Below are positions 1 to 64,000 of a stretch of 64,000 nucleotides of DNA, in pieces. The notes under the pieces are model-generated. The model did no database searches and was not told the origin of the DNA. It saw only the letters and a list, made by a program, of their open reading frames with translations. The position numbers and the translations under genes were made by a program. Within the stretch, counting starts at the first letter, position 1; each line of letters begins with the position of its first letter. Source of the stretch: Collinsella sp. BA40 (GTDB lineage Bacteria; Actinomycetota; Coriobacteriia; Coriobacteriales; Coriobacteriaceae); the NCBI RefSeq assembly GCF_008014645.1, contig NZ_VOWY01000010.1, positions 62,001 to 126,000 of the forward strand, given 5' to 3'.

Positions 1-540
1 CCCGTGACCTGCGAGGCCACCCCGCACCACCTGTTCCTCACCGAGGACGCCATCGACGGGACCTACAACACCTGCTTCAAGGTGAACCCGCCGCTGCGCA
101 CCGCTGCGGACGCCGAGGCGCTCATCGCCGGCGTCATCGACGGCACGGTCGATACCATCGCCACCGATCATGCGCCGCACTCCGACTGGGAGAAGTCCCG
201 CGAGTTCGAGCTCGCCCCGTTCGGCATGACCGGCCTCGAGACCGCGCTCGGTCTCGTGATCACCAACCTGGTCAAGACCGGCAAGATCAGCTTCGGTCGC
301 ATGGTCGAGCTCATGGCTATCGAGCCCCGCAAGATTCTCGGTCTGGACCAGGTCCAGATCGCAGCAGGCTTCGTTGCCGACCTCACCGTCTTCGACGCCG
401 ACCAGGTCTGGACCGTCTCCGATGGCGATTTCGCCAGCCATGCCAAGAACTCCGGCTTCAAGGGAGCCGAGCTCACGGGCCGCGCCACCGATGTATTCGT
501 GGGCGGCAAGCAGACCCTCAAGGACGGCTGCGTCCTGTAA
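1..540 (+). CDS. pyrC: Dihydroorotase, C-terminal part (cut by window edge)
   Basis: Zinc amidohydrolase of de novo pyrimidine synthesis that interconverts carbamoyl-aspartate and dihydroorotate in the cytosol. The reading frame is open from base 1, so the N-terminus with the HxH metal motif lies outside the window. The visible 179 residues hold the family signatures ATPHHLFLTE near the start and ATDHAPH near residue 55, the latter carrying a metal ligand or catalytic residue, followed by the usual small C-terminal beta domain. The other pyrimidine genes pyrK, pyrD and pyrF follow on the same strand. Assignment is firm; the true start cannot be seen. Confidence 0.93.
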   Translation, partial: PVTCEATPHHLFLTEDAIDGTYNTCFKVNPPLRTAADAEALIAGVIDGTVDTIATDHAPHSDWEKSREFELAPFGMTGLETALGLVITNLVKTGKISFGRMVELMAIEPRKILGLDQVQIAAGFVADLTVFDADQVWTVSDGDFASHAKNSGFKGAELTGRATDVFVGGKQTLKDGCVL

Positions 541-565
541 AGTTTGCTAAGATAGCAAGAAGCGT

Positions 566-598
566 AAGGCCGTGTCCCGCACCAGCGCGCACGGCCTT
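566..598 (+). other. Hairpin between pyrC and pyrK
   Basis: A 9-base stem (566-574 with 590-598) forms in the transcript between pyrC and pyrK. A second small inverted repeat, TTGCTA/TAGCAA, lies just before it at 544-558. No U-run follows, so this looks like a processing or attenuation element, or simply spacer structure, more than an intrinsic terminator. Function is unknown. Confidence 0.35.
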
Positions 599-631
599 AT
601 CTGTATCCATACGGTCAGGTAAGGAGTGCCT

Positions 632-1426
632 ATGCCTACGCCTTCGCCTGCTCGCATGCATGACTTCACCGTTGTCTCGAACGAGCAGATCGCCCGTGGC
701 GTCTATTCGCTCGTTATCGAGGCCCCGAAGCTTGCGAGCATGTTGAAACCCGGTCAGTTCGTCAATATCCGCGTTCCCGGCAACGCGATGAGTTTGCTGC
801 GCATTCCTTTGAGCTATGCCAGCGCGAACCCCGAGACGGGAACCGTCGAGATCTGGTATGCCGTTGTGGGCGATGGCACCGAGCGCATGGCTGCCTGGAC
901 GCCTGGCTTCACAGGTGATCTGCTTGGTCCCGGTGGACATGGTTGGTCGGTACCCAAGGACTGTCGTCGCGCCCTCGTAGTGGGCGGCGGCATCGGCGTT
1001 CCGCCCGTACTGTGCCTTGGTCGAGAGCTCTCGGCACGCGGCATCGCGTTCGATGCCGTGGTGGGCGCGGCCTCTTCCGATACCATGGTGGGCGTGCATG
1101 AATTCGAGCGCGCCGGCGCGGGCACGGTCGCTGTTGCCACCGATGACGGCAGCGCCGGGCATCACGGGTTCTGCACGGACCTGCTTGCGGACCTTCTCGC
1201 GCGCAACGACTACGACTATATCGCCACCTGCGGCCCGGGTGTGATGATGAAAAAGGTCGCCGACGCCGCGGCCGCCGCTGACGTTTTCTGCGAGGCTTCG
1301 CTCGAACGTATGATGAGCTGCGGCTTCGGTGCCTGCAGCACCTGCAACGTTGAAACGGTCGACGGCATGAAGGGCGCCTGCATGTGCGGACCCGTCTTCG
1401 ATGCCAAGAAGGTGGTGGTCTGGTGA
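632..1426 (+). CDS. pyrK: Dihydroorotate dehydrogenase B, electron transfer subunit
   Basis: FAD and [2Fe-2S] subunit that lets the class 1B dihydroorotate dehydrogenase pass electrons to NAD+. About 264 residues, normal for the family. Visible features in order: the flavin-binding RIPLSYAS segment (about residue 50), a glycine-rich NAD-binding GGGIGVPP loop (about 112), and a C-terminal iron-sulfur cluster motif with cysteines near 230, 235, 238 and 250 (CGFGACSTC then CMCG). ATG at 632 is preferred over GTG at 626 because AAGGAG at 621-626 would overlap the GTG. Its end overlaps the pyrD start, which fits assembly of a PyrD2-PyrK2 complex. Confidence 0.95.
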   Translation: MPTPSPARMHDFTVVSNEQIARGVYSLVIEAPKLASMLKPGQFVNIRVPGNAMSLLRIPLSYASANPETGTVEIWYAVVGDGTERMAAWTPGFTGDLLGPGGHGWSVPKDCRRALVVGGGIGVPPVLCLGRELSARGIAFDAVVGAASSDTMVGVHEFERAGAGTVAVATDDGSAGHHGFCTDLLADLLARNDYDYIATCGPGVMMKKVADAAAAADVFCEASLERMMSCGFGACSTCNVETVDGMKGACMCGPVFDAKKVVVW

Positions 1427-2346
1427 GCGCGGTAAATATGGCCGTCGATTTCGGCGGCGTGAAGATGAAGAATCCCATCAACACCGCATCGGGTACGTTT
1501 GGTTATGGATGGCAGTTCAGCGAGCTTATCGATGTTTCCAAGCTCGGTGCCATCACCACGAAGGGCTGCGCGGCCGAGCCCTGGCCCGGTAATCCCGCGC
1601 CCCGCATGACCGAGGTCCCCGGTGGCATGATGAATTCCGTCGGCCTGCAAAATCCCGGTGTGCAGGCGTTTGCCTCCGAATCCGGCCCGTGGCTCTCCGA
1701 GCTCACCGAAGCGGGGACGAGCGTCATCTGCCAGGTTGCCGGCCACTCCACCGAGGAGTACGTGCGGGCGCTCGAGATGTTCTGCGAGCTCTGCCCCTGG
1801 GCCGCAGGTTTCGAGATCAACGTGAGCTGCCCCAACATCGCTGCGGGTGGAGCGGCCTGTGGTTCGACTCCCGAAGGCGCCGCCGATGTCATGCGCGCCT
1901 GCCGCAAGGTTACCGACCGCCCGCTGTTCGTTAAGATGGCTCCGGTACGCATCCCCGAGATCGCTCGCGCCCTGGAATCGGAGGGTGCCGACGGACTGAC
2001 GGTCATCAACTCCATTCCCGGCATGGCTATCGACGTTCGCACGCGTCGCTCCAAGCTCTCTAAACCCACGGGTGGCCTCTCCGGTCCCTTGTGTCATCCC
2101 ATCGCCGTCCGCATGGTCTGGGAGGCCGCGAACGCCGTCGATATCCCCATCTGCGGCGTCGGCGGCGTTATGACGGGCGAGGACGCCGCCGAGATGATCC
2201 TGGCGGGCGCCACCTGCGTCGCCGTGGGCATGGCCAACTTCATCGACCCCGCCGCGTCTTTGCGCGTCCTGTCAGAACTCGAGGAGTGGGCGGCTTCCCA
2301 GGGTGTTTCCGATATCAACGAGCTGATTGGAGCTTTCGAATGCTAG
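1423..2346 (+). CDS. pyrD: Dihydroorotate dehydrogenase B, catalytic subunit
   Basis: FMN enzyme that oxidises dihydroorotate to orotate, the fourth step of UMP synthesis. The catalytic base is a cysteine (FEINVSCPN), which marks class 1B, the type that works with PyrK; the partner gene lies directly upstream. The NTASGTFGYG N-terminal motif and the C-terminal phosphate-binding loop ICGVGGVMTGEDA are present. The GTG at 1423 overlaps the pyrK stop codon; an ATG at 1438 is possible and would shorten the protein by five residues. The length, about 307 residues, is typical. Confidence 0.95.
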   Translation: MSAVNMAVDFGGVKMKNPINTASGTFGYGWQFSELIDVSKLGAITTKGCAAEPWPGNPAPRMTEVPGGMMNSVGLQNPGVQAFASESGPWLSELTEAGTSVICQVAGHSTEEYVRALEMFCELCPWAAGFEINVSCPNIAAGGAACGSTPEGAADVMRACRKVTDRPLFVKMAPVRIPEIARALESEGADGLTVINSIPGMAIDVRTRRSKLSKPTGGLSGPLCHPIAVRMVWEAANAVDIPICGVGGVMTGEDAAEMILAGATCVAVGMANFIDPAASLRVLSELEEWAASQGVSDINELIGAFEC

Positions 2347-3062
2347 ATGAGCAGGCACGCGACCGCGTGATCGTGGCCATCGACTGCGACCGTCAGCGAG
2401 CCCTCGAGCTCGCCGATTCCTTGAGCGGTCATGCCGTCTGGCTCAAGGTCGGCATGACGCTGTTCTACGCCGAGGGGCCGTCCATCGTCCGCGAGTTCAA
2501 AGAACGCGGCTTTAAGGTGTTTTTGGACCTTAAGTTCCATGATATCCCGCATCAGGTTCGCGGTGCCGCGCGCTCCGCGGCTCTCGCTGGCGCAGACCTC
2601 ATGTCCGTTCACGGGCTTGGCTCCGGCGCCATGCTCGCTGCGTGCCGCGAGGGCGCCGAGGAAGCTGCTGCCGTGCGCGGCGATCGCCCGCACCTGGTGG
2701 CTATCACGGTTCTCACGAGCATGAGCCAGGATTCGCTTACCGAGATCGGCGTTTCCGATGAGGTCGCCGTCGAGGCCGAGCGCCTCGCGCTCCTTGCGCG
2801 CGCCAACGGCATCGACGGCGTGGTGTGCTCGCCCCGCGAGGCATCGCGTATGCGCGAGCTCGTCGGTGATGACGGCTTGGTCGTAACGCCGGGCGTGCGT
2901 CCCGCTGGCGCCGAGCTCGGCGATCAGACACGCGTGGCGACTCCCGCTTCTGCTATCGAAAGCGGTGCGAGCCATATCGTCGTGGGGCGCCCCATCACCG
3001 GAGCCGATGACCCCGTTGCGGCCTTCGAGGCTATCGTGGATGAGCTGCGAGCTGTTGAGTAG
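2340..3062 (+). CDS. pyrF: Orotidine 5'-phosphate decarboxylase
   Basis: Decarboxylates OMP to UMP, the last step of the pathway. 240 residues, TIM barrel of the bacterial type. The catalytic motif DLKFHDIP (about residues 64-71) carries the Asp-Lys-Asp set, and the phosphate-binding C-terminus reads HIVVGRPITGADDP. The ATG overlaps the last codons of pyrD by seven bases, so the genes are translationally coupled. pyrE, the step between pyrD and pyrF, does not follow here and must lie elsewhere. The proteins before ATG 2340 in the same frame are only a shadow of pyrD. Confidence 0.96.
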   Translation: MLDEQARDRVIVAIDCDRQRALELADSLSGHAVWLKVGMTLFYAEGPSIVREFKERGFKVFLDLKFHDIPHQVRGAARSAALAGADLMSVHGLGSGAMLAACREGAEEAAAVRGDRPHLVAITVLTSMSQDSLTEIGVSDEVAVEAERLALLARANGIDGVVCSPREASRMRELVGDDGLVVTPGVRPAGAELGDQTRVATPASAIESGASHIVVGRPITGADDPVAAFEAIVDELRAVE

Positions 3063-3148
3063 GAATTCAACCATGCCTTCTAACTGCGGAAACTTCGCGC
3101 TGGTTCTATGAAGTAGGGGAGTTTTAGCAAGTAGATGGCTATATTTCC

Positions 3149-3177
3149 TTGAAACTGCCATCGGGTTCGTCTATTCT
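3149..3177 (+). promoter_or_regulatory. Candidate promoter for mihF-gmk-rpoZ
   Basis: TTGAAA at 3149-3154 and TATTCT at 3172-3177 are separated by 17 bases, in the 198-base AT-richer gap between pyrF and mihF. An overlapping TATACT at 3177-3182 is an alternative -10. The rest of the gap shows no gene. Confidence 0.45.
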
Positions 3178-3260
3178 ATACTGTCGTTCGATGTTCGGAG
3201 TGCCTTTTCGCAGGTCAAGCCGAATATTCTAAGTAGTACATATGTCATTTGGAGGTTTCA

Positions 3261-3569
3261 ATGGCTCTTCCTCAGCTTACTGATGAGCAGCGCAAGGCTG
3301 CACTCGAGAAGGCCGCTGCCGCTCGTCATGCTCGTGCTGAGCTCCGTGAGCAGATCAAGAAGGGCGAGGTTACCCTGGAGTCCGTTCTCAACTCCGAGGA
3401 TCCCATCGCTTCCCGCATGAAGGTTTCCACCCTCATCGAGTCCCTTCCTGGTTATGGCAAGGCCAAGGCTGCCAAGATCATGGACGAGCTTGGTATCTCC
3501 GCTACCCGCCGCGTGCAGGGTCTCGGCGTTCGTCAGCGCGAGCAGCTGCTCGAGCAGCTTAATAAGTAA
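3261..3569 (+). CDS. mihF: Integration host factor, actinobacterial type
   Basis: Small basic DNA-binding protein of the mycobacterial IHF family, which compacts and bends DNA and is unrelated to the HU-like IHF of proteobacteria. 102 residues with an N-terminal charged helix (LTDEQRKAALEKAAAARHAR) and a C-terminal helix-two-turns-helix region, LPGYGKAKAAKIMDELGI, that resembles the S13-type DNA-binding fold. GGAGG at 3251-3255 supports the ATG at 3261. The position immediately before gmk and rpoZ is the classic actinobacterial order and supports both the assignment and the taxon. Confidence 0.93.
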   Translation: MALPQLTDEQRKAALEKAAAARHARAELREQIKKGEVTLESVLNSEDPIASRMKVSTLIESLPGYGKAKAAKIMDELGISATRRVQGLGVRQREQLLEQLNK

Positions 3570-4139
3570 TTGAGCGGCGTCGATTCAAAGCTCTTTGTGA
3601 TTTCCGGGCCGTCAGGCGCAGGGAAGGGTACGCTTGTTGCGCGCGTGCGCGAGCGTATGCCTGAACTGGGCCTGACGGTTTCCGCTACCACACGGGAGCC
3701 ACGCGCCGGCGAGGTTGACGGCGTCAATTACTATTTCATCTCTGAAGAGGCCTTTAGCACGAAGGTTGAACAGGGCGAGTTCGTCGAGTGGGCCCAGGTT
3801 CACGACCATCGCTACGGTACGCTCGTCTCCGAGGTCGAGTCCAAGCTCGCTGCCGGCCATTCCCTCATCCTCGAGATCGATGTGCAGGGCGCGCTGAACG
3901 TTAAGAAGCGCTTTCCCGATGCCGTGCTCGTTTTCATCGAGCCGCCCTCGTTGGAGGTTCTGGAGCAGCGACTGGTGGGCCGTGGTACCGAGAGCGCCGA
4001 ATCGCTTTCGATTCGCCTCGCTAACGCCCGCCATGAACTCGAGTTTGCCGATGCCTACGATGTTCGGGTCGTCAATGACGATTTAGAGCAGGCAACCCGT
4101 GAGCTCGCTACGATTCTTTCCACCTATGAAAGGAACTGA
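3570..4139 (+). CDS. gmk: Guanylate kinase
   Basis: Transfers phosphate from ATP to GMP, giving GDP for nucleic acid and (p)ppGpp metabolism. 189 residues. P-loop GPSGAGKGT near residue 13, then the GMP-binding segment with STRTPRAGE-like ATTREPRAGEVDGVNY, and the lid region further on. The TTG start lies directly after the mihF stop codon with no spacer, so translation is probably coupled. Forms a unit with mihF and rpoZ. Confidence 0.96.
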   Translation: MSGVDSKLFVISGPSGAGKGTLVARVRERMPELGLTVSATTREPRAGEVDGVNYYFISEEAFSTKVEQGEFVEWAQVHDHRYGTLVSEVESKLAAGHSLILEIDVQGALNVKKRFPDAVLVFIEPPSLEVLEQRLVGRGTESAESLSIRLANARHELEFADAYDVRVVNDDLEQATRELATILSTYERN

Positions 4140-4144
4140 TTCTC

Positions 4145-4426
4145 GTGTCAGTCGTAAAGCCTAATATCGACGATCTGCTCGATAAGACCGATAACAACCG
4201 TTTCCTGCTCGCCTCGCTTGCGTCCAAGCGCGCGTGCGACATCAATAGCATGCTTCGCGAGCAGCACAGCCGCGTACTTGCCGTCCAGGATGTGGACGAT
4301 ATCACCATCGCGCTCTCTGGTAAGGATACGATCTCCATGGCAATGGAGGAGATCGTCGATGGCAGCATCTCCTATGAGGGCGATCGTTATGAAGAGGCCC
4401 TTGGCCACAAGGCTTCGGAAGAATAG
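4145..4426 (+). CDS. rpoZ: RNA polymerase omega subunit
   Basis: Small subunit that helps assemble RNA polymerase by binding the beta' chain. 93 residues with the conserved start region KPNIDDLLDKTDNNRFLLAS and a helical centre (ASKRACDINSM). GTG start five bases after gmk; the gmk-rpoZ order is widely conserved. Residues 60-90 are a divergent acidic tail that I would not interpret. Confidence 0.92.
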   Translation: MSVVKPNIDDLLDKTDNNRFLLASLASKRACDINSMLREQHSRVLAVQDVDDITIALSGKDTISMAMEEIVDGSISYEGDRYEEALGHKASEE

Positions 4427-4429
4427 CAT

Positions 4430-5707
4430 ATGGCCAGTCGCGTTTGCCTTGTGCACTATCATGAGATAGGGCTTAAGGGTAAAAATCGAGCTCGATTCGA
4501 ACGCATCCTCATGGATAACATCAAGGCGGCCTTGGCCGCCTTTTCCGTTGCTACTATCACGAGGATCTCGGGCCATATTCTTGTTTCGTTCTCCGTTGCG
4601 GGCCAGGCAGAGCAGGCGTTTCCTATCATCGGAACCGTTCCGGGTGTGGCGCGCGTGTCGCTTGCCTACCATACGAACCGCGACCCTCACGAGTACTGCG
4701 AGGCGGCTCGGAAGGCGTTGAACGAGTTTGGTGACTTCCGTTCGTTCAAGGTCGTCGCCCGTCGTTCCAACACTGATTACGAGCTCACCTCGATGGATCT
4801 CAATCGCCAGGTGGGCGAATACCTGTGCGAGGCGTTTCCCGACAAAAAGGTACTTATGAAGGGATGCGACGCCCAGGTTCACGTCCTCGTCGTCCAGGGC
4901 AGCGTGTACGTGTACGCGCGGTCCGAGCGGGGCGTCGGCGGATTGCCTCAGGGCAGTGCCGGTAAGGTCGTCACCCTTCTGTCCTCGGGTATCGATTCTC
5001 CGGTTGCAACGTGGCTGCTCGCGCGTCGCGGTGCCGTTCCCGTTCCCATTCACTTCTCAGGTCGTCCTCAGACGGCGGATACGAGCGAGTATCTTTGTCA
5101 GGATATCATCGAGGCCTTGCGTCCCGGTGTTCAGATCGGGCGCCTGTACGTCGTCCCGTTTGGTGACTGCCAGCGCGAAATCTCCTTGAAATGCCCGAGT
5201 GACCTTCGTGTGATCATGTATCGTCGCATTATGTACTCCGTTGCCGAGCGTATTGCTCGCCTCGAGGGTGCCAAGGCTTTGGTCACCGGTGAGTCGCTCG
5301 GCCAGGTTGCTTCTCAGACGCTTGAGAACATCATGGCAGTTAACGAGGTCGTTGATATTCCGGTTTTCCGTCCCCTTATCGGCTCCGATAAGCAGGAGAT
5401 TATCGCCCGTGCCGAGCAAATCGGCACGTATGATATATCCACCGAGGTTGCGCCGGATTGCTGCACGCTGTTCATGCCACGCCGTCCGGAGACGCATGCG
5501 AAGCTCGACGAGGTGCACGAGGCATGGGAGATGATCGACCACGAGGCTATGATCCAGCATCTTGTGGATACGGTTGAGTACATCGATTTCCCTGCGCCCA
5601 CGTATAAACCGCCCCGTTGTCTTCGTGAACGCCATAGCGAGCTCGAGGTTCGCTACTGTATCCGCGCGCATCGGGACGATTCTTCAGAGTCGCTTGAAGT
5701 CGAGTAA
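4430..5707 (+). CDS. thiI: tRNA 4-thiouridine synthase
   Basis: Adenylates U8 of tRNA and inserts sulfur; in many bacteria the same enzyme supplies sulfur for the thiamine thiazole. 425 residues: an N-terminal ferredoxin-like plus THUMP RNA-binding region (about 1-165), then an ATP-pyrophosphatase domain with the PP-loop LLSSGIDSPVA near 185. The C-terminal rhodanese domain seen in enterobacteria is absent, as usual outside that group, so a separate persulfide donor is needed. A paired cysteine (PDCCTLF, near residue 345) is a candidate catalytic site. ATG follows rpoZ by three bases. Confidence 0.93.
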   Translation: MASRVCLVHYHEIGLKGKNRARFERILMDNIKAALAAFSVATITRISGHILVSFSVAGQAEQAFPIIGTVPGVARVSLAYHTNRDPHEYCEAARKALNEFGDFRSFKVVARRSNTDYELTSMDLNRQVGEYLCEAFPDKKVLMKGCDAQVHVLVVQGSVYVYARSERGVGGLPQGSAGKVVTLLSSGIDSPVATWLLARRGAVPVPIHFSGRPQTADTSEYLCQDIIEALRPGVQIGRLYVVPFGDCQREISLKCPSDLRVIMYRRIMYSVAERIARLEGAKALVTGESLGQVASQTLENIMAVNEVVDIPVFRPLIGSDKQEIIARAEQIGTYDISTEVAPDCCTLFMPRRPETHAKLDEVHEAWEMIDHEAMIQHLVDTVEYIDFPAPTYKPPRCLRERHSELEVRYCIRAHRDDSSESLEVE

Positions 5708-5738
5708 GCCTGCTTATTGCGCTCTATCTGCCTTAGTG

Positions 5739-5767
5739 GGGTCGTTCCATCTGGAGCGGCCCTTTTT
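5739..5767 (+). terminator. Intrinsic terminator after thiI
   Basis: An 11-pair stem (5739-5749 with 5752-5762, including G-U pairs) is followed by TTTTT at 5763-5767. It closes the mihF-gmk-rpoZ-thiI unit. Confidence 0.8.
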
Positions 5768-5792
5768 GTTTACACCGCTGTTTGATACCAGT

Positions 5793-5823
5793 TTGACTCT
5801 AGTCCATTGATGGTCCGCATTAT
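5793..5823 (+). promoter_or_regulatory. Weak candidate promoter for comEA-comEC-holA
   Basis: TTGACT at 5793-5798 is a good -35 match, and CATTAT at 5818-5823 could act as -10, but the 19-base spacing is long. It lies between the thiI terminator and comEA, where a promoter is expected. Confidence 0.3.
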
Positions 5824-5882
5824 CTGATTCGCAATGGATATTTCCATGCCGTCCTGCATGCTGGAAGAGAGGAGGGGATGGA

Positions 5883-6542
5883 ATGAGTCAATTGAAACGT
5901 TGTACGTTGTGGGCCTCGGTTCGAGCTGCATTGCGTGGATCGATTGAGATGAAGGCCGTTGCGGCCGTTGCATGTGGCGCCGCCTTGCTTGCCGTGCTGG
6001 CGGGAATATTTCTTGCGAACCCAGCTGAGCAGCAGCTTGTCGTTCCCGATGCGGATCCATCGATGGCGGAAGATGATCCGAAGGCCCAGGAGCCCGAACC
6101 GATATTGCTGTATGTGGATGTGGGCGGTGCGGTGCGGGCGCCCGGTGTGTATCAACTTCCCGAGGGCTCGCGGGTGCAGGATGCGCTTGAGGCTGCAGGC
6201 GGATTGATGGATGACGCCGTTCTCTCCTCGCTCAATCGAGCATCCCTGGTTGTCGACGGCCAGAAGGTGTATGTGCCCCGGGCGGACGATATGCAGGTTG
6301 CATCTCAGCCCTCGGAAGCCGGAGGGGGTCCATCGCCTTCGAGCTCTGCGGCTCTGATCAGCATCAACAGCGCAACTATGACAGATCTTGATGCGCTGCC
6401 CGGTGTTGGCCCGGCCACTGCGCAGGCTATCGTCGACCATCGAGACGAGAACGGCCCATTCTCCAAGCTTGAGGACCTCATGCTGGTCGATGGCATTGGG
6501 GAGAAAAAGTTTGCCAAGCTGAAGGACCAGGTATGCCTATGA
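5883..6542 (+). CDS. comEA: ComEA-type competence DNA-binding protein
   Basis: Membrane-anchored receptor that holds double-stranded DNA at the cell surface during natural transformation. 219 residues: a short cytoplasmic start, one membrane segment (about residues 22-43, VAAVACGAALLAVLAGIFLA), a linker, an SLBB domain (LLYVDVGGAVRAPGVYQLP, about 76-136), and a C-terminal pair of helix-hairpin-helix motifs (DALPGVGPATAQAI and LMLVDGIGEKKFAKL). The gene overlaps comEC, its usual partner, so the two are coupled. An ATG at residue 23 could be an alternative start but would lose part of the membrane segment context. Confidence 0.92.
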   Translation: MSQLKRCTLWASVRAALRGSIEMKAVAAVACGAALLAVLAGIFLANPAEQQLVVPDADPSMAEDDPKAQEPEPILLYVDVGGAVRAPGVYQLPEGSRVQDALEAAGGLMDDAVLSSLNRASLVVDGQKVYVPRADDMQVASQPSEAGGGPSPSSSAALISINSATMTDLDALPGVGPATAQAIVDHRDENGPFSKLEDLMLVDGIGEKKFAKLKDQVCL

Positions 6543-8863
6543 CGCTCGCGCCACAGGATGTGCGTAGCGATGTACTGGGTCCGCGACCGTTTATGCCTGT
6601 ATGGTGCATGGGTGCCATAGGTGTGTTGTTGGTGTCCGCTATTGTTGCCGAGATGTCTTGGCGCGAGTATGCAGGGGTCCTGAACGCTTGCCCGCGTGCT
6701 GCATGCCTGGTCACCGCTGCGTGCTCGTGCGCGGTAGTTATCTTGATGCTTCATTATGCACGCGGGTCTAGGTTGCAAGCGAATTCCATGTCATTCTTGC
6801 TGGGAGCACTTCTTGCTAGCATTGCGTGTTTGTTTTGGGTCATAGGCATTGACCGGGCAACGGGTGCTGTTAGCGATGCGTCCTCGTTTCGTGCCGCCGT
6901 TCTGGTTCGCGGTGACCCCCAGCCAGGCTCGTACGGGAGTGGATCTGTTGCATCAATTGAACTCGATGGCAGCAGATTGAAGGTTTGGCTGCAGACCGAG
7001 GAGCCGCTTGGGGCCGGGACCCTTTGTACCGTTGCGGGCCGTCTATCGAAACTGCCTGGCAACGGATGGGGTCGTTCGCTTTTTATGAAAGGCGCCTCCG
7101 GGGTGTTGCGTGCGGTATCGGTGTCTGATGTGGAGCGTCGGCCATCGCGTATCGAGGCGTTTCGGGCTAAGTTGCTTGAAGCTATTAATCCTGCCTCGGA
7201 TCCGGCGCGAGCGTTGTTGGCTGGACTTCTGTGCGGACGGACGACGGAGCTGTCGAGCGATGAATCCATGGAGTGGTTTTCTCAAACGGGCTTAACGCAT
7301 TTGATTGCTGTGTCCGGCGGCCACCTTGCGTGTATCGTTTCGCTCCTGGGCTCCTCGTTGCTCAAACTTCCGATGTGCTTTCGAACGAGGCTGGTCTTGC
7401 TGCAAGCAGTTATGTTCATCTACACCATGTTTACCGGCGGTTCGCCCTCGGCTGTTCGAAGTTTTGTAATGGTTGCCTGTGCGACAGCGTGCCGGCTGCT
7501 CGGACGGCGAGCTCATCCTTTGTCGGGCTTGGTGTTGGCGGCTGGAATTCTGGCGTTGATGAATCCCGGAGTCGTGTTTGATGTAGGGTTTCAGCTTTCC
7601 TTGGCGAGCGTTCTTTTTATCATGCTTGTAGCGCCCGTTCTTCGTTCAACGCTGTGCAATTGGCATATACCAGATGGCTTGGCCGATCAGGTTTCCATCA
7701 CCCTGGCGGCTCAATGGGGGACGGCTCCCATCGTTATGCCCGTATTCGGCTCTCTTTCGCTCATTTCACCGGTTGCGAACATCGTGGTCGCCCCGTTGTT
7801 TACTTGCATGTTGACCGCTGGTCTGATCCTGGCACCAATCGCCATGTACACGGGGAGTGGATCCTGGCTGTTGGCGCCGCTCGCCATGGTAGGGGATGTT
7901 GCCTTATTTCTTACCCGGGCTCTTTCAGAGGTGCCCTGGGCGTCGATCGCTGTGGAATCGGGCGTTCTGACGGGCGTGCTTTTATATGCCGCCGGTGCAT
8001 GGTGCTACATGAAGTGGCGGCCGTTATGCCTGCGCGGGTTGCTTGCTGGTTTGGCGGTGGGGCTCGTCGTTTTCGCGGGCGATTATGCTCGATGGAATGT
8101 ATTCGCCCCTGCGGAGGTTGTTGTATTGGATGTTGGCCAGGGGGATGCCATTCTCATCAGAGATGGCGACCGCACCGTTCTCGTGGATGCGGGAGTTGAT
8201 GAGGCGACGCTGCGCGCGCTCGTTCGTAATCATGTCTATGAGCTTGATGCCGTTGTGGTGACGCATTGGGATCGAGACCACTGGGGAGGATTGCCTGCTG
8301 TTATGCGGCAGCTCCCCGTGCGGCAGCTTGTTGTCGCACACGGGGCGAGTGATAATGTCCCGTCCGAACTATTTACCTTTATGGAAAACGGTAGCGTGGA
8401 AGAGGTGTCAGCGGGCGATCGCTTGAAGGTCGGTTCGTTTTCATGCAGCGTCCTATGGCCGCTGTCTCGCGTTGGTGGCGAGGAGAATTCTGAATCGTTG
8501 GTGTTCTCGGTTGTATGTGACGAGCTTGGCCAAGACCAGCAAATTCTTCTGACGGGGGACACCGAGGTTAACGAGGAGCATGAATATGCGCGCTCGGCAG
8601 GTAATATATCGATACTGAAGATGGGTCATCATGGGTCACGCGATTCGGTTGACGCGACTCTCATGAATGAGCTCGATCCTGAAGTCGCTATCGCCAGTGC
8701 GGGAGCGGGCAATCGTTACGGCCATCCTAATTCAAAGGCCATTGATACGGTTGTGGAGTACGGCGCTGGTTTCTATTGCACGCGGGATGTGGGCGATGTG
8801 ACTATCCGGCCCACATCAGCAGGCCTTCGGCTTCGCACGCGGCGGGCCAATTCGATACAATAG
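6533..8863 (+). CDS. comEC: ComEC/Rec2 DNA uptake channel
   Basis: Polytopic membrane protein that carries single-stranded DNA into the cytoplasm. 776 residues in three parts: an N-terminal region with several membrane segments and a soluble OB-like domain (about 1-200), the Competence domain with many membrane helices (about 215-500, starting LLAGLLCGRTTELSS), and a C-terminal metallo-beta-lactamase domain beginning VVVLDVGQGDAILI with the metal motif THWDRDHWGGL near 585 and MGHHGSRDS near 700. This last domain is the presumed nuclease that degrades the non-transforming strand. ATG 6533 and ATG 6539 both lie inside the end of comEA; AGG at 6523-6525 favours 6533. Confidence 0.93.
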   Translation: MPMTLAPQDVRSDVLGPRPFMPVWCMGAIGVLLVSAIVAEMSWREYAGVLNACPRAACLVTAACSCAVVILMLHYARGSRLQANSMSFLLGALLASIACLFWVIGIDRATGAVSDASSFRAAVLVRGDPQPGSYGSGSVASIELDGSRLKVWLQTEEPLGAGTLCTVAGRLSKLPGNGWGRSLFMKGASGVLRAVSVSDVERRPSRIEAFRAKLLEAINPASDPARALLAGLLCGRTTELSSDESMEWFSQTGLTHLIAVSGGHLACIVSLLGSSLLKLPMCFRTRLVLLQAVMFIYTMFTGGSPSAVRSFVMVACATACRLLGRRAHPLSGLVLAAGILALMNPGVVFDVGFQLSLASVLFIMLVAPVLRSTLCNWHIPDGLADQVSITLAAQWGTAPIVMPVFGSLSLISPVANIVVAPLFTCMLTAGLILAPIAMYTGSGSWLLAPLAMVGDVALFLTRALSEVPWASIAVESGVLTGVLLYAAGAWCYMKWRPLCLRGLLAGLAVGLVVFAGDYARWNVFAPAEVVVLDVGQGDAILIRDGDRTVLVDAGVDEATLRALVRNHVYELDAVVVTHWDRDHWGGLPAVMRQLPVRQLVVAHGASDNVPSELFTFMENGSVEEVSAGDRLKVGSFSCSVLWPLSRVGGEENSESLVFSVVCDELGQDQQILLTGDTEVNEEHEYARSAGNISILKMGHHGSRDSVDATLMNELDPEVAIASAGAGNRYGHPNSKAIDTVVEYGAGFYCTRDVGDVTIRPTSAGLRLRTRRANSIQ

Positions 8864-8903
8864 GGCGATGATGACAGCTGCTGGCTGCGAAAGGATTGCA
8901 TAC

Positions 8904-9914
8904 GTGACTGCTCAGGAATTGCTGCCTGGATACCTGCTTGTAGGTTCCGATGAATATCGCCGGTCCGAGTACGTTTCACGACTGAAGGCTCGTCTTGAGC
9001 AGACTGGTATGGCCGATTTCAATCTCGATGAACGGGACATGAATCGCGATCCGCAGATCGATGACATCATCGCTTCGTTGAATACGCTTCCCATGGGGAC
9101 GGAGTTTCGACTTGTAATCCTGTATGGTTGCGATAAGCTGCCAAAAACGGTGAGCGAGCCTCTCGTCGAGTATTTCTCCGCACCTTCGCCAAGCACGGTG
9201 TGTCTCGTTATTGCCGACCGCCTCCCAAAGTCCACGCGTCTGTACAAGGCCGTGGCCAAACTCGGTGCAAAAGCTGCTATTGATTGCTCGCCTATGAAGG
9301 CGCGGGAACTATCTGGGTACTTGTGCAAGATCGCACCACGGTATAACGGGCGCATCAATCCAGTTGCAGCTGAGGAGCTGGTTAGCAGGGTCGGGGAGAA
9401 TACTCGTTTGCTTGTGAGCGAGCTTCAAAAGCTAATCGAGATAGCTCAAGTTCCAATGATTGAGAAGGAGCATGTCGAGCGTTATGTCGTACGGACTGCC
9501 GAGGCCAAGCCGTGGGACTTGTTGAATGCTATCGCCTCTCGAAATGCATCTTCCGTACTGGAGCAGTTGTCATTGCAGCCTGCGCGCAGCGAAATAAGAA
9601 CGTTCACGTTGATTGTTGGTCGTCTCCGCGAGCTTATCATCGCGAAGGCGCTTGATGCCCGCGGCGAGGGTGGCAGGTTGGCCGAGGTTCTTGGACTGCA
9701 GAGTTGGCAGGTTAAAAATCATGTGAAGTGGTCTCGTAAGTTCTCGATGTTGGAGCTGACGAGCGCGCTTCACGATGCGGTCGATGTCGAGATGGCTTTG
9801 AAGGGTTCGCGCGACTCCGAGCTCGCCTTGCGCATCTGGGTGATGGGGCTTGTAGGCGGAGATTCGTCTGCTGGCGCATCGTTGGGCACGAAGCCCCCGT
9901 ATCGGTCGCGCTAA
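8904..9914 (+). CDS. holA: DNA polymerase III delta subunit
   Basis: Clamp-loader subunit that opens the sliding clamp. About 336 residues with the weakly conserved holA pattern: N-terminal domain ending PKSTRLYKAVAKLGA (about 108-122), then RVGENTRLLVSELQKL, a strong delta-family signature, and the C-terminal helical domain. I chose GTG 8904 because GAAAGGA lies eight bases upstream. ATG 8868 in the same frame would add twelve residues but has no clear ribosome site. Following comEA-comEC in this order is common in Gram-positive genomes and suggests one transcript. Confidence 0.88.
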   Translation: MTAQELLPGYLLVGSDEYRRSEYVSRLKARLEQTGMADFNLDERDMNRDPQIDDIIASLNTLPMGTEFRLVILYGCDKLPKTVSEPLVEYFSAPSPSTVCLVIADRLPKSTRLYKAVAKLGAKAAIDCSPMKARELSGYLCKIAPRYNGRINPVAAEELVSRVGENTRLLVSELQKLIEIAQVPMIEKEHVERYVVRTAEAKPWDLLNAIASRNASSVLEQLSLQPARSEIRTFTLIVGRLRELIIAKALDARGEGGRLAEVLGLQSWQVKNHVKWSRKFSMLELTSALHDAVDVEMALKGSRDSELALRIWVMGLVGGDSSAGASLGTKPPYRSR

Positions 9915-9975
9915 TTCTGGTGTACTCGATCGTGATGGTTCGTTCCGTACGCGTGGAACGTCGTGCACTTTGAAA

Positions 9976-10004
9976 ATAAAAAGGGTCTCGCATGGCGAGA
10001 CCCT
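9976..10004 (-). terminator. Intrinsic terminator of rpsT
   Basis: A perfect 9-pair stem (9982-9990 with 9996-10004) with a five-base loop. On the minus strand it is followed by a T-rich tail (complement of 9972-9981), so it ends the rpsT transcript. No T-run follows on the plus strand, so use for holA is doubtful. Confidence 0.85.
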
Positions 10005-10030
10005 AATAAAAGCTCTATGTACGGTTTGTA

Positions 10031-10294
10031 CTAGGCGATCTTGTTGACGAGCTTCTGAACACCGGACTTACGGTTGGAAGCCTGGTTGCGATGAATAACG
10101 CCCTTGGCTGCAGCCTTGTCGAGGGCACGGTACACGCGGGTGGCTGCGGCCTGTGCGGCCTCCTTGTCGCCAGCCTCCACAGCGGTGTGAACGTGCTTAA
10201 CAAGCGTCTTGAGCTCGGAGCGGATCGCCTTGTTGCGAACGCGAGCGATCTCATTGGTGCGGATGCGCTTCTTCTGAGACTTGATGTTTGCCAC
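10031..10294 (-). CDS. rpsT: 30S ribosomal protein S20
   Basis: Primary 16S rRNA-binding protein of the small subunit. 87 residues, very lysine- and arginine-rich, beginning MANIKSQKKRIRTNE and ending RKSGVQKLVNKIA, both family hallmarks. It stands alone on the minus strand between holA and lepA with its own terminator. An AAGGAAAT stretch upstream of the ATG serves as ribosome site. Confidence 0.97.
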   Translation of the reverse strand: MANIKSQKKRIRTNEIARVRNKAIRSELKTLVKHVHTAVEAGDKEAAQAAATRVYRALDKAAAKGVIHRNQASNRKSGVQKLVNKIA

Positions 10295-10495
10295 TTGTAG
10301 ATTTCCTTTCGAGTTCTTCTAAAAAAGCCTTTGTATCCGGCCTCTGAGACACGGTTGAGGTCATACAGTCAGAAGAGTATAGCACCGAATGTACGGAAGG
10401 GGAACGAGAACACTGTGGAATAGACGTGAATCTACGTGATTTGTGCACGTTTCGGTACTCGCCTATGGCCGTGGGCATGCGGTATCATAGCTCGC
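10295..10495. promoter_or_regulatory. Divergent region between rpsT and lepA
   Basis: This 201-base gap must hold both promoters. On the plus strand TATCAT at 10483-10488 lies only seven bases from the lepA ATG, and no purine-rich ribosome site precedes that ATG. On the minus strand, TATACT (complement of 10374-10379) could be the rpsT -10. I see no convincing -35 for either. Confidence 0.3.
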
Positions 10496-12304
<1,809 letters not shown>

Positions 12305-12308
12305 TCAC

Positions 12309-13346
12309 ATGCCCATTTCCTCTCAAACCCAGCGGCTGCTCGATGCGTTTGCCGAGCAGCCGTTTCTTCTGGCCCCCATGGCTGGTGTCACCGATGCCGC
12401 ATATCGCATCATGTGCCGCCGTCGAGGCGCTCATTTGGCATACAGCGAAATGGTCTCCGTCGCGGGCTTGGCGTACGCAAGCGAGAAGACGTGGGAGCTC
12501 GTGCTTCCTGCTGCCGAGGAGCCGCAGATCTGCGTCCAGTTGTTCGGTTCGAAGCCCGAGCAATTTGCATCGGCTGTCGAGGTCGTTCGGGAGCGCGTGG
12601 GCGATCGCTTGACGCTCATCGACATCAACATGGCGTGCCCGGCCCGCAAGGTGATTTCTAAGGGTGAGGGCTCGGCCCTTATGGAGCAGCCTGAACTCGC
12701 CGTCGATATCGTGCGCGCCTGCGTCGATAACGCTCGCGTCCCCGTGACCGTTAAGATGCGCAAGGATTTCAAGTCAGGACGCTTGCTGGCCCCGGATTTC
12801 GCCGCTCGTCTCGAGCAGGCCGGCGTTGCCGCCGTTGCCGTCCATGGACGCTCTGCAGGCCAGCTCTATAGCGGCCAAGCTGATTGGTCCGTGATCGATG
12901 CCGTTGCCGATCGCGTGCAGGTGCCCGTCATAGGTTCAGGCGACGTGTTCAGCGCCGAGCACGCTGCTCGCATGCTTCATGAGACGGCGGCGACGGCCGT
13001 GTTCATCGCCCGTGGTACTTATGGTAATCCGTGGATCTTCGATGATGCTCGCGCGATCGCCCTTGAGGGCTCGTCCTGCCCCTTGCACAGCATCGAGGAG
13101 CGGCTCGGTGCGCTACGCGAGCACCTTGCGCTCTTGCAGAGCCATGATGCCCATATGGCGCGTGCGCGCACATTTGCGACCTGGTATCTCAAGGGCATGC
13201 CTCATGCCGCGGGCTGGCGCGGCCGCGTAGTGAAGTGCTCGACGTTTGAAGACTTTATGGCGCTTGTCGACGAGATAGAGCTCGATGTGCGGCAATGCGT
13301 GGAGCTGGTGGACCATGGCGAGCCCATCCCGGGCTTCGATAGTTAA
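12309..13346 (+). CDS. dusB: tRNA-dihydrouridine synthase (DusB-like)
   Basis: FMN enzyme that reduces specific uridines in the tRNA D-loop. 345 residues. TIM barrel start PFLLAPMAGVTDAAYR, catalytic-cysteine motif DINMACPARKV near 105, the substrate segment VKMRKDF, and an FMN phosphate site IGSGDVFS. The C-terminal helical RNA-binding domain follows. ATG lies four bases after the lepA stop. The exact target position cannot be read from sequence, so the DusB label is by general resemblance. Confidence 0.9.
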   Translation: MPISSQTQRLLDAFAEQPFLLAPMAGVTDAAYRIMCRRRGAHLAYSEMVSVAGLAYASEKTWELVLPAAEEPQICVQLFGSKPEQFASAVEVVRERVGDRLTLIDINMACPARKVISKGEGSALMEQPELAVDIVRACVDNARVPVTVKMRKDFKSGRLLAPDFAARLEQAGVAAVAVHGRSAGQLYSGQADWSVIDAVADRVQVPVIGSGDVFSAEHAARMLHETAATAVFIARGTYGNPWIFDDARAIALEGSSCPLHSIEERLGALREHLALLQSHDAHMARARTFATWYLKGMPHAAGWRGRVVKCSTFEDFMALVDEIELDVRQCVELVDHGEPIPGFDS

Positions 13347-13364
13347 GGTTGCAGGACCTACGTA

Positions 13365-14495
13365 ATGCCTTACGAAGCGCTTTACCTTCACATACCGTTT
13401 TGCAAATCTAAGTGCCTGTATTGCGATTTCGATTCTCGTGCGGATGCTGCATGTCTCGATGGTATGGCGGCATATTTGGATGCGCTCGAGATGCAGGTCC
13501 GAGCTCACGGTAACGCTGGCGAGCTGGATGATGTAAAGACGGTCTATATTGGAGGTGGAACGCCCAGCTTGGCTGGCGAGCGCCTAATCGGATTGGTTTG
13601 CAGCATTCTAGCTTTTTGCACACCGGTCGAGTTCACGTGCGAAGCCAATCCCGAATCGTTTTCCGCAGGGCTCGCGTGTCTTTTGGCGAGGGCTGGTGTG
13701 ACGCGCGTCTCGCTCGGCGTTCAGAGCCTCGTCGATTGCGAGCTGAGCTCGATCGGGCGTATCCATTCCGCGGTCGACGCGCTTGAAGCCGTCCAGAGTG
13801 CACGCGGCGCCGGCCTGACTGTTTCGTGCGACCTTATGTGCGGTCTTCCCGGCCAGACGTTGGCGTCGTGGGAGCGTACGCTGGGCATGTTGCTTGACGG
13901 CGAGGTCCGTCCTGATCATATTTCGGTGTATCCGTTGCAGCTAGAGGAGGGGACCCCTCTCGAGCGCATGGAGCGAGCGGGAACGGTGCGGGTACCAGAC
14001 GAGGATTTCCAGGCGGAATGCATGGATAGAGCCGCGGATCTCATGCGTTTCGCTGGTTACGCGCGGTATGAGGTGGCGAGTTACGCCCTCCCGGGTTGCG
14101 AGTGCCTCCATAACATCGCGTACTGGACCGGCAAGAGCTATCTTGGCTTGGGACGATCCGCTGCAAGCATGCGAGACGAGGGCGATTCTGGTCGCGAGCG
14201 ATTCGTTCAACTTGATGACGGAGGTATCGAGTTCGATCGCGAGTCCCTATCTCCACGAGAAGCCGTGGCCGAAGACCTTATGCTTTCGTGCCGTATGGTG
14301 CGCGGCATCTCGGTGGAGCTGCTCGATCATGCCTCGCGATACATTCCGGTTGACCTTATTGATGCTGCCTGCTCGCGAGCGGTCGATCTTGGTCTGGCGC
14401 GTTGGTCGCATGGGGCGCTCGTTCCTACGCACGCCGGCTGGCTCGAGGGAAATGAGCTTTTCGGGTTGTTCTGGAACCTCGCGCGGCCAGCGTAG
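13365..14495 (+). CDS. hemW: Radical SAM heme chaperone HemW
   Basis: Radical SAM protein related to oxygen-independent coproporphyrinogen oxidase; HemW members bind heme and deliver it to target proteins. 376 residues with the 4Fe-4S motif CKSKCLYCDF (the extra C-terminal residue pattern CxxxCxxC-x-F) near residue 14, the VYIGGGTPSL segment, and the CEANPES and LGVQSL motifs. Many older annotations name such genes hemN. Position after lepA is conserved in many Gram-positive bacteria, which favours HemW. Confidence 0.9.
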   Translation: MPYEALYLHIPFCKSKCLYCDFDSRADAACLDGMAAYLDALEMQVRAHGNAGELDDVKTVYIGGGTPSLAGERLIGLVCSILAFCTPVEFTCEANPESFSAGLACLLARAGVTRVSLGVQSLVDCELSSIGRIHSAVDALEAVQSARGAGLTVSCDLMCGLPGQTLASWERTLGMLLDGEVRPDHISVYPLQLEEGTPLERMERAGTVRVPDEDFQAECMDRAADLMRFAGYARYEVASYALPGCECLHNIAYWTGKSYLGLGRSAASMRDEGDSGRERFVQLDDGGIEFDRESLSPREAVAEDLMLSCRMVRGISVELLDHASRYIPVDLIDAACSRAVDLGLARWSHGALVPTHAGWLEGNELFGLFWNLARPA

Positions 14496-14574
14496 AGACC
14501 TTGGCTTCATCTCGGCCTTGCGCGTGCGTTCGTCTTGGGGCATGCTGGAGACCAGCTAACGAAAGGGGTTTGCC

Positions 14575-15042
14575 ATGCCTGGAAAACGCGAGGATGTTAT
14601 TAGCTGGGATGAGTTCTTCATGCGCGCTGCTGTTGCGGCGAGCATGCGCAGCAAGGACCCGAATACGCAAGTCGGTGCCTGTATCGCCGATATCCACAAT
14701 CGCATTCTGTCCGTCGGCTACAACGGCACGCCTTCCGCGTTGAACGACGACGACTTTCCTTGGGGCACGGCCGACGATCCGTTGCACGATAAGCATAATT
14801 ACGTGATCCATGCCGAGGCCAACGCGATTCTCAACTATCGTGGTTCGCTTAAGGATATGGCGGGTGCCCGCGTGTATGTAACGCTATTTCCGTGCCATGA
14901 ATGCGCCAAGACGTTGGTGCAAGCCGGCATCGGAGAGGTTATATACCTCGATGACAAATACGACGGCACCGAGGACAATCTCATTTCGAAGAATATCCTG
15001 GACCGCTGCGGCGTCACATATAGACAGGTGACTTTGGAGTAG
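14575..15042 (+). CDS. dCMP deaminase / ComEB-like cytidine deaminase
   Basis: Zinc deaminase of the deoxycytidylate deaminase family, expected to turn dCMP into dUMP for thymidylate synthesis. 155 residues: N-terminal [26 protein letters not shown] region, zinc motif HAEANAIL (about residue 80) and PCHEC (about 105). AAAGGGG about seven bases before the ATG is the ribosome site. The Bacillus homologue sits in the comE operon as comEB without being needed for competence; here it is separated from comEA-comEC by several genes. A dUTPase gene elsewhere in the window serves the same pathway. Confidence 0.9.
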
Positions 15043-15123
15043 CGCCTGCTCGCGCGCTCATGGGAAATCGGTAGGGAAGGGTCGCTGCTCTGCGGCCTTT
15101 TCATCACATGCGGGCTCCGCGGG

Positions 15124-15129
15124 TATAAT
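15124..15129 (+). promoter_or_regulatory. Candidate -10 element before the DnaJ-like gene
   Basis: A perfect TATAAT lies 44 bases before the ATG of the DnaJ-like protein, after a 130-base gap. No good -35 is found at the right distance; TTTTCA at 15098-15103 is 20 bases away. Confidence 0.35.
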
Positions 15130-15172
15130 ATCTCCCGCTGTGCTATACAACGATGCGGGGAGTTTTTGCCAT

Positions 15173-16264
15173 ATGGCGGGAATGAACGATAAAGATTACT
15201 ACGCGATTCTGGGCGTGGAGCCTACTGCATCTTCCAAGGAGATCCAGAAGGCGTTCCAGCAAAAGGCGCGCAAGCTTCATCCCGATATCAATAAGGAGCC
15301 TGACGCCGAGGAGCGCTTCAAGGAGGTTTCGGAAGCGTACGCCGTGCTTTCGGACGACTCAAAGCGCGCTCGCTACGACGCTATGCGTTCGGGCAATCCT
15401 TTTGCAGCTGGCGGCACCGGTCAGCCCGCCGCGGGCGGCGCTGGTTTTGGCGGCTTTCCTTTTACCGGGTTTCCCTTCGACGCGTCTGGATTTGGTCGAC
15501 GTCGCGCGAGCTCCGCGTTCAATCCCGAGGAAGGTGCGGATGTCGTGGTCGATATCGAGCTTACTCGTGAGCAATCGCGCGATGGGGCGCGTCGCGTGGT
15601 GACGTTCCGCCGTTATGAGCATTGCTCGAACTGCCATGGGTCCGGTTCTGTTTCGAGCGAGCATGCCCGTACGTGCCCCACGTGCGGAGGCTCCGGCTCC
15701 ATCGGCGTCGATCTGTCCTCCTTGTTTGGAATGGGCGCGGTGCAGATGGTGTGTCCCGAATGCGGCGGGTCGGGCAAGGTCGTCGCAGACCCCTGTACGG
15801 TATGCGGCGCTACGGGCCGTGTCGCCGTTACCTCCGAGCAGGTCGTCGAGTTTCCCAAAGACACGCATGACGGTGATGTCGTTCGCATTCCGGGCATGGG
15901 CCATGCCGGCACCAATGGCGCCGCTTCGGGCGATCTCGTCGCGCGCGCCCGCGTGGCTTCCGAGCGGCTTGAGCACCGAGCGAGCACCGGGTTCTATGTT
16001 ATCGGGCTCGCGCTGCCGTTCCTTATCCTTTCTGCAATCTCCGGCGTGTTCTCGCTGTTCGCCATGATCTGCCTCGTACCGCTTGTGTTTGGTGTTTTTT
16101 ACGTCGCCACGGACGACCCGCTGCATCGGTCGCTTCTGTGGTGGAAGCGAGGCTTCGCCGTAGCGATGAACGGTGCTATGAACGGCTTGTTCTTTGCGCT
16201 GCTCTCCGTGTGGTTTACCAGCTGCACCCAGGGATTGTTCTTAAGCCCGTATCGCATGATGTAG
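15173..16264 (+). CDS. Membrane-anchored J-domain protein with DnaJ zinc fingers
   Basis: Hsp70 co-chaperone-like protein of 363 residues. Seen in order: a complete J domain (about 5-70) with HPD (LHPDINK), a Gly/Phe-rich linker (about 80-115), the start of the substrate-binding domain, and four intact zinc-finger motifs ([32 protein letters not shown]). After only part of substrate domain I (to about 265), the second substrate domain and dimerisation segment of DnaJ are missing. They are replaced by about 95 residues with two or three hydrophobic stretches ([46 protein letters not shown]). It should therefore recruit DnaK at the membrane. A normal dnaJ follows directly. ATG 15173 has GGGGAG ten bases upstream; ATG 15182 is the alternative. 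Confidence 0.85.
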
Positions 16265-16360
16265 TGTTTGCTTTTGAGCCATCAGGGCATAATGGAGAGC
16301 GTCGGCTCGTCGATGTGCGGGCCGTAGCCGTGGAAAGATGCACGAGGAGGATGTTCAGGC

Positions 16361-17503
16361 GTGTCGGGCAAAAGGGATTATTACGAGGTTCTGGGTGTTG
16401 ACCGCGATGCGGACCAGCGTGCGATCAAGCGCGCGTTTCTTAAGAAGGCGCGGGAGGTGCACCCCGATGTTTCGGACGATCCGAACGCTGAAGAGCTCTT
16501 CAAAGAGGTGAATGAAGCCTACTCCGTTCTCTCCGATGAGCAGAAGCGCGCGAATTACGATCGCTATGGCTCTGCCGACGGCCCTGGCATGAACTCCAGC
16601 TATGTCGATATCTCGGATATCTTCGGTAGCATGGGAATGGACGATATCTTTTCGTCATTCTTCGGCGGCTCGCGCGGTGGCGCCCGCAACGCGGCGGCGC
16701 GTCGACAGGGACGTGACATGGCCATCTCGTTGGGCATCACGCTCGAAGAAGCTGCTGTTGGCTGCACTAAGACCATCAGCTACGATCGCTTGGCGCCCTG
16801 TGACGACTGCGGTGGCTCCGGTCTGTCCGAAGGCGCTTCAGAGCAGCAGTGCCCGCATTGTCATGGGTCGGGCTACGTAACCACCTATAAGCGCTCCATC
16901 TTCGGCGACGTGCAGTCCTCCGCCCCGTGCCCCGACTGCCAGGGCGAGGGCACTGTCGTCGACCATCCGTGCGAGATGTGCGACGGGCAGGGTAGGACTC
17001 CGTCTCACGAGCATCTTGACTTGAAGATCCCCGCTGGCGTTTCTACAGGTCGGCAACTGCGTGTTTCCGGGTACGGTGAGGCAGGTTACCGCGGAGCCGA
17101 AGCGGGCAGCCTTATCGTTACCATTCAGGTTGAAGAGCATGAGCGCTTCCAGCGCCATGCGGACGATCTGTATACCGAGGTGACCGTTTCCATGGTGCAG
17201 GCTGCCTTGGGCTGTACGGTCACGATTGCTGGAATCATGGAGGGCGAAGAGGTTCCGGTTAAGGTTCCCGCCGGCACCCAGTACGGCCAGGCTGTTACCG
17301 TTGAGGGCTTCGGCATGCCGCGTATGGGCGGCGGCGAGCGCGGTCGCTTGGTCGCGCGCGTCATCGTGAAGGTTCCCGAGAAGCTGAGCAGCGAGGCACG
17401 CGAGCTCCTCGAGCGCTACGAAGACGTTATGGACGAGCAGTACGACAAGCATCGTGGCGTCGGCGCCTTCATTCGCGACGCCATCGACGATATTCTCGAT
17501 TAG
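16361..17503 (+). CDS. dnaJ: Chaperone protein DnaJ
   Basis: Classical type I Hsp40 that delivers clients to DnaK and stimulates its ATPase. 380 residues: J domain (1-70, HPD in VHPDVSD), Gly-rich region around a GSRGGARN stretch, four zinc-binding CxxCxGxG motifs (CDDCGGSG, CPHCHGSG, CPDCQGEG, CEMCDGQG), then both C-terminal substrate domains and a tail. GTG start with AGGAGG upstream (16345-16350). It stands next to a membrane-anchored paralogue and not next to dnaK-grpE, so it may be the second dnaJ of the genome. Confidence 0.95.
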   Translation: MSGKRDYYEVLGVDRDADQRAIKRAFLKKAREVHPDVSDDPNAEELFKEVNEAYSVLSDEQKRANYDRYGSADGPGMNSSYVDISDIFGSMGMDDIFSSFFGGSRGGARNAAARRQGRDMAISLGITLEEAAVGCTKTISYDRLAPCDDCGGSGLSEGASEQQCPHCHGSGYVTTYKRSIFGDVQSSAPCPDCQGEGTVVDHPCEMCDGQGRTPSHEHLDLKIPAGVSTGRQLRVSGYGEAGYRGAEAGSLIVTIQVEEHERFQRHADDLYTEVTVSMVQAALGCTVTIAGIMEGEEVPVKVPAGTQYGQAVTVEGFGMPRMGGGERGRLVARVIVKVPEKLSSEARELLERYEDVMDEQYDKHRGVGAFIRDAIDDILD

Positions 17504-17515
17504 GCAAGGAGCACT

Positions 17516-18793
17516 GTGGGAAACGCGCGCATCGCTGTTGTAAATCTTGGTTGCCGGGTCAACCGCGTCGAATCTGATCGCATCTCGACCGATTTGCTCC
17601 GCGCGGGTTTTGAGCTGGTAGATGAAGCGTCTGCTGACGTCGTCATTATCAATACCTGCGCTGTCACCGGTGAAGCCGAGGCCAAGACGCGCAAGGCGGT
17701 GCGCCGGGCGCTGGGTATGCCGCCTGCTCCCTTGGTTATCGCGACGGGTTGCGCGGTGAACCTGCATCCAGAATCGATTGCCGAGCTATCTCCCCGCGTT
17801 ATCGTCGAGCCTTCTAAGGTCGATATTGTGCGTCGCGTCCGCGCGGTCGCAACGCCATCGTGCGAGCATGCGCCCGAAGAGCTTGCTCACGGCGTATCGA
17901 GCTTCCTGGGCCGGTCCCGTTTGGGAATCAAGATTCAAGATGGCTGCAATCACCGCTGCACATATTGCATCGTCTGGAAGGCGCGCGGCCCCGAGCGCTC
18001 CATTCCGGTTGCCTCCGTGCTTGAGCAGGTTCGCGAGGCGGAGGATTCCCATATTCCCGAGATCGTGCTCACGGGCGTGAACTTGGGCGCGTACGACGGG
18101 GAGAGCGAGAGCGATTCCCATGTCGAGCTCGATGAACTCATCTCCATTATCTTGCGGCGCTCCACGATTCCGCAGGTTCGACTGAGCTCTATCGAGCCGA
18201 TGGACGTGTCCGACCGACTCATCGCACGCTTGGCGTCGTCTGAACGCATCGCACCTTTCCTGCATTTGCCGCTCCAGTCGGGCTGCGATGCCACACTGCA
18301 TCGGATGGCACGTCCGTATACCTCCGAGGATTTCCTTTCATTGGTGAAGCGCCTGCGCGAGGCGGTACCGTCTATCTCGCTTTCCTGTGATGTCATCGTT
18401 GGCTTTCCCGGTGAGACCGATGAGGAGTTCGAGGAGTCCTTGGCGCTCTGCCGCACCGTTGGCTTTTCGCGTATGCATGTCTTTCGGTATAGCAAGCGTC
18501 CCGGCACGCCTGCCGCGGCGGCTCCCGATCAGGTTTCCCCCGAGGTCATGGCTGAGCGTTCCGCGCGGATGCGTGCGCTTGCAGTGGAGATGTCTCGCGA
18601 GGACGCGCTTCGACGTGTCGATACCGTAGAGTCCGTCGTGCTCGAGACCGCACGCGAGGGCACGCTTGGATCATTCCAGCGCGTGGTTCTCGATACCCCG
18701 GCTGCCGTTCAGGTGGGCTCGCTGTCGAAGGTGCGTCTCGAGTCCGTCGATGAGCACGGGGTTCTACATGGGCGTCTTTTGGATATCGCATAG
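17516..18793 (+). CDS. mtaB: tRNA ct6A/t6A37 methylthiotransferase MtaB
   Basis: Radical SAM methylthiotransferase that turns t6A37 into ms2t6A37 in ANN-decoding tRNAs. 425 residues. N-terminal UPF0004 domain with its three cluster cysteines (NLGCRVN, INTCAVT, ATGCAVN), radical SAM motif CNHRCTYC near 145, and a C-terminal TRAM domain. The NLGCRVN start and KIQDGCNHRCTYC pattern separate it from the MiaB and RimO paralogues also present in this window. GTG start twelve bases after dnaJ with AAGGAG upstream. Confidence 0.92.
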   Translation: MGNARIAVVNLGCRVNRVESDRISTDLLRAGFELVDEASADVVIINTCAVTGEAEAKTRKAVRRALGMPPAPLVIATGCAVNLHPESIAELSPRVIVEPSKVDIVRRVRAVATPSCEHAPEELAHGVSSFLGRSRLGIKIQDGCNHRCTYCIVWKARGPERSIPVASVLEQVREAEDSHIPEIVLTGVNLGAYDGESESDSHVELDELISIILRRSTIPQVRLSSIEPMDVSDRLIARLASSERIAPFLHLPLQSGCDATLHRMARPYTSEDFLSLVKRLREAVPSISLSCDVIVGFPGETDEEFEESLALCRTVGFSRMHVFRYSKRPGTPAAAAPDQVSPEVMAERSARMRALAVEMSREDALRRVDTVESVVLETAREGTLGSFQRVVLDTPAAVQVGSLSKVRLESVDEHGVLHGRLLDIA

Positions 18794-18802
18794 GAGGGTG
18801 TG

Positions 18803-19783
18803 ATGGGGGCTGCTTCCGTGCGCATTGCGCTTCCTCGCTCCGTGGACCATGGGCTCGTTACGGGTGCTTCCGATATGCTCTTCCGGGCTATCGAGGAGCG
18901 CGGCGGCGTGAGTCTCGTGCTGCGCGGCGATGCCGTTATCGTTTCTGGCCCGGTCTCCTCGGTCGAGGCTGCTTCCCAGGTCCTCTCGTCCGTTATCGAG
19001 CTCGTCCGTCTTGGTAAACGACCAACGACCGACGATGTATCGCTGTCGTTCGATCGCCTGAACGCCGGGAGTGCCTCCGCAGCTCCCCATGAAGTTTTCA
19101 TGACTCACCGTGGCCAGGCAATTCGTGCTAAAACAGCTGGTCAACAACGGTATCTTGACGCCATTGACACTCATACCATGACGTTTTGCCTTGGTCCTGC
19201 GGGTACGGGCAAAACCTATCTTGCCATGGCGGTCGCAGTCGCCGCGCTCAAGCGACGCGAGGTTGGGCGCATCGTGCTTACACGCCCCGTCGTGGAAGCG
19301 GGGGAGAACCTTGGCTTCCTGCCTGGCACGCTCGAGGAAAAGGTCGATCCCTATGTCCGCCCGTTGCTGGATGCGCTGTACGACCTCGTGGACCGCGAGC
19401 ATGCTAATGAGTATGTAGAGCGCGGCATGATCGAGATCGCGCCGCTGGCCTACATGCGCGGCCGCACGCTCAACGATGCATTCGTGATCCTTGACGAGGC
19501 TCAAAACACTACGCCCGAGCAGATGAAGATGTTCCTCACGCGACTCGGCTTCAACTCGAAGTTCATCGTGACCGGCGATGCGAGCCAGCGCGACCTGCCG
19601 GGACGCAAGGGCGGGCTCAGCGATATCGAGCGCATTCTTGCGGATATCCCCGATATCGCGTTCATTCATTTGACCGGCTCTGATGTTGTTCGCCATAGTC
19701 TGGTTGGTAAGATTGTCGATGCGTATGAAACGTTCGAGGCGATGGCGCATCGCACGCCGGTTTCGGCACGAAAGGACGGATAA
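18803..19783 (+). CDS. phoH: PhoH-like ATPase
   Basis: Cytosolic ATPase of the PhoH family, often linked to RNA processing because it is paired with ybeY, as here. 326 residues: an N-terminal region of about 100 residues that resembles a KH-like fold, then the P-loop GPAGTGKTYLA near 133, Walker B VILDEAQNTTPEQ near 230 and a SGDASQ-like sensor (VTGDASQRDLPG). ATG 18803 with AGGAGG at 18792-18797 is preferred over GTG 18800, which is too close to that site. Confidence 0.92.
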   Translation: MGAASVRIALPRSVDHGLVTGASDMLFRAIEERGGVSLVLRGDAVIVSGPVSSVEAASQVLSSVIELVRLGKRPTTDDVSLSFDRLNAGSASAAPHEVFMTHRGQAIRAKTAGQQRYLDAIDTHTMTFCLGPAGTGKTYLAMAVAVAALKRREVGRIVLTRPVVEAGENLGFLPGTLEEKVDPYVRPLLDALYDLVDREHANEYVERGMIEIAPLAYMRGRTLNDAFVILDEAQNTTPEQMKMFLTRLGFNSKFIVTGDASQRDLPGRKGGLSDIERILADIPDIAFIHLTGSDVVRHSLVGKIVDAYETFEAMAHRTPVSARKDG

Positions 19784-19784
19784 C

Positions 19785-20306
19785 ATGGACGTGCTTATTA
19801 GCAACGAGGACGAGCTTGTTGTACCGATCTCAAATGAAGAGATTGCAGCCGTTGTGGAAGAGGTATTGCGCGCCGACGGCGTTACGCGCGCCTGCCGCGT
19901 GAGCGTTTCGATTGTTGACGCCGACGAAATCCGTGGGCTTAACGCCGCATGGCGTGATATCGATACGCCAACCGATGTGCTCTCGTTTGAGTGCGACGAT
20001 ATCGACGACGATATGATTCCCGCCGACGAGCCGGTCGAACTCGGCGACGTCATCCTGTGCCCGGCTGTTATCGAGCAGCAGGCTCCCCAGTTCGATACCA
20101 CCTTCGAGGAGGAGTTCCGCCTCATGCTGGTTCACGGGGCCTGCCACCTGCTCGGATTCGATCATATAGATCCTGAAGAAGCACGAGCTATGGAGGCGCG
20201 TGAGCTCGAGATCTTGCAGGAGCTCGCGCGTAAGCGCGGCGATGACCCGAATCGCGTTACGATCGGCCCCACTACGAGCCACCAGGAAGATGCATCCTTC
20301 TGCTAG
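19785..20306 (+). CDS. ybeY: Endoribonuclease YbeY
   Basis: Metal-dependent RNase involved in 16S rRNA 3' maturation and ribosome quality control. 173 residues with the zinc motif HGACHLLGFDH (H-x3-H-x5-H) near 118, and the preceding PTDVLSFE and LGDVILC segments. It follows phoH directly and precedes dgkA and era, the same order as in many Gram-positive bacteria. The C-terminal 25 residues are not conserved. Confidence 0.95.
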   Translation: MDVLISNEDELVVPISNEEIAAVVEEVLRADGVTRACRVSVSIVDADEIRGLNAAWRDIDTPTDVLSFECDDIDDDMIPADEPVELGDVILCPAVIEQQAPQFDTTFEEEFRLMLVHGACHLLGFDHIDPEEARAMEARELEILQELARKRGDDPNRVTIGPTTSHQEDASFC

Positions 20307-20349
20307 CCTCCTTCGCTTGTGCGCTTGAACCTCGAAAGGGGAGTTTTCG

Positions 20350-20727
20350 ATGATTCCAGGGTCGAATAGCGACCATCCCACATTCTTTCAGTCGTTTAAA
20401 TATGCGCTGGAAGGTCTTGCTACCGCAGTGAGGACCGAGCGCAACATCAACGTTATGTTCATCTTGGGATTTTGCACCATAGTCGCCGGTTTCGCGGTGG
20501 GCCTCGATGCCGTTTCATGGTGCATCATCATCATCTGCTGCGGCCTGGTGATATTCGCAGAGCTCTGCAATACCGCGATGGAGACCATCGTCGACCTTGC
20601 TACGCAGGAGTTGCATCCGCTTGCCAAGCGCGCGAAAGATATTGCCGCGGCGAGCGTGTACGTTCTCTCCCTTACCGCTGCCCTGGTGGGCTGCATCGTG
20701 TTCCTTCACGCCCTGCATGTTATCTAA
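20350..20727 (+). CDS. dgkA: Diacylglycerol / undecaprenol kinase
   Basis: Small integral membrane kinase. Gram-positive members phosphorylate undecaprenol and so recycle the cell-wall lipid carrier. 125 residues with three hydrophobic segments (about 37-53, 57-76, 99-122) and the family motif AELCNTAMETIVDL at the membrane interface. It lies between ybeY and era, a conserved order. Which lipid is used cannot be decided from sequence alone. Confidence 0.9.
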   Translation: MIPGSNSDHPTFFQSFKYALEGLATAVRTERNINVMFILGFCTIVAGFAVGLDAVSWCIIIICCGLVIFAELCNTAMETIVDLATQELHPLAKRAKDIAAASVYVLSLTAALVGCIVFLHALHVI

Positions 20728-20737
20728 GGAGTCTGCC

Positions 20738-21730
20738 ATGACCGATTTCGATCCGTTTGCCGACATGTCCGATGACGAGCTCGACGCGTTTCTCGAGGGC
20801 GAGGAGGGCTCCGCCGAGTCCGTGTCCCCCGGTCTTCCTGAAGGGTTTCGCAGCGGTTTCGTCGCGCTCGTGGGCCGGCCGAACGCAGGTAAATCCACGC
20901 TGCTCAACGCCTGCTTCGGCGAGAAGGTCGCCATCACGTCCCCTGTGGCTCAGACCACGCGCCGCCGTATGCGCGCCGTCATAAACCGCGATCGCTGCCA
21001 GATCGTCATCGTAGATACGCCTGGCTTGCACAAGCCGAAAGATTCGTTGGGAACCGAGCTCAACAAGAGCGCTCTGGCGGAGATCAACGACGTCGACGTC
21101 GTCGCCTTCCTCATTGACGCCAGCGCGCCCATCGGCCGAGGCGACGAGTGGGTCGCGAACCACGTGGCGAAGTCGAGGGCTCGTAAGATCTTGGTGCTCT
21201 CTAAAGCCGACAAGGTGAAGCCCGAGCAGATGCTGGCCCAGCTTGAAGCCGCTCGCAAGCTTGTGGACTTCGACGACGAGCTTGTCATTTCCGCCCCCGA
21301 GGGATTCAACGTCGACACGTTCGTGTCTGTGGTGGCTTCCTATCTTCCCGAGGGGCCCAAGTGGTTCCCCGATGACATGAAGTGCGATGCGAGCGACGAG
21401 ACGCTGGTTTCGGAGTTCGTTCGCGAGAAGGTGCTGCTGCATACGCGCGAAGAGATACCGCATGCGGTCGGCGTTCTGTGCGACGAGCTCGAGTTCAAGG
21501 GCGATTTGCTTCGCGTCCATGCAACCATCTACGTTGAGCGCGAGGGACAAAAGGGCATCCTGGTTGGCAAACGCGGCGAGATGGTTAAGCGCATCGGCAT
21601 GGAGGCGCGGCGCGATATCGAGCGTATATTCGATTGTCGTGTTTACCTCGGTCTCGACGTGCGCGTCAAATCGGGCTGGCGTGAAGACGAGGGGCAGATT
21701 CGTCGTTTCGGCTACGGCGCCGAGGAGTAG
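20738..21730 (+). CDS. era: GTPase Era
   Basis: Binds the 3' end of 16S rRNA and checks 30S assembly. 330 residues, with about 35 acidic residues added before the usual start (DPFADMSDDELDAFLEGEEG). GTPase motifs: G1 GRPNAGKST, G3 DTPGLHKPKDSLG, and a degenerate G4 SKAD. The C-terminal KH RNA-binding domain has GILVGKRGEMVKRIG. AAGGAG lies about eight bases before ATG 20738. The acidic extension is the only unusual part. Confidence 0.95.
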   Translation: MTDFDPFADMSDDELDAFLEGEEGSAESVSPGLPEGFRSGFVALVGRPNAGKSTLLNACFGEKVAITSPVAQTTRRRMRAVINRDRCQIVIVDTPGLHKPKDSLGTELNKSALAEINDVDVVAFLIDASAPIGRGDEWVANHVAKSRARKILVLSKADKVKPEQMLAQLEAARKLVDFDDELVISAPEGFNVDTFVSVVASYLPEGPKWFPDDMKCDASDETLVSEFVREKVLLHTREEIPHAVGVLCDELEFKGDLLRVHATIYVEREGQKGILVGKRGEMVKRIGMEARRDIERIFDCRVYLGLDVRVKSGWREDEGQIRRFGYGAEE

Positions 21731-21742
21731 CGCGGGTCGGAT

Positions 21743-22489
21743 ATGGCTTCTCGGACATACCGAACCGTCTGCGTCGTGCTCGATAAGACCAAGCTCAAGG
21801 AAACCGACCTGATCCTTACCTTGCTTTCGGAACGGGGGAGTCAGATTCGCGCGGTGGCCAAGGGCGCCCGTAAGCCCGGCAGCAAGCTTTCTGCTCGCTG
21901 CGATCTATTCAACTGCGTTGATGTGCTGCTTGCACGCGGGCGTACGCTGGATGTCGTCTCGCAAGCGGAGCTCCTCCATGCTCCTCTCGGCGTGAATCCC
22001 GACTACGAGTCCATCTCGGCAGCCTCGGTCGTTTCGGACGTCGCACAGCTTTGCTGTTACGAAGAAGCCGAGGACCCCTTTGTATTCGCCATTACCACGC
22101 GTTGTCTCGAGCTTCTCGGTCGCGTCGTCGATCAACCGCATCGCGATGTGCTCGTTGCGGCATTCATCTTCAAGCTGCTTTCTCATGTCGGCTATCGTCC
22201 GGATTACACTGCCTGTGTTTCCTGTTCCGACCCGTCTCTTTCGTATTTCTCTTCGTCGGCGGGCGGGCTTCTGTGCGCGTCGTGCGCGGCCACGGTTGCA
22301 GGGGCGGAGCCTGTAGACGGGTCGACGGTCCAATGGCTGCGCGCCCTTCTATCCCTTCGCTTCGATGAGCTGCTTTCACATGAAATCGATCTGCCGCGCT
22401 CCACGATGCTGCTTGCGTTGGCCCATAGCTGGGCGGCCACTCATCTGGATGCTCGAATCAGATCCTTGGAGTTTCTTATGGGTCATTAG
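21743..22489 (+). CDS. recO: DNA repair protein RecO
   Basis: Recombination mediator of the RecFOR pathway that helps load RecA on SSB-coated DNA. 248 residues: N-terminal OB fold starting YRTVCVVLDKTKLKETDLI, helical middle, and a zinc-finger with CVSC and CASC pairs near 150-180. Follows era by twelve bases, a widely conserved pair. Confidence 0.93.
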   Translation: MASRTYRTVCVVLDKTKLKETDLILTLLSERGSQIRAVAKGARKPGSKLSARCDLFNCVDVLLARGRTLDVVSQAELLHAPLGVNPDYESISAASVVSDVAQLCCYEEAEDPFVFAITTRCLELLGRVVDQPHRDVLVAAFIFKLLSHVGYRPDYTACVSCSDPSLSYFSSSAGGLLCASCAATVAGAEPVDGSTVQWLRALLSLRFDELLSHEIDLPRSTMLLALAHSWAATHLDARIRSLEFLMGH

Positions 22490-22511
22490 CCTGGATGTTG
22501 TGTGTTTGCTG

Positions 22512-22528
22512 CGACGACGTGGTCGTCG
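22512..22528. repeat. Small inverted repeat upstream of rpsO
   Basis: Perfect 7-base arms CGACGAC and GTCGTCG around GTG, followed by TAGTAT at 22532-22537, which could be a -10 element. It lies in the 156-base recO-rpsO gap and could be an operator or a leader hairpin. No function is shown. Confidence 0.3.
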
Positions 22529-22645
22529 TGATAGTATTCAAAGCTGTCCTACCCCGCTCTTGGATGCTCGCTGCACCGGCGGCTTCCCAGATTGGGGCGC
22601 ATAACGGCACCGGAAGGGTTCGGGGCCATAGAAGAAAGGTGTACC

Positions 22646-22924
22646 ATGACTGTTTCTAAGGAGCGCAAGGCCGAGCTCACCGCTGAGTTTGGCAACAATC
22701 CTCAGGACACCGGCAACTCCAAGGTTCAGGTTGCCATCCTCACCGAGCGTATCCGCGAGCTCACCGAGCACATGAAGTCCCACCAGAAGGACTTCCACAC
22801 TCGTCGCGGCCTGCTGATGCTCGTCGGTAAGCGTCGTCGTCTGCTCTCTTACATCAAGAAGAACGACATCAACGAGTACCGTGAGCTCATCAAGAAGCTC
22901 GGCATCCGCGACAACATCCAGTAA
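22646..22924 (+). CDS. rpsO: 30S ribosomal protein S15
   Basis: Binds 16S rRNA helices 20-22 and bridges to the large subunit. 92 residues with the conserved [19 protein letters not shown] start region and [20 protein letters not shown] precedes the ATG. S15 commonly represses its own translation through its leader; the 156-base upstream gap could hold such a leader, but I cannot fold it with confidence. Stands directly before pnp, as in many bacteria. Confidence 0.96.
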
Positions 22925-22948
22925 CGCGGAGCTTATCATGGACATGGG

Positions 22949-22971
22949 GGAGCGCTTCGGCGCTCCTTCTT
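22949..22971 (+). terminator. Intrinsic terminator between rpsO and pnp
   Basis: A 7-pair stem GGAGCGC/GCGCTCC closed by a TTCG tetraloop (22949-22966) and followed by TTCTT. The short U-tract suggests partial read-through into pnp. Confidence 0.7.
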
Positions 22972-23090
22972 GTGTAACGGGGCCACATACCCGTTGCGAG
23001 GGCTCGCAATAGCGGCCCAGAAATCGTCCGGTTGTTCCGGACACGAAGCTGCCCGTGCGCAATGTGGCGTACGGAGATGAAAGAGGAACA

Positions 23091-25373
23091 ATGACTCTCG
23101 TATCCAAAACCTTCGAACTCTACGGCAAGACGTATGTCTTCGAGTGCGGCGAGCTTGCGCGCCAGGCTACCGGCGCCGCCCTCGTCAAGCAGGGCGACTC
23201 GACCGTCTTGAACACGGTCGTCGTCTCCAAGGAGCGTAAGAACTATGACTTCTTCCCGCTCACCGTCGACTTCAACGAGAAGATGTACGCGGCCGGTCGT
23301 ATCCCCGGTGGCTATCTCAAGCGCGAGGGCCGTCCTTCCGAGAAGGCCACTCTCACCGCGCGCATGATCGACCGTCCCATTCGTCCGAGCTTCCCGGACG
23401 GCTTCCGCAACGAGGTGCAGGTCGTCGCGACCCCGCTCGTGGCCGACCAGGCCAACCCTGTCGACGTTATCTGCGTTATGGGCGCATCGCTTGCTATGAC
23501 CATCGGCGGCGTGCCCTTCGAGGGCCCGCTTGCGTGCGTGCGCATCGGTCGCAACAAGGAGACCGGCGAGTTCGTCGTCAATCCCACGTACGAGGAGCGC
23601 GAGAACTCCGATCTCGACCTCGAGCTTGCGGGTACCCGGGACTTCATCTCCATGGTCGAAGCCGGCGCCGACGAGATCTCTGAGGCGGACATGCTCGAGG
23701 CCATGATGTTTGGCCAGGAGGCCATCGGCGCCTTCTGCGACGCCCAGCTCGAGTTCGTCGAGGAGTGGGAGCGCGTCAACGGTCCGATCGTCAAGCGCGA
23801 GTACCCGCTGGACGAGCCGGTCGAGGAGGTGCACGATCGTATCTTCGCCCACTACGACGAGATGGCCGCCGCTCTGCGCGACGCCGACAAGCTCTCCCGT
23901 ATGGGCAAGGTCGACGAGCTGAAGGAGGCCATCAAGGCCGAGTTCTCCGAGGATGAGCAGCTGCTGTGGGAGCGCGAGATCCCCGTTAACCTCAAGAAGC
24001 TCGAGAAGAAGGCTATGCGCGACATGGTCGTCGAGACCGGCGAGCGCGTCGACGGCCGTGCCGCCGATGAGATTCGCCCCATCATGGTGAAGGATAACTA
24101 CCTGCCTCTGGTCCACGGCTCCGGCCTGTTCCAGCGCGGCCAGACCCAGGTTCTCTCCGTGCTCTCCCTGGGCATGCTCAACGAGGGACAGCGCCTCGAC
24201 ACCATCGAGCCCGTCGATGGCAAGCGCTATATGCACCACTACAACTTCCCGCCGTTCTGCACCGGCGAGTGCGGCCGCATGGGCTCCCCGAAGCGCCGCG
24301 AGATCGGCCATGGCAACCTGGCCGAGCGCGCCATCCTGCCCGTCCTGCCGGACGAGAACGACTTCCCCTACGCCATCCGCGTCGTCTCCGAGGTCATGGA
24401 GTCCAACGGTTCTTCCTCCATGGCATCCACCTGCGGTTCCACCCTCGCCCTTATGGACGGCGGCGTGCCCATCAAGCGCCCCGTCTCCGGTATCGCCATG
24501 GGCCTTATCCAGGAGAACGGCAAGACCGTCGTCCTCTCCGACATCCAGGGTCTCGAGGACTTCCTCGGCGACATGGACTTCAAGGTGACCGGTACCGAGC
24601 GCGGCATCACCGCGCTCCAGATGGATAACAAGGCCACCGGCCTCACCTTCGACATCCTGCGCACCGCTCTCGAGCAGGCCAAGACCGGCCGTGCATTCAT
24701 CCTCGACAAGATGCTCGAGGTCATTCCCGAGTCCCGTAAGGAGACCCGTCCCTCTGCGCCGCGCATCGTCTCCATTACCGTTCCCGTCGATAAGATCCGC
24801 GAGGTCATCGGCTCCGGCGGCAAGGTTATTCGCGGCATTCAGGATGAGACCGGCGCCTCCGTCGATATTCAGGAGGACGGTACCGTCTACGTCGGCGGCA
24901 CCGGCGACTCCGTCGAGCAGGCCGTCGAGCGCATCCAGCTCATCATCAAGGTTCCGGAGCCGGGCGAGGAGTACACAGGCCGCGTCGTCTCCATCCAGCC
25001 TTTCGGTGCTTTCGTGTCCCTGCTGCCGGGCAAGGACGGTCTGCTGCACATCTCCCGTGTCGCACAGGGTCGCGTGGATAAGGTCGAGGACGTGCTCAAT
25101 GTCGGCGACGAGGTGAAGGTACGCGTGCTCGAGGTTGACGAGCGCGGTAAGATTTCTCTCGACCGCATCGACAAGCCCGAGGCGCCGGCGGGCTCCGGTG
25201 ATGAGTCCGGCGAGCGTCGCGAGCGTTCCGATCGCCCTCGCCGTGCTTCGCGCGATAACGGTGCCCGTGGTTTCGACCGCCCCAATCGAGAGCGCCGCGA
25301 TCGCGGTGACCGCCCCCGTCGCTCTCCCGGCGACAATGGCGGCCGCGCCCCGCGTCGTCATCACGAGGGCTAG
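23091..25373 (+). CDS. pnp: Polyribonucleotide nucleotidyltransferase (PNPase)
   Basis: Phosphorolytic 3'-5' exoribonuclease of mRNA decay. 760 residues: two RNase PH domains (about 10-235 and 330-550) with the all-alpha linker between, KH domain (IREVIGSGGKVIRGI near 570), S1 domain (GRVVSIQPFGAFVSL near 635), then a 60-residue arginine-rich tail with repeated RRERSDRPRR-like blocks. Such a disordered basic tail is typical of actinobacterial PNPase and may bind RNA or partner enzymes. AGAGGA before ATG 23091 decides the start. Unusually high codon bias towards C and G at third positions, as expected for strong expression. Confidence 0.97.
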   Translation: MTLVSKTFELYGKTYVFECGELARQATGAALVKQGDSTVLNTVVVSKERKNYDFFPLTVDFNEKMYAAGRIPGGYLKREGRPSEKATLTARMIDRPIRPSFPDGFRNEVQVVATPLVADQANPVDVICVMGASLAMTIGGVPFEGPLACVRIGRNKETGEFVVNPTYEERENSDLDLELAGTRDFISMVEAGADEISEADMLEAMMFGQEAIGAFCDAQLEFVEEWERVNGPIVKREYPLDEPVEEVHDRIFAHYDEMAAALRDADKLSRMGKVDELKEAIKAEFSEDEQLLWEREIPVNLKKLEKKAMRDMVVETGERVDGRAADEIRPIMVKDNYLPLVHGSGLFQRGQTQVLSVLSLGMLNEGQRLDTIEPVDGKRYMHHYNFPPFCTGECGRMGSPKRREIGHGNLAERAILPVLPDENDFPYAIRVVSEVMESNGSSSMASTCGSTLALMDGGVPIKRPVSGIAMGLIQENGKTVVLSDIQGLEDFLGDMDFKVTGTERGITALQMDNKATGLTFDILRTALEQAKTGRAFILDKMLEVIPESRKETRPSAPRIVSITVPVDKIREVIGSGGKVIRGIQDETGASVDIQEDGTVYVGGTGDSVEQAVERIQLIIKVPEPGEEYTGRVVSIQPFGAFVSLLPGKDGLLHISRVAQGRVDKVEDVLNVGDEVKVRVLEVDERGKISLDRIDKPEAPAGSGDESGERRERSDRPRRASRDNGARGFDRPNRERRDRGDRPRRSPGDNGGRAPRRHHEG

Positions 25374-25400
25374 TCGCTAGTTCGAGCGATTGCTTACTTG

Positions 25401-25434
25401 AAGACCCCGCGCTTCATGCGCGGGGTCTTTTTCT
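25401..25434 (+). terminator. Strong intrinsic terminator after pnp
   Basis: A perfect 12-pair GC-rich stem (25401-25412 with 25418-25429), five-base loop, then TTTTTC. It separates pnp from the RNase J unit. Confidence 0.93.
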
Positions 25435-25630
25435 TGTATTGCGTGCTTGCGCCGCCCCCTTGCGGTCGCGCGGTTCGTCACACGTGTTGTTTTACTGCAT
25501 GATGTATAGAGTGGGTTAAAACTACCCAACTCTTGGTAGGATGTAGAAACATACGTTTCATTTAGACGTGCTCGGCGCGTGGCGCCGTACCATATCGTAT
25601 TCATGTAAGACGAAAGGATTGTTTGACTAT
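25435..25630 (+). promoter_or_regulatory. Leader and presumed promoter region of the RNase J operon
   Basis: A 196-base gap. A near-palindrome at about 25521-25538 (CTACC-CAA / TTGGTAG with one bulge) could form a hairpin in DNA or RNA. TTGGTA at 25533-25538 with TTTCAT 17 bases later is a weak promoter possibility. GAAAGGA at 25612-25618 is the ribosome site for RNase J. Confidence 0.3.
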
Positions 25631-27307
25631 ATGGCTACAACTAAAAAGAACGCTGCGCCGCTGAAGGTAATCCCCCTCGGCGGTCTTGATGGTATTGGCA
25701 AGAATATGACCGTCATCGAGTGCGGTCCCGACATGGTGCTGGTCGATGCCGGCCTCATGTTCCCCGACGACTCGCAGCCCGGCATCGACCTCGTGCTTCC
25801 GGACTACACGTACGTGCTCGAAAACGAGGATAAGCTCCGTGGCATCATCATCACGCACGGTCACGAGGACCATACGGGATCCTTGCCGTATCTGCTTCAG
25901 GACCTTAACAACAAAGTCCCGATTTTCTCCTCTAAGCTCACGCTCGGTTTCATCGAGGGAAAGCTCTCCGAGTTCCGCATTCGCGCGCCAAAGTTCCGAG
26001 AGGTGAAGAGCGGCAGTACGGTTACCCTTGGCTGCATCAACGTGAGCTTCTTCTCCATGACGCACTCCATTCCCGGTGCTCTCGGCATCTTTGTGAAGAC
26101 GCCGCAGGGTACCGTCATGCACACTGGTGACTTCAAGCTCGATCAGACGCCCATCGACGGCGTTACCCCCGATTACGCCGCCATCACCAAGTTCGGTAAG
26201 ATGGGTGTCGACCTTCTGCTTTCCGACTCCACGAATGCCGTTGTCCCCGGCTTCACGAAATCCGAGGCAGAGGTCGGTCCGCAGCTGTACGAGGCCATCA
26301 AGAACGCCGAGGGGCGCGTGTTCGTTGCCTCGTTCTCAAGCCATATCCACCGTTTGCAGCAAATCTGCGATGCCGCAAAGGCCTGTGGCCGCAAGATCGT
26401 GGTTACCGGGCGTTCGATGCTTACCAACACTCGCGTCGCTCGCGAACTCGGCTACCTTAAGATCGATGAGAAGGACCTTGTCGACGCATATGAGCTCAAT
26501 GGTATTCCCGAGAACAAGGTCGTCGTCATGTGCACCGGTTCGCAAGGCGAGCCCCTGTCCGCGCTTTCTCGTATGGCGAACGGCGAGCACAAGACGCTGT
26601 CCATCCATGATGGCGATACGGTCATCATCTCGGCTACGCCGGTTCCGGGTAACGAGAAGGCCGTCCAGCAGGTTGTGAACAGCCTGGCCAAGCTTGGTTG
26701 CGACGTGTACGACAAGCATCGCTGCCTGGTCCACGTGTCCGGTCACGGAAGCCAGGAGGAGCTCAAGCTCATGCTCGCCATGGCTCGTCCGAAGTACTTC
26801 ATGCCGGTTCACGGCGAGGCCGTGCATCTGCGCGCCCATGCTAAGCTCGGCGAGAAGATGGGCGTTCCGCACGACCATATTTTCATCATGGATAACGGCG
26901 ATTCGCTCGAGATGCGCGAGGGCAAGGTGAAGCGCGGTCGTTCCGTTGAGAGCGGCGTCGTCTACGTGGACGGTCTGCGTATCGGCGATACCGATCCCAT
27001 CGTCCTGCGCGACCGTCAGAAACTTGCCAACGATGGCATGGTGACCGTGGTTGCCACCATGTCGCCCAAGCGCAAGAAGATCGAGGCCATCGAGCTGTCC
27101 GGTCGCGGTGTCTCGTTCACCATCGATGATGAGTTCTCGTCCGCTGCGACGGATTCGATTCTCAAGATGATCGACAAGGGCTCGTTCAACTTCACCAGCA
27201 GCGGCACAGACGCTCTGCGTAAGGCGGTGCGCGATTCGCTGTCCAACTTCATTTGGAATCGTACACATACGCGACCGATGATCATTCCGGTTGTGATGGA
27301 GGTCTAG
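25631..27307 (+). CDS. rnj: Ribonuclease J
   Basis: Bifunctional endo- and 5'-3' exoribonuclease of the beta-CASP metallo-beta-lactamase family, acting in rRNA maturation and mRNA decay. 558 residues: metal motif ITHGHEDHTGSLPYL near 75, beta-CASP domain with SSHIHRLQQ and TGSQGEPLSALSRMANGEHK, and a C-terminal dimerisation region with PVHGEAVHLRAHAKL. ATG 25631 is chosen; an in-frame TTG at 25619 is too close to the ribosome site. With pnp upstream and rny 11 kb downstream, the main mRNA decay enzymes cluster in this window. Confidence 0.95.
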   Translation: MATTKKNAAPLKVIPLGGLDGIGKNMTVIECGPDMVLVDAGLMFPDDSQPGIDLVLPDYTYVLENEDKLRGIIITHGHEDHTGSLPYLLQDLNNKVPIFSSKLTLGFIEGKLSEFRIRAPKFREVKSGSTVTLGCINVSFFSMTHSIPGALGIFVKTPQGTVMHTGDFKLDQTPIDGVTPDYAAITKFGKMGVDLLLSDSTNAVVPGFTKSEAEVGPQLYEAIKNAEGRVFVASFSSHIHRLQQICDAAKACGRKIVVTGRSMLTNTRVARELGYLKIDEKDLVDAYELNGIPENKVVVMCTGSQGEPLSALSRMANGEHKTLSIHDGDTVIISATPVPGNEKAVQQVVNSLAKLGCDVYDKHRCLVHVSGHGSQEELKLMLAMARPKYFMPVHGEAVHLRAHAKLGEKMGVPHDHIFIMDNGDSLEMREGKVKRGRSVESGVVYVDGLRIGDTDPIVLRDRQKLANDGMVTVVATMSPKRKKIEAIELSGRGVSFTIDDEFSSAATDSILKMIDKGSFNFTSSGTDALRKAVRDSLSNFIWNRTHTRPMIIPVVMEV

Positions 27308-27308
27308 C

Positions 27309-29987
27309 GTGGCTCGAAGCGGGAACTCGGCCAACGACAATGCAACGACGAAGGTTGTTCGCGGGAAGCGCGCCAATAAGGCCGCTGCCGCGGCCGATCT
27401 TCGTGCCAATGAGAACGTGCTCGACGAATTCGACGACGTCGAGCCGCTTCTCGATTCCGGCGTTTATCGCGATGTTATCGGCGTGGTCTTGGGCGTGATA
27501 GCCGTCGCATCGTTCATCGCGGTTATCTCGCCTGCTTCCGCGCCCGTTACGGCTGCTGTCGCCAACTTCTTCCATCTTGGATTCGGCTTGGGGGCGTATG
27601 TGTTGCCGTTGGCGCTTCTCGCCGTGTCGGCCCTCATGTTCCTGCGCGATTCCTCTCCGGTCTCGCTGCGTACGTGGTCCGGCCTGGCTCTTATCTTCGT
27701 GGCTGCGTGTACCATCTTGTCGCTCCTAGTGCCCGGGTCGGACATGGGCACGGACGTTATGTTCGAGCCCGCTCGACTTTCGGTTTCGGGCGGCTATCTG
27801 GGCGCCACGATCGCTGCCGCCCTGCAAAACGCTCTCGGTAAGACCATCGCGTTGGTTTTCGCTTTCGGTCTGGTTCTGCTCGGCATGGTCATCATCGGCT
27901 TTTCGGTAAGCTCGGTGGTCCGCGGTGCAGCGGACAAGGCCGAGGAGTTCGCCCGGAAGCGCCGCGTCGATGTGAACGATAACCCGTGGGGTGGCGATTT
28001 TAGCCCCGATACCATATCGGCCGATGATGAATCGGGAGACATCAAGGGCCGCAATAATGATCAAGAGAGCCTCTTCGATACCGAAGGCCGGGGTACCTAT
28101 CTCGGTTCTCGCTCCACCGCCGTGCTCCTCGATGACGACGAGGCGGATTCCGATACCGCCTCTCCGTTCGTCGATGTACCCGATGAGTGCACGCATACGG
28201 ATGTGACAAACATCCTGCGTCCGCTCAAGGAGAAGCTTGGTCGAAAGAAGGCGAAGCGCGCTTCGGCGAAAGAACGAGAAGAAGCTCCCGAAGTTGCCGA
28301 TGCAGCGGAAACTACGTTGCTGCCGGTTTCGGCAGACCAGGATGCTACAACCGTCCTTTCCGCTTCTCCTGTTCCCACCGACGCCGGCGGCCAGGTCGTT
28401 ATTCCCGAGTTCCTCCGTCCTAAATCCGAGGGCTCTTCGTCCGACGACGAGGTCCAGGCAACTCCCGCCACCAGCGCGAGCGGAGATGCTGATGATCGCA
28501 AGCTCCCTCCCGTCTCGATGCTTCGCCGCAATGCTGTCAAGGCTGCTGGGAGCTATTCTCATCAGGAGCTCGAGCAGACTGCAGGTGCGCTTCAGTCGAC
28601 CTTGGCCGAGTTCGGCTTGCATTCACGTGTGGTGGGCTGGATTTCCGGTCCCACGGTTACCACGTTCAAGGTGCAGCCCGGCGAAGGCGAGCGCGTCAGT
28701 CGCATCTCCAACCTCGAGGATGATATCGCCTTGTCGCTGGCTACCGATTCCGTCCGCATCTTCGCGCCGATTCCCGGTACGTCGCTCGTTGGTATCGAGA
28801 TTCCCAACAAGAGCCGTGAGAACGTTTCGTTTGGCGATATCCTTCCCTATGTGAAGGGCGGTCCGCTCGAGTTCGCGCTCGGTCGCGATGCGGAGGGCAC
28901 CCCGATGGTCGCCGACCTTGCCAAGATGCCGCACCTGCTCATCGCGGGTACGACGGGTTCGGGTAAATCGGTGGTCATCAGCTCTATCCTCATGTCGTTG
29001 CTCATGCGTACGTTCCCTGAGGATGTCCGCCTCATCATGATCGATCCGAAGCGCGTCGAGTTCGCTCCCTACGATGGCTTGCCCCATCTCTACGTTCCCG
29101 TTGTCACCGAGCCCAAGCAGGCGGCGAGTGCCTTGCAGTGGGCCGTCTCGGAAATGGAACGTCGCTTGAAGATTTTCGAGCGCATCGGTGTGCGCAAGAT
29201 CTCGACATTCAATGAGAAGCAGGCTGCGGGCGAATTCGATCACTACGACAACCCGCCTGCCAAGATGCCGTATCTCGTCATCGTCATCGACGAGCTTTCG
29301 GACCTCATGATGGTTGCGGGCAAGGACGTCGAGGCTTCGATCGTTCGCATCGCTCAGCTTGGCCGAGCAGCCGGTATCCATATGATCGTGGCGACGCAGC
29401 GCCCGAGCTCCAATGTCGTCACGGGTCTGATCAAGGCGAACATCACGAACCGTATCGGACTCACCGTAGCGACCGGCATCGATTCTCGCGTCATTCTCGA
29501 TCAAACGGGTGCGGAGAAGCTCTTGGGCCAGGGTGACATGCTGTTCAGTCGTGTGGATTGGGGCAAGCCTAAGCGCATCCAGGGCTGTTTCGTTTCCGAC
29601 GAGGAGATCGTTGACGTCGTGTCTTTCGTCAAGGAGCAGTCGACCGCCGATTACCATGAGGAGATTCTTTCTGCGGTAACGCCCGCTGCCATCGGCGGCG
29701 GGGCCACGGCGAGCATGGCCGAGGCCCAGGAAGATGACCCGTTGCTCTGGGATGCCGCGCGTATCGTCGTCGATTCCCAGCTCGGCTCTACATCGGGATT
29801 GCAGCGCCGTCTCAAGGTTGGCTATGCGCGTGCCGGCCGCATTATGGATATGCTCGAAGAGAAGGGCATCGTGGGTCCTCCGGATGGCTCGAAGCCGCGC
29901 GAGGTCTTGCTCGATGCCGAGTCGTTAGCCGAACTGGAGGCTCTTGAAGCCCAGATGGCTGAAGAAGATGGGTTTGGAGGGTTGTGA
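27309..29987 (+). CDS. ftsK: DNA translocase FtsK/SpoIIIE
   Basis: Septal motor that pumps chromosomal DNA out of the closing division site. 892 residues: basic N-terminus, four membrane segments (about 55-205), a long acidic linker (about 230-390), then the RecA-like motor with Walker A GTTGSGKSVV near 550 and Walker B LVIVIDELSDLMM near 655, and the C-terminal winged-helix gamma domain (RLKVGYARAGRIMDMLEEKGIVGP) that reads polar DNA motifs. GTG start one base after the RNase J stop. RNase J-ftsK is a recurrent Gram-positive order. Confidence 0.95.
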   Translation: MARSGNSANDNATTKVVRGKRANKAAAAADLRANENVLDEFDDVEPLLDSGVYRDVIGVVLGVIAVASFIAVISPASAPVTAAVANFFHLGFGLGAYVLPLALLAVSALMFLRDSSPVSLRTWSGLALIFVAACTILSLLVPGSDMGTDVMFEPARLSVSGGYLGATIAAALQNALGKTIALVFAFGLVLLGMVIIGFSVSSVVRGAADKAEEFARKRRVDVNDNPWGGDFSPDTISADDESGDIKGRNNDQESLFDTEGRGTYLGSRSTAVLLDDDEADSDTASPFVDVPDECTHTDVTNILRPLKEKLGRKKAKRASAKEREEAPEVADAAETTLLPVSADQDATTVLSASPVPTDAGGQVVIPEFLRPKSEGSSSDDEVQATPATSASGDADDRKLPPVSMLRRNAVKAAGSYSHQELEQTAGALQSTLAEFGLHSRVVGWISGPTVTTFKVQPGEGERVSRISNLEDDIALSLATDSVRIFAPIPGTSLVGIEIPNKSRENVSFGDILPYVKGGPLEFALGRDAEGTPMVADLAKMPHLLIAGTTGSGKSVVISSILMSLLMRTFPEDVRLIMIDPKRVEFAPYDGLPHLYVPVVTEPKQAASALQWAVSEMERRLKIFERIGVRKISTFNEKQAAGEFDHYDNPPAKMPYLVIVIDELSDLMMVAGKDVEASIVRIAQLGRAAGIHMIVATQRPSSNVVTGLIKANITNRIGLTVATGIDSRVILDQTGAEKLLGQGDMLFSRVDWGKPKRIQGCFVSDEEIVDVVSFVKEQSTADYHEEILSAVTPAAIGGGATASMAEAQEDDPLLWDAARIVVDSQLGSTSGLQRRLKVGYARAGRIMDMLEEKGIVGPPDGSKPREVLLDAESLAELEALEAQMAEEDGFGGL

Positions 29988-31345
29988 TGTCTTCGCGATT
30001 TGGAGCCATGCTGCAGAATCGGCGCCGCGAACTCGGCATGTCGATTCAGCAGGTTTCGAACGAGATCAAGCTGAGGCCGCAGACGATCGAATACTTCGAG
30101 CTCGGCAGGCTCGACGCGATGCCACCTCGTGGATATGCTACGGGCATGATTTCCAGCTACGCTCGTTATCTCGGCCTCAATCCTCGCGAGGTCATCGATG
30201 CGTATTACGATGAACTCGAGCTATACGAGCGCGTGAACAACACCGGTGCCGGTCGCTTTCTCGATAGCGTGGCAGAGGCGAGCCCGCACAGCGATAACGC
30301 CGCTGGTCGGTTTTATATGGTCAACAGCGTTCCGAATTCCCGTTATGCGCAGCGTCCTCCCCAGGCTGGTTACGTTTCGGAATCGACGTCGCTACATGAG
30401 CCCGCACCTGTTTCCTCGCTGCGTGCCGAGCGTCCTCCACATCGACTTCGCTATGGACAGCAGCGCTCCCTGCCCGCTTCCTCGGCCGAGCGCCGGAGTG
30501 CGAATTCGCTACAGCGTCGCGATCGTTTTGCCGATCGCGATCGTTCGGCCAGCGCGGGACGTCGACCGTATCCAGCGGGCTATCCTGCCGGCGGTTTCGC
30601 TCGAAGCCAGGGTCCATCGCGCCCGATGCCGTTGCCTGGTGATCAGCGTTCCGGTCGTACCGCTTACGGCGCTTCGTCCCGCCGTCGACCCGTTCCCGCT
30701 CCCTCCGGTCCCGATCCTCGTCTGATGGCTGCGGCCGCCCTCGTCGTCTTGATCTTGCTTGCCTTGTTGGCGCTCTTCGCGTTCAGGTCTTGCGGATCGC
30801 AGCCGTCGAACTCCGATATGCAGGCCCAACAGGCGCCGTCGACATCCTCGGTCTCCGCTGAATCTGATTCCGAGGACGACCTCTTCGATGACGAGCCCGC
30901 CGATCCCCAGCCTTCTGCAGCCGATCTAGATCCCCAGGATTCCCCGGTCCCTCATTCGGACGACTCCCAGACGGGGGAGACCACGGTTACGATTAGTATC
31001 GCTAAAGGAAAGACGTCCTGGGTCGAGGTCAAACTTGACGGCAAATACGTTTACTCGGATACACCCGTCGGTCCTTTCGAGCAGGAGTATACCGTGGGAA
31101 GCAGCATCGAGATCACCGTGGACAATCCCGCCGATGTCGTTATTCGGAAGAATGGCGAGAAGATTCGCTATGACAGTAAGAGCTCGGGCGTCGGTCGCGT
31201 TACACTTAACGCTCCCGCTCAGCCCGATCCGGCAACGGTGGACGAGACGGCTGATGCCTCCGATAAAGATGCTCGGCGCACGGACAACTCCACCGTGCAA
31301 GGCAACACTCAATCCGGCGCCACTTCGGACGGCGTCGCTCGTTAA
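29987..31345 (+). CDS. RodZ-like helix-turn-helix membrane protein
   Basis: Bitopic protein of 452 residues. An N-terminal Xre-type helix-turn-helix domain (about 5-75; MLQNRRRELGMSIQQVS), a long basic low-complexity linker rich in Ser, Arg and Pro (about 90-240), one membrane segment (AAAALVVLILLALLALFAF, about 246-266), an acidic linker, and an extracellular C-terminal DUF4115 beta domain (about 325-390; SWVEVKLDGKYVYS). This is the RodZ layout; RodZ links MreB to the cell wall machinery. No mreB is in view. ATG 29987 overlaps the ftsK stop and has GGAGG six bases upstream. Confidence 0.85.
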   Translation: MSSRFGAMLQNRRRELGMSIQQVSNEIKLRPQTIEYFELGRLDAMPPRGYATGMISSYARYLGLNPREVIDAYYDELELYERVNNTGAGRFLDSVAEASPHSDNAAGRFYMVNSVPNSRYAQRPPQAGYVSESTSLHEPAPVSSLRAERPPHRLRYGQQRSLPASSAERRSANSLQRRDRFADRDRSASAGRRPYPAGYPAGGFARSQGPSRPMPLPGDQRSGRTAYGASSRRRPVPAPSGPDPRLMAAAALVVLILLALLALFAFRSCGSQPSNSDMQAQQAPSTSSVSAESDSEDDLFDDEPADPQPSAADLDPQDSPVPHSDDSQTGETTVTISIAKGKTSWVEVKLDGKYVYSDTPVGPFEQEYTVGSSIEITVDNPADVVIRKNGEKIRYDSKSSGVGRVTLNAPAQPDPATVDETADASDKDARRTDNSTVQGNTQSGATSDGVAR

Positions 31346-31363
31346 CAACAAGGAGAGATGAAC

Positions 31364-31861
31364 ATGGCTAAAGATTCCAGCTTCGACGTGGTTTCTCAGG
31401 TCGATATGCAGGAGGTCGACAACGCGTACCAGCAGACGGCTCGCGAGCTCACGCAGCGCTACGATCTGAAGGATTCGGGTGCCACGATCGACCTATCGAA
31501 GGCGGACAAGCTCTTTACCATCAACGCCCCAGCGGATTTCGTCGCCCGCCAGGTAAACGACATCCTCAATAGCAAGCTCATCAAACGCGGTATCGATTTG
31601 AAGGCGATTTCTTGGGATGCTCCCCAAGCCGCTTCGGGCGGCACGGTTCGCGTGCTCGGCCGTATCGTCGAGGGTATCGACCAGCCGACGGCGAAGAAGA
31701 TCAACAAGGACGTTAAGGACCGCAAGCTCAAGGTCAAGGTGACCATCGAAGCTGATAAGCTGCGCGTTTCCTCTGCTTCTAAGGATGCCTTGCAGGAGGT
31801 CATCGCTTTCCTGCGTGACCAGGATTACGGTCAGCCGCTCCAATTCACGAACTATCGATAA
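31364..31861 (+). CDS. YajQ-family nucleotide-binding protein
   Basis: Small cytosolic protein of the UPF0234/YajQ family; some members bind cyclic di-GMP or GTP and influence transcription, but the role is unknown in most bacteria. 165 residues with the typical start SSFDVVSQVDMQEVDNA and the end FLRDQDYGQPLQFTNYR. Two ferredoxin-like halves are expected. AGGAGA at 31351-31356 favours ATG 31364 over ATG 31358. Confidence 0.9.
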   Translation: MAKDSSFDVVSQVDMQEVDNAYQQTARELTQRYDLKDSGATIDLSKADKLFTINAPADFVARQVNDILNSKLIKRGIDLKAISWDAPQAASGGTVRVLGRIVEGIDQPTAKKINKDVKDRKLKVKVTIEADKLRVSSASKDALQEVIAFLRDQDYGQPLQFTNYR

Positions 31862-31870
31862 GGGAATTCC

Positions 31871-33208
31871 ATGGCATTTGGCTCTATTTTATATGTGACG
31901 CTCGGCTGCGCGAAGAACGAGGTCGATACCGACCGCATGCGATCGCTTCTCACGGCGGCTTCTTACTCCGAGGCCGCCTCGGTCGACGAGGCCGATCTGG
32001 TCATCATCAATACGTGCTCGTTCCTGGCCTCCGCGACGTCTGAGAGCATCGAGACGACGCTGGCGCTTGCCAACGAGGTCCACGACGGCGTGCGCTCCGT
32101 TCCTATCGTTATGTGCGGCTGCGTCCCTTCCCGTTACGGTGACGACCTCCCTGACGAGCTTCCGGAGGTCGCCGCCTTCGTTCGTGCGGATGAAGAGGAT
32201 GGCATCGTCCGCGTGTGCGACTCCGTACTCGGCATCGAGCGCAGCGAGCCCGCGTTCCTACCGTCTGTAAAGCGCACCGTCGAGGGCGCGGTAGCGTATG
32301 TAAAGATTTCCGACGGCTGCAACCGTTTCTGCAGCTTCTGCGCGATTCCCTATATTCGCGGTCGATACCATTCCCGTACCGCCGACCGTATTATCGCCGA
32401 GGCGAAGGAGCTGGTAGCGGGTGGTGTCCGGGAAATCGTGCTCATCGGTCAAGATACCGGCATCTGGGGTAGCGATTTCAAGGGTGAGGTCGAAGGGCCT
32501 AAAAACCTGGCGCAGCTTCTCGTGGCTCTTGCCGAGGAGCTGCGACCCGAGCACGTATGGATACGCGTGCTCTACCTGCAGCCAGAGGGCATGACCGACG
32601 AGCTCATTACTGTCATCCGCGATACCCCCGAGGTTCTGCCCTATATCGACATTCCCGTCCAGCATTGCTCTGCGCGTGTGCTCAAAGCTATGAACCGCAG
32701 CGGATCGGAAGAGGAGCTTGACGAACTTTTCGAGCGCCTGCGTGACGAGATACCCTCCATGGTCATCCGCACCACGAGCCTCGTTGGCTTCCCCGGGGAA
32801 ACCGACGATGAGGCCCAGCGCATGCTGTCCTTCATGGATCGCAACGGTTTCGATTACACGAGCGTATTCTCCTATTCGCCTGAAGACGGCACTCGTGCTG
32901 CCCGCATGGACGGTCAGGTGGAAGAAGAGATCAAGCTCCAGCGCACGCAGGCCGCAATAGATCTTGCGGAATCGCTCGGCTTCGCCGCCACGGCCTCCCA
33001 TGTGGGCGAGGTCGCTGAAGTTATCGTCGATGGTGTCGAGGAGACCGAAGACGGTCTCGAGTTGATCGGCCACGCATGGTTCCAGGCACCCGATAGCGAC
33101 GGCGCCGTTCATCTCGACGTCGACGAAGCATGCGTCGGCGATATCCTGAAGGTGGAGTTTACCGATAGCTTCTGCTACGAGCTCATCGGTCATGTCGTTG
33201 AGGAGTAA
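31871..33208 (+). CDS. rimO: Ribosomal protein S12 methylthiotransferase RimO
   Basis: Radical SAM enzyme that methylthiolates an aspartate of ribosomal protein S12. 445 residues: UPF0004 cysteines LGCAKNEVDTD, NTCSF and MCGC; radical SAM motif SDGCNRFCSFCAIPYIRGRY near 150; C-terminal TRAM domain. The LGCAKN and IRGRYHSR patterns identify RimO among the three methylthiotransferases of the window. One detail differs from the paralogues: an aspartate-rich VRADEEDGI segment follows the first domain. Confidence 0.94.
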   Translation: MAFGSILYVTLGCAKNEVDTDRMRSLLTAASYSEAASVDEADLVIINTCSFLASATSESIETTLALANEVHDGVRSVPIVMCGCVPSRYGDDLPDELPEVAAFVRADEEDGIVRVCDSVLGIERSEPAFLPSVKRTVEGAVAYVKISDGCNRFCSFCAIPYIRGRYHSRTADRIIAEAKELVAGGVREIVLIGQDTGIWGSDFKGEVEGPKNLAQLLVALAEELRPEHVWIRVLYLQPEGMTDELITVIRDTPEVLPYIDIPVQHCSARVLKAMNRSGSEEELDELFERLRDEIPSMVIRTTSLVGFPGETDDEAQRMLSFMDRNGFDYTSVFSYSPEDGTRAARMDGQVEEEIKLQRTQAAIDLAESLGFAATASHVGEVAEVIVDGVEETEDGLELIGHAWFQAPDSDGAVHLDVDEACVGDILKVEFTDSFCYELIGHVVEE

Positions 33209-33214
33209 CCATCT

Positions 33215-33829
33215 ATGGCAGTGAACAACAAGGGGCAGGAGATCACGAGCATCTGGACGCCCGCGAATATCGTGACGTGTGTTCGCATTGCGTTCATTCC
33301 GTTCTTCATGATTTTGAGCGAGCTCGCCTTCGCTCATGTTTCCACCGGCATGGCATGGGGAGCCTTCGTCATCTACTTCGTGCTGAGTCTTACCGATAAG
33401 GTGGATGGCGACCTGGCTCGAAAGCGCGGCGAGGTAACCGACTTTGGTAAATTCCTCGATCCGATCGCCGATAAGCTCCTTGTCTTCGCTGCACTGCTCA
33501 TCCTGCTCGAGCACCAGTACGTCGGCGTCTGGGCCGTCTTCATTATTATGTTCCGTGAGTTCCTGGTGAGCGCATTGCGCATGGTTGCGAGTGCGAGCGG
33601 CGAGGTTATTGCCGCCGATCAGCTTGGCAAGGCCAAGACGGCGGTAACCATGCTGTCGCTTTGCGGCTATCTTCTTTATATCGCCCTTAGTATCGGCGGT
33701 GCCGTAGCCCCGGTCGTCGAGATGCTCGGCACCGTCTCCTGGGCCCTCATGATTGCTGCGGTCGTCCTTACCGTCATATCGGGCCTTCAGTATTTCTGGA
33801 ATGCTCGCCATATCGTCTTTCGCGTATAG
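33215..33829 (+). CDS. pgsA: CDP-diacylglycerol-glycerol-3-phosphate phosphatidyltransferase
   Basis: Membrane enzyme making phosphatidylglycerol phosphate. 204 residues, about five or six membrane helices. The CDP-alcohol phosphotransferase motif D-x2-D-G-x2-A-R-x8-G-x3-D-x3-D is complete (DKVDGDLAR then FGKFLDPIADK). It is seven bases from rimO; rimO-pgsA-pncC followed by recA is a frequent Gram-positive order, which supports PgsA over the related synthases. A second CDP-alcohol transferase lies at 52391-53104. Confidence 0.92.
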   Translation: MAVNNKGQEITSIWTPANIVTCVRIAFIPFFMILSELAFAHVSTGMAWGAFVIYFVLSLTDKVDGDLARKRGEVTDFGKFLDPIADKLLVFAALLILLEHQYVGVWAVFIIMFREFLVSALRMVASASGEVIAADQLGKAKTAVTMLSLCGYLLYIALSIGGAVAPVVEMLGTVSWALMIAAVVLTVISGLQYFWNARHIVFRV

Positions 33830-33831
33830 CC

Positions 33832-34326
33832 ATGGCCGATAACGAGCTTTTTGAACTAGCTTGTCGCCTCGTTCAGCTTTGTTGCGATCGCGGGGTCACC
33901 GTTGCCACGGCGGAGTCGCTTACCGCAGGCATGGTATCCTCCGCGATCGCCGATGTTCCTGGCGCTTCCGCCGTCTTGCGCGGCGGCGCCGTTACATATT
34001 GCGACGAAGTCAAGCATGCGGTATTAGGGGTATCCGCTGAGACCCTCGAACGCTTTTCGGCCGTCTCGGCAGACACGGCTCGTGAGATGTGCCTCGGCGC
34101 TCGTTCTCTATTCGGTACCGATATGGCGGTCAGCCTCACGGGATATGCCGGGCCTGCAGGGGGGACCGACGCCGATCCTGCCGGAACCGTCTATATCGGT
34201 CTTTCGAGCCCGTCTCAGATTCGGGTGCATCGTTTCGGCTTTGAAGGGAATCGCAACGATGTCCGCCGGGCCGCGTCGATTCAGGCGCTGCGGCTTCTTA
34301 TCGACGAGCTTGTGGATTCCGAGTGA
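33832..34326 (+). CDS. pncC: Nicotinamide-nucleotide amidase (CinA C-terminal domain)
   Basis: Deamidates NMN to nicotinate mononucleotide in pyridine nucleotide recycling. 164 residues, only the C-terminal domain of longer CinA proteins, with the TAESLTAGMVSSAIADVPGAS motif near residue 25 and the GYAGPAGG loop. The start is three bases after pgsA. The CinA name reflects co-transcription with recA in competent bacteria; recA is the next gene here, but with its own promoter and SOS box. Confidence 0.92.
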   Translation: MADNELFELACRLVQLCCDRGVTVATAESLTAGMVSSAIADVPGASAVLRGGAVTYCDEVKHAVLGVSAETLERFSAVSADTAREMCLGARSLFGTDMAVSLTGYAGPAGGTDADPAGTVYIGLSSPSQIRVHRFGFEGNRNDVRRAASIQALRLLIDELVDSE

Positions 34327-34429
34327 ATCTCTGCGCTACGATTGTTACTTTTACGTGCGCCCCGCCATACGTGAGCTGGTGTTGTAAGCGTTATTCGTAT
34401 TTCACTTTCTCCGCAGTTAGACCCAATAA

Positions 34430-34458
34430 TTCGACTGGGTTGAGCGCTCCTCTATAGT
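34430..34458 (+). promoter_or_regulatory. Candidate recA promoter
   Basis: TTCGAC at 34430-34435 and TATAGT at 34453-34458 with a 17-base spacer, in the 203-base gap before recA. Transcription would begin near 34465, just ahead of the SOS box. Confidence 0.5.
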
Positions 34459-34474
34459 TGAATCACGATGCTTG

Positions 34475-34494
34475 CAACGAACAGCTGTTCGTTG
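34475..34494. promoter_or_regulatory. LexA (SOS) box of recA
   Basis: A perfect 20-base palindrome centred on GAACAGCTGTTC, which matches the Gram-positive/actinobacterial LexA site GAAC-N4-GTTC. It lies 36-55 bases before the recA ATG. Similar boxes are found in front of lexA in this window. Confidence 0.88.
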
Positions 34495-34529
34495 TACCAT
34501 CAAACAACAATTGTATTGGAGGAAGCTAT

Positions 34530-35657
34530 ATGGCTAAAAGTTCAGGTCCTGCGCGTACCATCCACGAGCGCACTACGGGTGAAGCACGCGATAAGATGAT
34601 CGAATCCACTACGGCGGAGATCGAGAAGAAGTTTGGTAAGGGCGCAATCATGAAGTTCGGAGACGGGGGCCCCGAGCTTGAAGTGGAGGCAATACCAACC
34701 GGTGCTTTGTCTTTGGACGCAGCCCTCGGCATTGGCGGCGTTCCGCGCGGGCGCATCGTTGAAATCTATGGCCCCGAGTCATCTGGCAAGACAACGCTTT
34801 CGCTTGAGATTCTCGCGGAAGCTCAGGCCATGGGCGGCGTCGTTGCCTTCATCGATGCCGAGCACGCGTTGGACCCCACCTATGCAGCTCGTATCGGCGT
34901 CGATATCGATGAGGTTTTGATTTCCCAGCCTGACACGGGTGAGCAGGCACTTGAAATCTGCGATATGCTCGTGCGTTCCGGAGCCATCGATGTTATCGTT
35001 GTCGACTCCGTAGCCGCGCTCGTTCCGCGTGCGGAGATCGAAGGCGAGATCGGCGAGTCTTCCGTAGGTCTTCAGGCTCGCCTTATGAGTCAGGCCCTTC
35101 GAAAGCTTGCCGGCTCGCTTGCAAAGTCTAAAACGACCTGCATCTTCATCAACCAGCTTCGTGAAAAAATCGGCGTTATGTTTGGCAACCCCGAGACTAC
35201 TACCGGCGGCCGCGCGCTGAAGTTCTTCTCGAGTGTTCGCATCGATATCCGTCGCATCGACTCAATCAAGCTGAAAGATGAGATCGTTGGTAACCGCGTG
35301 CGGTGTAAGGTTGTAAAAAACAAGGTCGCCGCTCCCTTCCGGACCGCGGAGTTCGACATTATGTACGGTACCGGTATCTCCAAAGAGGGATCTATTATCG
35401 ATATGGGCGTCGATTACGGTATCGTGCGCAAGGCAGGTGCTTGGTATACCTATCCGTGCGGTGACGAGGTTGAGCGTCTCGGCCAGGGCCGTGAGGCCGC
35501 AAAGGAATGCCTGCGGTCCCATCCCGACCTTCGTGATGAAATCGAGCACAAGGTACGTGTTGCCTGCGGCCTTGATTTCGAAGATGAGGCCACGGGTCTT
35601 GCGGTTGATCTTGGTGATGATGCCTCCGCGCTCGGTGTGGATTCCCTTAACGTCTAA
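34530..35657 (+). CDS. recA: Recombinase RecA
   Basis: Forms nucleoprotein filaments for strand exchange and stimulates LexA self-cleavage. 375 residues. Starts with a 25-residue variable tail, then the core: Walker [10 protein letters not shown] near 90, the EHALDPTYA segment, Walker [12 protein letters not shown], and loop L2 [28 protein letters not shown] lies six bases before ATG 34530. Under SOS control through the palindrome upstream, and followed by recX with a one-base overlap. Confidence 0.98.
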
Positions 35658-36340
35658 TGTGTCCCCCAATCGTTGAAGTTGTTGGCCTGGCCGTTTGTTA
35701 TCCCGATCAGATTGCCAGGCCGGCTTCCGGTCTCTCTCGCATGCGGCCGCGCGCAGAAATAAATCTTTCGCTTTCAGACGGGGGAGTGAAGGCCATTCCG
35801 CTTGCCGTCCGCGCCGCGCGGGCGCTTGATATCGACGCTGTGCAGCTTCCTGCTTCCCTTGTCTCTGTTCAAGCTTATATAGCTGACGTAGAGACCAAGG
35901 CGTGCTATGCGTGCCTGCTCGACATGCTGTCGCGTCGCGACTATGCGATCGAAGAGGCACGAACGAAGCTGATTTCGCTGGGGTTTAGCGCAGATGCATC
36001 CCACGCTGCGGTGGCAAAGGCAGTCGATTTCCGTTTCTTAGATGACCGAAGATTTGCTGCGTATTACATAGAGGAACGAAAGCGCAGGGGCTGGGGGAGG
36101 CGTCGCATCGAAGCCGAGCTTCGTCATAAGGGTATCTCGATATCTGATATTCCTGGGTATCCGGACTCGTATTTTGATGAGGACGACGATGCCCAGCGTG
36201 CAGCATCTCTTCTCGAACGTAAGCGCATACCGGAATCCCGCGCCTACGAAAAACTCATCCGCTTTTTATTGGGTAAGGGGTTTGACTATTCAACCGCTTC
36301 CCGTGCCGTAAGGACTCGTCTGGAAGAAGAATATCGATAA
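35657..36340 (+). CDS. recX: RecA regulator RecX
   Basis: Small protein that caps or inhibits RecA filaments. 227 residues; the N-terminal 85 are poorly conserved, then three RecX helical repeats beginning ACLDMLSRRDYAIEEARTKL, RFLDDRRFAAYYIEERKRRGWG and IRFLLGKGFDYSTASRAV. TAATG overlap with recA means coupled translation and shared SOS induction. Confidence 0.9.
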   Translation: MCPPIVEVVGLAVCYPDQIARPASGLSRMRPRAEINLSLSDGGVKAIPLAVRAARALDIDAVQLPASLVSVQAYIADVETKACYACLLDMLSRRDYAIEEARTKLISLGFSADASHAAVAKAVDFRFLDDRRFAAYYIEERKRRGWGRRRIEAELRHKGISISDIPGYPDSYFDEDDDAQRAASLLERKRIPESRAYEKLIRFLLGKGFDYSTASRAVRTRLEEEYR

Positions 36341-36362
36341 TCTCCCTTTATGCATAGCGCCT

Positions 36363-36374
36363 CCTGTATACAGG
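36363..36374. repeat. Palindrome and TATACAGG repeats after recX
   Basis: A perfect 12-base palindrome CCTGTATACAGG, followed about 20 bases later by two related half-sites (TATACAGG at about 36398 and TATACAAG at about 36408). They form the left part of the 282-base recX-rny gap, upstream of the candidate rny promoter. This could be an operator; no regulator is suggested by the neighbours. Confidence 0.4.
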
Positions 36375-36434
36375 ATTTGATGATTTCTAAGCTTCTATAT
36401 ACAGGTCTATACAAGCCATTCGCCTGATGTTCGA

Positions 36435-36463
36435 TTGACAGAACCATTACGAGCACGTACGAT
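36435..36463 (+). promoter_or_regulatory. Promoter candidate of rny
   Basis: A perfect -35 TTGACA at 36435-36440 and TACGAT at 36458-36463, spacer exactly 17. Transcription would start near 36470, giving a leader of about 150 bases before rny. Confidence 0.6.
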
Positions 36464-36561
36464 TAAACAGTCATTTGCTATGTGATGCACGCTCATCCTC
36501 TGATGAGATTGATATTGTATATATTCATTATTCTGGGTGGCCTGAATACATGCCAAATGTC

Positions 36562-36592
36562 CCGCATAGACACATAGTGTCGATGCGGTTTT
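36562..36592 (+). terminator. Terminator-like hairpin inside the rny leader
   Basis: Stem of 6 plus 5 pairs with one mismatch (36562-36573 with 36577-36588), three-base loop, then TTTT. It lies between the rny promoter and the rny start (ATG 36623), and a second smaller hairpin (36492-36507) precedes it. This layout suits an attenuator or a short leader RNA of about 120 bases. Confidence 0.55.
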
Positions 36593-36622
36593 CTGCACTA
36601 ATTCCATAAAAGGAGCTTAAGC

Positions 36623-38173
36623 ATGGAGATTGTTGTTGGCATTGTATGCCTGATGGCGGGCGCCGGCGGAGCCGTTCTCGCCATGCGCAACGCCAAAGCA
36701 GGCAGCATCCGCGAAGCAGAGAGCAAGATCCAGTCTGCTCATGCGGAGGCGGAGAACGTCATGGGCGAAGCGCGTCGTGCAGCCGAAACCCTGAAGAAGG
36801 AGGCACTGCTCGAGGCAAAGGAAGAGATCATCCAGAACAAGCAGGCTGCGGAAGCCGAGGAGAAGCAGCGCAAAAAAGAGCTTCGAGTCCTTGAGAATCG
36901 CGTTATGCAGCGTGAGGAATCCCTTGATCGCCGCAATGAAGCGCTGGACAAGCGTGAGCACCAGCTGTCGAGCCAGCAGGGTCAGATTGAAAAGAAGAGC
37001 CGCGAGCTTAACGAGCTCTATGATAAGCAGACCAGCGAACTTGAGCGCATTGCCGAGCTGACTCGCGATGATGCTCACAAGGAGCTGCTCGACAAGGTGC
37101 GTTCCGAAGTGACTCATGAGTCGGCCGCCATCATTCGCGAATCCGAGCAGCGTGTAAAGGCTGAATGCCATAAGACCGCACAGGAGATCGTTTCCCTCGC
37201 TATTCAGCGCTGTGCTGCCGACCACACGGCTGAGGTCACCGTTACCTCCGTCCACATTCCCTCTGATGACCTGAAGGGTCGCATCATTGGCCGCGAGGGT
37301 CGCAACATCCGCACATTCGAACAGGTTTCCGGTGTCAACCTTGTTATCGATGACACTCCCGAGACGGTCGTTCTCTCCAGCTTTGACCCCGTGCGTCGCG
37401 AGACGGCCCGCGTTGCCCTTGAGAATCTTATAGCCGATGGCCGTATTCATCCGGCTCGTATCGAAGAGATGTACCACAAGGCGTCCGACTTGGTTCAGGA
37501 GCGCGTGCGTGAGGCCGGCGAACAGGCTACGTTCGACACGGGCATTCACGACCTTCATCCCGAGCTCGTGAAGACCCTTGGCTCTCTTCGTTATCGCACG
37601 TCCTTTGGCCAGAACGTCTTGCGCCACTCGATCGAGGTCGCTGAGCTTTGCGGCATCATGGCTTCCGAGCTCGGCGTCGACTCGCGCATCGCCAAGCGCG
37701 CCGGCCTTCTTCATGATCTTGGCAAGGCGATCGATCATGAGGTTGAAGGTCCGCATGCCGTAATCGGTGCCGATCTGGCTCGCCGCTACGGAGAGAAGCC
37801 CGTCATCGTCCATGCCATCGAAGCCCATCACGGCGACGTCGACCCCAACACCGTTCTTGCTGTTCTTGTTCAGGCTGCCGATGCCATTTCTGCTTCTCGT
37901 CCCGGCGCACGTCGTGAATCGGCTGAGAACTACATCAAGCGTCTTGAAAAGCTCGAGGAAATCGCCAACTCTCACGAGGGCGTTGAGCGCACATACGCCA
38001 TGCAGGCCGGTCGTGAGGTCCATGTTATGGTGCAGCCCGACAAGATCTCCGATGCGGAATCAACCGTTCTCGCTCATGATATCGCGCAGCAGATCGAGGA
38101 AGAGATGGAATATCCCGGTCAGGTTCGAGTCGTCGTGATTCGCGAGAGCCGTGCTGTGGGAATCGCTAAATAG
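36623..38173 (+). CDS. rny: Ribonuclease Y
   Basis: Membrane-tethered endoribonuclease that starts decay of many mRNAs. 516 residues: a single N-terminal membrane segment (about 2-20), a long coiled coil (about 25-200, very rich in Glu, Lys, Ala), a KH domain ([17 protein letters not shown] near 215), and an HD domain ([10 protein letters not shown], then [14 protein letters not shown] near 360). AAGGAG precedes the ATG. The first gene of a unit with a GHKL ATPase, spoVS, miaB, miaA and hflX. Confidence 0.96.
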
Positions 38174-38175
38174 CC

Positions 38176-39264
38176 ATGAGTGACGCAAACGAGCTTATAT
38201 CCTTTATCGCTTCGATGTCGGGAGAGGGCAATCTGCGTGTCGAGGAGAACCTCGGCGAAGGCTATGTTCGTCTGCGCGTTTCAGAGGCCGAGCGACGTCA
38301 GGCAAAGCACGACATCCAGCATACCGAGGACATCGTCATCGAGATGCTCCGCAATGCTCGTGATGCCGGCGCCAGCTCCATCTATGTGGCAACCCAGAAA
38401 GAGGAGGGTGTTCGGACCCTCCTCTTTCTTGATGACGGCTCCGGTGTTCCCGAGGACATGCAGTGCCGTATCTTCGATGCGCGCGTTACGTCGAAACTAG
38501 AAACCATGAAGATGGATCGCTGGGGCGTGCATGGGCGTGGCATGGCATTGTTTTCAATCAAGCAAAATGCCCGCACTGCTGAAGTCGTCACCTCTGATCT
38601 TGGCAGGGGGTCGGTCTTCCGTGTCGTCGTTGACAACTCGGTCCTCAAGGAGCGAGCCGACCAATCAACGTGGCCGCAGGCTTCGAAAAACGATGACGGG
38701 CTGTTTACCTGCGTACGTGGTCCCCATAACATCATTCGTACAGCCTGTGAGTTCGCACTCGAGGAGCTGCATGGGTGCGACGTCTACTTGGGGTCGCCTA
38801 CCGAGATCGCTTCCACTTTGTACAATCATGCCTCCCATAGCCTCGACGCATCGCGTTTACTGTTTTTTGATGACGAGCGTGAGCTTCCGATTGTCGAGCG
38901 CCTTGGTTATGCCGCCGATGCTCCCGACTTCATCCGGATTGCTTCCAGCCTGGGTATCGATATTTCCGAGCGAACAGCCCATCGAATCTTAGCCGGCTCT
39001 ATCGGGCCGCTTCGTAGCGTTACCGCCCGTCTTCTCCGCGAGCGTCTCGATCCGTCTGAGCGTGCACCCAAGGAAATCGACCTCGAGCGAGATCGCCGTG
39101 GCTTGAAGATTAGCAAGGATGACTTGTCGCGATTCTCGCGAGCTGTCGAACGCGATTTCAACGATCTTGCCGAGAGCTACTACCTCAACCTTACCGGCGA
39201 GCCGAGGATACGCGTCGGTAAAGATCGCATCACCGTAACCTTCGAGCTAGCGAAAGAAGAGTAG
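38176..39264 (+). CDS. GHKL-type ATPase (Hsp90/MutL-like), function unknown
   Basis: Cytosolic protein of 362 residues with an N-terminal ATP-binding fold of the Hsp90/MutL/histidine-kinase class. Visible motifs: N-box EDIVIEMLRNARDAGAS near 52, G1 LDDGSGVP near 85, G2 WGVHGRGMALFSI near 115. No histidine phospho-acceptor, response-regulator or endonuclease part is present; the C-terminal 180 residues resemble no domain I can name. It starts two bases after rny and ends 80 bases before spoVS. The linkage to RNase Y suggests a role in RNA decay or in sporulation-like regulation, but that is inference only. Confidence 0.82.
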   Translation: MSDANELISFIASMSGEGNLRVEENLGEGYVRLRVSEAERRQAKHDIQHTEDIVIEMLRNARDAGASSIYVATQKEEGVRTLLFLDDGSGVPEDMQCRIFDARVTSKLETMKMDRWGVHGRGMALFSIKQNARTAEVVTSDLGRGSVFRVVVDNSVLKERADQSTWPQASKNDDGLFTCVRGPHNIIRTACEFALEELHGCDVYLGSPTEIASTLYNHASHSLDASRLLFFDDERELPIVERLGYAADAPDFIRIASSLGIDISERTAHRILAGSIGPLRSVTARLLRERLDPSERAPKEIDLERDRRGLKISKDDLSRFSRAVERDFNDLAESYYLNLTGEPRIRVGKDRITVTFELAKEE

Positions 39265-39343
39265 TCTCACCAACTTATCGCGCACACAGTTTGCTAAAGT
39301 TATTTCATACTTTAAACGTACCGTATTTGCAGGAGAAATATAG

Positions 39344-39664
39344 ATGGAATTCCTGAAGGTCTCGAGCAAATCGTCTCCGGCTTCCGTCGCCGGTGCGATT
39401 GCTGGAATGGTTAAAGATGGTGTTCCCGTTACCATTCAGTGTGTGGGAGCCGGCGCTGTGAATCAGGCTATTAAGGCCGTTGCCATTGCTCGCGGGTTTC
39501 TTATTCCAACCGGTTTCGACATTTCCTGTGCTCCTATTTTTTCGGATATTGTTATTAATGGCGAGTCCCGCACCGCCATTCGACTGACGGTGTTCGTGCA
39601 TCATCTATCGGCGCAGTATCCAGATATGCCCCATAATCCCTACGATGTACAGCAGGTTTCCTAA
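39344..39664 (+). CDS. spoVS: Stage V sporulation protein S family
   Basis: Small Alba-like protein, needed for spore development in Bacillus but also found in non-sporing bacteria. 106 residues: start MEFLKVSSKSSPASVAGAIA, core QCVGAGAVNQAIKAVAIARG, then FSDIVINGESRTAIRLTV. About 20 extra residues follow the usual end. AGGAG precedes the ATG. The 79-base gap upstream has no clear promoter. The rny-spoVS link recurs in several Gram-positive lineages and suggests nucleic-acid binding work beyond sporulation. Confidence 0.93.
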   Translation: MEFLKVSSKSSPASVAGAIAGMVKDGVPVTIQCVGAGAVNQAIKAVAIARGFLIPTGFDISCAPIFSDIVINGESRTAIRLTVFVHHLSAQYPDMPHNPYDVQQVS

Positions 39665-39665
39665 T

Positions 39666-41024
39666 ATGACTCTCTCTGTTCTTTCTGGTAAGACATATTT
39701 CATCCGCACCTTCGGTTGCCAGATGAATCTTCACGATTCCGAGCGTGTGAGCGGACTTCTAGATTCTTATGGGTGCCTGGAGGTTGCCGAGCCCGCAGAT
39801 GCCGACATCGTCATCTTTATGACGTGTTGCGTGCGCGAAGCGGCCGACACCCGTCTCTACGGCCAGTGCTCTTCTTGCAAGAGCCTGCCCGTTGCGCCGC
39901 ATGGTAAGCGTGTGATTGCGGTCGGCGGTTGCATTGCCCAGCGTGACGGCGAAGGTCTTCTCACCAATCTCGATAACGTCGATGTTATCTTTGGTACGCA
40001 TTCCATCGCGCATGTTGGCGAGTTGATTGCAGATGCCCTGCAATCGGGTGGTCATCATGTACGCTGTGAGGAACACGAGGATTCGGATGCCACGAGCATG
40101 CCATGGCATCGTGCTACTTCGTATCATTCCTGGGTTCCGATCATGACGGGTTGTAATAATTTTTGCAGCTACTGCATCGTGCCGTATGTTCGCGGCCGCG
40201 AAAAGAGCCGTCCGTTCGATGAAATCGTTGACGAGGTTACCAGCCTTGTTCGATACGGTGTTCGCGAAGTAACGCTGCTTGGACAGAATGTTAACTCGTA
40301 TGGGCGCGACCTGTTCGGGGCCCCGCGCTTCGCAGACCTGCTCAGGGCGGTTGGCGATACCGGCATCGAGCGTATCCGGTTCACCTCTTCGCATCCTAAA
40401 GACCTGCTTCCTGAAACTATCGAGGCAATGGCCGAGGTTCCGGCCGTCATGCCGCACCTTCATCTTGCCGTTCAATCTGGTTCTTCTCGAGTTCTTAAGG
40501 AGATGAATCGTCGCTATACCCGTGAAGACTACCTGTCTCTCGTCGATGCGGTGCGGTCCAAAATTCCCAATATCGCCTTGACTACCGACATCATCGTTGG
40601 TTTCCCCGGCGAGACCGAAGATGATTTTCTTGAGACCCTCAGCCTTGCGCGTGAGGTCGGCTACGCGCAGGCCTTCACCTTTATCTACTCCAAGCGCAAG
40701 GGTACGCCTGCTGCGGAAATCGATGACCCGACTCCACATGAGGTCATTCTTGATCGTTTCAACCGCCTCGTTAAGGTTATCGAGGACGGCGCTTTTGCTT
40801 ACAACTCCGAGTTCAACGGCTCCGTTGTACCTGTTCTTATCGAGGGTACTTCCAAGAAGGACGCTACGGTGCTTCAGGGTAAGAGCCCGTGGAATCAAAC
40901 GGTCCACGCTCCTGTCCCTACGGGCGTCGATCCTCTGACGTTGGTTGGTCGCATGGTCGATGTTCGTATCGATACAACGAAGACCTGGTATCTTTCCGGT
41001 TCGATTGAGAGCGATTTTCGGTAA
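39666..41024 (+). CDS. miaB: tRNA-2-methylthio-N6-isopentenyladenosine synthase MiaB
   Basis: Radical SAM methylthiotransferase acting on i6A37 of tRNAs that read UNN codons. 452 residues: cluster cysteines TFGCQMN, MTCCVRE and VGGCIAQ, radical SAM motif GCNNFCSYCIVPYVRGRE near 165, and a C-terminal TRAM domain. The RGREKSR segment is specific to MiaB. ATG 39666 follows the spoVS stop; ATG 39645 in the same frame lies inside spoVS and has no ribosome site. miaA, which makes its substrate, follows with a one-base overlap. Confidence 0.95.
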   Translation: MTLSVLSGKTYFIRTFGCQMNLHDSERVSGLLDSYGCLEVAEPADADIVIFMTCCVREAADTRLYGQCSSCKSLPVAPHGKRVIAVGGCIAQRDGEGLLTNLDNVDVIFGTHSIAHVGELIADALQSGGHHVRCEEHEDSDATSMPWHRATSYHSWVPIMTGCNNFCSYCIVPYVRGREKSRPFDEIVDEVTSLVRYGVREVTLLGQNVNSYGRDLFGAPRFADLLRAVGDTGIERIRFTSSHPKDLLPETIEAMAEVPAVMPHLHLAVQSGSSRVLKEMNRRYTREDYLSLVDAVRSKIPNIALTTDIIVGFPGETEDDFLETLSLAREVGYAQAFTFIYSKRKGTPAAEIDDPTPHEVILDRFNRLVKVIEDGAFAYNSEFNGSVVPVLIEGTSKKDATVLQGKSPWNQTVHAPVPTGVDPLTLVGRMVDVRIDTTKTWYLSGSIESDFR

Positions 41025-41950
41025 TGCTGCCCGTTCTGTCGATTTCTGGCCCAACTGCATCGGGTAAGAGCGCGCTTGCCGATGAAGTGGCGCTCCGTCT
41101 CAACACCGATGTCATCTCCGTTGATGCCATGCAGGTGTATCGCGGCATGGATATCGGAACGGCCAAAACTCCGGTTGCTGATCGGCGCGTCCCCTTGCAG
41201 ATGATCGATGTCGCCGATCCAGATGAGCCGTACTCGGTCGCTTTGTTCCAGCGCGATGCCCGCAAGCTTATCGATGATCGACTCGCATCAGGGCACATTC
41301 CCATTCTGTGCGGTGGAACGGGGCTCTATATTCAAGCCGTTCTTGAAGAGATGCGATTCCCCCAGGGCGAGGTCGACGATGAGCGACGCACTCGTTATAA
41401 CGCCTTGGCTGAACAGCTGGGAGCAGATGGTTTATACAGCCTGCTAGAACAGCGTGATCCTCGTAGCGCTGCTGCTATTCATCCGAATAATGTGCGTCGC
41501 GTTGTGCGCGCGCTTGAGATGGCAGACGAAGGAGTCTCGTACGCTGACCAACGGGCAGGTTTCGCCCATCCATCCGAACACTATCCCTCGCTGCGCTTTG
41601 CGCTTACGATGGACCGCTCTCGCCTGTACCGTCGAATCGATGCGCGCGTTGACCTTATGATCGAGGCAGGTCTTGTCGACGAAGTGTCTCGCCTTCTTGA
41701 CCAAGGGATGGGGGATGCGCTTACTTCACGACAGGCTATCGGCTATAAAGAGGTCATCGACGCATTGGAAGGGCGCTTGACTATCGATGAGGCCGTGGAG
41801 CTCATCAAGCTCAGGTCACGGCGTTACGCTAAACGACAGCTTTCCTGGTGTCGTCGGGACCCCAAGATTCAATGGATTGACATGGATGCCCTTTCTATCG
41901 AACAGGCAGCCGGATTCATAATCGAACAACTGGAGCGTTTTGGTGGCTAA
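41024..41950 (+). CDS. miaA: tRNA dimethylallyltransferase
   Basis: Adds an isopentenyl group to A37 of tRNA, producing i6A for MiaB. 308 residues. P-loop SGPTASGKSALA near residue 8, the DAMQVYRGMDIGTAK segment, GGTGLYIQAVL, and RRYAKRQLSWCRRD near the end. The ATG overlaps the miaB stop (TAATG), and hflX overlaps its end, so miaB-miaA-hflX are coupled. Confidence 0.96.
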   Translation: MLPVLSISGPTASGKSALADEVALRLNTDVISVDAMQVYRGMDIGTAKTPVADRRVPLQMIDVADPDEPYSVALFQRDARKLIDDRLASGHIPILCGGTGLYIQAVLEEMRFPQGEVDDERRTRYNALAEQLGADGLYSLLEQRDPRSAAAIHPNNVRRVVRALEMADEGVSYADQRAGFAHPSEHYPSLRFALTMDRSRLYRRIDARVDLMIEAGLVDEVSRLLDQGMGDALTSRQAIGYKEVIDALEGRLTIDEAVELIKLRSRRYAKRQLSWCRRDPKIQWIDMDALSIEQAAGFIIEQLERFGG

Positions 41951-43250
41951 GGGTGATTTGATTTCTACGGAAAGAACGGCGGAGCGAGCGCTGCTGCTCG
42001 GCATCGATAGACGAGATAGTCCGTGGCCGGTCGAGCGCTCGCTACAGGAGCTTGAACGCCTCGCTGACACCGCTGGAGCCCAAACGGTTGCACGCCTCAC
42101 GCAGCGTTTGGAAAAGCCCATTCCTAAGTCATATATCGGCTCGGGTAAAGTCGAGGAACTGAAGGGGATGGTTGCAAGGCTTGATATCGATGTTGTCATT
42201 TTTGATGACGACCTTACGCCCTCACAGCAGAGCTATCTTGAAAAAGCCGTTGGGTCACCGGTAAAGATTATTGATCGGACCGCTCTTATTCTCGATATAT
42301 TCGGACTGCATGCCCGCACGAGAGAAGGCCGGCTGCAAGTCCAGCTCGCTCAGCTTCAGTATTTGCTGCCGCGACTGCGCGGCATGTGGACACATCTTGC
42401 TAAAGAGCAGACGCGCGGCGGCATCGGTAGCCGTTTCGGGCAAGGCGAAAGCCAGCTTGAAATCGATCGGCGCCTTATCCGCGGTAAGATATCGAATCTG
42501 CGTAAGCAGCTGAAAGATATCGAGCGGCGCCGCGTCGTTCAGTCGAAAGAACGCTGCAGCTCGGAGGTGTATCGCGTCGCTCTCGCAGGCTATACGAATG
42601 CTGGTAAATCTTCGTTGCTCAACATGCTTACCGGGGCATCCGTCCTCGCTCAAGATAAATTGTTTGCAACGCTTGATCCGACAACACGTTCCTATGCGTT
42701 ACCAGGCGGACGTGTGGTCACCATCACCGATACGGTTGGATTCATCCAGAAATTGCCACACGGCCTCGTTGAATCGTTTAAGTCAACGCTGACCGAAGTG
42801 CTCGAGTCTGCTTTGATCGTAAAGGTGGTGGATACGTCCGATGAGGATTGGGAGCGTCAGCTGAGCGCCGTGGACCAAGTGTTAAACGAAATCGGGGCGG
42901 GTAACAAGAAAACCCTGGTTGTATTGAATAAGATCGATCTTTTGGAACCGAGCTATAAACGCATATTGACCGATCGATATCCAGGCTGCATTCCTTTTTC
43001 CTCCGTTACGGGCGAAGGATTAACGCGACTGCTTGATCACCTCAGCGAAGAGGCGACCGCATCCGATCAACTGATCGATGCTATGCTGCCCTACGCGGAA
43101 GGCAGTCTATTAACTCTGGCTCATACCTCAGGAATGGTACTTGAAGAACGATTTCTTGATGAGTGTGTCCATCTTGTTGCCCGCATCCCCAAGGCGTATG
43201 CATCGCGATTTGAACCTTTTATTAGATCGCAGGATGGGTTGCAAGGGTAA
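41943..43250 (+). CDS. hflX: Ribosome-associated GTPase HflX
   Basis: GTPase that splits stalled 70S ribosomes under stress. 435 residues: N-terminal HflX domain (about 20-120, PIPKSYIGSGKVEEL), a glycine-rich linker RLRGMWTHLAKEQ-RGGIGSRFGQGE, then the GTPase domain with G1 ALAGYTNAGKSSL near 215 and DTVGFIQKLPHGLVESFKSTL. GTG 41943 is preferred to TTG 41940 because GGAG lies seven bases upstream. Its end overlaps the convergent DUF1624 gene by 29 bases. Confidence 0.94.
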   Translation: MAKGDLISTERTAERALLLGIDRRDSPWPVERSLQELERLADTAGAQTVARLTQRLEKPIPKSYIGSGKVEELKGMVARLDIDVVIFDDDLTPSQQSYLEKAVGSPVKIIDRTALILDIFGLHARTREGRLQVQLAQLQYLLPRLRGMWTHLAKEQTRGGIGSRFGQGESQLEIDRRLIRGKISNLRKQLKDIERRRVVQSKERCSSEVYRVALAGYTNAGKSSLLNMLTGASVLAQDKLFATLDPTTRSYALPGGRVVTITDTVGFIQKLPHGLVESFKSTLTEVLESALIVKVVDTSDEDWERQLSAVDQVLNEIGAGNKKTLVVLNKIDLLEPSYKRILTDRYPGCIPFSSVTGEGLTRLLDHLSEEATASDQLIDAMLPYAEGSLLTLAHTSGMVLEERFLDECVHLVARIPKAYASRFEPFIRSQDGLQG

Positions 43251-43995
43251 ATAGAAGCAGAAGCAGCGGTTGATGCACAAGGTATACAGCAAGGCTGTGT
43301 GAGCCGAGCCATGTCACTATGGGCAAATGCCAGCGATACATCCCTGCCGGATATAAATCTCCCTGCGCATGCGCATTACTCCATGCTCGAGCAAACGAGG
43401 CTCCCGCGATATAGAGGAAGGTATAGGGGATTATTGGATAATAATCACCGGAGTAGAATCTTTCAGAAGGGAAACCGAGCCACTCTAAACCCGATATTGA
43501 ATAGATGGTATCGGGGATGTGTTTCAGGAGTAGGAATAGTCCGAGTGCGAGGAAACCCACTGGCAATGGTTCGCGGCTGCAGATAGCAGGCTTGAGTGCG
43601 ATATAGGCAAGAGTGCTCGCTGCCATGCAGAATATGATTCCAAAGGAGATAGGGGAGTCAACCGAGGCGACACTCGTTACGATATAAATTGCGATCGAGG
43701 CCACGGCGTACTGCGCGGCACGCTTGATATTGGAGCGTGAATGAATGGTCATCCATCCTGCAAGCAGAAGAAACGACCAGCTTATGCTTGAGCGCCAGAT
43801 GTCTTGAAACGGTCCACAGGTAAACCAGGGTAGGGGAATATCGTATAGATACGCCGCGTCATATGCGGCATGAAAGCACATCATCGAGATAAGCAGCAGT
43901 CCCCTAAACGTATCAAAAGCCTTGATGCGTTTAGGACCGTGCTCGCTTGGTGACGATTCAGCAGCAACGGGGGCATGGGGTTTGCGTGGCGTCAT
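43222..43995 (-). CDS. DUF1624 / HGSNAT-like membrane protein
   Basis: Integral membrane protein of 257 residues, with about seven hydrophobic segments between residues 28 and 255. The start FDTFRGLLLISMMCFHAAYD matches the heparan-alpha-glucosaminide acetyltransferase catalytic family (DUF1624), whose members are thought to acylate sugars across the membrane. The substrate is unknown. It is transcribed towards hflX and its last 29 bases overlap that gene on the other strand. No sugar genes are next to it. It could also belong to the broader acyltransferase-3-like group. Confidence 0.75.
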   Translation of the reverse strand: MTPRKPHAPVAAESSPSEHGPKRIKAFDTFRGLLLISMMCFHAAYDAAYLYDIPLPWFTCGPFQDIWRSSISWSFLLLAGWMTIHSRSNIKRAAQYAVASIAIYIVTSVASVDSPISFGIIFCMAASTLAYIALKPAICSREPLPVGFLALGLFLLLKHIPDTIYSISGLEWLGFPSERFYSGDYYPIIPYTFLYIAGASFARAWSNAHAQGDLYPAGMYRWHLPIVTWLGSHSLAVYLVHQPLLLLLFTLATHPAI

Positions 43996-44005
43996 TAAGC
44001 GAATC

Positions 44006-44644
44006 CTACAGCCTGCGCATCAATGCTACGACTTTTCCCAGGATGGTGGGATTCGTTGCATAGATGGGCTCCATCGCATCATTCTCGGGTTGGAGGCGTA
44101 CGCGGCCGCATTCCTTGTAAAACGTTTTAACGGTAGCGCTCCCGTCGATCATTGCAACGACGATTTCGCCATTCATGGCGTTCGGTTGCTCGCGAACCAC
44201 GATGTAGTCACCATTATAAATGCCTGCGTTGATCATCGAATCGCCGTGGACCTCAAGAATAAACGAACAAGAGTCCGTCGCGATTTCCGTGGGCAGCGTG
44301 AACGTGTCCTCTACATTCTGTTCAGCCAGAATGGGAATACCAGCCGCCACGCGACCGACGAGGGGCAGTGAGACCGTGCCACGAGAGGGGTTTTCTTCGA
44401 CATGAGCAAGCTTGGCCGAAGACCCGTCCTCGTTAAACAATTCGAGCGCGCGCGGCTTCGTGGCATCACGCTTGATCAGCCCGTGTTCCTCAAGCGCATT
44501 GAGATGGGCGTGAACGGTGGAAGGCGATGAAAGGCCAACGGCCGCGGCCATCTCTCGTACGCTGGGAGGATACCCCTTCTCCTGCTGATAGCTGCGGATA
44601 AAGTCGTAGATCTGCTGCTGGCGCTTCGTGATCTTGCGTGCCAT
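44006..44644 (-). CDS. lexA: SOS repressor LexA
   Basis: Represses SOS genes and cleaves itself when RecA filaments form. 212 residues: N-terminal winged helix (ITKRQQQIYDFIRSYQQEKG, SVREMAAAVGLSSPSTVHAHL), the cleavage site Ala-Gly in GRVAAGIP near 95, and the S24 peptidase dyad: Ser in HGDSMINAGI near 135 and Lys in SATVKTFYKE near 172. The frame is open further upstream, but ATG 44644 with GGAGG just before it gives the canonical start MARKITKRQ. Three SOS boxes lie between it and the divergent LysM gene. Confidence 0.97.
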   Translation of the reverse strand: MARKITKRQQQIYDFIRSYQQEKGYPPSVREMAAAVGLSSPSTVHAHLNALEEHGLIKRDATKPRALELFNEDGSSAKLAHVEENPSRGTVSLPLVGRVAAGIPILAEQNVEDTFTLPTEIATDSCSFILEVHGDSMINAGIYNGDYIVVREQPNAMNGEIVVAMIDGSATVKTFYKECGRVRLQPENDAMEPIYATNPTILGKVVALMRRL

Positions 44645-44661
44645 GGCCTCCTCCGTTCCCC

Positions 44662-44673
44662 AAACAAATGTTC
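44662..44673. promoter_or_regulatory. Imperfect SOS box near the lexA start
   Basis: AAAC-AAAT-GTTC, one base off the GAAC-N4-GTTC pattern, 18 bases from the lexA start codon. Only the right half-site is perfect, so binding may be weak or dependent on the two boxes further right. Confidence 0.45.
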
Positions 44674-44683
44674 GATTCCCTAT

Positions 44684-44710
44684 TGACCGGAACAACTGTT
44701 CGAAGATAAT
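44684..44710 (+). promoter_or_regulatory. Candidate promoter for the LysM gene
   Basis: TTGACC at 44684-44689 and GATAAT at 44705-44710. The spacer is short (15 bases) and contains a perfect SOS box, so LexA would block polymerase directly. Confidence 0.4.
44690..44701. promoter_or_regulatory. SOS box 2 between lexA and the LysM gene
   Basis: GAAC-AACT-GTTC, a full match to the LexA half-sites. Placed to serve both divergent genes. Confidence 0.85.
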
Positions 44711-44717
44711 GGTATAC

Positions 44718-44729
44718 GAACACTCGTTC
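44718..44729. promoter_or_regulatory. SOS box 3 between lexA and the LysM gene
   Basis: GAAC-ACTC-GTTC, preceded by C and followed by C, a full match to the actinobacterial LexA pattern. It lies 70 bases before the LysM gene start and 28 bases from box 2 (start to start). Confidence 0.85.
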
Positions 44730-44798
44730 CGTGTCCAGACTTCATGTCCGCTTGACGCGCTATAAGTATTCATGTACGAATTCACGAGAGGAGCAAAG

Positions 44799-45209
44799 AT
44801 GAATGGTTGGAATGCAGTGGATGGCAGCTTGGCTATGGCCCTCGAGGCCACGCGCCCGTATGATGGGTCGCGTCGTTTCGTTGTAGTACGGGGCGGAACC
44901 GTCGCCGCGCCTTCGAAGGCAACTCCGGTTCGCTATGCATACATTGTGTTCGCGCTAGCGCTTTCCCTGCTCCTAGTCGTAGTTGGGCTCAACGCTTATA
45001 AGTCTTATAGCGCATATCGTGCATTAACCCAGGCGCCTCTTGTTTCCATTGACGTGCAACAGGGAGAAACACTTTGGGATATCGCACGAACCCATGGTAT
45101 CGAGGGTGTCCCCGTAACTCAACTCATGGAAGCGATCAAGGAATGGAACAATATGGATGTCGCGCAGCTCGACGTCGGCCAGAAGCTTTTGGTGCCTCAA
45201 GGCGTTTAG
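44799..45209 (+). CDS. LysM-domain membrane protein, probable SOS division inhibitor
   Basis: 136 residues: a soluble N-terminal part of about 45 residues, one membrane segment (about 47-68, YIVFALALSLLLVVVGLNAY), and a C-terminal LysM domain (about 84-134, VQQGETLWDIARTHGI ... VGQKLLVPQG) facing the cell wall. Divergence from lexA with shared SOS boxes and a following nrdR is the layout of Bacillus yneA and of mycobacterial Rv2719c and corynebacterial divS, small proteins that halt division after DNA damage. The role is inferred from that layout; sequence similarity within the LysM part alone would not prove it. ATG 44799 follows GAGGAGC; ATG 44772 is an unlikely longer start. Confidence 0.82.
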   Translation: MNGWNAVDGSLAMALEATRPYDGSRRFVVVRGGTVAAPSKATPVRYAYIVFALALSLLLVVVGLNAYKSYSAYRALTQAPLVSIDVQQGETLWDIARTHGIEGVPVTQLMEAIKEWNNMDVAQLDVGQKLLVPQGV

Positions 45210-45279
45210 ATGTTTTGAGGGGGCCTTCTTTCATTCAGTGGTAACCTTATGCAGTACCAGCGGATGAAAGGGGGCATCC

Positions 45280-45723
45280 ATGCGTTGCCCAAAATGCGGT
45301 GCTGCCGATACCAGGGTTATTGATTCCCGCATGCAGGAGGCGGCAAATGCAACAAAACGCCGACGTGAGTGCAAATCGTGCGGCTATCGTTTCACCACCT
45401 TTGAGCGGTGCGAGGATCAGATTGAAGTTGTTAAGAGCAACGGTTCGACGCAGCCATTCGATCGCAACAAGTTGCTCGTTGGTCTAATGCGAGCAACTTC
45501 TAAGCGCGATATAGACCTCCCGCAGCTTAATGCGCTAATCGACGATATTGAAAGCGAGCTTCGCCAAAGCACGCGCACCGCTGTTAGCTCTCATGAAATC
45601 GGCGATATGGTGCTTAAGCGCCTGCAGGTAATTGACAAGGTCGCATATATTCGATTCGCATCGGTTTATCGCGATTTCAAAGATGTCGATGAATTTATTC
45701 AAGAACTCAATAAATTGAGGTGA
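45280..45723 (+). CDS. nrdR: Transcriptional repressor NrdR
   Basis: Represses ribonucleotide reductase genes in response to ATP/dATP. 147 residues: an N-terminal zinc ribbon (CPKCGAADTRVIDSR, then RRRECKSCGYRFTTFER) and an ATP-cone domain (VVKSNGSTQPFDRNKLLVGLMRA). Its position after lexA and the LysM gene is conserved in actinobacteria. It is followed directly by dut, another dNTP-pool gene. Confidence 0.96.
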   Translation: MRCPKCGAADTRVIDSRMQEAANATKRRRECKSCGYRFTTFERCEDQIEVVKSNGSTQPFDRNKLLVGLMRATSKRDIDLPQLNALIDDIESELRQSTRTAVSSHEIGDMVLKRLQVIDKVAYIRFASVYRDFKDVDEFIQELNKLR

Positions 45724-45728
45724 GATTT

Positions 45729-46172
45729 GTGAGTGCCATTACCGTGCCCATCAAGCGTCTTGACCCTGAAGCCGTGATTCCGTCATATGCATATGCGGGT
45801 GATGCAGGGCTCGATCTACGGGCCCTGGAGACCCTCGTTCTCAAACCCTTCGAACGAGTGCTCATCCCAACCGGCCTTGCCATCGCTATACCTGAAGGCT
45901 ATGCCGGGTTTGTTCAGCCACGCTCTGGACTTGCCCTCAAACGCGGGTTGTCGATTGTAAACACCCCTGGACTCATCGACTCCCATTATCGAGGCGAGCT
46001 TAAGATCATCGCTATCAACCTTGATCCCGTGAACGACATTCAAATCGAGAAGGGTGAGCGAATCGCTCAGCTTGTTATCCAGGAGGTTCCTGTCGTAACG
46101 TTGACCGTGGTCGATGAGCTCGATGCAACTGATCGCGGCGCTGGTGGATTCGGTTCAAGCGGAACGTGCTAG
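45729..46172 (+). CDS. dut: Deoxyuridine 5'-triphosphate nucleotidohydrolase (dUTPase)
   Basis: Hydrolyses dUTP to dUMP, keeping uracil out of DNA and feeding thymidylate synthesis. About 147 residues, trimeric class. All five motifs are seen: AGDAGLDLRA, the FVQPRSGLALKRG region, TPGLIDSHYRGELK, ERIAQLVI and the glycine-rich end RGAGGFGSSG. GTG 45729 is chosen because GAGGTGA at 45717-45723 lies five bases upstream; GTG 45720 would overlap the nrdR stop and add three residues. Confidence 0.94.
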   Translation: MSAITVPIKRLDPEAVIPSYAYAGDAGLDLRALETLVLKPFERVLIPTGLAIAIPEGYAGFVQPRSGLALKRGLSIVNTPGLIDSHYRGELKIIAINLDPVNDIQIEKGERIAQLVIQEVPVVTLTVVDELDATDRGAGGFGSSGTC

Positions 46173-46219
46173 CCGATGAGCGGCTCTCATCTATCCGCTC
46201 GAGCATGATCCTTAGTTTG

Positions 46220-46251
46220 GTATCGCCCGGCACATTCGTGCCGGGCGATAC
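46220..46251. other. Perfect 14-pair hairpin between convergent dut and glycosyltransferase genes
   Basis: Arms 46220-46233 and 46238-46251 are perfectly complementary around ATTC. No T-run follows on either strand, so it may be a bidirectional, non-canonical terminator or an mRNA-stabilising end. Confidence 0.65.
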
Positions 46252-46260
46252 TGCTTACCC

Positions 46261-47544
46261 CTAGCGAACGTGCGCTGGTTTATGTCCAACATAGAATGCG
46301 AACAGGTAGCGATCGCGCTCGCGGGGAACGCCGACAAGTTCCATGGAAGCTGTAACGATGTCATCGGCTGCGTTGGGCCGGCGGATGGAGCGAGCGTTTA
46401 CCAGGAGCGCATCGAGTATCTCCGGATGATCGTGGACGCGATCAAGGGCATCAACGAGTTCTCGAGCAGTTGTAACATGCAGGCTTGCGCCATAGGAAGA
46501 AAGCATGGTTGTGTTGGCTTTTTCTTGGCCATACGACTTGCCAACGAGAATCATGGGCAACTCCGCACATAGGCACTCGGTTACTGTTAGACCGCCCGAT
46601 TTCAAGATCGCAACATTACTCGCCCTCATTAACGCTGCCATGTCATCAACATAGTCAAGCACTGTGGCGTTATCAAGCTTCATGCCGTTGAATATCGCCT
46701 TGAGATTACGGGAATACTCCTCGTCTTTTCCCGGTAGGAAGACAAAGTGCATATGATGAAAACGGCGGAGATAGGGGAGTGTTTGCTCGATTGCGGCTCG
46801 AAACCGTACGTATGGCTGGGGCAAGCTGGCGCCGGCAAGAACAAGTGCGATGCTTTTATCTTCGGGCAGATTGAATCTTCGAAGTACGTCTGAAGTATTG
46901 AAATCGGGGTCATCAAATCCACCGCGCACAGGAATGCCGGTGATCAGGATTCGACTTTCATCAACCTTGCGTGGCCGAAGGGTTTCTGCCATAAACTCGC
47001 TGGCGACACAGAATAGATCCGTTTCTTTATGGGGCCAGAGTCCTTCAATTTCGTAATCTGTGGGAACGCACACAAGTGGAAAGTCAATTCCAGTAATCAT
47101 GCGAGCTCCTACAGCTACATTTGCCGCAGTGATATGCGTGCAGATAACGGCAAGAGGCTTCTTCTCACGAATATAATCGTTAAAGCGTGGGAACATCACA
47201 CGGGACCAAATGGAACCGCCGCCCCAGAGCAGTCGCCCCGTAAGCGTGTATCGCCAGGTTATATCGTAGATGGGTCTGGATGCGCCCGTAAATGCCGCTG
47301 CTGTTTTATTGCCGTCAAATTTAATGCGACCAAAGTCGAGGATATCCAGAACTTCGACTTCAATATCATTAGGTACCCTATGAACACCACGAAGACGTTC
47401 GAATGCGTCGGCGATCGCATTCGCAGCTGCACGATGTCCTGAGCCGACTGATGCATGGACAATGGTGACAACCGGACGTTTCGACACCTCCGGCGTACTA
47501 GAAGAATTGGCTAGCTCAGTCACCGTACGATCGGATTCGCTCAT
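46261..47544 (-). CDS. MGDG synthase / UgtP-like glycolipid glycosyltransferase
   Basis: Family GT28 enzyme expected to transfer glucose or galactose to diacylglycerol at the inner membrane face. 427 residues: an N-terminal acceptor domain with ASVGSGHRAAANAIADAF near 30, the linker region with VPTDYEIEGLWPHKETDLFCV, and a C-terminal sugar-nucleotide domain with SNVAILKSGGLTVTECLCAELP near 320. A murG-like role is less likely because of the MGDG-type N-terminus. ATG 47544 is preferred to GTG 47550 since GAGGGG lies six bases before it. It is divergent from trxB. Confidence 0.85.
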   Translation of the reverse strand: MSESDRTVTELANSSSTPEVSKRPVVTIVHASVGSGHRAAANAIADAFERLRGVHRVPNDIEVEVLDILDFGRIKFDGNKTAAAFTGASRPIYDITWRYTLTGRLLWGGGSIWSRVMFPRFNDYIREKKPLAVICTHITAANVAVGARMITGIDFPLVCVPTDYEIEGLWPHKETDLFCVASEFMAETLRPRKVDESRILITGIPVRGGFDDPDFNTSDVLRRFNLPEDKSIALVLAGASLPQPYVRFRAAIEQTLPYLRRFHHMHFVFLPGKDEEYSRNLKAIFNGMKLDNATVLDYVDDMAALMRASNVAILKSGGLTVTECLCAELPMILVGKSYGQEKANTTMLSSYGASLHVTTARELVDALDRVHDHPEILDALLVNARSIRRPNAADDIVTASMELVGVPRERDRYLFAFYVGHKPAHVR

Positions 47545-47644
47545 GATCACCCCTCAATCCTCGCTTTTCGATATTCTACGCCGAAGATGTGATGAGAGTG
47601 TTTCACTTGGGGTACCAGACATAAAGAACGATTGGAGGAATACC

Positions 47645-48580
47645 ATGGATAACACCATGCTTTATGATGTCGCCATCATCGGCGGCGGTCCTGCCGGCTA
47701 TACCGCAGGTATATACGCATCACGTGCAAGCTTGAACACGGTCGTAATCGAACAAGGTATGCCGGGAGGCCAGATAGCTACTTCGGATATGGTTGAAAAC
47801 TACCCTGCTATCCCCGTGATCTCGGGAGCCGAACTTGGTCAGAAGTTTCAAGAGCACGCTGAATCTGCGGGCGTAGCAACTCATTATGAGATGGTAGAAA
47901 AACTCTACAAGCTTGATGACGGCTCATTTGCTCTTCATTGCGGCGATAAGCAGATTCTCGCACGCACTGTGATCGTGACTACGGGAGCGGTGCCTCGTCC
48001 TGCCGGCTTTGAGGGTGAAGAAACGTATCGAGGACGCGGCGTTTCGTATTGCGCTACATGCGACGGCATGTTTTACCGAGGCAAAGATGTGTTCGTTGTC
48101 GGCGGTGGCAATTCTGCCGTTGAAGAGGGTCTGTATCTGGCGAAGATCGCCAATTCGGTGACGATGGTCGTCCGACGTGATGAGTTTCGAGCCGAGCGCG
48201 GGCTTGTTGCCAGGCTTGCAAGTCAGGAAAATGTTTCGATTCGATTCAACACGTCGATTGCCGCTGTTGATGGAGGCACGTTGTTGTCTAGCATTACATT
48301 TCGAGACAATACCACCGAAGAACGCTATACCGAGTCATACCCCATGGGATCATTCGGAATCTTTGTTTTCGCAGGCAATAATCCCGTAATTGATCTTGTG
48401 GAGCCGTATGTTGATCTTGGTCCAGATGGTGGCGTCTTGACGGATGAACTTATGGCAACGAGAACACCTGGGCTGTTTTGCGCTGGCGACATGCGCTCGA
48501 AACCGCTTCGCCAAATCGTCACTGCAGCCGCAGATGGAGCTATTGCCGCCCATGCGGCAAACGCCTATCTCCAGTACTAG
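47645..48580 (+). CDS. trxB: Thioredoxin reductase
   Basis: FAD enzyme that uses NADPH to reduce thioredoxin. 311 residues: FAD motif IIGGGPAGYTAGIY near 9, redox disulfide CATCDG near 138, NADPH motif VGGGNSAVEEGL near 157, and the C-terminal FAD segment LFCAGDMRSKPLRQI. GGAGGA lies seven bases before ATG 47645. No thioredoxin gene is next to it. Members that accept ferredoxin exist, but the NADPH site looks intact here. Confidence 0.94.
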   Translation: MDNTMLYDVAIIGGGPAGYTAGIYASRASLNTVVIEQGMPGGQIATSDMVENYPAIPVISGAELGQKFQEHAESAGVATHYEMVEKLYKLDDGSFALHCGDKQILARTVIVTTGAVPRPAGFEGEETYRGRGVSYCATCDGMFYRGKDVFVVGGGNSAVEEGLYLAKIANSVTMVVRRDEFRAERGLVARLASQENVSIRFNTSIAAVDGGTLLSSITFRDNTTEERYTESYPMGSFGIFVFAGNNPVIDLVEPYVDLGPDGGVLTDELMATRTPGLFCAGDMRSKPLRQIVTAAADGAIAAHAANAYLQY

Positions 48581-48679
48581 CTTCATGCGAGGGTCGCATA
48601 GCGTGGCAGATCGCTCTTTCTGGCGTACGTTAATTTCGTGATAATATATCTTATGTTAAGTTGCTGTGCTGTAAAGCAT

Positions 48680-48717
48680 CCCGCCCGGTCTAGCGTGCCA
48701 AAGACCGGGCGGGTTTT
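48680..48717 (+). terminator. Intrinsic terminator after trxB
   Basis: A perfect 11-pair GC-rich stem (48680-48690 with 48703-48713), twelve-base loop, followed by TTTT. Confidence 0.88.
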
Positions 48718-48750
48718 ATGTTGGAATACAATAAGATCACTTTGGCCCGA

Positions 48751-49620
48751 CTATGCCCACTCGTAGCCTATCAATAACCCAGATTCTTCGGCATAGTACG
48801 AACAGAGGCCGCCACACGATTCGATGTGGACAGTTGCCATGGGCCATCGTTGCAGAATAGCCTCTTTGATGCCCAAAGCTCCATCGGCGTTATCCCTGTG
48901 ATCGATAGAGACGCTGCCGCCCGAAAAACCATTGGAAGCCATGGTGTCTACAATCTTGTTAATCGTTTTCTTTTCTCCACGCGTGGAGCCGATTAGCTTG
49001 ATTGTTCCTTCCGATGATGCTGTGCCAAGGATTCGAATATTGAGCTTTGATGCGATGGATCCAACACCACGAGGCATCCTACCGCTTTTTACGAGGTTTT
49101 CGTATCTGCTAAGCGAATAAAGAACCTGAGACGACTCCTCAGCATGATCGATGAAAGCGACAACATCCTCAAATGCATGCGGTTGTTTCAGATAGGCATC
49201 GAGTAAGCGAACTAGGACCTCGAGTTTACCGCCTGCGGCGCGCGAGTTTAGGATATAGATATTCTTGCCGGCAATGCTTCCCGCGTGTTCACGAACGTAT
49301 TCATCCATAATCATGGTGCGAGCCATCTGCGCGGCCTCGTAGCTACCGGACAAGCTAGCAGAGATGGTAATCGCAATTATGTTATCAGCGCTTCGGAAGA
49401 TCTCGGCCCACTCTCCAATGCTCGGACAAGAGCTCGAAGTGGCAGTGTCCTCGGCAGCGATCGCCATGGTAAGCTCGGCAACATCGAGCTGGGCGTCATC
49501 AACGAACTCGCGATCCCCTACATGCACCTTTAACGGTGCCAATCGGAATGAAGTTTCAGGAGCGGTGGGTACAAACGATCGAAGGTTGCAGCTCGAATCT
49601 GCGGCGATACACCAAGACAT
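48751..49620 (-). CDS. DegV-family fatty-acid-binding protein (FakB-like)
   Basis: Cytosolic lipid-binding protein; characterised members (FakB) hold a fatty acid for phosphorylation by FakA. 289 residues with the start IAADSSCNL and the phosphate-binding region ITISASLSGSYEAAQMA near 83, and the YSLSRYENLVKSGRMP segment near 170 that lines the lipid site. No fakA-like kinase is in the window. It is divergent from the DUF1836 gene and shares a control region with it. Confidence 0.88.
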   Translation of the reverse strand: MSWCIAADSSCNLRSFVPTAPETSFRLAPLKVHVGDREFVDDAQLDVAELTMAIAAEDTATSSSCPSIGEWAEIFRSADNIIAITISASLSGSYEAAQMARTMIMDEYVREHAGSIAGKNIYILNSRAAGGKLEVLVRLLDAYLKQPHAFEDVVAFIDHAEESSQVLYSLSRYENLVKSGRMPRGVGSIASKLNIRILGTASSEGTIKLIGSTRGEKKTINKIVDTMASNGFSGGSVSIDHRDNADGALGIKEAILQRWPMATVHIESCGGLCSYYAEESGLLIGYEWA

Positions 49621-49664
49621 GAGGACACCTCTTACCTGTAAGGCTCATGATTGCTTTGGAAAAC

Positions 49665-49703
49665 TATACGTAGTATACAGAACTAGATGGAACAGTTCTA
49701 TAC
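49665..49703. promoter_or_regulatory. Inverted repeats in the degV/DUF1836 divergent region
   Basis: Two repeats are seen: TATAC-GTA-GTATA (49665-49677) and AGAACT-N9-AGTTCT (49679-49699). They combine into a longer imperfect palindrome at 49673-49703. They lie in the middle of the 149-base region between the divergent starts, just where a shared operator would be. Confidence 0.5.
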
Positions 49704-49709
49704 TCTATG

Positions 49710-49715
49710 TATAAT
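49710..49715 (+). promoter_or_regulatory. -10 element of the DUF1836 gene
   Basis: A perfect TATAAT 55 bases before the ATG. The expected -35 position (about 49688-49693, TGGAAC) falls inside the AGAACT inverted repeat, so a bound regulator would block the promoter. Confidence 0.5.
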
Positions 49716-49769
49716 TGTTTGTGTTAGAACAAGATGCCATGTGGCAGCTACTCATGACAGGTAAGCAGC

Positions 49770-50381
49770 ATGGAACAAAAACCCATTATCCCCATGTCCG
49801 ACCATTCCGAAGCCATTAGGCTCGAAGAAATCCGTCCCACGATTCTTCCGGATGCCTTTCTTGCTAGCAAGGACGTGCATACCGCGCTTCAATTCGACAT
49901 GCCGTTCTATCGGGATCTTCCCGATATGCCGCTTTACCGAGAGCAGGTCATTAGCTACATCGAGCGCGTGCTCTCCCCTCTTGGATTGCCTTCGAGCGGA
50001 CCTTGGGTAACTCCGTCGATGATCAACAATTATGTGAAACTCGGTCTTGTTGCCGCGCCGGTTAAAAAACAGTACGACCGCACCCATATCGCGCGGCTTC
50101 TCGTTATCTGCCTATTTAAGCAAGTGCTCTCAATCGCAGCGATTCAGCAGCTCTTCCAAATTCAATTGATGACCTATCCTGATGAAATCGCATACGACTA
50201 CACAGCTTGCGAGGTAACCGAGGCGATTCGCTGTGCTTTCAGCAATCCCCCACGCGCTTCGGCCGACACCGCACAGCAAGTAACACGAGAGTCGTTGCTG
50301 GTTCGGACTGCCGCCCATGCGTTTGCCTCAAAGACGTTCCTTATGCGCTATCTAAGCTTTAGCGGGCTTCCTACCGAATAA
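49770..50381 (+). CDS. DUF1836 protein, probable MerR-like regulator
   Basis: 203 residues with the DUF1836 domain (about 45-185). The part VTPSMINNYVKLGLVAAPVKKQYDRTHIARLLVICLFKQVLSI resembles the winged-helix DNA-binding region of MerR-type regulators, and the following helices could form a coiled-coil dimer. No cofactor-binding domain is seen. Divergence from degV across inverted repeats suggests that it controls that gene and itself. Function in the family is unknown, so this is inference. Confidence 0.78.
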   Translation: MEQKPIIPMSDHSEAIRLEEIRPTILPDAFLASKDVHTALQFDMPFYRDLPDMPLYREQVISYIERVLSPLGLPSSGPWVTPSMINNYVKLGLVAAPVKKQYDRTHIARLLVICLFKQVLSIAAIQQLFQIQLMTYPDEIAYDYTACEVTEAIRCAFSNPPRASADTAQQVTRESLLVRTAAHAFASKTFLMRYLSFSGLPTE

Positions 50382-50407
50382 TATCGAGCTGCTACCATTC
50401 AAAAAAA

Positions 50408-50437
50408 CGCCCGGCTCATTTGCGAGCTAGGCGCTTT
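50408..50437. terminator. Bidirectional terminator between DUF1836 and apt
   Basis: A 10-pair stem with one mismatch (50408-50417 with 50424-50433). T4 follows on the plus strand and a run of seven T on the minus strand (complement of 50401-50407), so it ends both converging transcripts. Confidence 0.8.
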
Positions 50438-50451
50438 TAGCAACTTTAAAA

Positions 50452-50985
50452 CTAGTGGACCTTCACGAGGCTGAAAAGCTCCTGATCGCCCGCTTCTGCC
50501 AGCGCGGCACGAGGATTGAGGAACTCAAGCTCTAGAATGCAGGCATAGCCCACAAGCTCGGCTCCAACCTCGGAAATCAACTTGCCCGTGGCGGCGGCGG
50601 TGCCGCCGGTGGCGATTAGGTCATCGACGATGAGCACCTTGTCACCCGGTTGAATCGCATCGGCGTGAATTTCAAGCGAATCGGTGCCGTACTCGAGTTC
50701 ATAGCTGACCGAGTAGGTTTCTCGAGGCAATTTACCCGGCTTACGCGCAGGGATAAAGCCGGCCCCAAGCTCCATGGCAACGGGAACGCCAACGATGAAC
50801 CCGCGCGCCTCGGGGCCAACGATCTTCGTGACGCCCGCATCACGGAAATGGTCGGCTATCGCCAGAATCGTATGACGAAGCCCCTCTGGATCCGCGAAAA
50901 GCGGCGTGATGTCCTTAAACACAACACCCGGTTCGGGATAATCGGGAATGTCCGTAATCAGCGAAGCGTAGTCAAACTCGCTCAT
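50452..50985 (-). CDS. apt: Adenine phosphoribosyltransferase
   Basis: Salvages adenine to AMP with PRPP. 177 residues: start FDYASLITDIPDYPEPGV, the PRPP-binding motif VLIVDDLIATGGTAAA near 122, and ARKPGKLP near 85. ATG 50985 is chosen because AAGGAG lies six bases upstream; GTG 50991 would leave no room for it. It may be the last gene of the unit read from 53104, since the preceding gene ends 32 bases away. Confidence 0.95.
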   Translation of the reverse strand: MSEFDYASLITDIPDYPEPGVVFKDITPLFADPEGLRHTILAIADHFRDAGVTKIVGPEARGFIVGVPVAMELGAGFIPARKPGKLPRETYSVSYELEYGTDSLEIHADAIQPGDKVLIVDDLIATGGTAAATGKLISEVGAELVGYACILELEFLNPRAALAEAGDQELFSLVKVH

Positions 50986-51017
50986 ACACAACTCCTTGTA
51001 AGCTTGTCAGCCAGCGG

Positions 51018-51890
51018 CTACTTGCGAATGATATGCGATGATTGCTTAGCTCGAGGGGATGTATCGAGCGGAAGAATCTTCGCGTGGTCAGATGCGCGAG
51101 AATCGTCATCCTTTGCCTTGCGAGCTTTCGACAATTCTTCGTCGATGCTGTCGACGTCGGCATCCTCAACGATTGCATTGAGGGACTCGAATACCCTGTT
51201 CTTTAGAAGGGCCGTACGCACTCCATCGGTCAGGTCGTGCAGCTTGTTGAATGCACGCTCGAGCTTTGCCTCGCGGTCTTCATCGGAGTCATCCATGCCG
51301 AGCATGCCGATAAGGACTTGTTCGAACATAGTCGACTCTCGATTGGCAGCGGACACATACTGCCGCAAGTTTCGCGGTTCGATATGGAATCGCGAAAGCT
51401 CAGCGCAGTGGCGAATGATGTCGAAATCGCGACCATCGACCAGTTCCCTATTCTGAGGGCTCCGGATAATGCGAATCAAGTCATTGTCGGCGAGCGAGCG
51501 AACAAATGAGATTTCGACTCCGAGCAAATCCGGCATATCCTCGATAGGATGCAGTTTCTGCTTGGTTTCCTTCGGCTGTGCCTTCATGGGTACGTCCGAC
51601 AGCAATCCAACTTCAAAAGCAAGTGTAGAGAGATCGGTGGCGCTATCAAGTTTCTGCTTGATAACGTTTAACGGCATATAACGCGTCTTTTGAAGATGAA
51701 GAATAACCTCAAGCCGATCGACGTCCTCCTTAGAGTACTGACGATAGCCCTTTGGCGTACGATGCGGCGTGATAAGCCCTTCGTCTTCCAGAAACCGGAT
51801 TTTTGAGTTCGAAAGATCTGGATATGCTCCGCGAAGTAAATTGACAACCTGTCCGATGCTCAGATAGCTGCGCTCGGCCAAGCTACTCAC
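51018..51890 (-). CDS. MerR-family regulator, FtsR-like
   Basis: About 290 residues: an N-terminal MerR winged helix (SYLSIGQVVNLLRGAYPDLSNSKIRFLEDEGLI, about 10-75), a second helical region with another winged-helix-like segment (LLGVEISFVRSLADNDLI), and a variable charged tail. The mycobacterial homologue Rv1828 and corynebacterial FtsR, an activator of ftsZ, sit next to the FHA gene garA/odhI just as here. The start is uncertain: GTG 51890 overlaps the FHA gene end by eight bases, TTG 51881 has GGTGAG five bases upstream, and ATG 51920 would lie deeper in the FHA gene. Confidence 0.82.
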   Translation of the reverse strand: MSSLAERSYLSIGQVVNLLRGAYPDLSNSKIRFLEDEGLITPHRTPKGYRQYSKEDVDRLEVILHLQKTRYMPLNVIKQKLDSATDLSTLAFEVGLLSDVPMKAQPKETKQKLHPIEDMPDLLGVEISFVRSLADNDLIRIIRSPQNRELVDGRDFDIIRHCAELSRFHIEPRNLRQYVSAANRESTMFEQVLIGMLGMDDSDEDREAKLERAFNKLHDLTDGVRTALLKNRVFESLNAIVEDADVDSIDEELSKARKAKDDDSRASDHAKILPLDTSPRAKQSSHIIRK

Positions 51891-52317
51891 CAGTCTCGAT
51901 AAGAACGGGGGCGCTTTCATGATAGATAAGCGTAAACGTGCCAATCTGGACAGAGGAGCCATCATGAAGGGGCGCGGAGTTTACGATGGCTCCATCGACC
52001 CAGGTACCGTTTAGGGACCCGAGGTCTTCGATAAGGGCTCCGGATCCGTTGTAAACGATCTTAGCGTGGCTGCGAGAGACGGTCATATCGTTCAGGAAAA
52101 TGCTGTTTGCAGGATCGCGGCCGATGGTGGTTTCCACGGGCTCGAGCTCGAACATGTTGCCCGACTGGGGTCCCTTGATGATGGAGAGCACGGGCTTGGT
52201 GATGGTCCTGCTCCTCATGAGATCAGGCGAGGTGGCATCGTCGAGCGGCATGCGGAACACACGGGTGGAATCGGCAGAGGAATTGGTGCTCGATTCATTG
52301 GTAAACATATGAGACAT
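51883..52317 (-). CDS. FHA-domain protein, GarA/OdhI-like
   Basis: 144 residues: a flexible N-terminal tail (about 1-45) and one FHA phosphothreonine-binding domain (about 52-135). The binding residues are in place: TTIGRDPANS, SRSHAKI and SLNGTWVDG. The tail holds DSTRVFRMP, close to the ETTSVFRAD site of GarA, whose threonine is phosphorylated and then bound by its own FHA domain. In other actinobacteria this switch regulates 2-oxoglutarate use. The MerR gene that follows matches the garA neighbourhood. Confidence 0.88.
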   Translation of the reverse strand: MSHMFTNESSTNSSADSTRVFRMPLDDATSPDLMRSRTITKPVLSIIKGPQSGNMFELEPVETTIGRDPANSIFLNDMTVSRSHAKIVYNGSGALIEDLGSLNGTWVDGAIVNSAPLHDGSSVQIGTFTLIYHESAPVLIETGE

Positions 52318-52390
52318 AAAGCCACTCCTGCAATAGAAAACGGATACTCTCTAGTGTACCTCAGGAGAGTGCCGGAGAACCTGTTTGATT

Positions 52391-53104
52391 CTATTCGTCA
52401 GAATCAATAATCTCCGGATTGAGGTAGTCATCCTCCTCATCTTCAGGATGTTCAAGGGCCTGCTTCATAGCCATGGCGCCCTTAGCCGTATAGATGGCGC
52501 CAGTTGCCACGGAGAAGACGACCCCCAGGTAGACGAAATAGATACCGAGCGGCGCCGCAGCACCGTTAAGGCCGGGGAACGCCGTCCAGCTAGCGGGAAG
52601 TATCCCGATCCCGTCCACGACGGGCAATCCGAGGAGCATAAGCGAAAACCCGCTCATGAGAAGCGCGGTGGCCGCCTTGCCTGAAAAGACGACATCGATG
52701 GGTCGTTTGTGGTATCGACGAACAACAAGATTGCCAAGGCCAAGATAGATATCTCGGCCGATGAGAACGACGCAGATCCAAAACGGAAGCTCGCCTCGAG
52801 CCACGAGGCCCACGACGCCGGTGAAAAGCAGAGCGCGATCAACGATGGGGTCCATCATCTTTCCCAGCCAGCTTACCGTTTTAGTCATTCGTGCAATCTG
52901 CCCGTCCAGCCAATCCGTGGACGCAGCGATCGCATAGATGGCGAGAGCGACGTAACGGTTGTAGTCAGTGACGAACAGATACAGGAATACAAACGTAAGA
53001 ATTAGGCGGAGGAAGGTAATGAAATTCGAAATGGTAAAGATCTTATTGGATGGATAATCGGAGGTTCCGATGAGCTCCTTTTTGATCTTCTTCCTCAGTC
53101 CCAC
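52391..53104 (-). CDS. CDP-alcohol phosphatidyltransferase (second paralogue)
   Basis: Membrane phospholipid synthase of 237 residues with about five membrane helices. The catalytic motif is complete (STDWLDGQIAR, then WLGKMMDPIVDR). The acidic C-terminus (HPEDEEDDYLNPEIIDSDE) is unusual. Similar genes near garA in mycobacteria are annotated pgsA2. Because the true pgsA is likely at 33215, this copy may make cardiolipin or another lipid, which sequence alone cannot settle. Confidence 0.85.
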   Translation of the reverse strand: MGLRKKIKKELIGTSDYPSNKIFTISNFITFLRLILTFVFLYLFVTDYNRYVALAIYAIAASTDWLDGQIARMTKTVSWLGKMMDPIVDRALLFTGVVGLVARGELPFWICVVLIGRDIYLGLGNLVVRRYHKRPIDVVFSGKAATALLMSGFSLMLLGLPVVDGIGILPASWTAFPGLNGAAAPLGIYFVYLGVVFSVATGAIYTAKGAMAMKQALEHPEDEEDDYLNPEIIDSDE

Positions 53105-53284
53105 GATAGGATCCTAACTGCTCTAGAAAATATACGTAAGTCATCATACCCATTTGAGGGGATTGCCATCCAGAGTGTGCCCAGGACTTCAAAAAAAGAG
53201 AATGGCCCCTTTCGCATCGATCCAACGCAACTGTTCGCGAATGCACGCCTTTAAAACTTGCCGAAAACTTTTTTAAAAAAGTCC
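53105..53284. other. Gap between CDP-alcohol transferase and tRNA promoter
   Basis: About 180 bases without a convincing gene. It must hold the minus-strand promoter of the CDP-alcohol transferase unit. An AT-rich, partly palindromic stretch (ACTTTTTTAAAAAAGT) at about 53267-53282 lies just upstream of the tRNA promoter and may be an UP-like element. Confidence 0.35.
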
Positions 53285-53313
53285 TTGCATCGATCGAGTC
53301 ATATGAGTATATT
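53285..53313 (+). promoter_or_regulatory. Promoter of tRNA-Pro
   Basis: TTGCAT at 53285-53290 and TATATT at 53308-53313, spacer exactly 17, about 35 bases before the tRNA. Confidence 0.65.
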
Positions 53314-53347
53314 ATTCCTTGCTGCAAGACACGCAGCACAAACGCTT

Positions 53348-53424
<77 letters not shown>

Positions 53425-53433
53425 GAAGCTTAC

Positions 53434-53462
53434 AGGCCGGTTCTTATGAACCGGCCTTTTTT
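53434..53462 (+). terminator. Terminator after tRNA-Pro
   Basis: A perfect 10-pair stem (53434-53443 with 53448-53457), TTAT loop, then a run of T. Confidence 0.93.
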
Positions 53463-53485
53463 GTATATATGCCGACCGTTAATAA

Positions 53486-53525
53486 CAGGGCGCCCTCGTG
53501 CTTATGCCTGCACGAGGGCGCCCTG
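53486..53525 (-). other. Perfect 16-pair hairpin after coaBC
   Basis: Arms 53486-53501 and 53510-53525 are fully complementary around an eight-base loop, four bases past the coaBC stop codon. The tail on the minus strand (TTATTAACGG) is only weakly T-rich. It probably ends or protects the long minus-strand transcript. Confidence 0.7.
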
Positions 53526-53529
53526 TTTG

Positions 53530-54732
53530 CTACGGAAGAAGCTTCGCAGCCCGTTGGATAATGGCGTAGCCGAGGTCCTCCTTGCGCGCGAGCGGAAGCT
53601 CCTCGTCTCCATCAGCTGTAATCCACCAGACCTTATCGGTGTCGGCTCCAAACGTCGAATGGGGTTGCGATACGTCGTTGGCGACGATCGCATCGCATTT
53701 CTTCGCGACGAGCTTGGAGCGGGCATGGTCGAGCAGGTCGTTGGTCTCGGCGGCAAAGCCTACGACGACGCGCTCCCCCTTTTTAGCCGTCATGGCTGCA
53801 AGTATGTCCTTCGTTTCAACCAGCTCGATGGCATCAAGGTGCTCATAGGCCTTCTTGAGCTTGTGCGAGGCCGTGTGGGCGGGGGTGTAGTCCGCGACGG
53901 CGGCGGCGCAGATCAGCAGGTCCGCGCCAGTGAAAAGGCTGTCGACCGCATCGTACATCTCGGCAGCCGTGCCCACATCGATACGTTCGACGCCGCTAGG
54001 TGCAGCCAACGACGAGGGGCCCGATACAAGGGTGACGGAAGCGCCGAGGTCTCGGGCGGCGCGGGCAAGGGCGTATCCGAATTTACCGGAAGAGCGGTTA
54101 CCGATGAAGCGAACCGGGTCGATTGGTTCTTGCGTTCCGGCCGCCGTGATCAGGACGCTGCGGCCGGAAAGCAGGTTGGAACCACGAAGGAGCCGCAGGG
54201 CGGCATCAACGATACCATCGACCGGCGCCAGCTTGCCCGATCCGACATCACCGCATGCAAGCCTGCCGTCAACCGGTTCGATAACCCGGCAACCACGTCG
54301 CTTGATCGTCTCGATATTCTCTTGGGTAGCTGCCGCCTCCCACATACCGGTATTCATAGCGGGCGCGATGGCGATGGGGGCCTTGGTGGCCAAAAGGGTC
54401 GTACTCAGCAGATCGTCGGCAAGACCGTGCGCCATCTTCGCGATGATATTGGCGGTGGCTGGTGCGACAAGCACCAGATCGGCTTCCTGGGCAAGAGAGA
54501 TATGGTGAATAGGGTCTTCAGGGTCGTCAAACAGGCCGCAAGCGACCTTTTCTCCAGTAAGCGCGCGGAATGTCGTGGGTCCAACGAACTGCATGGCGTG
54601 GTCCGTCATGAGGACCTTTACGCGAACACCCGCCTTCTGGAGAAGGCGGGTGATCTCGCAAGCCTTATAAGCCGCGATGCAGCCCGTGACGCACAACAGC
54701 ACACATGGCTGATGCGAAGGCTGATGTGACAT
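53530..54732 (-). CDS. coaBC: Bifunctional CoaBC (PPC decarboxylase / PPC synthetase)
   Basis: Makes 4'-phosphopantetheine from phosphopantothenate and cysteine, two steps of CoA synthesis. 400 residues. CoaC part (about 1-190): flavin fold with HHISLAQEADLVLVAPATAN and the PAMNTGMW motif, and the substrate loop with GRLACGDVGSGKL carrying the active cysteine. CoaB part (about 190-400): AGTQEPIDPVRFIGNRSSG and AAVADYTP. The start ATG 54732 follows the zinc-ribbon gene by two bases; the frame upstream is not part of it. Last gene of the eleven-gene run. Confidence 0.95.
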   Translation of the reverse strand: MSHQPSHQPCVLLCVTGCIAAYKACEITRLLQKAGVRVKVLMTDHAMQFVGPTTFRALTGEKVACGLFDDPEDPIHHISLAQEADLVLVAPATANIIAKMAHGLADDLLSTTLLATKAPIAIAPAMNTGMWEAAATQENIETIKRRGCRVIEPVDGRLACGDVGSGKLAPVDGIVDAALRLLRGSNLLSGRSVLITAAGTQEPIDPVRFIGNRSSGKFGYALARAARDLGASVTLVSGPSSLAAPSGVERIDVGTAAEMYDAVDSLFTGADLLICAAAVADYTPAHTASHKLKKAYEHLDAIELVETKDILAAMTAKKGERVVVGFAAETNDLLDHARSKLVAKKCDAIVANDVSQPHSTFGADTDKVWWITADGDEELPLARKEDLGYAIIQRAAKLLP

Positions 54733-54734
54733 GA

Positions 54735-55448
54735 TTACTCCACGACCGAACGAACGATGATGCGGTGGCAGTACGGGCACTCCCCTACCTCATCCATAGA
54801 GGCGAGCTCGTCCATAGACGATGGGGACAGCGCGGTGCGGCAGACACTTGGGACGGTGCCCTCGAGCTTCTCAACACCCAGCCCGCGGAAACGCTTCGAT
54901 GCGGCCTCGTAACGCTCATAGAGAGCCCGGTCCATACCGTCCACGAGCGCCTGCCTACGTGCCTTGTTGACGGTTATATCATTTTGCAGGCCGGCGGCCT
55001 TCTCGCGCGCCATCCGCGTGTCGGAGATGACAGAGGCTTCGAATTTAGCGATATAGTCGCTCGCATAGGCTTCGGCATCGAGCACCTTGGTAAGGGCAGC
55101 GCGCTTCTCCTTACGCGTGAACTCGATCTTATCGAGACGCTTGGATATGCTGGAAAGCTGCACTTCGAGATCGCGAACGACATGGTAATTCGCAGGATCC
55201 GCCATCTCGGACTGAGCCTGGTCGACGGCAGCCATGCAGAAGGCCTCGTTTTCATCGAGCTCGGAAAGTTCGTTCTCGATATCCTTGCGCTGGGCAAGCA
55301 GCTTGGTGGCATCCTGCTTGAGCTTCTGGTATGCCTTGCGCTTTTTGGCGAGTTCGCGGATCTCGGGCATACTGTTGAGCTCGGTGGTTAAACGCTCAAG
55401 CTCCAGATCGAGTTCCTGTAGTTTCAATAACGTCGACCCGTCGGTCAT
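54735..55448 (-). CDS. Coiled-coil C-terminal zinc-ribbon protein (CT398-like)
   Basis: 237 residues: a long antiparallel coiled coil (about 5-175, beginning LLKLQELDLELERLTTEL), and a C-terminal zinc-ribbon-like end with CPYC near 226. Family proteins have two CxxC pairs; here the first site reads PSVC, so only one of its two cysteines remains. Homologues are thought to act as chaperones or adaptors in nucleic-acid or secretion processes; function is unclear. ATG 55448 overlaps the nif3-like stop. The nif3/zinc-ribbon pairing is common in actinobacteria. Confidence 0.82.
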   Translation of the reverse strand: MTDGSTLLKLQELDLELERLTTELNSMPEIRELAKKRKAYQKLKQDATKLLAQRKDIENELSELDENEAFCMAAVDQAQSEMADPANYHVVRDLEVQLSSISKRLDKIEFTRKEKRAALTKVLDAEAYASDYIAKFEASVISDTRMAREKAAGLQNDITVNKARRQALVDGMDRALYERYEAASKRFRGLGVEKLEGTVPSVCRTALSPSSMDELASMDEVGECPYCHRIIVRSVVE

Positions 55449-56251
55449 GAGCGCTCTCCTTTTGTATAGGTCCACCATTGATGTGAGGTGCTTATTGTAG
55501 CCACATCGGCAGGTGCGATACCGCTCTCGTACACAGAATTTGCCAATATATCCACGAACGGTAGCTCGGACGCGTCATGACCGAGGAGTATGACGCATAT
55601 ACCGCGTTGGGCAAGGTCTTGACAGACGTGATAGCCTGCCTCGCCGCAAACAATGGCATCGGCGCCCGCGGCAATCGCTTGGACTCCGAAGTCGCCGAGC
55701 GAGCCGCCGAGTATCGCCAGCGTATGCACGCGACATGTGGGATCTCCCCAAACGCGCGGGGTGGTGTCGAAGGCATCGGCGCATCGAGCTGCAAGGTCTT
55801 CGACAGTGCATGCCGGCATATCGACGAGCGAACCCAGCCCTGGATTCATAGGCTGTTCGGGAAACTCGAGCGAGGAGCGGGCCGATGCGCCAAGCAGCTC
55901 CGGTAGCTTCGCGCGCACCTCAAGCGAACGGTCGAGATTCGTATGAAGCGAGATGATGCTGATGCCAAGCCGTATGGCAGTAAAGACCGCTCCCGATGAG
56001 CTCGGTGCATCGCGATGAGGCGGGCAAAAGGCACCGGGTGCTTTGATGTATACGGGATGATGCGTTACAAGCACGTTGCAGCCGCGTGCATGCGCTTCAC
56101 GTAGAACCGCCTCGGTTACATCGAGGGCCACGGCGACGCGACGGACCTCATCTGAAGGGTCTCCAACAGATAATCCGACGTGATCCCAGGCTTCGGCGGT
56201 TGCAAGCGGGTAACGGTCCAGCAGCGACGCGAGTAGATCTTGAACCTTCAT
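55445..56251 (-). CDS. Nif3-like dinuclear metal protein
   Basis: Protein of the NIF3/YqfO family, a hexamer with a two-metal site; some members act as GTP cyclohydrolase-like enzymes, but the cell role is unknown. 268 residues, the short form without the inserted domain. Metal ligands: VTHHPVYIKA near 63, LHTNLD near 103 and a C-terminal GHDASELPFVDIL near 225 (usual pattern GH-x-x-SE). Linked by overlap to the zinc-ribbon gene. Confidence 0.9.
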   Translation of the reverse strand: MKVQDLLASLLDRYPLATAEAWDHVGLSVGDPSDEVRRVAVALDVTEAVLREAHARGCNVLVTHHPVYIKAPGAFCPPHRDAPSSSGAVFTAIRLGISIISLHTNLDRSLEVRAKLPELLGASARSSLEFPEQPMNPGLGSLVDMPACTVEDLAARCADAFDTTPRVWGDPTCRVHTLAILGGSLGDFGVQAIAAGADAIVCGEAGYHVCQDLAQRGICVILLGHDASELPFVDILANSVYESGIAPADVATISTSHQWWTYTKGERS

Positions 56252-56259
56252 GGCGCTCC

Positions 56260-57435
56260 TTAAGCGATGATCTGCTCGAGGGCATCTGCGAATCGGTCAA
56301 GCGATGGCGCATCCACGCGATCGTCGAAGGAGATTCGAAGGGACCCCAGGGCTTCGTTCTTGGAGATGCCCATCGCCGTGAGCACATGGCTTGCATCCAT
56401 AGATCCGCTCGAGCATGCCGAAGCGGCGGAAACGGCGAAGCCGGCGGCATCGAGCTTGAGAATCAGCTCCTCGGATTCGAAACCACGAACCATGATGGAG
56501 ACGATACCGGGCAGACGTGGAACGGCGGCCGGATCTTCCATGGTGGGCTTGATGCGCTCGTGTGCGCACAGACGCTCGTAGAGCGCATCGGAGCAGTCGC
56601 GTACGAAAGCGGCATCCTTATCGATGCGATCGTGGAGCTCGCGCGCGGCTGCGGCAAAGCCAACGATGGCGCGAAGGTCCTGTGTGCCGGGGCGCAGACC
56701 TCCCTCCTGACCGCCGCCGTGCATCAGCGGCTGCACGGGCGTGCGGCTCTTGAGGTAGAGCGCGCCGATCCCCACGGGCCCGCCGACTTTATGACCTGCC
56801 ACCGAAAGGGCATCGACCCCGAGGTCGCGCACGTCGAACGGCGTGTGCAGCCAGCCCTGGACAGCGTCGGCATGGAATCGCGCGCCATAGGCATGCGCCA
56901 CGGACGCGAGTTCGCGAACGGGCTGGATGACACCCGTCTCGTTGTTGGCGAGCATGATGGATACCAGCGCGACATCGGACCCCATCAGCGCTTCGAGGGC
57001 CTCGTGCTCGACATAGCCGCGACGACACGGCGACACGAGGTCGACGGCAAAGCCCGCATTGCGCAGCAGCCCCACGTTATCGAGGATGGAATCGTGCTCG
57101 ATTGCCGAGATGATTACGCGGTTGCGAGCATGGTCGCGCTGGCGAACGCCGGCGGCGATACCGTGTACGGCCAGGTGATTCGATTCCGTTCCGCCGCCGG
57201 TGAAGATGACTTCGGAAGCGCGCACCGAACGACCGAAGGTCGCCGCGACGGCACGCCTGCAGGCCTCGAGTTCCGTCTGGGCGGCGCGCCCAAGGGAATG
57301 CAGGGAGTTGGGATTGGCGCCGGCATACGCAGCGCGATCGTACGCTTCTTGGGCCCGTATGGCTTCGGGCCGCATGGGCGTTGATGCGGCGTAGTCGAGA
57401 TCGACGAGGGCGGCGAGCGAATCGTTATCCAGCAT
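56260..57435 (-). CDS. Cysteine desulfurase
   Basis: PLP enzyme of the NifS/IscS class that releases sulfur from cysteine for Fe-S clusters and tRNA thiolation. 391 residues: start LVDLDYAASTPMRPEAI, PLP lysine in VAGHKVGGPVGIGALY near 205, and the active cysteine in SAASACSSGSMDASHVL near 325. Sulfur from such an enzyme is needed by thiI and by the many radical SAM proteins of this window. No scaffold gene is adjacent. Confidence 0.93.
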   Translation of the reverse strand: MLDNDSLAALVDLDYAASTPMRPEAIRAQEAYDRAAYAGANPNSLHSLGRAAQTELEACRRAVAATFGRSVRASEVIFTGGGTESNHLAVHGIAAGVRQRDHARNRVIISAIEHDSILDNVGLLRNAGFAVDLVSPCRRGYVEHEALEALMGSDVALVSIMLANNETGVIQPVRELASVAHAYGARFHADAVQGWLHTPFDVRDLGVDALSVAGHKVGGPVGIGALYLKSRTPVQPLMHGGGQEGGLRPGTQDLRAIVGFAAAARELHDRIDKDAAFVRDCSDALYERLCAHERIKPTMEDPAAVPRLPGIVSIMVRGFESEELILKLDAAGFAVSAASACSSGSMDASHVLTAMGISKNEALGSLRISFDDRVDAPSLDRFADALEQIIA

Positions 57436-57437
57436 GT

Positions 57438-58118
57438 TTAGCCACGCGCCGATGCAAGACCGCGAGTTCCGAGCTCGCGAATGACATCGATTTCGGATGC
57501 AGGGTCATCGGCGCCGAAAACCGCCGAGCCGGCAACTACCATGTTGGCACCGGCGGCGCAAACAGCTTCGACGTTCTTGCGGGACACGCCGCCGTCGACC
57601 TCGATGAGCGGAGAGACGCCGTGGCGCTCGCACAGTGCGCGCAGCTCGCGAATCTTGGCGAAGGTGCCCTCGATAAAGGACTGGCCGCCAAAACCGGGAT
57701 TGACGCTCATGAGCAGCACCGCGTCGACGTCTTCGATGATGTTCTCGAGGAGGCTCACGGGGGTTGCCGGGTTGAGGACGACGCCGGCCTTCACGCCGCG
57801 CGACTGAATATGCTTGAGCGTGCCGTGCAGATGCGTAGAAGCCTCGAAGTGGATCGTGATAAGATCTGCGCCCGCATCGATATACCAATCGACGGTGTCA
57901 TCGGGATTGGTAACCATCATATGAACGTCGAGCGGTACGTCGGTAGAGCGCTTGCATGCACCCACGATGCCGGCGCCGAACGTCAGGTTCTTCGTGAAAT
58001 GGCCGTCCATCACATCGATATGAATATAGTCGGCGCCGGCGATCTTATCCAGATCGTCGGCGAGGTGCGCCATGTCGGCGGACAGGATAGACGGGGATAC
58101 CAGAACGGAATCGTGCAT
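57438..58118 (-). CDS. rpe: Ribulose-phosphate 3-epimerase
   Basis: Interconverts ribulose-5-phosphate and xylulose-5-phosphate in the pentose phosphate pathway. 226 residues: SPSILSADMAHL, HIDVMDGHF, VHMMVTNPD, MSVNPGFGGQSFI, and EVDGGVS, the full set of barrel motifs with metal ligands. The ATG 58118 matches the family; the open frame upstream is only a shadow of gpsA. Confidence 0.95.
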   Translation of the reverse strand: MHDSVLVSPSILSADMAHLADDLDKIAGADYIHIDVMDGHFTKNLTFGAGIVGACKRSTDVPLDVHMMVTNPDDTVDWYIDAGADLITIHFEASTHLHGTLKHIQSRGVKAGVVLNPATPVSLLENIIEDVDAVLLMSVNPGFGGQSFIEGTFAKIRELRALCERHGVSPLIEVDGGVSRKNVEAVCAAGANMVVAGSAVFGADDPASEIDVIRELGTRGLASARG

Positions 58119-58131
58119 GGTCGACACTCTC

Positions 58132-59139
58132 CTAATCGTCGATACCGTAGAACTCTTGCGTGGGGCAGCGGTCAGTGAGCAACTCCAGCGCCTCTGCGAT
58201 AGTACCACCATGGAAGAGCGTGCGGTTGAGCACCGAGGTGAGCGGCACCTCGACCCCGAGGCGGTCCGCAAGCTCGGCGACGCTGATCGCGGCGGCTGCA
58301 CCCTCGACGACCATATGGGAGCTATCCTGGTATTCATCGAGGCTCACGCCATGGGAGAACGCGACGCCGAAGCTGCGATTGCGGGAATGTTCGGACGTAC
58401 AGGTGGCAACGAGGTCGCCCATACCCGCGAGCCCCATGCAGGTGATGGGATCGCCCCCGCGCGCGCTGACGACGCGGCTGATTTCGGCAAGGCCGCGCGT
58501 CATGATGAGGGCGAGGGTGTTGTCGCCGTATCCGGCGCCGGCGGAGATGCCGCAGACGATGGCGATAATGTTCTTCATGGCACCGCATGTCTCGACACCC
58601 ACCATGTCGTGCGAGACATAGATGCGAAACGCCTGGGTGATAAGAAGGCGTTTAAAGAAATCGCTGATCGCGGGATCCTCGGAGGCGATGACGGCGGCGG
58701 AAAGTCCGCCGCGGCAGATCTCTTCGGCGTGATTGGGGCCGGAAAGGGCGGCGATACGCTCGGGATGGCCGATTTCATCGGCGATGACCTCGCTCATCAG
58801 CAACCCGGTGCCGGGCTCGACGCCCTTCGTAAGGCAGAGGACGGGCGTCGCGCTATCCATGAAATCGGCCGCATCGTGCGCAACGGAGCGAAGGTGGGCG
58901 GAAGGGACTGCAAACACGACGCCGTCTGCCCCCTTGAGCGCTTCTTGGATGCTCGCGGTCGCGGCAATGTTGGCAGGAAGCTCGTAGTCGGAGAGATAGC
59001 GCGGATTGCGACCATGCTCGTTGATCCCACGAGCGGTCTCGTCGCCATGGGCCCACATGACCACTGAGTCGGCATGCGCGGCGGCGAGGCCGGCGACGGC
59101 CGTGCCCCATGAACCGGAACCGATAAGGGCGATCTTCAT
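58132..59139 (-). CDS. gpsA: Glycerol-3-phosphate dehydrogenase [NAD(P)+]
   Basis: Reduces dihydroxyacetone phosphate to glycerol-3-phosphate, the backbone for phospholipids. 335 residues: NAD motif IGSGSWGTAVAGL near 6, the catalytic lysine in CGAMKNIIAI near 185, and the substrate loop EHSRNRSFG. ATG 59139 shares its A with the plsY stop (TGATG), which couples the step that makes glycerol-3-phosphate with the acyltransferase that uses it. Confidence 0.96.
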   Translation of the reverse strand: MKIALIGSGSWGTAVAGLAAAHADSVVMWAHGDETARGINEHGRNPRYLSDYELPANIAATASIQEALKGADGVVFAVPSAHLRSVAHDAADFMDSATPVLCLTKGVEPGTGLLMSEVIADEIGHPERIAALSGPNHAEEICRGGLSAAVIASEDPAISDFFKRLLITQAFRIYVSHDMVGVETCGAMKNIIAIVCGISAGAGYGDNTLALIMTRGLAEISRVVSARGGDPITCMGLAGMGDLVATCTSEHSRNRSFGVAFSHGVSLDEYQDSSHMVVEGAAAAISVAELADRLGVEVPLTSVLNRTLFHGGTIAEALELLTDRCPTQEFYGIDD

Positions 59140-59831
59140 CACTCATCATCCTTCGTGGTCACACGCTTGGTAAACGACAGTTTCGATTCCTTGCCCGCGC
59201 GCAGGCGTGCGATGTTGGCGCGATGGGCCCATACGACCGTCCAACCAAGGACGGCCCATAGGGCCAGGGCGGCGGGGCCCATGGAGGGAAACGTCACGAA
59301 CATGGTAAGAGGAACGAGGCCGGCCGTGACGATCGAACCGAGTGAAACGAACTTGGTGAGCGCGACAAGCACGATGAAGATGCCGAGATGGACGAGCGCG
59401 AGCGGCCAGCAGTAGCCGAACAGGATGCCGACGCCCGTGGCGATACCCTTGCCGCCATGGAAGTGCAGGTACGGTGAGAAGATGTGCCCATAGAGACTTG
59501 CCAGTGCAACAAGCACGACAAGCCAGTCTCCCGAAGCACCCGGAACCAGCGACCATGCGGGCGCTCCGAGCCCGAGCACCGGGATGAGCCAGCGGGCGGC
59601 GACGACGCATACCGTACCCTTGAGTAGGTCGAAGAGCAGCGTGAGCGCAGCAACCTTCGGCCCCGCGACACGCAGGGCGTTCGTGGTGCCGATGTTGCCC
59701 GAACCGGCCTGCTGGATATCGACGTTCCCAAGGCATTTGCCCAAGATCTTGCCGAAGGGGATACCGCACAGGAAGTACGCGGCCACGCAGCAGACGGCCG
59801 TCACGATCAAGGCACGCGCGAAATCGTCCAT
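59139..59831 (-). CDS. plsY: Glycerol-3-phosphate acyltransferase PlsY
   Basis: Membrane enzyme that acylates glycerol-3-phosphate with acyl-phosphate. 230 residues, about five or six membrane helices. Family motifs: SGNIGTTNALRV near 45, LKGTVCVV near 70, HGGKGIATGVGILFG near 125. ATG 59831 is preferred to TTG 59834. It sits between der and gpsA, with PlsC further up in the same unit, giving all early steps to phosphatidate except the acyl-phosphate supply. Confidence 0.95.
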   Translation of the reverse strand: MDDFARALIVTAVCCVAAYFLCGIPFGKILGKCLGNVDIQQAGSGNIGTTNALRVAGPKVAALTLLFDLLKGTVCVVAARWLIPVLGLGAPAWSLVPGASGDWLVVLVALASLYGHIFSPYLHFHGGKGIATGVGILFGYCWPLALVHLGIFIVLVALTKFVSLGSIVTAGLVPLTMFVTFPSMGPAALALWAVLGWTVVWAHRANIARLRAGKESKLSFTKRVTTKDDE

Positions 59832-59837
59832 CAACCC

Positions 59838-61175
59838 TTACGCCTCCTTGGCTTTCTGGTCCTTCTTGCGGAAACGCAGTCGAATCGGCGTCCCCTTGAA
59901 ATCGAAGGCGGCGCGCATGCGGTTTTCCACATAGCGCTTGTACGTATCGTTAACCAAATCGGTATGGTTGACGAAGAACGTGAAGGTCGGCGGCTTGGAG
60001 CCCGTCTGGGTTACGTAGTGCATGCGCAGGCGACGCTTGCCATCGACCACGGTGTGTCCGAACTCGCGCATCTCGGTGAGCATCTGGTTGAGCTTCGACG
60101 TGGACACCTTGCTTGCACGAGCGGCTGCGGCGGCGTCGATGTGCTGCCAGATCTTCTCGACCGACCTGCCGGTGAGCGCCGAGATACGAAGGTAGCTGGC
60201 CCAGGGTGCAAGCGTCATGCGACGGTCAACCGTCTCCATCATGTGCTCGCGCTCGCGATCGGTGGTGAGGAGGTCCCACTTGTTGAGCAGGATCACCAGT
60301 GCGCAACCGCGCTCGATGGCGAGGTTGGCGACCTTCTGATCCTGTTCGGTCATGCCAACGGACGAGTCGATGACGAGCAGTGCGACATCGGCGCGGTCGA
60401 TGGCGCGCAGGCCGCGAACCATCGAATAGTACTCGATGTTCTCGTAGACGGTGCTCTTCTTACGGATGCCCGCCGTGTCGACCATGCGGTAGCGGCGGCC
60501 GTTGCGTTCGACGATCGTATCGATGGCATCGCGCGTGGTGCCGGCGACGTTGGACACGATGGACCGATCGGATCCGATGATCTTGTTGAACAGGGAGGAT
60601 TTACCGGCGTTGGGACGACCGATGATGGCGACCGAGATCATGTCGGGGTCGTCGTCCTCGGTCAGCTCCTCCTCATCGGGGAAAAGCGCGACGATATCGT
60701 CAAGCAGGTCGCCCGTGCCATGGCCGTGCAGCGCCGACACGGGGATAGGCTCGCCCACGCCCAGCGAGTAGAACTCCCAAAGGTTGTCGGCCTCGCGCTC
60801 GGGATTGTCGAGCTTGTTGACGAGGAGGAACACGGGGACCTTGACATGCTTGAGCATGCGCGCAACGCTCTCATCTTCCTCGGTGACGCCGGTGGTGCCG
60901 TCGGCCACGAACAGGATCGCGGAGGCCTCCTCGCAGGCGGCGAGCGCCTGGTCGCGAATGGAGCCCGAGAAGATATCCTCGCTTTTCAGCGGCTCGATAC
61001 CGCCGGTGTCGACAAGCGTGAACTCGCGGCCGTTCCAATCGGCATCGTGGTAGCTGCGGTCGCGCGTAACGCCGCGGCTCTGATGGACGATGGCGTCGGC
61101 GGTCTGCGCGATGCGGTTCACCAACGTGGATTTACCGACATTCGGTCGGCCGACGATGGCGACGATAGGTTTCAT
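59838..61175 (-). CDS. der: GTPase Der (EngA)
   Basis: Double GTPase needed for 50S subunit assembly. 445 residues: GTPase domain 1 with GRPNVGKSTLVNR near 8 and DTGGIE, a short acidic linker (EEELTEDDDPD), GTPase domain 2 with GRPNAGKSSLFNK near 187 and DTAGIRKKSTV, and a C-terminal KH-like domain with FTFFVNH and YLENRMR-like YVENRMRAAFDF. The DUF512 protein just upstream is its usual neighbour. Confidence 0.96.
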   Translation of the reverse strand: MKPIVAIVGRPNVGKSTLVNRIAQTADAIVHQSRGVTRDRSYHDADWNGREFTLVDTGGIEPLKSEDIFSGSIRDQALAACEEASAILFVADGTTGVTEEDESVARMLKHVKVPVFLLVNKLDNPEREADNLWEFYSLGVGEPIPVSALHGHGTGDLLDDIVALFPDEEELTEDDDPDMISVAIIGRPNAGKSSLFNKIIGSDRSIVSNVAGTTRDAIDTIVERNGRRYRMVDTAGIRKKSTVYENIEYYSMVRGLRAIDRADVALLVIDSSVGMTEQDQKVANLAIERGCALVILLNKWDLLTTDREREHMMETVDRRMTLAPWASYLRISALTGRSVEKIWQHIDAAAAARASKVSTSKLNQMLTEMREFGHTVVDGKRRLRMHYVTQTGSKPPTFTFFVNHTDLVNDTYKRYVENRMRAAFDFKGTPIRLRFRKKDQKAKEA

Positions 61176-61210
61176 ATAGACGCTCCTCGATAAGAAGAAT
61201 TACGATACGG

Positions 61211-62620
61211 CTAGAGCCCCAGGTCGCCCTCGATAAACGAGAGGAGCTCCTGAGGCGCGGTGGAAGAACAGAGCGCACGAGCCCCGCGCTCTTCCAGCAA
61301 AGTGAGCAGGTGCTCACGATGATACCCGTCCAGCGTGAGGCCGTCGGCGTTGAACATGACTTCGGGCAGAATGAGCATAACCCGTCCCAGGTCGGTCTCG
61401 AGCTGGTCGAGGATATCGCATGCGCAGATAAGCCCCGTAACGTTGACGTTGCCGCCGAAATAGTAGTTCTTGATGGCACGGGCCTCACCCGAGAGCTCGG
61501 GGGACTCGACGAAGCGCGCCACGGTGTCGCGCGCCGCCTCTCCCGAGATGACGACGAGCCGAAGACCGAGCGAGCGAAGCGCATCGCCCGTGCGACGAAC
61601 GCGCGCGGCGTCGGCGAGAACGGCGTCGGTATCGTCCAGATAGGATCTGATCATGCCGATGCCATCATAAAACTGCGGGTAGCCGTCGTAGAAGTCGGCC
61701 TGAGGGGGATCGAGGCGCGCAGCGAGGTAGAACTCATCGGACATCTGGAACGTATGGCGACCGAAACGCTCGAACGCCCGCTCCTGAAACGGGCGAACCT
61801 GTTCAACCACCGCCCGTGCCGCACGCCAATCATCCGAATACGACGAGGCGAAGCGATCCTGGTGCTTGGTGAATCCGAGCGGCACGATCCCGAGGCTCGT
61901 GATAGACGGATGCGCTTCGCAATAGCGAAGCGTCCGATCGAGCTCGTCGCCATCATTGAGGCCCGGGCACAAGACGATCTGGGCGTGAATCTCGATTCCC
62001 GCATCCATCAAGCGCTCGAGCACCTCGATACCGCGCCCGGCATTGCGGCCGATAAGGCTGCGCCGCACGTCGGGCGACACGGCGTGGATAGAGACGTTCA
62101 TGGGCGAGAGGAACTTGTCGATAACCTCCTCGACATCGCTGTCGCTCATATTGGTGAGCGTTACGAAGTTGCCCTGCAGAAACGAGAGTCGGTAATCGTC
62201 GTCGCGAATCGTGAGCGTATCGCGGCTCTCCTTGGGCAGCATCCGCATGAAGCAGAACACGCACGCGTTCACGCAGGTGCGCATCTCATCGAAGATGGCG
62301 TCGTTGAATGTAAGGCCCCAGTCCTCGCCGGGAAAACGCTCCAGCACGCAGGGCGTTGACGTGTCGTCGCTCGGATCGAACACCGTCAGCTCGACCTCGT
62401 CCTCGTCAGCCTCCCATAGCCAGACGATCATATCCGTGAGCGACTGGTCGTTCACGTGCGAAATGTACATACCCGGCTCGATGCCGGCATCGTATGCGGG
62501 CGAATCTGGGCGAACCGCCACAACGAGCGCGCCGCGAAACGCCTCGGCGGGTACGGTCCCGCGCCTCGCCCCGTAGTTCGCGGGAGTGGAGGCATAGGCG
62601 GGAACGGTCGGTTTCGTCAT
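61211..62620 (-). CDS. DUF512 radical SAM protein with PDZ-like start
   Basis: 469 residues: an N-terminal PDZ-like domain (about 25-95, PDSPAYDAGIEPGMYISHVND), a radical SAM core with an unusual cluster motif CVNACVFCF (C-x3-C-x2-C) near 115, and the C-terminal DUF512 domain with GLIVCDILDQ-like TGLICACDILDQL near 405. Enzymatic role is unknown; no substrate has been shown for the family that I can name. Its constant position before der suggests a link to ribosome or tRNA maturation. Confidence 0.85.
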   Translation of the reverse strand: MTKPTVPAYASTPANYGARRGTVPAEAFRGALVVAVRPDSPAYDAGIEPGMYISHVNDQSLTDMIVWLWEADEDEVELTVFDPSDDTSTPCVLERFPGEDWGLTFNDAIFDEMRTCVNACVFCFMRMLPKESRDTLTIRDDDYRLSFLQGNFVTLTNMSDSDVEEVIDKFLSPMNVSIHAVSPDVRRSLIGRNAGRGIEVLERLMDAGIEIHAQIVLCPGLNDGDELDRTLRYCEAHPSITSLGIVPLGFTKHQDRFASSYSDDWRAARAVVEQVRPFQERAFERFGRHTFQMSDEFYLAARLDPPQADFYDGYPQFYDGIGMIRSYLDDTDAVLADAARVRRTGDALRSLGLRLVVISGEAARDTVARFVESPELSGEARAIKNYYFGGNVNVTGLICACDILDQLETDLGRVMLILPEVMFNADGLTLDGYHREHLLTLLEERGARALCSSTAPQELLSFIEGDLGL

Positions 62621-62622
62621 GC

Positions 62623-63507
62623 TCAGTCACGATTCCATTCAACAGAAGAGTCTGGATTACAGGCCACCAGGCGATCGATCACCTGGTGGATATGGGCAGG
62701 CGGCGTGGAGGCACCCGCGGTAAGGCCGATGTTGCGGACATCTTGGAACCAGATGGGATCGAGTTCGTCGGCATCCTCGACGTGGTAGGTGGAAGGACAC
62801 TGGGCCGCGCAGATCTGAGCGAGGCGGCGCGTGTTGCCCGAGTTCTTGCCGCCGATAACGACCATGGCGTCGACGCTCGACGCGAGCCTCTCGGCGCTTT
62901 CCTGTCGCTCGTGCGTGGCCTTGCAGATCGTGTTGATAACGCGAACCTCGCCCACGCGAGCAACGAGCGAAGCCACGACCTGGCCCAGTCGCTCATCGGT
63001 TTGCGTGGTCTGCACCACAACGCCTACGCGCTTGCCAAGAACGATATCGTTCAGGTCATCGATTCCTGACACGACGACGGCGCCGTCGCCGGCATGGCCC
63101 AGGATGCCCTCGACCTCGGGGTGGCCGCTCTCCCCTACAACGATAACCTGATAGCCGTCGGCCGCGAGGCGGGCGGCAGCGTGATGAACCTTTTTGACGT
63201 ACGGGCACGTGGCATCGATCACGTCGAGTCCGTGCTGCTTGGCCGATTCGATAGCCTGCGGTACGACCCCGTGGGCGCGAATGACGAGCGTCCCCGCTTC
63301 GGCCTCGTCCACGGAACCTGCCGTGCCGACGCCTGCAGCCGATAGCTCGGCAACGACGCGCGGATTATGGATGAGCGGACCCAGCGTGCAAACAGGCTGG
63401 CGCGCCGCGCTCGCAGCGTCGATGGTAAGCTTGAGGGCCCGCTCGACGCCGTAGCACACACCGGCGTGCTGGGCCACGCGAATGCGCACGACCTGAGATG
63501 ACGCCAT
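62623..63507 (-). CDS. ispH: 4-hydroxy-3-methylbut-2-enyl diphosphate reductase
   Basis: Last enzyme of the MEP isoprenoid pathway, an Fe-S protein yielding IPP and DMAPP. 294 residues. The three cluster cysteines are in place: GVCYGVERA near 18, DATCPYVKKVHHAA near 100, NTICKATHERQES near 195. HPEVEGILGH carries the conserved histidine and TTQTDERL the active threonines. DMAPP from it also feeds miaA. The start is two bases from plsC and the end two bases from the DUF512 gene. Confidence 0.96.
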   Translation of the reverse strand: MASSQVVRIRVAQHAGVCYGVERALKLTIDAASAARQPVCTLGPLIHNPRVVAELSAAGVGTAGSVDEAEAGTLVIRAHGVVPQAIESAKQHGLDVIDATCPYVKKVHHAAARLAADGYQVIVVGESGHPEVEGILGHAGDGAVVVSGIDDLNDIVLGKRVGVVVQTTQTDERLGQVVASLVARVGEVRVINTICKATHERQESAERLASSVDAMVVIGGKNSGNTRRLAQICAAQCPSTYHVEDADELDPIWFQDVRNIGLTAGASTPPAHIHQVIDRLVACNPDSSVEWNRD

Positions 63508-63509
63508 GG

Positions 63510-64000
63510 CTATCGCCTACCCGGATGCTCGCGACGAAGGTCGTCGCGAAGCGCGTACATACGGCGAACCGCCTCGTCCTCGATCCACTGCACGCGCTCC
63601 TTGCGCTTAAGCTCGACGGGGGCATCATCGAACGAAACCGGAGCCCCCGCTTTCATCCAGCAGGTAACGGGACGCATGAGCTTCTTGCCCTCCGGCGTGA
63701 CGTCGCGAAAACCGCAGACGCCAACCGGCGCGATAGCGGCCTTGCCCATCTGCGCGATCAGTGCGAAGCCTCCGTGTACCTGGACCTCTTGATCGTCAGA
63801 GCGCACGCGCGTGCCCTCGGGGAAGATCAGGATATCCTCGCCGCGCTGCAAGGCGTGCTGCGCGCGACGCAGGCTCTTCATGTCGGCGGTGCCGCGCTCG
63901 ACGGGAATGCCGCCGGTACGGGCGAACGCCCAGCGAACGAGTCCGTTGCCGTTGAACTCCGACTTGAAGATCGGGCGGACACGATGGCCCTTCGACCAAA
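63510..64000 (-). CDS. plsC: 1-acyl-sn-glycerol-3-phosphate acyltransferase, partial
   Basis: Adds the second acyl chain to make phosphatidic acid at the membrane. The frame is open to the window edge, so the N-terminus with the catalytic HX4D motif lies outside; 163 residues are seen. Visible acyltransferase motifs: GGIPVERG (motif II) and the FPEGTRV block (motif III) about 25 residues later, then IAPVGVCG (motif IV). The internal ATG at 63881 is not the start, because motif II lies upstream of it. First visible gene of the minus-strand run with ispH. Confidence 0.9.
   Translation of the reverse strand, partial: WSKGHRVRPIFKSEFNGNGLVRWAFARTGGIPVERGTADMKSLRRAQHALQRGEDILIFPEGTRVRSDDQEVQVHGGFALIAQMGKAAIAPVGVCGFRDVTPEGKKLMRPVTCWMKAGAPVSFDDAPVELKRKERVQWIEDEAVRRMYALRDDLRREHPGRR

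Follow-up and report, generated by a model that had tools for sequence, protein, structure and literature searches.

The gene at 44799..45209 of the window analysed here (the whole 64,000-nucleotide stretch, whose numbering is used throughout) is quite likely the coriobacterial counterpart of ChiZ/Rv2719c, that is, a DNA-damage-induced membrane protein that delays division under the control of both LexA and PafBC, and by analogy with characterised inhibitors its product probably halts cell division after DNA damage. The evidence at hand comprises the LexA boxes, the promoter geometry and its conservation, a P2-like element that co-occurs with pafBC-like genes, and the domain architecture. In kind this is an ordinary finding, a ChiZ/YneA-type gene beside lexA. 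What is new is an operator array with 28-bp spacing conserved across an order, the loss of LysM with the cytosolic motif retained, and an apparent PafBC promoter in a class for which the papers listed in a literature survey included no description of LexA/PafBC double control. None of the papers listed (on LexA, SOS and PafBC in Coriobacteriales, Collinsella, Eggerthella and Coriobacteriia) dealt with this locus.

Organization of the locus

Three LexA boxes lie between lexA and the divergent LysM gene, with start-to-start distances of 28 and 28 bp and a span of exactly 68 bp. They begin at 44662, 44690 and 44718, which confirms the two perfect boxes and one near-match within 68 bases of the original prediction; the gene order it had read, lexA, a divergent gene for a single-pass LysM protein and nrdR, was upheld by family models (TIGR00498, PF01476, TIGR00244) and by one hydrophobic segment. 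The features are as follows.

34479..34490: perfect LexA box directly upstream of recA, in the 64-kb window (palindrome 34478-34491, CGAACAGCTGTTCG)
44006..44644, minus strand: lexA (TIGR00498, 228.6 bits; LexA_DNA_bind and Peptidase_S24)
44662..44673: LexA box 1, lexA-proximal, AAACAAATGTTC, one mismatch
44690..44701: LexA box 2, perfect, GAACAACTGTTC, within the -35/-10 spacer of the LysM promoter P1, a conserved geometry
44718..44729: LexA box 3, perfect, GAACACTCGTTC, directly 3' of the LysM -10 hexamer and within the spacer of the lexA-ward promoter candidate
44683..44710, plus strand: LysM-gene promoter P1, TTGACC - 16 nt - GATAAT, 10/12 matches
44709..44737, minus strand: candidate lexA-ward promoter (weak), TGGACA - 17 nt - TACCAT, 9/12 matches
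44744..44766, plus strand: putative PafBC / RecA-NDp promoter element (P2), aTGTC - 12 nt - TATAAG, between box 3 and the LysM gene
44789..44793, plus strand: Shine-Dalgarno sequence AGGAG, read from the sequence
44799..45209, plus strand: gene for a LysM single-pass membrane protein of 136 aa, candidate SOS division inhibitor, ATG behind AGGAG
44823..44837, plus strand: N-terminal motif GSLAM (order form G[TNS]xA[LVRIM]) of the 44799 LysM protein
44877..44897, plus strand: second N-terminal motif FVVVRGG, by eye on alignments
44934..44990, plus strand: transmembrane (TM) segment, residues about 46-64 (hydropathy 2.55 at residue 46; AF2 helix 44-78)
45054..45197, plus strand: LysM domain, residues 86-133 (PF01476, E=1.3e-10; beta-alpha-alpha-beta model)
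45280..45723, plus strand: nrdR, the next gene downstream of the LysM gene (TIGR00244, 180.4 bits)
45720..46172: dut, overlapping the 3' end of nrdR by 4 bp

The longest open reading frame would place the start of the LysM gene at 44772; this start was rejected because ATG 44799 has a Shine-Dalgarno sequence and matches relatives. In M. tuberculosis, Rv2719c is followed by nrdR (Rv2718c). In the window, nrdR and dut may be co-transcribed with the LysM gene. P1-type sites numbered two in the region, against 0.6 expected. The number of one-mismatch boxes alone was rejected as evidence, with 23 observed against 25.4 expected in the whole window; the box signal lies in clustering and conservation, not in an enrichment of one-mismatch boxes across the window. 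Perfect boxes occur at 22 sites in the 1.93-Mb genome, two of them here, 28 bp apart. This genome falls into group f1/g1; a second g1 genome (G074) shares 97% identity with Collinsella aerofaciens D40t1 across 1.5 kb, which suggests a Collinsella-like host.

Conservation of the LexA operator array

NrdR was searched in 120 genomes of the order, 116 of which were positive and 110 of these read (30 loci and 80 fetched stretches); LexA was searched in 28 of the 120, mostly those with lexA away from nrdR, and 26 were positive. The lexA upstream region was obtained from 107 genomes. In 89 of them a membrane gene diverges from lexA, defined as an ORF no shorter than 20 aa that has a TM segment and a ribosome site; 16 have no such gene, and two (G025 and G081) were truncated and set aside. 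A doubtful 28-aa ORF of G085 was dropped by hand and the genome scored as lacking the gene, the product of G064 was kept despite a ribosome-site score below the limit, and the start in G084 was shifted to an internal ATG. With boxes counted up to 230 bp from lexA, all 89 genomes with the gene had at least two (72 had three, 11 two and six four), as against five of the 16 without it (10 with one box, one with none and five with two; Fisher p=1.8e-11). Counted by genus, the proportions were 47/47 and 4/10 (p=5.8e-6). Because two or more boxes track the presence of the divergent gene, we assign the distal boxes to that gene.

The spacing is also conserved: with one genome for each of the 47 genera that have the gene, 49 of 90 box gaps were exactly 28 bp and 66 were 27-29 bp. 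The core in family f1 reads AAACa..TGTTC ... TTGACaGGAACAACTGTTCGa..ATAAT.ATA.aCGAACA.tCGTTC, so that the spacer of the rightward promoter is filled by box 2 and box 3 follows the -10, and TTGACa-box2-ATAAT is kept in 20 distinct f1 upstream sequences. In most genera the lexA-proximal box has a one-base asymmetry (AAAC..GTTC in 26/47, GAAC..GTTT in 13/47). Box 1 is probably lexA's own operator, since nine of the 16 genomes without the divergent gene keep a single lexA-proximal box of the AAAC..GTTC type; where lexA lies further off, the altered base falls in a TTG that could form the beginning of the lexA -35.

Some observations on LexA elsewhere were made along the way. Genome G119 (f2, g66, one contig, 1.4 Mb) has NrdR and gave no LexA match, possibly a natural loss of lexA. 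Perfect LexA boxes were also seen between a DEAD/DEAH helicase gene and a divergent iron-hydrogenase-like gene (L246 1501-1512; G000 C11:22065) and about 100 bp upstream of a gyrB/parE-like gene (L242 1501-1512; G000 C4:8614).

A PafBC-type element between the boxes and the gene

Many LysM genes of the order share the element TTGTCCG-N10-TATAAC downstream of box 3. The LexA-independent damage promoter of mycobacteria (RecA-NDp) is described as tTGTCRgtg - 8 nt - TannnT (PMC5656591), and the distance from TGTC to TA is 12 nt in both the order element and this consensus. The element in the window, aTGTCCgct-8nt-TATAAG, matches in spacing and departs from the consensus in having A for t, C for R and TATAAG in place of TAnnnT; most class relatives fit the mycobacterial PafBC consensus better. 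A site of the form xTGTC-N12-TA was present between the last box and the start in nine of 15 LysM genera (300 shuffles: mean 0.11, maximum 2), the region being too short for this test in two further LysM genera. It was found in four of 26 genera whose product is tail-anchored and in none of four with a micro-ORF (shuffles: mean at most 0.14, maximum 2), in 20 of 22 LysM loci of the class outgroups (mean 0.81, maximum 6), and in two of 16 LysM loci from the rest of the phylum, one of which is the Mycobacterium-like L230.

A tandem pair of WYL genes resembling pafB and pafC was found in this genome near C12:145.0-146.2 kb. The PDB matches of both proteins are chains of PafBC structures only. One protein matches PafC (7p5x) and PafBC (6sj9); the second matches PafBC (6sj9) as well as the partner chains in 7p5x and 9fnd, which bear the name 'transcriptional regulator-like protein'. 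HTH_PafC remained below its cut-off of 32 bits in this genome (17.7 bits, at most 20.8). Pair status was set by eye among the matches listed for 58 of the 89 genomes, the other 31 being left out. Within these 58, the element was present in 32 of 35 genomes with a pafBC-like pair (the exceptions being G045, G017 and G003) and in none of 23 without, the absence calls for WYL genes being soft (G028 had two WYL matches in one search and one in another). By genus the proportions were 9/12 and 0/17 (p=2e-5), an association confounded by phylogeny in that 22 of the 23 pairless genomes belong to one family (f2) and represent one or few events.

By eye, the upstream region of recA in this genome had no TGTC element, and one-mismatch P2 sites numbered seven genome-wide against four for a backward control, so a large PafBC regulon is not evident. 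A Pfam search with the ORF beside another TGTC element (L250) gave no family. PafBC is known from actinobacteria. Its action is described as activation by ssDNA and sigma adaptation (PMC11804915), and the PafBC motif beside M. tuberculosis lexA is reported to serve, and to point to, rv2719c (PMC8151990), so double control by LexA and PafBC is known in that species. With an element of PafBC type placed downstream of box 3 and ahead of the gene, LexA is probably not the sole damage regulator of the LysM gene, and the start region of this gene seems to carry two separate damage switches. The SOS boxes were originally put forward as the drivers of the gene; the LexA boxes are indeed in its promoter, but they probably account for part of its damage control.

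The LysM protein and its LysM-free relatives

The 44799 protein has a single TM segment followed by a C-terminal LysM. Its best NCBIfam match is the YneA equivalog NF010723, a model with no other match in the genome; as the score of 44.7 bits lies below the curated cut-off of 60, we do not call the protein a YneA and limit the claim to 'works like'. The same model matches 23/23 members of an alignment (A2) drawn from the 49 LysM-type products. In an alignment that does not contain YneA itself, the LysM of the 44799 protein reads G-E-T-L-W, against D-[TS]-L-W in most members; in YneA, the LysM residues needed for glycan binding are D46, T47 and I81. The AF2 model has a low-confidence N-terminus (pLDDT 52-67), one helix at 44-78 and a beta-alpha-alpha-beta LysM from 81 (pLDDT >90), so the LysM is predicted to sit directly on the membrane helix. 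Foldseek ranks solved LysM domains first (best E=2.7e-3, with no match reaching 0.001), and phmmer of the protein against the PDB gave no match at 0.1. The protein diverges fast in f1, where tblastn found it in 22 of 25 other genomes at 26-35% identity, compared with 81-90% for LexA and 77-85% for NrdR. G9, A12, L13 and G32 are nearly invariant in the LysM alignment, close in this respect to the LysM core W93, N117 and G127.

LysM is not a feature shared by the whole coriobacterial gene family, as many relatives are without it: the 89 products comprise 49 of LysM type (f1, f3, f5), 34 tail-anchored proteins and six micro-ORFs (at most 60 aa). Among 84 products, 67-78 residues follow the TM window in 49, 0-5 in 34 and 20 in one. 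Genomes from the section of the order to which Gordonibacter and Slackia belong have a tail-anchored protein or a TM micro-ORF in this place. Such micro-ORFs, of 23-55 aa, occur in f2, f6, f11, f13 and f14; the 23-residue ones (L098 and L110, of the sister f2 genomes G037 and G047) consist of the TM segment only and have a Shine-Dalgarno sequence under LexA boxes at a conserved position about 115 nt from the lexA start, and standard gene callers would probably miss them. Seven of nine class-outgroup loci without LysM likewise have a TM micro-ORF, of 29-41 aa (L204, L209, L211, L213-L216). Of the 34 tail-anchored proteins, 22 were scanned with Pfam and NCBIfam and none gave a match, and AF2 of the tail-anchored form was confident only for the terminal TM helix.

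An N-terminal motif is common to most of the LysM and tail-anchored forms. G[TNS][SALTV]A[LVRIM], a post hoc expression widened by one letter (M) after the 44799 protein was viewed, starts and ends within the 30 N-terminal residues in 42 of 48 distinct LysM proteins (shuffles: mean 0.36, maximum 3) and 27 of 31 distinct tail-anchored proteins (mean 0.15, maximum 2), or by genus in 12/17 LysM, 22/26 tail-anchored and 0/4 micro-ORF genera. With a matrix trained on 20 tail-anchored genera outside f5, 41 of the 48 distinct LysM proteins scored higher than the 99% level of shuffles, and the 44799 protein scored 7.7, which is reached by 0.5% of its shuffles. When 23 LysM proteins were compared with 22 tail-anchored ones by hhalign, only the first 32 residues aligned (P=1.4e-5, probability 80%). 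The second motif commonly takes the form FTVIEGG in LysM proteins of the order and IIEFPG in tail-anchored ones (alignments, by eye). The N-terminal motif is missing from f3, f4, f8, part of f5 and f7, and the micro-ORFs. LysM proteins were found at 38 of 72 outgroup loci; the expression matched none of these 38 and one (L228) passed the matrix, with the longest open frame taken as the N-terminus and the matrix run only where the TM starts after residue 10.

A quickly built tree of LexA (102 rows; 34 of its 98 inner branches are weak) requires at least three changes in the presence of LysM, and LysM is found at 22 of 31 class-outgroup loci; together these make loss of LysM the simpler reading. 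From at least 80 loci, 28 Coriobacteriia-like ones with names were picked by title; they partly repeat other genomes (the product of L303 is that of L161). Of these 28, 23 had a readable lexA: 17 with a LysM product (16 with the TGTC element), four with a tail-anchored one (none with the element) and two with no product found. Named LysM carriers were Collinsella aerofaciens, C. provencensis, an Olsenella MAG and Atopobiaceae MAGs, and the tail-anchored carriers were Candidatus Gordonibacter avicola, Slackia isoflavoniconvertens and two MAGs; no divergent product was found in Adlercreutzia murintestinalis (L331). By eye, many LysM proteins of the class outgroups (L159-L174, L197-L208) have a short post-LysM tail ending in R or K behind small residues (e.g. 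A-S-R), unlike the tails of the order and possibly a C-terminal protease signal.

Proposed model and alternative explanations

We infer the following model for the regulation in vivo, topology, target and division arrest of the 44799 protein. At rest, LexA on boxes 2 and 3 would block P1, box 2 lying between the -35 and the -10 and box 3 just past the -10, and box 1, together with box 3, would repress lexA. After damage, RecA-stimulated cleavage of LexA would release P1; in parallel, ssDNA-activated PafBC would let the housekeeping RNA polymerase use P2 (TGTC-N12-TATAAG) just downstream, so that the brake would be made even without LexA cleavage. The protein would insert with its N-terminus inside and its C-terminus outside, its TM helix probably docking on the septal synthase, which by analogy with YneA would be FtsW, and its LysM domain lying directly above the membrane on nascent glycan, and we favour a role of the N-terminal motif as a cytosolic divisome contact or turnover signal. 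Lineages without LysM have retained boxes for LexA and a TM, and for the most part the N-terminal motif as well, and the brake there would work through the TM and the cytosolic tail. YneA is reported to reach the septum through binding of its TM to FtsW TM7, after which its glycan-binding LysM blocks synthesis, and this LysM is required (PMC13396833); the LysM-free forms may thus act otherwise or not at all. For ChiZ, a review describes LysM as seemingly not necessary for function (PMC3989709), and the LysM-free coriobacterial forms would fit this side and not the YneA requirement. The damage checkpoint protein of the original prediction is supported in part, by its position, by boxes embedded in the divergent promoters and by the YneA model as best NCBIfam match; the account given of it was incomplete or wrong in some details.

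Considering all of this together, we tentatively put forward a joint reading for the Coriobacteriales that may well prove wrong in some part. The SOS brake would be built from a TM helix and a cytosolic peptide for docking or turnover (G-[TNS]-x-A-L, then hhVIEGG or IIEFPG). LysM would be dispensable and would have been lost repeatedly, the extreme being micro-proteins of 23 residues with nothing but the TM, under a LexA array that persisted. Double control by LexA and PafBC would be old, from mycobacteria to Coriobacteriia, and its second arm would have gone together with pafBC in an Eggerthellaceae-like family.

Two alternatives bear on the components of this reading. The P2-like element might be a plain sigma-70 promoter or the site of another regulator, as the order consensus TTGTCCG...TATAAC differs from tTGTCRgtg...TAnnnT at two places and this genome has no clear recA site of PafBC type; we consider this doubtful, though a real contender, in view of the exact spacing, of ATGTCAGA...TAnnnT at the same place in most of the 22 loci of class relatives (20 match xTGTC-N12-TA), and of the way the element follows the pafBC-like genes. 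The LysM-free tail-anchored proteins might likewise be unrelated replacements that share the N-terminal motif by convergence or chance. The motif is short (five residues), its expression was drawn after the sequences were viewed, the hhalign probability is just 80%, and the LysM-free proteins of f4 and f8 do not have it. Nevertheless, a matrix built from LysM-free proteins outside f5 recognises most LysM proteins, both forms have the same gene position and the same operators, and genus g40 of f5 is an intermediate, LysM-free inside a LysM family with the motif kept, which makes unrelated origins unlikely.

The function itself could also be read differently. LysM only points to wall binding and a hydrolase activity has been reported for ChiZ (PMC3989709), so the protein might be an SOS-induced envelope protein that anchors or trims the wall during damage without arresting septation. 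We give this little credence, as position and control match those of characterised division inhibitors, and a wall-binding role hardly accounts for the relatives that have no LysM and yet lie under an operator array of this kind. That the boxes serve only lexA autoregulation, with the LysM gene constitutive from P2 or by read-through, appears very improbable: no box is far from lexA, given the overlap of the divergent promoters, and the lexA-proximal box persists in genomes without the divergent gene, but boxes 2 and 3 lie within the promoter of that gene and two or more boxes track it, with the limit that five of 16 genomes without the gene keep two. A counterpart of ChiZ under LexA and PafBC remains our preferred reading.

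How lexA-linked membrane inhibitors stop septation is a current question (YneA-FtsW, PMC13396833). The presence and absence of LysM within one order, with operators and mostly the motif kept, amounts to a set of domain deletions made by nature, from which the contributions of the TM, the LysM and the cytosolic tail can be told apart. If the proposal is true, LexA/PafBC double control of a division brake extends to common human gut bacteria.

Comparison with known systems

Compared by description, SidA of Caulobacter crescentus resembles the TM micro-ORFs of 23-55 aa in being a very short SOS-induced membrane protein; it is 29 aa long and is not known to be lexA-linked. SosA of Staphylococcus aureus is, like the coriobacterial tail-anchored forms, described as a lexA-divergent SOS membrane protein without LysM (PMC6851548). 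In contrast to these forms, SosA has its TM in the N-terminal half and a functional extracellular C-terminus; because the tail-anchored proteins nearly always have 0-5 residues after the TM window (20 in one), any activity they have must lie in the membrane or the cytosol.

The original prediction had likened the gene to yneA, Rv2719c and divS, the first two of which have LysM. DivS of Corynebacterium glutamicum, also compared by description, is a lexA-linked SOS division suppressor that according to PMC6851548 is without a LysM domain (see also PMC3989709). YneA of Bacillus subtilis shares TM and LysM, SOS control and a place adjoining lexA (PMC13396833, PMC6851548), whereas in the 44799 protein a tail of 43 residues, which includes a conserved motif, precedes the TM helix. 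The 44799 protein also scores below the equivalog cut-off for YneA. ChiZ/Rv2719c of M. tuberculosis is described as lexA-divergent, with a TM and an extracellular LysM (PMC6851548, PMC3989709), and as having a LexA box and a PafBC motif oriented to the gene (PMC8151990). The Mycobacterium-like orthologue L230, the sole one examined, differs in its N-terminus, which is longer and does not contain the GxxAL motif, and the locus described here differs from that of ChiZ/Rv2719c in its three LexA boxes at 28-bp spacing and its order-specific PafBC element (TTGTCCG, TATAAC).
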